From the NCBI GenBank assembly GCA_025352345.1, contig JANXTP010000090.1:1-33363 (forward strand): a DNA stretch of 33,363 nucleotides. The letters are read 5' to 3'. Position 1 is the stretch's first letter. The number at the start of each line of letters is the position of its first letter. Below the pieces are notes generated by a model. It had not been told where the DNA came from. It did no database searches and was given only the letters and a program-made list of their open reading frames with translations. Positions 1-33,363 of the stretch are shown one piece after another. The stretch is from Burkholderiales bacterium. GTDB lineage: Bacteria > Pseudomonadota > Gammaproteobacteria > Burkholderiales > Burkholderiaceae_C. Made by a program: the position numbers and the translations under genes.

Positions 1-493
1 TGCGCGAGCGCATGTGCTCGATGTCCGGCATCCAGCCTGAGGATTCGTCGCAGCGGTAGTGCACCGGCGTGCCGCCCGACAGGCCGGCGACGGCCGTGTA
101 GAGCGGGTAGTCGGGCGACGGGATCAGCACCTCGTCGCCGTCGTTGAGCAGGGCGTTCATGCCCATCGCGATCAGCTCGGAGGCACCGTTGCCGAGGTAC
201 ACGTCGTCGATCGTCACGCCGGCGACGTTCTTCTGCTGCGTGTAGTGAACGACCGCCTTGCGCGGTGCGAACAGGCCCTTGCTGTCGGTGTAGCCGGCGC
301 TGTTCGGCAGGTTGCGGATCATGTCCTGCACGATCTCGTCGGGCGGCTCCAGCCCGAACACCGCGAGATTGCCGATGTTCAGCTTGATGATCTTCTGCCC
401 TTCTTCCTCCATCTGCCGGGCCTTGTCGAGCACCGGACCACGGATGTCGTAGCAGACGTTGGCGAGCTTGCTTGACTTGGCAACAGCTTTCAA
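1..493 (-). CDS. alaA: Alanine-synthesizing aminotransferase, AlaA/YfbQ-like PLP-dependent (partial, runs off window start)
   Basis: Reverse-strand translation reads LKAVAKSSKLANVCYDIRGPVLDKARQMEEEGQKIIKLNIGNLAVFGLEPPDEIVQDMIRNLPNSAGYTDSKGLFAPRKAVVHYTQQKNVAGVTIDDVYLGNGASELIAMGMNALLNDGDEVLIPSPDYPLYTAVAGLSGGTPVHYRCDESSGWMPDIEHMRS, typical of AlaA. Start is probably TTG at 493. Confidence 0.88.
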   Translation of the reverse strand, partial: MKAVAKSSKLANVCYDIRGPVLDKARQMEEEGQKIIKLNIGNLAVFGLEPPDEIVQDMIRNLPNSAGYTDSKGLFAPRKAVVHYTQQKNVAGVTIDDVYLGNGASELIAMGMNALLNDGDEVLIPSPDYPLYTAVAGLSGGTPVHYRCDESSGWMPDIEHMRSR

Positions 494-566
494 AGCGGGG
501 CTCCAGCACCGCGCCGACAGGGCGCGAAGCCTACAATTTTAGGCTCAGTGATCAACCGAGGTCGCC

Positions 567-941
567 TTGAAACTGCACGCCGAACGGATCGAAGGAACCA
601 ACGCCATTGCACGCCACGGGCCCGACGGCGTGCTGGTCAACGGCGTGCAGCACACCTGCAGCGTGGTGGTGCCGTGGACGGGGCTGGTCACTGCCTGGCC
701 CGTGACCCGTTTCGAGAACCTGGCCGCTGACCATTTCAAAGCGCTGGCCGAGCACGCACCCGAGCTGGTGATCTTCGGCAGCGGCGCACGATTGCGCTTT
801 CCGCCGGCTGGCCTGCTGCGGCCGCTGATCGAGCGGCGTATCGGCGTCGAGACCATGGACACCGCCGCCGCCTGCCGCACCTACAACGTGCTGTTGTCCG
901 AAGGCCGCACGGTGGTGGCAGCGCTGCTGTTCGAGCACTGA
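567..941 (+). CDS. Mth938-like domain (DUF498) protein
   Basis: 124 aa ORF with TxWPV..F..L and 'ELVIFGSGARLRFPP..L...L..RRIGVETMDTAAACRTYNVLLSEGRTVVAALL', the Mth938-like family pattern. Confidence 0.88.
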   Translation: MKLHAERIEGTNAIARHGPDGVLVNGVQHTCSVVVPWTGLVTAWPVTRFENLAADHFKALAEHAPELVIFGSGARLRFPPAGLLRPLIERRIGVETMDTAAACRTYNVLLSEGRTVVAALLFEH

Positions 942-996
942 GCCCCTCGCAGAGACCGCACACACCGGTCACCGCCGTCCAGACACGACCCACCCC

Positions 997-1002
997 TATA
1001 AT
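997..1002 (+). promoter_or_regulatory. Candidate sigma70 -10 element (TATAAT) for bcp
   Basis: CCCTATAATTG about 45 bp upstream of the bcp start; no clear -35 seen. Confidence 0.45.
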
Positions 1003-1044
1003 TGAAAGCTACGCGCAGCGACAGCGCAACACTCCACCTTTCCC

Positions 1045-1521
1045 ATGACGCCAGCCCTCAACAAACCCCTCCCGGACTTTGAAGCGCTCGCCACCAGCGG
1101 AGTGAAATTCACCCCGCAGGCTTACGCCGGACGGACCGTGGTGTTGTACTTCTATCCTAAAGACAACACACCGGGCTGCACCACTGAAGCGATGCAGTTC
1201 CGTGATTTCCACAAGGAATTCATCGCCGCCGACGCGGTGGTGTTCGGTGTGTCGCGCGACAACATGGCCTCGCACGAGAAGTTCAAGCAGAACCTCGAAC
1301 TGCCGTTCGACCTGATCGCCGACACCGAAGAAAAGCTGTGCCACATGTTCGGTGTGGTCAAGAACAAGATCATGTACGGCAAGAAGGTCAAGGGCATCGA
1401 GCGCAGCACCTTCCTGATCGACGGCGCCGGTGTGTTACGTGGCGAGTGGCGCGGCCTGAAGGTCGCCGGCCACGTCGAGGAAGTGCTGGCCGCCGCGCAG
1501 GCCCTGAAAGAGCAAGTCTGA
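1045..1521 (+). CDS. bcp: Thioredoxin-dependent peroxiredoxin (Bcp/PrxQ type)
   Basis: 'VVLYFYPKDNTPGCTTEAMQFRDFHKEF' peroxidatic-Cys motif and 'FGVSRDNMASHEKF', 158 aa. Confidence 0.95.
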   Translation: MTPALNKPLPDFEALATSGVKFTPQAYAGRTVVLYFYPKDNTPGCTTEAMQFRDFHKEFIAADAVVFGVSRDNMASHEKFKQNLELPFDLIADTEEKLCHMFGVVKNKIMYGKKVKGIERSTFLIDGAGVLRGEWRGLKVAGHVEEVLAAAQALKEQV

Positions 1522-1540
1522 TCTGCCATTCATTCCCACG

Positions 1541-1571
1541 AAAAGCCGCACACACCCTGTGCGGCTTTTTT
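1541..1571 (+). terminator. Rho-independent terminator downstream of bcp
   Basis: AAAA-GCCGCACA-CACCC-TGTGCGGC-TTTTTT: perfect 8-bp stem, 5-nt loop, T6 tract, A4 on the other side. Confidence 0.9.
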
Positions 1572-1614
1572 GTTTTCCGATACGCTGTCATGTAACTTCA
1601 TTCGTCGCTGCCCC

Positions 1615-3279
1615 ATGCCACTGCCCAAGCCGCCTGCCAAACGTGCCTCCTTGTTGTCTGCTACCGATTTCGAGTCCCAGGCTGCCGCCAAACCGACGAA
1701 GCGTTCCACGCGCACCAGCGCAGACGCCGAGCTCGCAGCGCCTGCCGAGTTGAACCTGTACGACCCAGCTGCGCTGGCGCCGACGCGCGCATCGAGCCCG
1801 GCGCCCGTGGCTGCAGCAGTCAAACGGCAGGAACCCAGGCCACGCCCCGCGAAGCCGCGTGGCACTGGCCCCGCCAAGCTGTTCGTGCTCGACACCAACG
1901 TGCTGATGCACGACCCGATGAGCCTGTTCCGCTTCGACGAGCACGACGTCTACCTGCCGATGATCACGCTCGAAGAGCTCGACGATCACAAGAAGGGCAT
2001 GACCGAGGTCGCTCGCAATGCACGCCAGGTCAGCCGCGACCTTGACGCGCTGGCGGCGAACATGAGCGCACGCAAGAGCCAGAGCTCGATGGACGGCCTG
2101 GGTGAAGGCCTGCCACTGGCGCACACCGGCCACCGCGAGGCCGCGGGCAAGCTGTTCTTCCAGACCAATCTGGTCAATGTGACGCTGCCGGCCGGCCTGC
2201 CACAGGGCAAGGCCGACAACCAGATCCTGGGCGTGGTGCAGGCCTTGCGCGACCAGCAACCCGGACGCGAGGTGGTGCTGGTGTCGAAGGACATCAACAT
2301 GCGCATCAAGGCGCGCGCCCTGGGCCTGCCGGCGGAAGACTATTTCAACGACAAGACGCTGGAAGACGGTGACCTGCTCTACACCGGCGTGCTGCAGCTG
2401 CCTCCTGATTTTTGGGACCGCCATGGCAAGACGATGGAAAGCTGGAACCAGGGCGGATTCACGTTTTACCGCATCAGCGGGCCGCTGGTGCCCACGCTGC
2501 TCATCAACCAGTTTGTTTACCTTGAAGCACCGGGCGCAGCGCCGTTGCACGCCAAGGTGACCGAGATCACCGGCAAGACCGCCGTGTTGCGCACGCTGCG
2601 CGAATACACCCACACCAAGAACGCGGTGTGGGGCGTGACCGCGCGCAACCGCGAGCAGAACTTCGCGCTGAACCTGCTGATGGATCCGGACTGCGACTTC
2701 ATCACGCTCACCGGCACGGCAGGCACCGGCAAGACGCTGATGACACTGGCTGCCGGTCTCTCCCAGGTGATGGACGACCGCCGCTACACCGAGATCATCG
2801 TCACCCGGGTGACGGTGCCGGTGGGTGAAGATATCGGCTTCCTGCCCGGTACCGAGGAGGAGAAGATGAGCCCGTGGATGGGCGCCCTCGACGACAACCT
2901 CGAAGTGCTGGCGAAGACCGACGGCGGCGCCGGCGAATGGGGCCGCGCGGCCACCAACGACCTGGTGCGCAGCAAGATCAAGATCAAGAGCCTGAACTTC
3001 ATGCGCGGCCGCACCTTCCTGAACAAGTTTGTGCTGATCGATGAGGCGCAAAACCTCACACCCAAGCAAATGAAAACGCTGATCACCCGCGCCGGTCCGG
3101 GCACCAAGATCGTCTGCCTGGGCAACCTGGCGCAGATCGACACGCCCTACCTGACCGAAGGCAGCTCGGGCCTCACCTACGCGGTCGACCGCTTCAAGGG
3201 CTGGCCGCACAGCGGCCACGTGACACTGGCGCGCGGCGAGCGGTCACGGCTGGCGGACTTCGCCAGCGAGGTGCTCTGA
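1615..3279 (+). CDS. PhoH family ATPase with N-terminal PIN domain (PhoH2/YlaK type)
   Basis: PIN signature 'KLFVLDTNVLMHDPMSLFRFDEHDVYLPMITLEELD' followed by PhoH Walker A 'LTGTAGTGKT' and Walker B 'KFVLIDEAQNLTPKQMKTLITRAGPGTKIVCLGNLAQID'. The ORF opens at 1570; the ATG at 1615 (MPLPKPPAKRAS) is the likelier start. Confidence 0.93.
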   Translation: MPLPKPPAKRASLLSATDFESQAAAKPTKRSTRTSADAELAAPAELNLYDPAALAPTRASSPAPVAAAVKRQEPRPRPAKPRGTGPAKLFVLDTNVLMHDPMSLFRFDEHDVYLPMITLEELDDHKKGMTEVARNARQVSRDLDALAANMSARKSQSSMDGLGEGLPLAHTGHREAAGKLFFQTNLVNVTLPAGLPQGKADNQILGVVQALRDQQPGREVVLVSKDINMRIKARALGLPAEDYFNDKTLEDGDLLYTGVLQLPPDFWDRHGKTMESWNQGGFTFYRISGPLVPTLLINQFVYLEAPGAAPLHAKVTEITGKTAVLRTLREYTHTKNAVWGVTARNREQNFALNLLMDPDCDFITLTGTAGTGKTLMTLAAGLSQVMDDRRYTEIIVTRVTVPVGEDIGFLPGTEEEKMSPWMGALDDNLEVLAKTDGGAGEWGRAATNDLVRSKIKIKSLNFMRGRTFLNKFVLIDEAQNLTPKQMKTLITRAGPGTKIVCLGNLAQIDTPYLTEGSSGLTYAVDRFKGWPHSGHVTLARGERSRLADFASEVL

Positions 3280-3303
3280 CCCCGCGCGGAACCACCCACG
3301 CGG

Positions 3304-4188
3304 TCACAGCGCGGCGTCGTGCAAGCGCCAGTAGCTCGCGAAGCGCGGCACGCCAGAAGGCGTCATGCCGCGGTGGGTGTAGCTGATCCAGCTGCCCACC
3401 GGCGGCGGGTCGCGGCGCTCGGCATCAGTGAAACCGGTGCCGATGCGGAATTCGATGCCGCTGGCGCTGCGCACCCGCAAGGCGCCCATCAGATCGGCCA
3501 GGCGGCCATGGCCCGGCTCGTGGGCCAGCACCTGCGCTTCGGCATCCTGCAAGGGCTTGAGCTTCCACAGCGCGCTGCTGCGTCCGGGCGACCAAAGCGC
3601 ATCGGCACGGTGCAGCACCAGGCCTTCGCCACCGCCGCGGACCACGCTGTCGAGCCGCTGCTGCAAGGCGGCGCGATCGGGCAATTGGGTTTGTTCGACG
3701 GCCGCCCAGACCGTAGCCCGCGAGGCCGCAGCCAGCGCGGCGATGCGTGCGGCGCGTGTGGCGAAATCGCCCGGCGCACCTGGCAGATCGAACACCATCA
3801 GCCGCAGTGCGCGCCAGCCGGCGTCATCCGGCGTGACCCTGCGAACCGTGCCGGACACGAGGTCGAAACGCTCGCGCCCGCCCCACAGTTCGCCGTCCAG
3901 CGCGACCGGTGGCAAGGCCTCGGTGAACCAGGCAGGCGCAGGGACCGGTCGACCACTGCGAAAGCGCAGCCAACCACTATCCCAGATGGCCCGCACACCA
4001 TCGAGTTTTTCGCTGACGAGGTGGCCGCGAGGGTCAATGTCGGGTCGCGCTTCGGACAGCAGCGCAATGGAGGGCGCGCCCAGTGCCTCGTCGGCGCGAG
4101 GCTTGGCGTTGGAACGCGCTACCGGCCACGCCGCGGCCACAGCGGCAAGTGCATGGCGGCGCGAGCAAGGGATGTCGAACAAGGTCAT
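3304..4188 (-). CDS. Exported ATP-dependent DNA ligase (LigE-like, minimal)
   Basis: Nucleotidyltransferase motif I 'SEKLDGVRAIWD', 'VALDGELWGGRERFDLVSGTVR', 'GEGLVLHRADALW', 'LWKLKPLQDAEAQVLAHEPGHGRLADLMGALRV'. N-terminal SRRHALAAVAAAWPVARS looks like a signal peptide. Confidence 0.88.
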   Translation of the reverse strand: MTLFDIPCSRRHALAAVAAAWPVARSNAKPRADEALGAPSIALLSEARPDIDPRGHLVSEKLDGVRAIWDSGWLRFRSGRPVPAPAWFTEALPPVALDGELWGGRERFDLVSGTVRRVTPDDAGWRALRLMVFDLPGAPGDFATRAARIAALAAASRATVWAAVEQTQLPDRAALQQRLDSVVRGGGEGLVLHRADALWSPGRSSALWKLKPLQDAEAQVLAHEPGHGRLADLMGALRVRSASGIEFRIGTGFTDAERRDPPPVGSWISYTHRGMTPSGVPRFASYWRLHDAAL

Positions 4189-4308
4189 GGCATCGGCTCC
4201 ATCGTTGCGGAGCCGCCAGTCTGTTCATTGCACAGCGCTTCGCCCATCCCCCCGAGCGCGGACAGCCGTTCGGGGGACAACGACGGTGGAGCGCCCGGGC
4301 GCAGCCGG

Positions 4309-6204
4309 TCAGGACACCAGCGTGTCCTTGATCTGCTGCAGCGAGGTCGGATCGTCGATTGTCGTCAGATCGCCCGGATCCCGGTGTTCACACACGGCTT
4401 GAATCGCGCGGCGCAGCAGCTTGCCGGAGCGGGTCTTCGGCAGCGCGCTGACGAAGCGCACCCCGGCCGGCCGGGCCAGCGCGCCGAGCTGGGCGCCGAC
4501 CACCTTCATCACCTCGGCTTCCAACGTCGCTGCATCGGCTGCGGTCGCGGCCCTCGATGAATCCCTCAGCACGACGAACGCCATCGCCACCTGCCCCTTC
4601 AGCGCATCGGCGACTCCCACCACTGCGACCTCGGCCACCGCGGCATGGCTGGAAATGCTTTCCTCGATCTCGCGCGTGCCGAGCCGGTGGCCGGCGACGT
4701 TGATCACGTCATCGGTGCGACCGAGGATGAAGTAATAGCCGTCGGCATCGCGCAGCCCCCAGTCGAAGGTGCTGTAGACCAGCTTGCCGGGCGCGCCGCT
4801 CCAGTAGGTCTTGACGAAGCGCTCGTCGTCGCGCCAGACGGTCTGCATGCAGCCCGGCGGCAGCGGCCCGTCGATGACCAGCACGCCCTTCTGGTTAGGT
4901 TCGGTCAGCTCCAGGCCGGTCAACTCGTCCCTCACCTTGACGGCATAGCCGTACATCGCGAAGCCCGGGCTGCCCAGCTTCGCCGGCGCGGGTTCGACGC
5001 CGTGGGCGATGGTGAGGATCGGCCAGCCGGTTTCGGTCTGCCAGTAGTTGTCGATGACGGGTTTGCCCAGCGCTTGTGAAATCCACGCCGCGGTGGGCTC
5101 GTCGAGCGGCTCACCCGCCAGGAACAGCGCGCGCAGCGACGACAGGTCGTATTGCGACAGGTATTTCGGGTCAGCTTTCTTCAGAACCCGGATCGCGGTC
5201 GGCGAGCTGAACATCACCGACACGCGGTACTTCTCGACCAGGCTCCACCAGATGCCAGCATCCGGCCGCGTCGGCAGGCCCTCGTACAAGATGGTGGCCA
5301 TGCCATTGATCAACGGCGCGTAGACGATGTAGCTGTGGCCGACCACCCAGCCGATGTCGCTGCCAGAGAAGAAGGTCTCACCCGGGTGGGCGCAGTAGAT
5401 GTGCTTCATGCTGGCGGCCATGGCCACCGCGTAGCCCCCGGTGTCGCGCTGCACGCCCTTGGGCTTTCCGGTGGTGCCGCTGGTGTACAGCGTGTAGCTC
5501 GGGTGCGTGGACTCGACCCAGGTACAGGGGACGACCGCCGCGATGTGCTGCTCGCGCAGCGCTTCGTAGGACACATCACGCCCGGCAACGAGTTCCATCG
5601 GGCTCAGCCCGCGATCGATCAGCAGCACTTTCTGCGGCTTGTGTGACGCCAGCCGGATCGCTTCGTCGAGCAGCGGTTTGTAGGGCAGCACCTTGCCCGA
5701 GCGGCTGCCCGCGTCGGCGCTGATGATCACGGTGGGCTGCGCATCGTCGATGCGGCTCGCCAGGCTGCCGCTGGCAAAGCCGCCGAACACCACCGAATGG
5801 ATGGCACCGATGCGCACGCAGGCCAGCATCGCGAACACCGCCTGCGCCACCATCGGCATGTAGATCAGCACCCTGTCCCCCTGCTGCACGCCCAGCGACA
5901 GCAGGATCGCCGCCATCCGCTGCACCTCGGCATGCAGTTCGCGGTAGTTGTAGGTTCGCTCGGCGTCGGTTTCGGTCGACACGCAGATCAGCGCCGCCTG
6001 GTCGCCGCGCTCAGCCAGATGGCGATCGACCGCGTTGTGGCACAGGTTGGTCCGACCGCCGACGAACCAGCGGGCAAATGGCGGATTGCTGTGGTCACAG
6101 ACCTGATCGAACGGTCGGTGCCAGTCGATCAGCGCGGCCTGCTCGGCCCAGAAAGCGTCGCGGTCGGTCAGCGAGCGCTGGTGGAAGTCGGCATAGCGGG
6201 TCAT
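4309..6204 (-). CDS. prpE: Propionate--CoA ligase (acetyl-CoA synthetase family)
   Basis: 631 aa; 'YTSGTTGKPKGVQRDTGGYAVAM', 'GWPILTI', 'YYFILGRTDDVINVAGHRLGTREIEESI', 'PKTRSGKLLRR'. PrpE-type N-terminus 'RYADFHQRSLTDRDAFWAEQAALIDWHRPFDQV'. Confidence 0.93.
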   Translation of the reverse strand: MTRYADFHQRSLTDRDAFWAEQAALIDWHRPFDQVCDHSNPPFARWFVGGRTNLCHNAVDRHLAERGDQAALICVSTETDAERTYNYRELHAEVQRMAAILLSLGVQQGDRVLIYMPMVAQAVFAMLACVRIGAIHSVVFGGFASGSLASRIDDAQPTVIISADAGSRSGKVLPYKPLLDEAIRLASHKPQKVLLIDRGLSPMELVAGRDVSYEALREQHIAAVVPCTWVESTHPSYTLYTSGTTGKPKGVQRDTGGYAVAMAASMKHIYCAHPGETFFSGSDIGWVVGHSYIVYAPLINGMATILYEGLPTRPDAGIWWSLVEKYRVSVMFSSPTAIRVLKKADPKYLSQYDLSSLRALFLAGEPLDEPTAAWISQALGKPVIDNYWQTETGWPILTIAHGVEPAPAKLGSPGFAMYGYAVKVRDELTGLELTEPNQKGVLVIDGPLPPGCMQTVWRDDERFVKTYWSGAPGKLVYSTFDWGLRDADGYYFILGRTDDVINVAGHRLGTREIEESISSHAAVAEVAVVGVADALKGQVAMAFVVLRDSSRAATAADAATLEAEVMKVVGAQLGALARPAGVRFVSALPKTRSGKLLRRAIQAVCEHRDPGDLTTIDDPTSLQQIKDTLVS

Positions 6205-6259
6205 GTGTGTCTCCAGTGGTTCGGGCCCGGCTCTGCGGCCGGTCTCACGGCGATCGATC

Positions 6260-7240
6260 TCAGGCGATGTTGACGACCAACCGGCCTCGCACCTTGCCGT
6301 CGATCAAGTCGGTCGCACGCGCCACGCAATCGTCGAGCGTGATGTCTTCGGCCATCGCTTCCAGCAGGCTCAGGTCGATGTCGCGCGCCAGCCGCGCCCA
6401 GGCTTGCTCGCGCAGCGCGAGCGGAACGATGACGCTTTCAACGCCCACCAGCGTCACGCCGCGCAGGATGAACGGCATCACCGTGGCCGGCAGGTCTGCG
6501 CCCTGTGCCAGCCCGCAGGCAGCAACCACGCCGTTGTAGCGCGTCTGCGCCAGCGCATTGGCCAGCGTGTGGCTGCCGACCGCATCGACCACCGCCGCCC
6601 AGCGCTCTTTCTGCAACGGCTTGCCGGGCGACGACAGCTCGGCGCGGTCGATCACCGTGGTGGCTCCCAACTTCTTCAGGTAATCGGCCCCGGCCGCCTT
6701 GCCGGTGGCCGCGACCACGGTGTGGCCCGCCTTCGCCAGCAGCATGGTCGCGACACTGCCGACGCCGCCAGTGGCGCCCGTCACCAGCACCTCGCCATCG
6801 CCGGGCTTCACGCCATGGCGTTCGAGCGCCAGCACGCACAGCATCGCGGTGTAGCCGGCGGTGCCGAGCGCCATCGCCTGGCGAGTCGTGAAGGCTTCGG
6901 GCAGCTTCACCAACCAGTCGCCCTTCAGCCGCGCCCGCGCGGCCAGGCAGCCCCAGCGCGTTTCACCCAATCCCCAGCCGTTGTGGATGAAGCGGTCGCC
7001 CGGCTTCCATTTCGGATGGCTGCTTTCCAGCACCGTGCCAGCGCCGTCGATGCCGGCGATCATCGGCCAGCTGCGCACCACCGGCCCGCGTTGGGTGATC
7101 GCGAGGCCGTCCTTGTAGTTCAACGTCGAGTGAGAGATGGCCGCCAGCACATCGCCCTCGGGCAATTGGGCCTCATCGACCGGCTTCACCGAAGCGATGA
7201 ATCCGGCGTCGGACTTTTCAAGCAGCAGCGCTTTGAACAT
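6260..7240 (-). CDS. acuI: AcuI/YhdH-type NADPH-dependent acrylyl-CoA reductase (MDR superfamily)
   Basis: 'MFKALLLEKSDAGFIASVKPVDEAQLPEGDVLAAISHSTLNYKDGLAITQRGPVVRSWPMIAGIDGAGTV' and 'LVTGATGGVGSVATMLLAKAGHTVVAATGK'. The upstream ORF extension (to 7417) lacks homology-like sequence; start at 7240 or 7246. Confidence 0.9.
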   Translation of the reverse strand: MFKALLLEKSDAGFIASVKPVDEAQLPEGDVLAAISHSTLNYKDGLAITQRGPVVRSWPMIAGIDGAGTVLESSHPKWKPGDRFIHNGWGLGETRWGCLAARARLKGDWLVKLPEAFTTRQAMALGTAGYTAMLCVLALERHGVKPGDGEVLVTGATGGVGSVATMLLAKAGHTVVAATGKAAGADYLKKLGATTVIDRAELSSPGKPLQKERWAAVVDAVGSHTLANALAQTRYNGVVAACGLAQGADLPATVMPFILRGVTLVGVESVIVPLALREQAWARLARDIDLSLLEAMAEDITLDDCVARATDLIDGKVRGRLVVNIA

Positions 7241-7378
7241 GAGCATTCCTTGTGGTTCCTGGTCATCCCCCGGGGGGGTGTAAGCATCGCGCAGATGGCT
7301 GTCTGGCGTCTGACAGGGCCCCACCGCCCGAACGAATCGCATTTGACGCCCTCCGGGGCCTCGCCTATCCTGCGCCGC

Positions 7379-8041
7379 ATGCCGAAAACCCCCACCGCCT
7401 GCGCGCAGCCCCCACACCGTGTGCGGGTTTGGTGCCGGGGGACGGCGGTGATCGGCCTGGTCACAGCCGCAGTCTGCTGGCAGCCGCTGGCGGTGGCCGC
7501 CCCCGCCGAGGGCCCGCCCGATGCAGTGACACGCTTGCTAATCGACCGTGGCCTGCTGGCTGCCGACACGACCAGCGTCGCGCCCACGCTGGCGCAGAAG
7601 CTACGCGACGGCGCCTCCGACATGGTGCTGACCGCGATGAACTTCCTCGGTGTGCCCTACCGGCGCGGCGGAACGACCGAGGCCACCGGCTTCGATTGCA
7701 GCGGCTTCACCCGCCACATATTCGAGATGAGCCTGGGCCTGGTGCTGCCGCGCCGCGCCAACGAGCAGGCGAACGCGGCAGGGCTGACGAAGGTCGGACG
7801 TGACGAGTTGCGCCCTGGCGACCTGGTGTTTTTCAACACGATGCGGCGCGCCTTCTCGCATGTGGGCATCTACGTTGGCGACGGCAAGTTCATCCATTCG
7901 CCAGCCGCCGGCGGCGCGGTGCGTGTCGATGACATGCGCTACGCCTACTGGAGCCAGCGCTTCAACGGCGCCCGACGCGCCGGGCCCGCGATCGAGCTGG
8001 TGCCCCAGGCCGCGGCGCAAACCGGAGCCGGCGCTCGCTGA
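7379..8041 (+). CDS. Exported NlpC/P60 family C40 peptidase (cell wall hydrolase)
   Basis: Signal-peptide-like N-terminus, then 'MNFLGVPYRRGGTTEATGFDCSGFTRHIFE', 'LRPGDLVFFNT', 'FSHVGIYVGDGKFIHSPA'. The 5' part of the 6203..8041 ORF is antisense to acuI and rejected. Confidence 0.93.
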   Translation: MPKTPTACAQPPHRVRVWCRGTAVIGLVTAAVCWQPLAVAAPAEGPPDAVTRLLIDRGLLAADTTSVAPTLAQKLRDGASDMVLTAMNFLGVPYRRGGTTEATGFDCSGFTRHIFEMSLGLVLPRRANEQANAAGLTKVGRDELRPGDLVFFNTMRRAFSHVGIYVGDGKFIHSPAAGGAVRVDDMRYAYWSQRFNGARRAGPAIELVPQAAAQTGAGAR

Positions 8042-8101
8042 ATCACCCGCGCCGCTGACCGCAAAGGCCGCGGCCCGCAGCCCTGCGTTCACAATTCGGC
8101 A

Positions 8102-9229
8102 ATGGTTGAGAAAGTGATTCCGTTGGCCGATCACCGCTATGCGTCGGCCGTGCCGATCATCCCGGCGGATCTCACTGCGCCGATCGGATCGCTGCGCGAC
8201 CAGCTCGCCCGCCCGCTGCGCGACCTGCGCATCTCGGTCACCGACCGCTGCAACTTCCGCTGCAGTTACTGCATGCCGAAAGCGGTGTTCGACCCGCGCT
8301 ACGACTTCCTGCCGCACAGCTCGCTGCTGAGCTTCGAGGAGATCACCCGGCTGGCACGGCTGTTCGTGGCGCACGGCGTGCACAAGATCCGGCTGACCGG
8401 CGGCGAGCCGCTGCTGCGCAAGGGCCTCGACCAATTGGTGCACCGGCTGAGCGAACTGCGCACACCCGAGGGCCAAGCGGTCGATCTGACGCTGACCACC
8501 AACGCCTCGCTGCTGGCGAAGAAGGCGCAGGCCTTGCGCGATGCGGGCCTGCAGCGCATCACCATCAGCCTCGATGCGCTCGACGACGCGGTGTTCCGGC
8601 GCATGAACGACATGGACTTTCCAGTCGCCGAGGTGCTCAAAGGCATCGAGGCCGCCGAGCGCGCGGGTCTCGGGCCGATCAAGGTCAACATGGTGGTCAA
8701 GCGCGGCACCAACGACCACGAGATCCTGCCGATGGCGGCGCACTTCCGGCGCACGAAGGTGGTGCTGCGCTTCATCGAGTACATGGACGTGGGCGCCACC
8801 AACGGCTGGCGCATGGACGAGGTGCTGCCGTCGGCCGAGATGATCGCGCGGATCAACGCGGCGTATCCGCTGGAAGCACTTCAGGCGAACGACAGCGGCG
8901 AGACCGCGCAGCGTTGGCGATACCGGGACGGTGCAGGCGAGATCGGCGTGATATCAAGCGTCACGCAAGCCTTCTGCCGCGACTGCAACCGCGCGCGGCT
9001 GTCCACCGAAGGCAAGCTGTTCCTGTGCCTGTTCGCCACCCACGGCCACGACCTGCGCGCGCTGCTGCGCGGTGGGGCAGGTGATTTGGAGATCGCCAGC
9101 GCGATCGGCTTGGTGTGGCAGCAGCGCGGGGACCGGTATTCGGAGTTGCGGGCCGCAGGCAATGACACCGCAACTGGCGCCGATGGCTCTGGGCCGCGTC
9201 GCGTCGAGATGCATTACATCGGCGGGTAG
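8102..9229 (+). CDS. moaA: GTP 3',8-cyclase MoaA (radical SAM)
   Basis: Radical SAM 'CNFRCSYC', '[15 protein letters not shown]', C-terminal 4Fe-4S ligands '[20 protein letters not shown]', and C-terminal GG (MHYIGG). Confidence 0.97.
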
Positions 9230-9236
9230 GCCCCTC

Positions 9237-9548
9237 ATGAATTGCAGCATGTGGAGGTCTGGTCGCGAGCAAGTGTCTTATGAAGAAAGCTCGCTCTGCT
9301 GCGACTTCACATGCACGTATCCGCGTAACGGTCAGCCTCAATGTTTCTACCTGATTGACCGGACGACGGAAAATGAAGTCGAACGCAAGCTCACGCCGAA
9401 CGAACTGGCGCGCATCGAAATTTGCCCCCGAGACGACCTGCCCACTCGAAGGTTTCCTCGCTTCAAGATCGGCAGTCAAGAACTGATGGTTGTTCGCGGT
9501 CAATCACTCCGAGAACTTGGTGGTCACCCGCGGCATTTCGCAAGCTAA
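9237..9548 (+). CDS. Small Cys-containing orphan protein (103 aa) between moaA and mobA
   Basis: [103 protein letters not shown]. Same strand, 7 bp after moaA stop; its TAA overlaps the mobA ATG (TAATG). No family recognised. Confidence 0.6.
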
Positions 9549-10210
9549 TGATCCCCACTGAACACATCACTGGTCTGATCCTGGCCGGCGGCCGGGGCAG
9601 CCGGATGGGTGGGGTCGACAAGGGTTTGCAGAACCACTGGGGCATTCCGCTCGCGCTGCATGCCATGCAGAGGCTGTCGCCGCAGGTCGGCACGGTGATG
9701 ATCAGTGCCAACCGCCACCTCGACACCTACGCGTCGTTGGGCGTTCCGGTGTGGCCCGACGCGATGCCCGACTACGCCGGGCCACTCGCGGGCGTTCTCG
9801 CAGGGCTGGAACACTGCGACACGCCCTACTTGGTGACGGTGCCCTGCGACACGCCGAACTTTCCGACCGATCTGGTCGCGCGGCTGGCGGTTGGTTTGAT
9901 CGCAAAGGACACGCAGATCGCGATGGCCGCGACGCGCGATGGTGATGGCGCGCAGGCGCAGCCTGTGTTCTGCCTGATGACGTGCAGCCTGAAAGACAGC
10001 CTGATCGAATTCATCGCCAGCGGCCAGCGCCAGGTCGAGCGCTGGACGGCTTTGCACCGCTGTGCCACGGTGCTGTTCGACGACGTGGCCGCTTTTGCCA
10101 ACGCCAACACCGCACAAGAGCTACACCAGTTACAGACGGCTGCGATGACGCCGGGCGTGATTCAAACCGGCGACCGGGACAATGTGCTCCCGTTCGCCGG
10201 CCTTGCCTGA
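9548..10210 (+). CDS. mobA: Molybdenum cofactor guanylyltransferase
   Basis: '[83 protein letters not shown]' and '[14 protein letters not shown]'. Confidence 0.96.
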
Positions 10211-10216
10211 AAAGCG

Positions 10217-12625
10217 TCAGCGCTTCGCCAGCCGCTGCCAGGTCTCGACGACGGTGTCGGGGTTCAGCGAGATCGACACGATGCCTTCGGCCGCCAGCCA
10301 GTCGGCAAAGTCAGGGTGATCGCTCGGGCCCTGGCCGCAGATGCCGACGTACTTGCCCACCGCACGGCAGGCCGCGATGGCGCGTGAAATCATCGCCTTG
10401 ACGGCCGGATCGCGCTCGTCGAAGTCGCGCGCCAGCAGCTCCATGCCGGAGTCGCGGTCCAGGCCCAGCGTCAGCTGCGTCAGGTCGTTCGAGCCGATCG
10501 ACATGCCGTCGAAGTACTCGAGGAACTGCTCGGCCAGGATCGCGTTGCTCGGGATCTCGCACATCATGATCACGCGCAGGTCGTCGGTGCCGCCGAGTGC
10601 CGCGCGCTTCAGACCCCGCTCAGCCAGCATCTCGGTGACGCGCTTGGCTTGACCCAAGGTGCGTACGAACGGGATCATGATCTCGACGTTGCACAGGCCC
10701 ATGTCGTTGCGCACCCGCTTGAGCGCCTCGCACTCCATCGCGAAGGCTTCTCCGAATTCCTCGCTGACGTAGCGCGACGCGCCGCGGAAGCCAAGCATCG
10801 GGTTCTCTTCTTCCGGCTCATAGCGTGAGCCACCGATCAGCTTGCGGTACTCGTTGCACTTGAAGTCGCTCAGGCGCACGATCACCGGCTTCGGCCAGAA
10901 GGCCGCCGCGATGGTGGCGACACCTTCGACCAGCTTGTCGACGTAAAACGCTCGCGGCGACGCATGGCCGCGCGCCACCGATTCGACCGCCTTCTTCAGA
11001 TCGAGGTCGATGTTCGGGTAGTCGAGGATCGCCTTCGGGTGGACGCCAATGTTGTTGTTGATGATGAATTCGAGCCGCGCCAGGCCGACGCCGCTGTTGG
11101 GCATTTGCGCGAAGTCGAAGGCGAGCTGCGGGTTGCCCACGTTCATCATGATCTTGATCGGGCAGTACGGCAGTTCGCCGCGCACCACGTCGCTGATCTC
11201 GGTCTCCAGCAGGCCGTCGTAGACGTAGCCGGTGTCGCCCTCTGAACAGGCCACCGTCACCAGCGCGCCGTCCTTCAAGGTGTCGGTGGCGTCGCCGCAG
11301 CCGACCACCGCCGGCACGCCGAGCTCGCGAGCGATGATGGCCGCATGGCAGGTTCGGCCACCGCGGTTGGTGACGATCGCGCTGGCGCGCTTCATCACCG
11401 GCTCCCAGTTCGGATCGGTCATGTCGGCGACCAGCACGTCGCCGGGCTGTACCGTGTCCATGTCGGCCAGGCTGTGCACGATGCGCACCGGGCCAGTACC
11501 GATCTTCTGGCCGATCGCGCGGCCTTCAGCGAGCACCGTGCCAGTGGACTTCAACTTGTAGCGCTGTTCCAGCTTGCCTTCGGACTGGCTCTTCACCGTC
11601 TCGGGGCGCGCCTGCAGGATGTAGAGCTTGCCGTCACTGCCGTCCTTGCCCCATTCAATGTCCATTGGGCGGCCGTAGTGCTGCTCAATGATCAGCGCGT
11701 AGTGCGCCAGCTCGGCCACGTCGGCGTCGGTCAGAGAATAGCGGTTGCGCAGTTCCGGCGCGGTGTCTACCGTTGAGACCAGCTTGCCGGTGGCGGCGCG
11801 GTCGGCAGCGCTGGCGAACTCCATCTTGATCAGCTTCGAGCCCAGGTTGCGGCGGATGATGGCCGGCTTGCCCGCACGCAGCATCGGCTTGTGGACGTAG
11901 AACTCGTCCGGGTTCACGGCACCCTGCACCACCGTTTCACCGAGGCCATAGCTGGAGGTGATGAACACCACGTCCTTGAAGCCGCTTTCGGTGTCGATGG
12001 TGAACATCACACCGGCCGACCCGAGGTCAGAGCGCACCATGCGCTGCACGCCGGCCGACAAGGCCACTTCGGCATGCGCGTAGCCCTTGTGCACCCGGTA
12101 GCTGATGGCGCGGTCGTTGTAGAGGCTCGCGAACACCTCCTTCATCTTGTGCAACACGTCGTCGATGCCGACCACGTTCAGGAAGGTCTCCTGCTGGCCG
12201 GCAAAACTGGCATCTGGCAGGTCTTCGGCAGTGGCCGATGAGCGAACCGCGAAAGACGCGCCGGGGTTGCCCGCAGTCAGCGCCTCGAAATGATGGCGGA
12301 TGGCCTGGCCCAAGTCGGCAGGAAACGGGGTGTCTTCGATCCACTGGCGAATTTGTGCACCCGCCTCGGCGAGCGCTCGCACGTCGTCGGTGTTCAGCGT
12401 TTTCAGGTGCGCCTCGATGCGCGTGGCCAGGCCGTTGTGCGCCAGGAACTGCCGAAAGGCGTGCGCCGTGGTAGCGAAGCCACCAGGGACCCGCACGCCG
12501 GTGGCCGACAACTGACTGATCATTTCGCCGAGCGAGGCGTTCTTGCCGCCCACCGACTCGACGTCGGTCATCCTCAAGTGTTCAAGCGGTACGACCAGCG
12601 CGGTCGCCAGGTTCTGGGTTGACAT
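10217..12625 (-). CDS. ppsA: Phosphoenolpyruvate synthase
   Basis: Starts [36 protein letters not shown]; '[26 protein letters not shown]' phosphohistidine region; PEP-utilizing C-terminal '[16 protein letters not shown]', '[17 protein letters not shown]'. Confidence 0.97.
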
Positions 12626-12778
12626 GGAAAAGCTCCGTGATGTGAAAAACCAGTGCCGCCTGCGAGGCATGTGCGGGGCCCGAGCGAGGCTTCGAGGGCA
12701 ACCATCCACCACCGCAAACATCGGAGGCATCGACTGCGTGCGACGGGTGGCGAAGTGGCAGCAACATGGGCAGGAGAC

Positions 12779-12802
12779 TTTCAACCGAGTTTACGGTTGA
12801 AA
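12779..12802. promoter_or_regulatory. Perfect inverted repeat in the ppsA-ppsR divergent region (candidate operator or hairpin)
   Basis: TTTCAACCG-AGTTTA-CGGTTGAAA: 9-bp arms, 6-bp spacer. Confidence 0.6.
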
Positions 12803-12845
12803 TCCCTATGATGTGGTTGGTTACCCCCTTGAGAGGTCTGCCCAC

Positions 12846-13667
12846 ATGTCGAACCGCACAGTCTTCTTCGTCTCCGACGGCACGGGCATCACCGCCGAGA
12901 CCTTTGGCAACTCGATCCTGAACCAGTTCTCGATCCGGCCGCACCATGTGCGCCGACCGTTCATCGACAGCGTCGACAAGGCGCACCAGGTGATGCGCGA
13001 GATCAACCATGCTGCCGAGGTTGAGGGCTGCAAGCCCATCGTCTTCGTGACGCTGATCGACCCCGCGGCGCAGACCATCTTCAAGGAGAGCTGCGCCGGC
13101 CTGGTGCTCGACCTGTTCAACACCTTCATCGAGCCGCTGGAGGCGGAATTCGGCGTCAAGTCCAACCACCGGGTCGGGCGCTTCTCCGATGTGTCGAAAA
13201 GCCAGGAGTACACCGACCGCATCGAGGCGATCAACTTCTCGCTCGCCCACGACGATGGCCAGTCGTCGAAGAACCTGCTGTCGGCCGACGTGATCCTGGT
13301 CGGTGTCAGCCGCAGCGGCAAGACGCCAACCTCGCTGTACCTGGCCATGCAGCACGGCATCAAGGCGGCCAATTGCCCATTGATCCCGGAGGATTTCGAC
13401 CGCGGTCACATCCCGCCGGCCCTGGAGCCTTACAAGAAAAAATGCTTCGGCCTGACGATTGATCCGGTGCGGCTGAACCAGATCCGCACCGAACGCCGCC
13501 CCGACAGCACCTACGCCTCGCTGAACAACTGCCGCTACGAGGTGCGCGCCGCCGAGACGATGATGCGCAAGGCCGGTATCGCCTGGCTGTCGTCGACGCA
13601 CAAATCGATCGAGGAAATCGCCACCACCATCCTGCGCGACATTCGGCCGGATCGGCTGATGTATTGA
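12846..13667 (+). CDS. ppsR: Pyruvate, water dikinase regulatory protein (kinase/phosphotransferase, DUF299)
   Basis: 'MSNRTVFFVSDGTGITAETFGNSILNQF', P-loop-like 'VILVGVSRSGKTPTSLYLA'; divergent from ppsA as in other Gram-negatives. Confidence 0.95.
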   Translation: MSNRTVFFVSDGTGITAETFGNSILNQFSIRPHHVRRPFIDSVDKAHQVMREINHAAEVEGCKPIVFVTLIDPAAQTIFKESCAGLVLDLFNTFIEPLEAEFGVKSNHRVGRFSDVSKSQEYTDRIEAINFSLAHDDGQSSKNLLSADVILVGVSRSGKTPTSLYLAMQHGIKAANCPLIPEDFDRGHIPPALEPYKKKCFGLTIDPVRLNQIRTERRPDSTYASLNNCRYEVRAAETMMRKAGIAWLSSTHKSIEEIATTILRDIRPDRLMY

Positions 13668-13686
13668 TCAACAACCGAATAAAGTT

Positions 13687-13719
13687 GATATCATGATATC
13701 TTCTGTATCGGGAGATATC
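13687..13719. promoter_or_regulatory. Candidate toxin-antitoxin operator: GATATCATGATATC palindrome plus a third GATATC half-site
   Basis: GATATC at 13687, 13695 and 13714; the first two form a perfect 14-bp palindrome and the last abuts the GTG start and overlaps the SD-like GGGAG. Confidence 0.65.
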
Positions 13720-13720
13720 A

Positions 13721-13969
13721 GTGGCCCAGTTCACCGTCAGAAACCTCGAAGAGGATTTAAAGACTCGCCTCAAGCGCCGAGCGGCACGGCATGGTGCCAG
13801 CATGGAAGAGGAAGTGCGCCAGATCCTGCGCAATGCGGTCAAGGACGAGACCCCTCCCGCCGCTCGGCTGGGCAGCCGCATCGCGGCGCGCTTTGCCAAG
13901 GTCGGCCTCGCCCAGCCCTTGCCTGAGTTGAAGGGTCAGCCGGTGCGGCCGGTGCGCTTCGGCGAATGA
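13721..13969 (+). CDS. FitA-like ribbon-helix-helix antitoxin
   Basis: 'MAQFTVRNLEEDLKTRLKRRAARHGASMEEEVRQILRNAV' RHH pattern; GTG start; 4-bp ATGA overlap with the downstream PIN toxin. Confidence 0.9.
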   Translation: MAQFTVRNLEEDLKTRLKRRAARHGASMEEEVRQILRNAVKDETPPAARLGSRIAARFAKVGLAQPLPELKGQPVRPVRFGE

Positions 13970-14382
13970 TCATCCTCGACACCAATGTGTTGTCGGAGCT
14001 GATGCGCAGCGCGCCCGACCCAGCCGTCGTGGCCTGGCTCGATGGGCAGGCCGCCGAATCGGTCTGGCTCACCAGCATCACCTTGTTTGAGGCGCGCATG
14101 GGCTTGGCGCTGCTGCCCAGCGGCAAACGCCGCCGTGCGCTCGAAGACAGTTTCGAGCAGTTGCTGGCGCAGGAACTCGAACACCGCGTGCTGCCCTTCG
14201 ACGCAGAGGCCGCAGCGCAGGCGGCCTTGCTCGGCGCAGCGCGCCAGCAGGCCGGACGCGTCGCCGACATGCGCGACACACAGATCGCCGGTATCGCGAT
14301 GGCCCGCCGGGCCACGCTCGCCACACGCAATCTGAAGCATTTCGACGACCTGACGACACCGGTGTTCAACCCTTGGGGTTGA
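13966..14382 (+). CDS. PIN domain ribonuclease toxin (FitB/VapC family)
   Basis: 'MIILDTNVLSELMRSAPDPAVVAWLDGQ', 'TLFEARMGLALLP', 'VADMRDTQIAGIAMARRATLATRNLKHFDDL': conserved PIN acidic residues. Confidence 0.93.
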   Translation: MIILDTNVLSELMRSAPDPAVVAWLDGQAAESVWLTSITLFEARMGLALLPSGKRRRALEDSFEQLLAQELEHRVLPFDAEAAAQAALLGAARQQAGRVADMRDTQIAGIAMARRATLATRNLKHFDDLTTPVFNPWG

Positions 14383-14390
14383 ATCCGCCG

Positions 14391-15635
14391 ATGCAGCATG
14401 TCGACGCGGTGATCATCGGCGCCGGCGCCGCCGGGCTGCATTGCGCGGCGATCGCCGGACAGCGCGGCTTGCGGGTCCTGCTGATCGACCATGCCGAGCG
14501 GGTGGCCGAGAAGATCCGCATCTCCGGTGGCGGGCGCTGCAACTTCACCAACCGCGACACCACGCCGGCCCAGTTCCTGTCGGCCAACCCGGCGTTCTGC
14601 CGCTCGGCGCTGGCCCGCTACACACCTACCGATTTCATCGCGCTGCTGCAGCGACACCGCATCGCCTTTCACGAAAAGCACAAGGGTCAGCTGTTCTGCG
14701 ACGAGTCCAGCGAAGACATCATCGCTATGCTGCTACGCGAGTGCGACGCCGGGGCGGTGACGCGCTGGCAGTCCTGCGCGGTGCACTCAGTCGCGCAAGG
14801 CGCCAGCGGCTTCGAGATCGCCACCGACCGCGGAACGGTGCGCGCCGCGCGCGTGGTCGTCGCGACCGGAGGCCTGTCGATCCCGAAGATCGGCGCCACC
14901 GACTTCGGCCACCGCCTGGCGCGCCAGTTCGGCCATGCCATCGTCGAGACGCGTCCGGCGCTGGTGCCCTTGACCTTTGACGCCACGGCCTGGCAGCCAT
15001 TCGTCGCGCTCGCTGGCTTGTCGCTGGAGGCGGTCGTGTCCACCGGCGGCGATGGCGGCAACGGTAAACGCCGTGGCAAGAGCGGTGGCGAGTTCACTGA
15101 GGATCTGCTGTTCACCCATCGAGGCCTGAGCGGGCCGGCGGTGCTGCAGATTTCGACCTACTGGCGCCCTGGCACGCCGCTGGTGCTGGACCTGGTGCCG
15201 CAGCACGATCTGCAAGGCACGTTGGCCGCGGCCAAGACGACCTCGCGGCGCAAGCTGTCCAACGAGTTGGCCGAATGGTTGCCGCGGCGCCTCGCAGACA
15301 CCTGGCTGCTCACCCACCCGGACATCGCCGACAGGCCGATGCCCGACATGCGCGACCGCGATCTGGCCGCGCTCGCCGCCAGCCTGAAGCAATGGCAACT
15401 CGTGCCCAGCGGCACCGAGGGCTACCGCAAGGCCGAGGTCACTGCCGGTGGCATTGACACCCGGGAGCTCAGTTCGATCACGCTGGAAAGCAGGCGGGTG
15501 CCGGGCCTGCACTTCATCGGCGAGGTGGTCGATGTGACGGGCTGGCTGGGGGGCTACAACTTCCAGTGGGCCTGGGCCAGCGCGGCAGCCTGTGCCGGCG
15601 CGCTGTCGGCGCCTACCAGCACATTGGCTGGTTGA
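14391..15635 (+). CDS. HI0933/YhiN-family NAD(P)/FAD-dependent oxidoreductase (TIGR03862-like)
   Basis: 'DAVIIGAGAAGLHCAAIAGQRGLRVLLIDHAERVAEKIRISGGGRCNFTNRDT' and C-terminal 'VTAGGIDTRELSSITLESRRVPGLHFIGEVVDVTGWLGGYNFQWAWASAAACAGAL'. A TTG start at 14373 is possible; ATG at 14391 preferred. Confidence 0.92.
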   Translation: MQHVDAVIIGAGAAGLHCAAIAGQRGLRVLLIDHAERVAEKIRISGGGRCNFTNRDTTPAQFLSANPAFCRSALARYTPTDFIALLQRHRIAFHEKHKGQLFCDESSEDIIAMLLRECDAGAVTRWQSCAVHSVAQGASGFEIATDRGTVRAARVVVATGGLSIPKIGATDFGHRLARQFGHAIVETRPALVPLTFDATAWQPFVALAGLSLEAVVSTGGDGGNGKRRGKSGGEFTEDLLFTHRGLSGPAVLQISTYWRPGTPLVLDLVPQHDLQGTLAAAKTTSRRKLSNELAEWLPRRLADTWLLTHPDIADRPMPDMRDRDLAALAASLKQWQLVPSGTEGYRKAEVTAGGIDTRELSSITLESRRVPGLHFIGEVVDVTGWLGGYNFQWAWASAAACAGALSAPTSTLAG

Positions 15636-15646
15636 AACCGGTCAGG

Positions 15647-15675
15647 TTGCCAGCTTCGGGATGGCTGTCTATAAT
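15647..15675 (+). promoter_or_regulatory. Sigma70 promoter for rpsU
   Basis: TTGCCA (15647-15652), 17-bp spacer, TATAAT (15670-15675). Confidence 0.8.
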
Positions 15676-15797
15676 CTCGCGCTTTGCTGGCAAACACGCT
15701 TTGTGGTGGTTTGCTTGCGCGACTCGAGAGTCCGGACCTTCCGTTTCGATGTCGAGCATCCCGCCCCAAGCACATTCAATCTGGATTCAATCGATAC

Positions 15798-16010
15798 ATG
15801 ACTACGATTCGCGTGAAAGAAAACGAGCCATTCGACGTGGCATTGCGCCGCTTCAAGCGCACCATCGAGAAACTCGGCCTGCTGACCGACCTGCGGGCAC
15901 GCGAGTTTTACGAAAAGCCGACCGCCGAGCGCAAGCGCAAGAAGGCAGCGGCAGTGAAGCGCCACTTCAAGCGCGTTCGCAGCATGCAGCTGCCGAAAAA
16001 GCTGTTCTGA
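15798..16010 (+). CDS. rpsU: 30S ribosomal protein S21
   Basis: [70 protein letters not shown], 70 aa. Confidence 0.98.
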
Positions 16011-16033
16011 CAGTCTTCTCGCGCCACCGAAAG

Positions 16034-16056
16034 GCCCGCTCTTTGCGGGCTTTTTC
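16034..16056 (+). terminator. Rho-independent terminator after rpsU
   Basis: GCCCGC-TCTTT-GCGGGC followed by TTTTTCTTT. Confidence 0.88.
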
Positions 16057-16106
16057 TTTGCCCCGCGGACTTTCCCGCATGATCAACATTCACCGGACGC
16101 GCCACC

Positions 16107-16553
16107 ATGAGCCTGAAAGACCAGATCACCGAGGACATGAAGACCGCGATGCGCGCCAAGGACGCGCCCCGGCTGCTGACGATCCGCGGGCTGCTGGCCG
16201 CCTGCAAGCAGCGCGAGGTCGATGAACGCATCGTCCTCGACGATGCAGCCGTCATCGCCATCATCGACAAGCTGATCAAACAGCGCAAGGACTCGATCTC
16301 GCAGTTTGGCGCCGCCGGCCGCACCGACCTGGTCGACAAGGAAACCGCCGAGCTGACGGTGCTGGAAGGCTACCTGCCGCAGCGCCTCGGTGCCGACGAG
16401 ATCACCGCGCAAGTGCAGGCCATCGTCGCCGAACTTGGTGCCACCGGCCCGGGCGACATGGGCAAGGTGATGGCGGTGGTCAAGGGCCAGCTGGCCGGCA
16501 AGGCCGACATGGGCCTGGTGTCGGCTGCCGTCAAGCAGGCCTTGGCCCGCTGA
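16107..16553 (+). CDS. yqeY: GatB/YqeY domain protein
   Basis: 'MSLKDQITEDMKTAMRAKDAPRLLTIRGLLAACKQREVDERI', 'LEGYLPQRLGADEI', 'GDMGKVMAVVKGQLAGKADMGLVSAAVKQAL'. Confidence 0.95.
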   Translation: MSLKDQITEDMKTAMRAKDAPRLLTIRGLLAACKQREVDERIVLDDAAVIAIIDKLIKQRKDSISQFGAAGRTDLVDKETAELTVLEGYLPQRLGADEITAQVQAIVAELGATGPGDMGKVMAVVKGQLAGKADMGLVSAAVKQALAR

Positions 16554-16579
16554 ACCCACACCCCGCGAGAAGAACCACC

Positions 16580-16924
16580 ATGAGCTTGCCGCCATTGCAA
16601 CCTTTGAGCGCCGACGTCAGCGCCAGCTCCCAGCTCGAACCGGCTGCGATGGCCTTGCTGGCTCAGGCCGGCTTCAAGAGCGTCATCAACAACCGACCGG
16701 ACCACGAAGGCGGCACCGATCAGCCGACCAGCGCCGCGATCGAAGCTGCCGCCATGGCCGCTGGGCTGCGCTACGCGCACCTGCCGGTCGCGCCGGGCTA
16801 CCAGAGCCCGGAAGAGATCGCGAGGTTCCGCGAACTGTTGGACGCGATGCCCAAGCCGCTGTTGGTGTTCTGCCGCACCGGCACCCGCTCGGGCAAGCTG
16901 TTCCAGGCCGCCACCTCGGCCTGA
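16580..16924 (+). CDS. DUF442/TIGR01244 family phosphatase-like/sulfur-transferase protein (Blh-like)
   Basis: 'GFKSVINNRPDHEGGTDQPTSAAIEAAAMAAGLRYAHLPVAPG' and CX5R-type 'VFCRTGTRSGKL'. Confidence 0.88.
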   Translation: MSLPPLQPLSADVSASSQLEPAAMALLAQAGFKSVINNRPDHEGGTDQPTSAAIEAAAMAAGLRYAHLPVAPGYQSPEEIARFRELLDAMPKPLLVFCRTGTRSGKLFQAATSA

Positions 16925-16934
16925 TTCAAGCCTG

Positions 16935-17492
16935 GTGCTCAAGCTGCTCAAGCTGTCGCGCCTGATCGACCGGCTGAACGCCACGGTTGGGCGCTGGGTG
17001 GCATGGCTGGTGCTCGCCGCGGTGCTGATCAGCGCCGGCAACGCGGTGGTGCGCAAGCTGCTCAACACCAGCTCGAACGCCTTCCTGGAAATCCAGTGGT
17101 ACCTGTTCGCCGCGGTCTTCCTGCTGGTCGCAGGGGACACGCTGCGCCGTCAGGCACATGTGCGCATCGACGTGCTGTCCGCGCGGCTGTCGAAGCGCGC
17201 ACAGGCCTGGATCGACATCTTCGGTGTGCTGTGCTTTGTGCTGCCGCTGGTCGTGATGGTGATCGGCCTGTCATGGCCGATCGTGGCCCGCGCTTATGCG
17301 ACCGGCGAGATGTCGAACAACGCCGGCGGCCTGATCCGCTGGCCGGTGCTGGCACTGCTGCCGCTGGGCTTTTCGCTGCTGGGGTTGCAGGGCCTGTCTG
17401 AGCTGATCAAGCGGGTGGCCTGGCTGCGCGGCCTGATCGCAGAGCCTGCGGTCGCCCAAGACGACACCGCGGCCGGCAAGGACACCCGCTGA
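16935..17492 (+). CDS. dctQ: TRAP transporter small permease (DctQ)
   Basis: GTG start; four hydrophobic segments, 'SSNAFLEIQWYLFAAVFLLVAGDTLRRQAHVRIDVL' DctQ motif. Confidence 0.92.
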   Translation: MLKLLKLSRLIDRLNATVGRWVAWLVLAAVLISAGNAVVRKLLNTSSNAFLEIQWYLFAAVFLLVAGDTLRRQAHVRIDVLSARLSKRAQAWIDIFGVLCFVLPLVVMVIGLSWPIVARAYATGEMSNNAGGLIRWPVLALLPLGFSLLGLQGLSELIKRVAWLRGLIAEPAVAQDDTAAGKDTR

Positions 17493-19069
17493 TGCACGCG
17501 CTGATCGCCACCAACATCGCGCCGCTGATGTTCGGCTCGCTGGTGATCTTTCTGCTGGTGGGCTACCCGGTGGCGTTCTCGCTGGGCGCCTGCGGGCTGT
17601 TTTATTCGCTGGTCGGGATCGAGCTGGGCCTGCTGCCGGCATCGCTGATGCAAGCGCTGCCGCTGCGCATCGTCGGCATCATGCAGAACGACACGCTGCT
17701 GGCGATTCCGTTCTTCACCTTCATGGGGCTGATCCTCGAACGCTCGGGCATGGCCGAGGACCTGCTGGACACCATCGGCCAGCTGTTTGGGCCGATCCGC
17801 GGAGGCCTCGCCTATGCAGTGATCTTCGTCGGCGCGATGCTGGCGGCCACCACCGGCGTGGTCGCCGCCTCGGTGATCTCGATGGGACTGATCTCGCTGC
17901 CCATCATGCTGCGCTACGGCTACGACCGGCGGGTGGCCAGCGGCGTGATTGCCGCCTCAGGCACGCTGGCACAGATCATCCCGCCGTCGCTGGTGCTGAT
18001 CGTACTGGCCGATCAGTTGGGGCAGAGCGTGGGCGATCTTTATCACGGCGCCTTCGCTCCGGCCTTGATGCTGACCGGGCTGTATGTGCTCTACGTGCTG
18101 GTCATCAGCCTCGTGCGGCCCGAGTGGGTGCCGGCGATGCCTGCCGCAGCGCGCACGCTCGGCGGTCAACCGATGGACTCAGGCTGGCCCTCACAGGTGC
18201 GGCTGTTTGGGCGTGTGGCTCTGGTGCTGGTGCCGCCGCTGACGCTGATCTTCCTGGTGCTGGGCACGATCTTTCTCGGCATTGCCACGCCGACCGAAGG
18301 CGGTGCGATGGGCGCGGTCGGGGCACTCGTCATGGCGATCGTGCGGCACCGGCTCGACATGAGCCTGCTGCGGCAGGCGATGGACAGCACGGCACGGCTG
18401 TCGTGCTTCGTGCTGTTCATCCTGATCGGCTCGACGGTGTTCAGCCTGGCCTTCCAGGCGGTCGACGGGCCGAAATGGGTGGAGCACCTGCTGACCGGGC
18501 TGCCCGGCGGCACGCTGGGCTTCCTGATCGTGGTCAACGTGCTGATTTTCGTGCTGGCCTTCTTCCTCGACTTCTTCGAGCTGGCCTTCATCGTGGTGCC
18601 GTTGCTCGCGCCGGTGGCCGTTGCGCTGGGCATCGACCTGGTGTGGTTCGGTGTGCTGCTGGCGGTGAACATGCAAACCTCGTTCATGCACCCGCCGTTT
18701 GGCTTCGCGCTGTTCTACCTGCGCAGCGTGGCGCCGGAGCGCGAATACACCGACGCGGTGACCGGCCAGCGCATGGCGCCCGTCACCATCGGGCAGATCT
18801 ACCGCGGCGCGATTCCGTTCGTGCTGATTCAGCTGACGACGGTGGCGCTGATCATTGCGTTCCCGCAGCTGGTGTCGCGCGGCGACAAGGAAGTCACCCA
18901 CATCGATGCTGACGCGGTGCTGCAACAGATGCAGACCGATCAGAACACAGTTGACGCCGCAGACGCGGCCAGTGCAGCCGAATCGCACGACCCGCAAACC
19001 GTCGATGAAGATCCGCTGAAAGCGCTGCAGGAGTCGGTCGAGGCCGACCGCAAGGCGCCGCAGAAGTGA
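17492..19069 (+). CDS. dctM: TRAP transporter large permease (DctM), with acidic C-terminal tail
   Basis: 'PVAFSLGACGLFYSLVGIELGL', 'NDTLLAIPFFTFMGLILERSGMAEDLL', 'SGTLAQIIPPSLVLIVLADQ', 'MQTSFMHPPFGFALFYLRS'; overlaps the dctQ stop by 1 nt. Confidence 0.95.
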   Translation: MHALIATNIAPLMFGSLVIFLLVGYPVAFSLGACGLFYSLVGIELGLLPASLMQALPLRIVGIMQNDTLLAIPFFTFMGLILERSGMAEDLLDTIGQLFGPIRGGLAYAVIFVGAMLAATTGVVAASVISMGLISLPIMLRYGYDRRVASGVIAASGTLAQIIPPSLVLIVLADQLGQSVGDLYHGAFAPALMLTGLYVLYVLVISLVRPEWVPAMPAAARTLGGQPMDSGWPSQVRLFGRVALVLVPPLTLIFLVLGTIFLGIATPTEGGAMGAVGALVMAIVRHRLDMSLLRQAMDSTARLSCFVLFILIGSTVFSLAFQAVDGPKWVEHLLTGLPGGTLGFLIVVNVLIFVLAFFLDFFELAFIVVPLLAPVAVALGIDLVWFGVLLAVNMQTSFMHPPFGFALFYLRSVAPEREYTDAVTGQRMAPVTIGQIYRGAIPFVLIQLTTVALIIAFPQLVSRGDKEVTHIDADAVLQQMQTDQNTVDAADAASAAESHDPQTVDEDPLKALQESVEADRKAPQK

Positions 19070-19105
19070 CCCGAGAGGACGTGAATCTTCCTGCCTCGCG
19101 GCCTC

Positions 19106-20188
19106 TCAGAGCTTGACGCTCTGCATGTAGCGGTCAAAGCTCGCCTCGGCGAAACGGAACCACAGGTTCTGTTCGCGGCGGAAGGCGGAATAGTCTTCGT
19201 AGACCTTCTTCCAGTTCGGGTTCTTCGCGCTCAGCTCGTCGTAGAGCTGCATCGACTGCTTGAACGCTTCGTCGAGCACCGGCTTCGGAAACGGCAGTAC
19301 CTTCACGCCGGCCTTCACCAGTGACTTCAGCGCGGCCGGGTTCTTCGCGTCGTAGCGGGCCTGCATGTCGATGTGGGCGACCGCAGCGGCCGCTTCGACG
19401 ATCGCCTTGTACTCGGCCGACAACGCCGCGTAGGCCTGGGTGTTGATGAAGAAGTCGACCTGCGGGCCGCCTTCCCACCAGCCGGGGTAGTGGTAGACCG
19501 GTGCGACCTTGTAGAAGCCGAGCTTCTCGTCGTCGTACGGGCCGATCCATTCGGCCGCGTCAATCGTGCCTTTTTCCAGCGCCTGGTAGACCTCGCCGCC
19601 CGGGATGCTCTGCGACACCGCGCCCATGCGTTCGATGACGCGGCCGGCAAAGCCGCCGATGCGCACCTTCAAGCCCTTCATGTCGTCCAGCGACTTGATT
19701 TCCTTGCGGTACCAGCCGCCCATCTGCACGCCGGTGTTGCCGCCGGGGAAATTGATGATGTTGTACCTGGCGTAGAACTCGCGCATCAGCTTCAGGCCAT
19801 TGCCCTGGAAAGTCCAGGCGCTCATCTGGCGTGAATTCAGGCCGAACGGAATGGCAGCACCGATGGCAAAGGTCTCGTCCTTGCCGAAGTAGTAGTACGG
19901 CACCGTGTGCGCCATCTCGACGGTGCCGGCCTGCACGCCGTCGACCACGCCAAACGGCGGCAGCAGTTCACCGCCCGGATGGACGCTGATCTGGAACTTG
20001 CCGCCGGTCATCTCGCCGACCTTCTTCGCAAACAGCTCGGCCGTGCCGAAGATGGTGTCCAGCGACTTTGGAAAACTCGAGGCGAGCCGCCAGCGCAGAC
20101 GGGCCTGGGCGTGGACGATGGCTGGCGCTGCACCGGCGGCCAGCACACCCGCCAGACCACTGTGGTGGATGAATCGACGACGTTGCAT
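19106..20188 (-). CDS. dctP: TRAP transporter substrate-binding protein, TakP-like (2-oxo acid/lactate type)
   Basis: 'MQRRRFIHHSGLAGVLAAGAAPAIVHAQ' Tat-like signal; 'AHTVPYYYFGKDETFAIGAAIPFGLNSRQMSAW', 'AAEWIGPYDDEKLGFYKVAPVYHYPGWWEGGPQVDFFIN' typical of TakP-like SBPs. Confidence 0.93.
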   Translation of the reverse strand: MQRRRFIHHSGLAGVLAAGAAPAIVHAQARLRWRLASSFPKSLDTIFGTAELFAKKVGEMTGGKFQISVHPGGELLPPFGVVDGVQAGTVEMAHTVPYYYFGKDETFAIGAAIPFGLNSRQMSAWTFQGNGLKLMREFYARYNIINFPGGNTGVQMGGWYRKEIKSLDDMKGLKVRIGGFAGRVIERMGAVSQSIPGGEVYQALEKGTIDAAEWIGPYDDEKLGFYKVAPVYHYPGWWEGGPQVDFFINTQAYAALSAEYKAIVEAAAAVAHIDMQARYDAKNPAALKSLVKAGVKVLPFPKPVLDEAFKQSMQLYDELSAKNPNWKKVYEDYSAFRREQNLWFRFAEASFDRYMQSVKL

Positions 20189-20227
20189 GGGCGATGTTCC
20201 GTGAGCGTGCAGGTCGGGACTCGGGCC

Positions 20228-21625
20228 TCAGCTGCCGGCGATCTTCATCGAGTCGATCAGCACCGAGCCGATGGTTTTCCCCCCGGTGGTGTAAGCATCG
20301 GCCCCGACGGCGACGATGCCCTTGAACATCTTCTTCAGGTTGCCGGCGATCGTGATCTCGTTGACCGGATACACGATGCGACCGCGCTCGACCCAGAAGC
20401 CGGCCGCACCGCGCGAATAGTCGCCGGTGACCGGGTTGACGCCCTGCCCCATCAGCTCGATCACGAACAGCCCGCGATCGAGCTTGCGCAACATCGCCGC
20501 GAGATCGTCGCCAGGCTGGGTCAGCCGGCTGGCGAGCGTCAGATTCTGCGAGCCGCCGGCATGGCCGGTGGTGTGCATGCCGAGCTTGCGCGCCGAGTAG
20601 CTCGACAGGAAGTAGCCCTGCGCCACGCCGCCCTTGACGACGTCACGTGCGCGGGTCACCACGCCCTCGTCATCGAACGGCGCGCTGGCCTTGCCGCGCC
20701 GCTGGTGCGGGTCCTCGTGGATGTCGATGTGCTTGGCGAGCACCCGCTTGCCGAGGCTGTCGAGCAGGAAGCTCGACTTGCGGTACAGGGCGCCACCGCT
20801 CGTGGCCTGCACATATGCGCCGAGCAGGCCAGCGGCGACGGTCGATTCGAACAGCACCGACACCTCGCAGGTCTTGACCTTGCGCGACTTCAACCGCGAC
20901 AGCGCGCGCTCGGCAGCGTAGCGGCCAACCGCCTCCGGCGCAGCCAATTCATCGGCCGAGCGCATCGAGCTGTACCAGGCATCGCGCTGCATGTCATCGC
21001 CACGGCGGCCGGGCAGCGAGGCGATCGGCGCCACTGACAGCGAATGCCGCGAGCTCGCGTAGCCGCCGCGAAAATCGCGGCTGTTGCCGGCGAAAAAATG
21101 CGACTGCTGTGCCGACACACCCGCGCCTTCGGAATTGGTGATGCGCGCATCCAGCGTCAGCGCCGCCTGCTCGCAGCGCCGTGCGATGTCGGCCGCGCCA
21201 GCGGCGTCGATGGCCCAGGGGTGAAACAGGTCGAGGTCACGCGTGGCAGCTTCGCCCATGGCCAGGTCAGCGGCGTCGGGCAGGCCGGCCGCCGGGTCGT
21301 CGGCGGTGAAGCGGGCGATGTCGTGTGCGGCGCGCACCGTCTGTTCGAGTGCCGCGCGCGAGAAGTCGGAGGTGCTCGCATTGCCGCGCCGCTGGCCGAT
21401 GTAGACCGACACGCTGATCGACTTGTCGCGATTGCGCTCGACGTTCTCGATCTCACCCTTGCGCACCGACACCGACAGGCCGACGCCCTCGGACACCTCG
21501 GCGCCGGCATCGCTGGCACCGATCTGGGCGGCGAACTTCAGCGCGTCATCGACCAGTTGCTGGAAGTCGGCACGGACGTACGCGAAGCCGGTGGACGCAG
21601 ATGACGACAAGCTCTTTGGGGACAT
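20228..21625 (-). CDS. pmbA: Metalloprotease PmbA/TldE
   Basis: 'DAGAEVSEGVGLSVSVRKGEIENVERNRDKSISVSVYIGQRRGNASTSDFS', 'VTGDYSRGAAGFWVERGRIVYPVNEITIAGNLKKMF'. Start at 21625 (MSPKSLSSSA). Confidence 0.95.
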   Translation of the reverse strand: MSPKSLSSSASTGFAYVRADFQQLVDDALKFAAQIGASDAGAEVSEGVGLSVSVRKGEIENVERNRDKSISVSVYIGQRRGNASTSDFSRAALEQTVRAAHDIARFTADDPAAGLPDAADLAMGEAATRDLDLFHPWAIDAAGAADIARRCEQAALTLDARITNSEGAGVSAQQSHFFAGNSRDFRGGYASSRHSLSVAPIASLPGRRGDDMQRDAWYSSMRSADELAAPEAVGRYAAERALSRLKSRKVKTCEVSVLFESTVAAGLLGAYVQATSGGALYRKSSFLLDSLGKRVLAKHIDIHEDPHQRRGKASAPFDDEGVVTRARDVVKGGVAQGYFLSSYSARKLGMHTTGHAGGSQNLTLASRLTQPGDDLAAMLRKLDRGLFVIELMGQGVNPVTGDYSRGAAGFWVERGRIVYPVNEITIAGNLKKMFKGIVAVGADAYTTGGKTIGSVLIDSMKIAGS

Positions 21626-21662
21626 GGGTGGGGGATGTCGGTTGGTGTGCGGCGCAGGCCGC

Positions 21663-21680
21663 AACAGGAACAGGAACAGG
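21663..21680. repeat. Short hexamer tandem repeat (AACAGG)x3 between pmbA and darP
   Basis: AACAGGAACAGGAACAGG read directly. Confidence 0.85.
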
Positions 21681-21817
21681 GAATCGGGATTTCGGTCGCC
21701 TCCACGCGGGCATCGAGTTCCCGGCGCTTGACAATCCCATGGCTATGATACCCAGCGGCTTTTCAGCGGCGGGTGCATTCTGCGCTTCGCCCTGCGCCCC
21801 GCTTTCGCAGTCGACCC

Positions 21818-22384
21818 ATGCCACACAACGAGTCACCAGACCCCGCCGACGCCGAACCGATCCCAGCCTGGCTGACCCGCCCGAGCAAGACACGGCGCAA
21901 GAAGGATTCGCACGATCTGCAGGACCTGGGCGTGGCGCTGGTCGAGATGCCGGACAACCGGCTGGTCGACTTGCCGATGGACGAGATCCTGCTCGATGCG
22001 ATCCGCCAGTACCGCGGCACCAAGACACACGAAGGCCGACGCCGCCAGATGCAGTACATCGGCAAGCTGATGCGCCGCAGCGATCCCGAGCCGCTGCGTG
22101 AAGCGGTCGCTGCGATGCAGCTCGGTCATGCGAAGGACGCGCTCGCGCTGCACGACGCCGAACGCTGGCGCGCCGAGCTGATCGCCAGCGACGACGCGCT
22201 GACCGCGTGGACCGCCGAACGCCCACAGGCCGATGTGCAGCAGCTGCGCAGCCTGATCCGCGCCGCACGCAAGGACGCCTCGGTACTGCCCGAGCAACGC
22301 AGCGGCAAGGCTTTTCGCGAGCTGTTCAAGTTCATCCGGCAGTACCCAGCGACACCATCGGTGCCGGCCGCTGACGGTGGCTGA
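21818..22384 (+). CDS. darP: Ribosome biogenesis factor YjgA/DarP
   Basis: 'PSKTRRKKDSHDLQDLGVALVEMPDNRLVDLPMDEILLDAIRQYRGTKTHEGRRRQMQYIGKLMRRSDPEPL'; divergent from pmbA, a conserved arrangement. Confidence 0.95.
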   Translation: MPHNESPDPADAEPIPAWLTRPSKTRRKKDSHDLQDLGVALVEMPDNRLVDLPMDEILLDAIRQYRGTKTHEGRRRQMQYIGKLMRRSDPEPLREAVAAMQLGHAKDALALHDAERWRAELIASDDALTAWTAERPQADVQQLRSLIRAARKDASVLPEQRSGKAFRELFKFIRQYPATPSVPAADGG

Positions 22385-22405
22385 CTTCTCTCCATCGGCG
22401 CCAAC

Positions 22406-23014
22406 ATGAGTGACCTCGACGCCGCCTTCGACACCGTGCGCATCGGCATCGTGTCGATCAGCGACCGTGCGTCGGCGGGAGTCTACGAAGACAAGGGCGT
22501 GCCCGCCCTGAAGGACTGGCTGTCCCGTGCGGTGCGCAACCCGGTGCACTGGGAAACGCGGCTGATTCCCGACGACCAAGCCGGCATCAGCGCCGCGCTG
22601 TGCGAACTGGTCGACGAGGCGGGCTGCCACCTGGTGCTGACCACCGGCGGCACCGGCCCTGCGCCGCGCGACGTGACGCCCGAAGCCACGCTGGCGGTGG
22701 CCCACAAGCTGATGCCGGGCTTCGGCGAGCAGATGCGCAGCATCAGCCTGCAGTTCGTACCGACCGCGATCCTGTCGCGGCAGGTCGCGGTGGTCCGCGG
22801 ACAAGCCTTGATCATCAACCTGCCGGGCCAGCCGAAGTCGATCGCCGAAACCCTCGAAGGCCTGCCGGCAGCCACGCCGCCGGTGCCAGGCATCTTTGCT
22901 GCAGTGCCTTACTGCATCGACCTGATCGGCGGGCCGTATCTGGAAACCGACCCGGCGCTGTGCAAGGCGTTCAGGCCGAAATCGGCGCAAAGACCGGCGC
23001 CACCGCCTACTTGA
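22406..23014 (+). CDS. mog: Molybdopterin adenylyltransferase
   Basis: '[27 protein letters not shown]', '[23 protein letters not shown]', '[40 protein letters not shown]'. Confidence 0.95.
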
Positions 23015-23786
23015 CGAGTTGACTCAGCGCCGCCGCGTCGAACTGGTCTTGGGTCTGCGCATCGGGCGGCACGCAGTGGGTTGGCGCGTTGGTTCCGGCT
23101 TGCTTCGACAAGGTCTCGATCGCCTGCCACAGCAGCGTGATCTGATGCTCCTGCGTGGCGGCATGGTCGATCAAGCCCTTCATCGCCTGCGCCACCGGAT
23201 CATCGCCCTGCGTGATTCCGTAGGCCGAGAAGCCCATCTTGGCGGCGGTCGCCTCGCGCACCGCGTCGATCTGCGCATCGATGATGCGCGCCGGGTTGCC
23301 CACCGCGGTCGCCCCTGCGGGCACCGCTTTGACCACCACAGCGTTCGAGCCGATGCGCGCGTTGTCGCCCACGGTGAAGCCGCCCAGCACCTGCGAATTG
23401 GCGCCGACGATCACGCCACGCCCGAGCGTCGGGTGGCGTTTCGCGCCCTTGGCCAGCGACGTACCGCCCAGCGTCACGCCCTGGTAGATGGTGCAGTCAT
23501 CGCCGATCTCAGCCGTCTCGCCGATCACCACCCCCATCCCGTGGTCGATGAAAACCCGCCGACCGATGACGGCGCCGGGGTGGATTTCGATGCCCGACAC
23601 AAAGCGCGCCAAATGCGAAATGAAGCGGCCCAGCCACGGCCAGCCCTGCTGCCAGCACCAGTGCGCACTGCGGTGCAACAGCAGCGCATGCAGTCCCGGG
23701 TAGCAGGTCAGCACCTCCCACGCGCTGCGCGCCGCAGGGTCGCGCTCGAGGATGCAGGCAATGTCTTCACGGAGGCGCTGGAACAT
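23007..23786 (-). CDS. cysE: Serine O-acetyltransferase
   Basis: '[45 protein letters not shown]' and left-handed beta-helix '[69 protein letters not shown]'. 3' end overlaps mog by 8 bp, convergently. Confidence 0.95.
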
Positions 23787-23898
23787 GGTCGGATGGGTCG
23801 TGCCAGTAGTCAGTCTAGCCGCACACCTGTCGATCCGCTGCGCGTGGCGATCGGGGAAAAGTCTGCAACGACAGGGCGCAAACGCTGGCCCGTGGCAT

Positions 23899-24645
23899 TC
23901 ATGTGCGCTTTTGCACCGCCTTCGCAATGCCCCGCAGCAGATGGATCTCTTCCTCAGTGACCTGCAACCGGTTCAAGGCCTGGTTCAGCCGCGGCATCAG
24001 CTTCTGTGGCGATTGCGGGTTCAGGAAGTCGATGTCGATCAACACCTGCCGCCAGTGCGCGAGCGCGCCCTGAACCGCCACCGCATCGGCCAGTGCCGGA
24101 TCAGCGGTGCGCGAGGCGACCTCGAAGCCGCCGAGGGCTTGCCGCCAGTCGTAGGCGATCAGCTGCAGCGCCTGCGCCAGGTTCAGCGAGCCGTAGCCTG
24201 GCGCGGTAGGGATGCTGAGGCAGGCGTGGCACTGGTAGACCTCGTCGTTGCTCATGCCGTAGCGCTCTGAGCCGAAGACGAATGCGACGCGCTGAGGCTG
24301 CTTCGCCAGCGTCGCAAACAACTCACGCGGCGCATGGGTGGGCGGGCCGAAGTCGCGCGGGGTCATGGCGGTGGCGCACGCATAGGTGACACCGTCCAGC
24401 GCCTCGGCCAGGGTGCCGACCACGCGTGCACCCTCCAGCACATCAAGCGCGCCACTGGCCAGCGAGATCGCATCGGCTTTGGCCTTCACGTTCGAGTAGC
24501 GCGGCGCGACCAGCACCAGGTCTGAGAAACCCATCACCTTCATGGCGCGCGCGGTCGAGCCGACGTTGCCCGGGTGGCTGGTGTTGAGCAGCACGAAGCG
24601 GGTCGCGTCGGGTGCGGGGCGCACTGGGGAATTCAGGGTTTGCAT
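23899..24645 (-). CDS. trmJ: tRNA (cytidine/uridine-2'-O-)-methyltransferase TrmJ
   Basis: SPOUT motifs '[33 protein letters not shown]', '[47 protein letters not shown]'. Confidence 0.95.
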
Positions 24646-24760
24646 GGGGTGCCCGCTAAAATCTCAATTATCAGAAGTGCATGCAGGGTGCCACCCGCCG
24701 GCCACTTCCGCCACGTTCTTTGTCCCCACCAGTCCGAATCCCGCCCCCGAAGGTTGCCCC

Positions 24761-25756
24761 ATGTCGCAAGCGCTCCATCCCATGCTCAACATCGCCATCA
24801 AGGCGGCGCGAACGGCGGGCGCGCTGATCAACCGGGCCTCGATGGACCTCGATCTGCTGCGCATCAGCAGCAAGGCGCCGAACGACTTCGTCACCGAGGT
24901 GGACCAGGCCGCCGAGCGGGCCATCATCGAGGTGCTGCTGACCGCCTACCCCGGCCACGGCATCCTGGCCGAAGAATCGGGCCGCGAGCACGGCGCCAAG
25001 GACAGCGACTACCTGTGGATCATCGATCCGCTCGACGGCACCACCAACTTCATCCACGGCTTTCCGGTGTATGCGGTGTCGATCGCGCTCGCCTTCAAGG
25101 GGCAGGTGCAGCAGGCGGTGGTGTATGACCCGTCGCGCAACGACCTGTTCTATGCCTCGAAGGGCCGCGGCGCGTTTTGCAACGACAAGCGCTTGCGCGT
25201 CTCCAAGCGCATCCGCATGTCGGAATCGCTGATCGGCACCGGCTTCCCGTTCCGCAAGGGCGACAACTTCAAGCGCTATGTGCAGATGTTCGAGGCCGTG
25301 ATGCAAAACTGCGCTGGGCTGCGCCGCCCCGGTGCCGCCGCGCTCGACCTGTGCTATGTGGCCGCCGGCTATTACGACGGCTTCTTCGAAACGGGCCTGA
25401 GCCCCTGGGACATCGCCGCCGGCTCGCTGATGATCACCGAGGCCGGTGGGCTGATCGGCAACTTCACTGGCGACGCTGACTTTTTGTACCAGCGCGAAGT
25501 GGTCGCCGGCAACCCGAAGATCTACGGTCAACTGGTGCAGACGCTGGCGCCCTACACCAAGGTGAGCAAAGCGGAAGCAGCAGCGCTTGCAACGTCGGTT
25601 TCAAGCTCAGAGCCGACTGCACCCGTCACCGAAGTCGGCCTCACGCCCGAGGCCGCGCTGTCGGCCTCGCTCGGCGTCGCCGAAACGGCCGCCCCCATCG
25701 CGCCAAAGAAGCCCACCGCCGTGCGCATCCGCAAGGCAGATGTGAAACCCGGCTGA
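24761..25756 (+). CDS. suhB: Inositol-1-monophosphatase family protein SuhB
   Basis: '[52 protein letters not shown]', 'ILAEESG', '[26 protein letters not shown]', '[17 protein letters not shown]'. Divergent from trmJ. Confidence 0.96.
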
Positions 25757-25772
25757 AAGCGCAACGGCGTCT

Positions 25773-26492
25773 TCACGGGACCGACCGGATCGTCCCCGCA
25801 TCCTGCCCAAACAGCACCTTGCGCGAGGCTTCATCGACCACTGGCGTGGTGCTGAACTCCGCCGCTCGCGCGTAGGCGCGCAAAGTGCTGGGGCGGACGC
25901 GGATGCGCTCGAACCAGGCGGCCAGGTGCGGGAAGTCTTCCAGCTTCTGCTGCTGCCGCTCGTGCGGCACCACCCAGGGGTAGCAGGCCATGTCGGCGAT
26001 CGAGTAGCCGCCGGCGATGTGATCATGGCCCGCTGCGGCCATCACACCCAGGTGCTTGTTGAGCACCGCATACAGCCGCCCCGTTTCCTTCACATAGCGC
26101 TCGATCGCATAGGGCAGCTTCTCGGGTGAGTACTGCCCGAAATGGTGGTTCTGCCCGGCCATCGGCCCCAGGCCGCCCATCTGCCAGAAGAGCCACTGCA
26201 GCGCCAGGTTGCGGCCGCGCAGGTCCTGCGGGATGTAGCGATGGATCTTGTCGGCCAAGTACAAAAGGATGGCACCGGACTCGAACACCGACAAGGGCGC
26301 GCCACCATCGGCCGGCGTGTGATCGACGATGGCCGGTATGCGGTTGTTCGGCGCGATGTGCAGGAAGTCGGGCTGGAACTGCTCGCCACGGCCGATGTTC
26401 ACCGGCACGATGCGGTAGGGCAGCCCGGACTCCTCCAGAAACATCGTGATCTTGTGGCCGTTGGGCGTGGTCCAGTAATACAGATCGATCAT
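25773..26492 (-). CDS. Glutathione S-transferase (YfcG/YghU-like)
   Basis: 239 aa: 'MIDLYYWTTPNGHKITMFLEESGLPYRIVPVNIGRGEQFQPDFLHIAPNNRIPAIVDH', 'SVFESGAILLYLADK', 'LQWLFWQMGGLGPMAGQNHHFGQYSPEKLPYAIERY'. Confidence 0.94.
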   Translation of the reverse strand: MIDLYYWTTPNGHKITMFLEESGLPYRIVPVNIGRGEQFQPDFLHIAPNNRIPAIVDHTPADGGAPLSVFESGAILLYLADKIHRYIPQDLRGRNLALQWLFWQMGGLGPMAGQNHHFGQYSPEKLPYAIERYVKETGRLYAVLNKHLGVMAAAGHDHIAGGYSIADMACYPWVVPHERQQQKLEDFPHLAAWFERIRVRPSTLRAYARAAEFSTTPVVDEASRKVLFGQDAGTIRSVP

Positions 26493-26542
26493 CGTGAACT
26501 TTCCTTGGAAGGGGATCGGGACGCAGGAGCGTTGGCGCGTCT

Positions 26543-27505
26543 TCAGGCCAGGATCGCGCGCCGCACGTTGGCCAGCGGCGCCTGGTCGTTCAGCGTGCCG
26601 CCAGTGGTGCCGAGCTCGCGCCACAGGCCGGCCAGGTCGATCGGCTCGGCCGAGGCCTTCATCCGCTCGTACAGCTCGGTCAGCACAGTCTGGCCCACCG
26701 CCGCATCGCCAGTCGCAAGGATGCGCTCCACCGTCCACGGTACGCCGTACTGCCCACCCGCAGCCAGCACGCCTTGAAGGGCCTGCTGCAGCCCGGTGCG
26801 CAGCGCGCTGCGCTTGAGCAGCTCCACATCGGCCAGCAGGCAGAACATCGCGCCGCCCCAGTAGGTGCGGCCCCAGGTCGGCGTGTGGTCGAGCCCGGCG
26901 TCGCCCGCCTGCGGCTGGCCCTGTGGCATCGCCGTGGCCCACTCGCGCCACACCGTCTCGGCGCTGACCAGCCCGACGCGCCCGCGCGCCACGCTTTCGA
27001 CATAGGTGGCAATGCCTTCATGCAGCCAGTTCTGCGCGCGTGGAATGCGCGGGATGGCCAGGTGCACCATCTCGTGGACAAGCACCCAGTCGTCGATGAA
27101 CTGCGCCTCTGTCGTCTCGCGCCCGAGGCGGATGCGCATCAGCAGCGACGGCTCGGCATAGGTGACGCCGCTGCGCACGCCACTGCCCTCCTCCGGCACC
27201 AGCAGCAGTTCGACCTTGGGCACCGGGAAGCGGCCGAAGTAGCGCGCCACCGCATCGGCCGAGGTGATCGCCCAGGTGCGCGCCGCCTGCTGCGCGGGCT
27301 TGCTGAAACCGGGGGCGAACTGCAGCTCGATGCGCGAACGCAAGATGTGCAGGGTCTCGGTGTCGGGCTGTGCGCGGGCTGCCGCCGACTGGTCCACCGC
27401 CCGCGTGGCGTGAGGCGCGCTCAACATCAGCGCGGCACAGCCGGCACGCGACAGATCGACGAGCAGCGCGCGCCGGGACAGCGCCGCATCGGGTGTGGAG
27501 GTCAT
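26543..27505 (-). CDS. Exported HExxH zinc metalloprotease (gluzincin-like; function unknown)
   Basis: 'DDWVLVHEMVHLAIPRIPRAQNWLHEGIATYVES': HEMVH plus a downstream Glu (EGIATY) characteristic of gluzincins; N-terminal SRRALLVDLSRAGCAALML signal-like segment. Confidence 0.82.
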   Translation of the reverse strand: MTSTPDAALSRRALLVDLSRAGCAALMLSAPHATRAVDQSAAARAQPDTETLHILRSRIELQFAPGFSKPAQQAARTWAITSADAVARYFGRFPVPKVELLLVPEEGSGVRSGVTYAEPSLLMRIRLGRETTEAQFIDDWVLVHEMVHLAIPRIPRAQNWLHEGIATYVESVARGRVGLVSAETVWREWATAMPQGQPQAGDAGLDHTPTWGRTYWGGAMFCLLADVELLKRSALRTGLQQALQGVLAAGGQYGVPWTVERILATGDAAVGQTVLTELYERMKASAEPIDLAGLWRELGTTGGTLNDQAPLANVRRAILA

Positions 27506-27617
27506 CGTCGATTCCGGAAACAGGCGCTTCAGTCGGCCCGCATGCCCGCTACCTTACCGTCAACGCGATGTCCTTGCCGGGCCTCGCTGCGTCGGCGTGC
27601 CGATCAGAATCATCGGC

Positions 27618-28859
27618 ATGCCGCTCGCGCCCCGTCGCCTCATCGCCCACCTCGACATGGATGCCTTCTATGCGTCGGTCGAGCTGCTGCGCTATCCCGA
27701 GCTGCGCGGCCAGGCGGTGGTGATCGGCGGCGGGCGCGACCGGCAGCCGGCGCTGCAGCCGGATGGCACGCACCACTATGCGAGCCTGCGCGATTACGCT
27801 GGCCGCGGCGTCGTCACCACCTGCACCTACGAGGCCCGCGCCTTCGGCGTGCATTCGGCCATGGGCCTGATGAAGGCCGCGCGGCTGGCACCCGAGGCGG
27901 TGCTGCTGCCGGTCGACTTCGATGAATACCGCCTCTATTCGCGTCGTTTCAAGGACGCGGTGCGCGGCCTCGCGCCGCAGGTCGAAGATCGCGGCATCGA
28001 CGAGATTTACATCGACCTGAGCGAAGTACCCGGTGCGCAGCACGATGCCGGCGCCGCGGCGGCGCGCGCGTTGAAGGACGCGGTGTTCGAGGCCACCGGC
28101 CTGCGCTGCTCGATCGCGGTGGCGCCCAACAAGCTGCTGGCCAAGATCGGCTCCGAGCTCGACAAGCCCGATGGCCTGACGCTGCTCACCCACGCCGACC
28201 TCACCACACGCATCTGGCCGTTGGCCGCGCGCAAGGTCAACGGCATCGGGCCGAAGGCGGCCGAGAAGCTGGCCGGCTTCGGCCTGCACACCATCGGCGA
28301 TGTGGCCGCAGCCGATCCGCAGTGGTTGTTGGCGAACTTCGGGCTCAGCTACGGTGCCTGGCTGCACGCGGCGGCGCACGGCCGCGACGAGCGGGCCATC
28401 GTCACCCACAGCGAACCGAAATCGATCAGCCGCGAAACCACCTTCGAGCGCGACCTGCACGCGGTGCACGACCGCAGCACGCTGTCGGCCCTGTTCACCC
28501 GGCTGTGCGAGCGGCTGGCTGGCGACCTGCAACGCAAGGGCTACGCGGCGCAGACCCTGGGCATCAAGCTGCGTTTCGACGACTTCAAACGGGTGTCACG
28601 CGACGTGACGCTGCCCGCGCCCATCGCCGACGGGCAGGCGATCCGCCATGCCGCGGGCTCGTGCCTGAAGCGCGTGGACCTGTCGCAGCGGCTGCGGCTG
28701 ATCGGCGTGCGTGCGACCGGCCTGGTGCCCACCTCCGACGCCGCATCCGCTGAACCTCAGGCACCGCCGGGCACCCGAGCCGCGGCGACGCGCCCTGCGC
28801 TGATGACGCACAAATGGCAGGGCGAACTGCCGTTTTTCGATCCTTCAACAAAGACGTGA
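27618..28859 (+). CDS. dinB: DNA polymerase IV (Y-family)
   Basis: 'RRLIAHLDMDAFYASVELLRYPELRGQAVVIGGG', 'EARAFGVHSAMGLMKA', 'EDRGIDEIYIDLSEV', 'CSIAVAPNKLLAKIGSELDKPDGLTLL', 'KVNGIGPKAAEKLAGFGLHTIGDVA'. Confidence 0.96.
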   Translation: MPLAPRRLIAHLDMDAFYASVELLRYPELRGQAVVIGGGRDRQPALQPDGTHHYASLRDYAGRGVVTTCTYEARAFGVHSAMGLMKAARLAPEAVLLPVDFDEYRLYSRRFKDAVRGLAPQVEDRGIDEIYIDLSEVPGAQHDAGAAAARALKDAVFEATGLRCSIAVAPNKLLAKIGSELDKPDGLTLLTHADLTTRIWPLAARKVNGIGPKAAEKLAGFGLHTIGDVAAADPQWLLANFGLSYGAWLHAAAHGRDERAIVTHSEPKSISRETTFERDLHAVHDRSTLSALFTRLCERLAGDLQRKGYAAQTLGIKLRFDDFKRVSRDVTLPAPIADGQAIRHAAGSCLKRVDLSQRLRLIGVRATGLVPTSDAASAEPQAPPGTRAAATRPALMTHKWQGELPFFDPSTKT

Positions 28860-28927
28860 GCTTGAAGAATAATCCGGGTTTGTACTAGATATCGCGTGCA
28901 TCGTCCCAAGCGCGCGGCTCGCCTCCC

Positions 28928-29935
28928 ATGAACCAGCATCGGCCTCGTTATTTCATGCGTCGTTTGACGGCAGCGGCCCTGCTCGTGTTCGGTCACGCAG
29001 GCATCTCATCGGCACAGGAAGCCGCCCCATCCACGCTCGCATCACCGCTCGCGCCAGCAACCTCGACACCCCCAGCGCAACCGCAGATGCCCGCCATGGT
29101 GCCGGGTCGCCAAGGCAAGCTGCTGCTGACCTCGGGCGTCAGCAGCATCGACGGCGCTGCCGGCGGCGGTCTGACGCCGTGGGCCGTGACCGGCGGCTAC
29201 GCCACCGATGGCAGCTTCGGCACCAGCGCCTTCTTTACCCGCACCATCGTGCAGGACTACGCGCTGAACGTGTATGGCGTGGCCGTGGGCTGGGGCGATC
29301 GGCTGGAAGTCTCGCTGGCGCGGCAGGAATTCAACACCGGCCAGTCGATCGCGCCGCTCGGCTTTCCGGGCCTGAAGCTGCGCCAGACCATCGTCGGCCT
29401 GAAAGTGCGCGTCGCGGGCGATGCGGTGCTCGACAGCGACAATTTCATGCCGCAGATTGCCCTCGGCATCGAATACAAGGACCTGGACTCGGGCCGCTTT
29501 GAGCCGGTGCTGCGCTCGCTCGGCGCTCACACGCAGGGCACCGATTTCTATGCCAGTGCCACCAAGCTGTTCCTGGCGCAGAGCGTGCTCGTCAACGCTA
29601 CACTGCGCGCCACCCGCGCCAACCAGAACGGCCTGCTCGGCTTCGGCAGCAGCAAGCGCAACGGCTACCGCCTCGAGGCCGAGATGTCGCTGGCGCTGGC
29701 CTTGCGCAAAGACCTGGCGATCGGCATCGAATACCGCATGAAGCCCGACAACCTGAACGGTGTGGTCTTCGGCAACGGCTTGCGTGAAGACGACTGGAAA
29801 GATGCCTTCATCGCCTGGACGCCCTGCAAAGATTTTTCGCTGACGCTGGCCTATGTCGACCTCGGCCACATCGTGCCAGCGCTGACGCCACGGCGGCAGA
29901 CCGGGCCCTATGTGTCGGCGCAGCTGTCTTATTGA
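28928..29935 (+). CDS. DUF3034 family exported/outer-membrane-like protein
   Basis: Signal peptide 'MRRLTAAALLVFGHAGISSAQE'; 'GKLLLTSGVSSIDGAAGGGLTPWAVTGGYATDGSFGTSAFFTRTIVQDYALNVYGVAVGWGDRLEVSLARQEFNTG'; C-terminal alternating pattern ending 'TGPYVSAQLSY'. Confidence 0.85.
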   Translation: MNQHRPRYFMRRLTAAALLVFGHAGISSAQEAAPSTLASPLAPATSTPPAQPQMPAMVPGRQGKLLLTSGVSSIDGAAGGGLTPWAVTGGYATDGSFGTSAFFTRTIVQDYALNVYGVAVGWGDRLEVSLARQEFNTGQSIAPLGFPGLKLRQTIVGLKVRVAGDAVLDSDNFMPQIALGIEYKDLDSGRFEPVLRSLGAHTQGTDFYASATKLFLAQSVLVNATLRATRANQNGLLGFGSSKRNGYRLEAEMSLALALRKDLAIGIEYRMKPDNLNGVVFGNGLREDDWKDAFIAWTPCKDFSLTLAYVDLGHIVPALTPRRQTGPYVSAQLSY

Positions 29936-29959
29936 ATCGACCGACTCAACGGGTGTGAC

Positions 29960-30466
29960 ATGAAACCTGCATCGAACCGCGCTCGCGCGCTGAACACGTT
30001 TTGGATCCTCGGGCTGTGCGGTCTGGCGACCAGTGGCTTGGCTCACGCCGAGGAACCAAAACGCCCACCGGCCGTGGTCGACTCCTACATTCCGGTGGCG
30101 CCACCCGACGACTCGCTGTACCAGGACCTGGGCGGGCAGAGTGGCTTGGTCAAGATCGCCGACGAATTTCTAACCCGCCTGCAGGCCGATCCGCAGCTGG
30201 CGGCGTTCTTCCGCGACATCGACGCCAAGCAGTTCAAGGAGCGACTGGTAACCCAGTTCTGCGAAGTCTCGGGCGGGCCGTGCAAGCAGGCCAAGCACGA
30301 CATGCGCAAAGTGCACAGCGCGGTCGACATCAACAAGGCCAGCTTCAATGCCACCGTCGAGGTGCTACAGCAGGCGATGGACGCGCAGGGCGTGGGCTAC
30401 CGCACACAGAACAGATTGCTGGCGCAGCTCGCGCCAATGCATCGCGACATCATCAACGCACCTTGA
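29960..30466 (+). CDS. Exported group 1 truncated hemoglobin
   Basis: Signal peptide 'FWILGLCGLATSGLAHAEE'; 'SLYQDLGGQSGLVKIADEFLTRLQADPQLAAFF', 'VTQFCEVSGGPCKQAKHDMRKVHSAVDINKASFNATVEVLQQAM' with proximal His in MRKVH. Confidence 0.92.
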   Translation: MKPASNRARALNTFWILGLCGLATSGLAHAEEPKRPPAVVDSYIPVAPPDDSLYQDLGGQSGLVKIADEFLTRLQADPQLAAFFRDIDAKQFKERLVTQFCEVSGGPCKQAKHDMRKVHSAVDINKASFNATVEVLQQAMDAQGVGYRTQNRLLAQLAPMHRDIINAP

Positions 30467-30476
30467 GGTCCGGGGC

Positions 30477-30498
30477 CACCGCGCGGCAGCGCGCGGTG
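30477..30498. repeat. GC-rich hairpin between globin and lldD-like genes
   Basis: CACCGCGC-GGCAGC-GCGCGGTG, perfect 8-bp stem, no T-tract downstream. Confidence 0.7.
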
Positions 30499-30542
30499 AC
30501 GATTAGCATGCAGAGGCTGACATCCCGCGTCACCCCCCCAAC

Positions 30543-31688
30543 ATGCCACGCATCACCCACATCGAAGAACTGCGCCTCCTTGCCAAGAAGCGGGTGCCGC
30601 GGATGTTCTACGACTACGCCGATTCGGGCTCGTGGACCGAAGGCACCTACCGCGCCAACGAGGCTGACTTCCAGCGCATTCAGTTGCGCCAGCGCGTGGC
30701 CGTCGACATCGCCAAACGCAGCACGCGGGTGCAGATGATCGGCATCGACGCCGCCATGCCGGTGGCCATCGCGCCGACCGGCATGACCGGCATGCAGCAC
30801 GCCGACGGCGAAATCTTGGCGGCGCGCGCGGCCGAGAAGTTCGGCATCCCGTTCACGCTGAGCACGATGAGCATCTGCTCGATCGAGGACATCGCGGCGC
30901 ACACCACCGCGCCGTTTTGGTTTCAGCTGTATGTCATGAAGGACCGCGGCTTCGTCGAGCGGTTGATCGAGCGCGCCCGCGCTGCCAGGTGCAGCGCGCT
31001 GATGCTCACGCTCGATCTGCAGGTGCTGGGCCAGCGCCACAAAGACATCCACAACGGCCTGAGCGCACCGCCCAAGCCCACCATCGCCAACCTGATCAAC
31101 CTGGCCACCAAGCCGCGCTGGTGCATGGGCATGCTGGGCACGAAGCGACGCAGCTTCGGCAACATCGTCGGCCATGCGCAGGGCGTGGGCGATCTGTCGT
31201 CGCTGAGCTCATGGACGGCCGAGCAGTTCGACCCGGCGCTGACCTGGGCCGATGTCGAATGGGTCAAAAAGCGCTGGGGCGGCAAGCTGATCCTGAAGGG
31301 CATCATGGACGCCGAAGACGCGCGGCTGGCTGCCGACAGCGGCGCCGACGCATTGATCGTGTCGAACCACGGCGGCCGCCAGCTCGACGGCGCGCCGTCG
31401 TCGATCGCCGCGCTGCCGGCGATTGCCGACGCGGTCGGGGACCGCATCGAGGTGTGGATGGACGGCGGCATCCGCAGCGGCCAGGAGGTGCTGAAAGCCT
31501 GGGCGCTGGGCGCACGCGGCACGCTGATCGGCCGCAGCTTCCTCTATGGCCTGGGCGCGATGGGCGAGGCCGGCGTGACCCGCTGTCTGGAGATCATCCG
31601 CAACGAACTCGACCTGACGATGGCGTTTTGCGGGCACACCGACCTGCTCACGGTGGACCGAGGGATCCTGCTGCCCGGCAGCTGCTGA
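30543..31688 (+). CDS. FMN-dependent alpha-hydroxy-acid dehydrogenase (L-lactate dehydrogenase LldD-like)
   Basis: 'EELRLLAKKRVPRMFYDYADSGSWTEGTYRANEADFQRIQLRQRVAVDI', 'IAPTGMTGMQHADGEILAARAAEKFGIPFTLSTMS', 'LIVSNHGGRQLDGAPSSIAALPAI', 'VWMDGGIRSGQEVLKAWALGARGTLIGRSFLYGLGAMGE'. Confidence 0.95.
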   Translation: MPRITHIEELRLLAKKRVPRMFYDYADSGSWTEGTYRANEADFQRIQLRQRVAVDIAKRSTRVQMIGIDAAMPVAIAPTGMTGMQHADGEILAARAAEKFGIPFTLSTMSICSIEDIAAHTTAPFWFQLYVMKDRGFVERLIERARAARCSALMLTLDLQVLGQRHKDIHNGLSAPPKPTIANLINLATKPRWCMGMLGTKRRSFGNIVGHAQGVGDLSSLSSWTAEQFDPALTWADVEWVKKRWGGKLILKGIMDAEDARLAADSGADALIVSNHGGRQLDGAPSSIAALPAIADAVGDRIEVWMDGGIRSGQEVLKAWALGARGTLIGRSFLYGLGAMGEAGVTRCLEIIRNELDLTMAFCGHTDLLTVDRGILLPGSC

Positions 31689-31697
31689 TTCAGGGCG

Positions 31698-31991
31698 TCA
31701 ACCCACCAGCTCACGCAGCGCATCGGCCGGCACTTCGTAGCCGTCCAGCACCGCCTCGGCGTGGTCGCCGAACACGAGGCTGGGCTCCTCGTCCTGGAAG
31801 ATCGACAGCACACACAGCCCCAGCTTGCCGTCATAGACCGTAGCGTAGGTGTGTTCGTCCAGCAGCAGCCAGGTTTTTCCGGGGGCGTCGTCCTGAATCT
31901 GTACGCAGATGTGTCGACTGTCGTTCCAGGTGCAGTGACGCAACTCGTTGATGCGAGCAGCCAGCAGTTGTTCGGTCGTGATTGTTGACAT
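31698..31991 (-). CDS. Small conserved-looking hypothetical protein (97 aa)
   Basis: MSTITTEQLLAARINELRHCTWNDSRHICVQIQDDAPGKTWLLLDEHTYATVYDGKLGLCVLSIFQDEEPSLVFGDHAEAVLDGYEVPADALRELVG. Soluble, acidic, natural composition; convergent with the FMN oxidase. Confidence 0.6.
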   Translation of the reverse strand: MSTITTEQLLAARINELRHCTWNDSRHICVQIQDDAPGKTWLLLDEHTYATVYDGKLGLCVLSIFQDEEPSLVFGDHAEAVLDGYEVPADALRELVG

Positions 31992-32274
31992 GGTGGTCCC
32001 CCAGCGCTACTCCGCCTGTCCATTCCCGGGCAGTAATGTAGTGCGTTACGTTCCCGATTCTGGAGAGACCCCAGAGGGAAAAAGATCAGCCAGAACGTTG
32101 ACGCGCGACCCAGCCGATTCAGCCGCCAGCGATCGCCGCGCCGAGCGGTTTCACCATCGTTATGGCTGGCTCATCGGCCCGCGGCAGCACTCGAATTCTT
32201 GCGCGGGGCGTAGCGCCGTTGCCACCCCTAAGGTCCCGCTAAGAGTTCGCGGCCAGACTGGCGGTCCGCAACTC

Positions 32275-33075
32275 ATGGCGCACTGCATCATCGTGAACGA
32301 GACCTCATCAGGCCGAACGATCGCGTGGCTCAACAAGGTCCCGGAGATCACACTGGCCTTCTGGATCATCAAGATCCTGTCCACCACCGTGGGCGAGACC
32401 GGCGCCGACTTCCTGGCGGTCAATGCAGGCTGGGGCCAGGGCCCGACCCGCATGGTGATGGCCACCTTGCTGGCGGTGGCGCTGGTCGTGCAGCTGAGAA
32501 CGCGCCGCTACACCCCTTGGGCCTACTGGCTCACTGTGGTGCTGGTGAGTGTGGTGGGCACCCAGGTCACCGACCTGCTGACCGATGGCCTGGACGTCAG
32601 CCTGTACGTCAGCACGGCGGCGTTCGCGCTGACACTGGTCGCGATCTTTGCTGTCTGGTACCGGGTGGAGCGCACCTTGTCCGTCCACGACATCGTCACC
32701 CCCAGGCGCGAGCTGTTCTATTGGCTGGCCATCCTGTGCACCTTCGCACTCGGTACGGCGGCCGGCGATCTGGCTACCGAAGCCCTGGGCCTGGGTTTCG
32801 TGTGGGGCGCTGTCGCGTTCGGTGCGTTGATCGCCGTGTCCTACGCAGCGTGGCGGATCGGCGGCAACGCGGTGCTCACTTTCTGGCTGGCCTACATCCT
32901 GACCCGGCCCTTCGGCGCGACCCTGGGTGACCTGCTGACCCAGGCCAAGACCTATGGCGGCCTGGGCGTGGGCGCCATGTGGACCAGCGCGCTGTTCCTC
33001 ACCGTGATAGTGGCGCTGGTGGCCACTGCGCAGTTAAGCCAGAACCACCGGTCTGCACAACCAGCTGCCGATTGA
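32275..33075 (+). CDS. DUF347-repeat (COG4705) multi-pass membrane protein
   Basis: Four internal repeats of the (F/Y)W...G...D type, e.g. 'KVPEITLAFWIIKILSTTVGETGADFL' and 'GGNAVLTFWLAYILTRPFGATLGDLL'. The upstream ORF extension to 31948 is not protein-like. Confidence 0.88.
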   Translation: MAHCIIVNETSSGRTIAWLNKVPEITLAFWIIKILSTTVGETGADFLAVNAGWGQGPTRMVMATLLAVALVVQLRTRRYTPWAYWLTVVLVSVVGTQVTDLLTDGLDVSLYVSTAAFALTLVAIFAVWYRVERTLSVHDIVTPRRELFYWLAILCTFALGTAAGDLATEALGLGFVWGAVAFGALIAVSYAAWRIGGNAVLTFWLAYILTRPFGATLGDLLTQAKTYGGLGVGAMWTSALFLTVIVALVATAQLSQNHRSAQPAAD

Positions 33076-33128
33076 ATAACCAATCGATGCGCTATACCTC
33101 TCAATCCTCTACCGCTCCAGGAAGCCCC

Positions 33129-33363
33129 GTGAACACTCACACTTCGCTCACTCGATCGTCCGTGTCTGCGGCGGCAGCGCTGCTTCTGATCATCGCCGCA
33201 GGTTGCTCCAAGCCACCCGAACAAGCCACCGGCGCTGGGAGCACGGCAGCAACGGGACAGCAGGCGTCGGCTACGGTTGATCACACCGCGTCGCGCCTGG
33301 GGGACCTCACTGCCTTTCGCACCATTGCGGCCGACGTTTCCGGCATCGTCAACAAAGGCGACC
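33129..33363 (+). CDS. Putative lipoprotein (partial, runs off window end)
   Basis: GTG start; (M)NTHTSLTRSSVSAAAALLLIIAAGCSKPPEQATG..., lipobox IAAGC. Confidence 0.6.
   Translation, partial: MNTHTSLTRSSVSAAAALLLIIAAGCSKPPEQATGAGSTAATGQQASATVDHTASRLGDLTAFRTIAADVSGIVNKGD

Follow-up and report, generated by a model that had tools for sequence, protein, structure and literature searches.

The locus described here raises the question of whether genes for a protein of the DUF3034 family, a truncated haemoglobin carrying a putative signal peptide and an LldD-like FMN enzyme, encoded one after another, constitute a system of the cell envelope, and which genes have to be counted with it. The window, meaning the whole stretch of DNA analysed, comprises 33,363 nucleotides of a Burkholderiales bacterium (contig JANXTP010000090.1). 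The ORF coordinates and Pfam matches agreed with the initial annotation in placing the three genes on the same (+) strand with gaps of 24 and 76 bp, and the following features were assigned:

28928..29935, + strand: DUF3034 (PF11231) protein, 335 aa; Pfam 319 bits
28928..29014, + strand: putative signal peptide of the DUF3034 protein, approximately residues 1–29; sequence and heuristic scan
29960..30466, + strand: group 1 truncated haemoglobin with an apolar pocket, TrHbN-2-like and putatively exported, 168 aa; Pfam 54 bits
29960..30049, + strand: putative signal peptide of the globin, approximately residues 1–30; heuristic scan
30260..30262, + strand: globin Cys101 (E15), the first of two invariant cysteines, with a proposed disulfide to Cys108; 53/53 aligned
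30281..30283, + strand: globin Cys108 (EF loop), the second invariant cysteine; 53/53 aligned
30314..30316, + strand: globin His119 (F8), the invariant proximal haem ligand, matching HbN His81; 53/53 aligned
30543..31688, + strand: LldD-like FMN hydroxy-acid dehydrogenase, judged to lie outside the system, 381 aa; FMN_dh 452 bits

Upstream of the DUF3034 gene lies a DNA polymerase IV-like gene (Pfam), and a weak sigma-70-like site, which is a consensus match only, was located at 28845–28873, just 5' of the DUF3034 gene.

The recurrence of this arrangement was investigated in DUF3034 loci from three sources, namely named genome contigs (48 loci), a sample of 150 genomes from the window's order (18 with DUF3034) and a sample of 399 genomes from its phylum (39 with DUF3034), these 39 representing 28 genera and more than one class. 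The DUF3034 gene adjoined a gene of one globin subfamily in all 39 DUF3034 genomes of the phylum sample. This subfamily, defined there by a cut-off of at least 140 bits (the next genome reached 97), was present in 41 of the 399 genomes, including 39 of 39 with DUF3034 and 2 of 360 without it; the Fisher p values for such co-occurrence ignore shared ancestry. With a profile of the neighbouring globins, the neighbours scored at least 130 bits, and the best other truncated haemoglobins of the window's order scored 30 or less. In the order sample, 15 of the 18 DUF3034 genomes had an adjacent globin, as judged by coordinates. The genome G038 was an exception, where the globin gene is located away from DUF3034 and overlaps a copper-protein gene. 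L006, a locus initially scored as globin-less, has a frameshifted globin gene adjoining DUF3034. Among 78 DUF3034–globin pairs, 70 were tandem and 8 divergent. Further, the protein distances of the two families were correlated (r 0.84, with a shuffled maximum of 0.19), partly reflecting shared species history.

These data demonstrate that the pairing of DUF3034 with the globin is far beyond chance. A lack of recurrent co-occurrence between DUF3034 and exported globins had been named as the outcome that would speak against the proposed envelope module, and the neighbourhood check gave adjacency throughout the phylum sample. The proposal therefore held in that the two genes recur as a unit, and fell short in that the cluster was incomplete, a copper protein and a c-di-GMP enzyme also belonging to it. 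The module is well supported, and its mechanism is inferred.

No adjacent globin was found at the divergent DUF3034 genes of L042–L046, L048 and L049, which come from a deltaproteobacterium, Thiotrichaceae and similar MAGs, or in genomes G082 and G124. At four of these loci (L044, L045, L048 and L049, relatives of Thiomargarita/Beggiatoa), the globin-less DUF3034 gene lies near genes for a Fur-family regulator and a BamE-domain protein. Separately, genome G226 carries a second, decayed DUF3034–globin copy (L209, G226:C3:67000-79000); both of its genes are interrupted by stops or fragmented, as if the pair loses its function jointly.

Concerning the DUF3034 protein, the window sequence matched PF11231 with 319 bits against a cut-off of 25, over positions 1–255 of the 255-position model, and is thus a member of the family. 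Signal peptides were scored in this study by a heuristic scan, which found the N-terminus to be signal-peptide-like (MNQHRPRYFMRRLTAAALLVFGHAGISSA-QE) and was positive in 53 of 56 aligned DUF3034 proteins. The outer-membrane-like C-terminus noted in the initial annotation was confirmed in the alignment: the window protein ends in AQLSY, and a terminal F, Y or W is found in 53/56 proteins. In the AlphaFold model (56 sequences; mean pLDDT 85, pTM 0.79), a signal helix is followed by a linker of low confidence and by 12 long strands, which lie between residues 97 and 334, and DUF3034 is accordingly predicted to be a 12-stranded outer-membrane beta-barrel. The PDB matches obtained by Foldseek were generic outer-membrane barrels (OmpG, FapF, KdgM and porins). 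KdgM, OmpG and FapF are porin-like barrels, as DUF3034 appears to be, and the alignment with KdgM covered most of that protein (TMt 0.81–0.82, rmsd 3.0–3.5); however, identity in the structural alignments with these proteins was 6–13%, with no clear sequence relation, and the invariant glycine-rich segment preceding the barrel (G76, G79–G81) as well as the invariant E/K/R set are DUF3034's own.

Two faces alternate along the strands, one conserved and more polar, the other variable and hydrophobic (mean conservation 0.74 vs 0.46). As the faces were assigned by hydrophobicity, the conserved one is only presumed to be the inner face. Residues R125, E127, K159, K184, K213, R227, E252, E268, R270, K272, E287 and D292 are conserved at 91–100%, and many of the conserved charged residues fall on the presumed inner face. 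The conserved charged residues, together with the barrel, make it likely that DUF3034 is a specific channel or a docking site. At five Xanthomonadales-type loci (L010, L011, L013, L014 and L025, at approximately 4.4–5.9 kb), a gene for a small secreted Lipoprotein_15 repeat protein was observed just 5' of DUF3034.

The globin matched PF01152 (Bac_globin) with 54 bits over residues 52–165, and its first match, both by sequence (phmmer) and by structure, was HbN of Mycobacterium tuberculosis. The structural model matches HbN and the TrHbN of Shewanella benthica, with TMt mostly 0.80–0.94, and the proximal histidine F8 (His119) is present in 53 of 53 aligned globins. The protein is therefore a truncated haemoglobin of group N. 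Its N-terminus is signal-peptide-like in the heuristic scan (MKPASNRARALNTFWILGLCGLATSGLAHA-EE), which was positive in 51 of 53 aligned globins.

Mapped on the alignment to HbN, the haem pocket is apolar: B10 is V, L, M or I in 50/53 globins, E7 is L, F, V or I in 50/53, E11 is L, F or I in all 53, CD1 is Phe in 51/53, and G8 is mostly Leu and is Thr in the window protein. The TrHbN-2 type is defined by hydrophobic residues at B10, E7, E11 and G8, with Phe preferred at CD1 (PMC11904497), and by this residue mapping, the globin appears to be of that type. HbN itself, a TrHbN-1, is the closest solved relative in sequence and fold, and the best match was its TyrB10Phe/GlnE11Val mutant (2gl3); wild-type HbN has TyrB10 and GlnE11, whereas the window globin has neither. 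Because these two residues are missing, the NO-dioxygenase pocket of HbN is absent, and an HbN-type NO dioxygenase was rejected as a candidate function, as none of the 53 aligned globins has Tyr at B10 or Gln at E11.

The TrHbN-2 of S. benthica (SbHbN) resembles the window globin in its group 1/N fold, hydrophobic B10, E7 and E11 (and mostly G8), preference for Phe at CD1 and His at F8. Unlike SbHbN, which was crystallised as a 116-residue globin (PMC11904497), the window globin has a putative signal peptide and an invariant cysteine pair at E15 and in the EF loop, Cys101 and Cys108 each being present in 53 of 53 globins. The cysteines of SbHbN (E16 and F10) were reported to be too distant for an intramolecular disulfide (PMC11904497), whereas Cys101 and Cys108 would be fitting partners for a periplasmic disulfide. 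Judged from the sequences, the putative signal peptide and this cysteine pair would be new with respect to the TrHbN-2 description. Putatively exported Cys-Cys truncated haemoglobins with a longer stretch ahead of the E helix were also found at three loci with no DUF3034 nearby (L202, L203 and L204), and therefore the DUF3034-linked clade belongs to a broader group of such globins. Small genomes of one family (f79; e.g., G204:C44:10902-11759 and G247:C14:147383-148561) have 2–5 group-N globin genes, often in tandem, which scored approximately 55–70 bits on the subfamily profile and are distinct from the DUF3034-linked clade.

Clustering of the genes neighbouring DUF3034 revealed two more families, namely a small, putatively exported copper protein and a dCache_3-HAMP-GGDEF-EAL protein, hereafter the sensor. 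The copper protein, annotated as a 'methylamine utilization protein' in a Caballeronia record, has the ligands H88, C155, H158 and M161 invariant in 31 sequences, as in a type-1 copper site. Its PDB relatives, by weak matches, are amicyanin, pseudoazurin and Cu nitrite reductase, and no Pfam match was obtained for the L031 protein. In the sensor, the EAL motifs are kept (EAL in 36/37, N in 36/37, E in 37/37, DDFG in 37/37 and EGVE in 29/37; the Lys pattern, perhaps too strict, in 14/37), while a GGDEF-type motif is found in just 9–13 of 37 and is mostly degenerate. Therefore, the sensor is probably a c-di-GMP phosphodiesterase.

The copper protein occurred in 38 of the 39 DUF3034 genomes of the phylum sample and in 13 of the 360 genomes without DUF3034; for the sensor, the counts were 37 of 39 and 12 of 360. 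Within 6 kb of DUF3034, the copper gene was located in 32 and the sensor in 30 of the 39 genomes. The common gene orders, seen across classes, were copper>sensor>DUF3034>globin and an arrangement in which the copper and sensor genes diverge from DUF3034>globin. By public annotation, the divergent order occurs on a Novosphingobium plasmid (NZ_CP039697.1), and the order DUF3034>globin>copper>cache protein on a Caballeronia plasmid (NZ_CP049160.1); large plasmids of these two genera thus carry all or most of the module. Seven of the 39 DUF3034 genomes, including the window's own, have the sensor away from DUF3034; in the window's genome, the copper and sensor genes overlap on contig C180 and not on the window's contig.

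The copper and sensor genes were present without DUF3034 in 11 genomes, and the DUF3034–globin pair was present without the sensor only in G049 and G226, the latter having the decayed second copy. This one-sided dependence leads us to read the pair as a front end to a copper-protein sensor with an exchangeable output. In G049, genes for an ECF sigma factor and an RskA-type anti-sigma factor follow the copper gene, and loci of Methylotenera, Azospirillum and Pseudomonadaceae also have such genes close to DUF3034, making the ECF sigma/RskA pair a possible alternative output. Loci with ECF sigma and RskA-like genes near DUF3034–globin were L168 (G049), L022, L023, L015, L047, L026 and L166.

As DUF3034–globin pairs, which many proteobacteria possess, almost always occur in genomes with the copper protein and the c-di-GMP enzyme, an undescribed system of envelope gas or redox sensing is pointed to. 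Our preferred reading, to which we give somewhat less than an even chance, is that DUF3034 and the exported globin form one envelope unit, which serves as the front end for the copper protein and the inner-membrane dCache-HAMP-GGDEF-EAL unit and couples the gas or redox state of the envelope to c-di-GMP. In such a system, DUF3034 in the outer membrane would let a small polar or charged ligand into the periplasm, or would dock the globin. The globin, held by its proposed disulfide and having an apolar pocket for the haem, would bind a diatomic gas (NO, CO or, with low affinity, O2) or switch its redox state. The copper protein might then swap electrons with the globin, or, alternatively, the gas-bound globin might alter the copper protein or the dCache domain. 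The membrane protein would read the state of the globin or copper protein via its periplasmic dCache domain and alter c-di-GMP breakdown, with the outcome that the envelope gas or redox state governs motility or attachment; in some lineages, the ECF sigma/RskA anti-sigma pair might take the output role. The broader formulation, a widespread and undescribed haem–copper periplasmic relay in which the barrel, a disulfide-stabilised globin and a type-1 copper protein act on a c-di-GMP phosphodiesterase or an ECF sigma/anti-sigma pair, is put forward as a possibility on the doubtful side. The part of this argument that comes from sequence consists of the adjacency and co-occurrence, the putative export signals, the predicted barrel, the haem and copper ligands, and the kept EAL with a mostly degenerate GGDEF; the co-occurrence of the four genes does not prove signalling. 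Handling of O2, NO or haem by the DUF3034–globin pair, as suggested initially, could be part of such a function.

The layout of outer-membrane part, periplasmic redox-capable part and inner-membrane c-di-GMP enzyme is that of YfiBNR-type signalling. The DUF3034 barrel, the globin/cupredoxin pair and the dCache-HAMP-GGDEF-EAL protein with intact EAL resemble this layout and share no protein with it: the Pfam domains of YfiB, YfiR and YfiN were not found in the window genes or in the representative neighbours scanned, which sets the system apart from YfiBNR.

Type-1 copper proteins are electron carriers, and the overlap of globin and copper genes away from DUF3034 in G038 suggests a direct globin–copper link. 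Both fit a second reading, in which the four genes make up a periplasmic chain for redox reactions or gas processing (for example, removal of NO or peroxide, or buffering of O2), the copper protein being the globin's electron partner and c-di-GMP control responding separately to the same stress. Pentahaem cytochrome/truncated haemoglobin fusions of cable bacteria likewise combine a periplasmic truncated haemoglobin with an electron-transfer partner, and their truncated haemoglobin domains were proposed to be periplasmic oxidases (PMC11976967). However, these fusions carry multihaem domains, were described as unique to cable bacteria (PMC11976967), and have no DUF3034, copper protein or c-di-GMP gene. 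Against the chain, the apolar pocket has no TyrB10/GlnE11 network such as NO dioxygenases use, a low O2 affinity is predicted from it, and no reductase or oxidase recurs among the DUF3034 neighbours. We regard such a chain as unlikely.

An uptake function for haem or metal, with DUF3034 as the channel and the globin as a periplasmic haem carrier or scavenger, would agree with the 12-strand barrel, its conserved charged residues and KdgM-like fold, and with the ferric uptake regulator genes adjoining the globin-less divergent DUF3034 of Thiotrichaceae. Among the recurrent neighbours, however, we identified neither a TonB-dependent receptor, nor an ABC transporter, nor a haem oxygenase, and the globin pocket with its conserved proximal His suggests a protein that holds its haem stably and does not serve as a carrier, making this explanation improbable. 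There is a similarly slim chance that DUF3034 and the globin are a separate envelope pair, linked to the copper and c-di-GMP genes merely by shared ecology; the copper/sensor pair does indeed lie apart from DUF3034 in some genomes, including the window's own, but the linkage in 32 and 30 of the 39 genomes is more than ecology would give.

In the open literature searched, DUF3034 appears to be unstudied, and PF11231 has no paper. Mentions of DUF3034 found there do not describe the present family (a legend that elsewhere names DUF3037, and an integral membrane protein of Streptomyces). The other parts are of known kinds, and no paper in the open literature searched joins a truncated haemoglobin with methylamine utilization proteins or joins these parts. 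This study therefore offers a hypothesis of function and a four-gene context for DUF3034, for putatively periplasmic truncated haemoglobins and for the copper proteins called 'methylamine utilization protein'; if true, a globin would act outside the cytoplasm within bacterial c-di-GMP control.

The LldD-like protein matched PF01070 (FMN_dh) with 452 bits and passed the PRK11197 subfamily model (417.9 over 376), while the NCBIfam LldD model NF033901 gave 361.8 bits against a cut-off of 550, placing the protein, by that model, outside the LldD L-lactate dehydrogenases. In the 88 loci and the window, an lldD-like gene was found near DUF3034–globin only in the window and six loci: directly downstream of the pair in L003–L005, whose DUF3034 proteins are the closest to the window's after that of L002, and in looser proximity in L145, L146 and L149, which come from genomes of the window's family. 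The early suspicion that this gene is an unrelated neighbour was thus borne out, and its membership in the system was rejected, as it is confined to the window's lineage. That the enzyme belongs to the system, for example through hydroxy-acid oxidation tied to the globin, is highly improbable and largely refuted, since for all its shared strand, 76 bp gap and proximity in those few relatives, it is missing at all other loci searched and has no signal peptide by eye. A terminator in the gap between the globin and lldD-like genes was also rejected: the gap contains a 9-bp hairpin, but the stretch is no more stable than shuffled sequences (z -0.59), and no terminator-like site was found there. 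Downstream of the three genes lie a small, unassigned reverse-strand gene and, at 32137–33072 on the + strand, a gene for a DUF347 four-repeat protein that is unrelated to the module.
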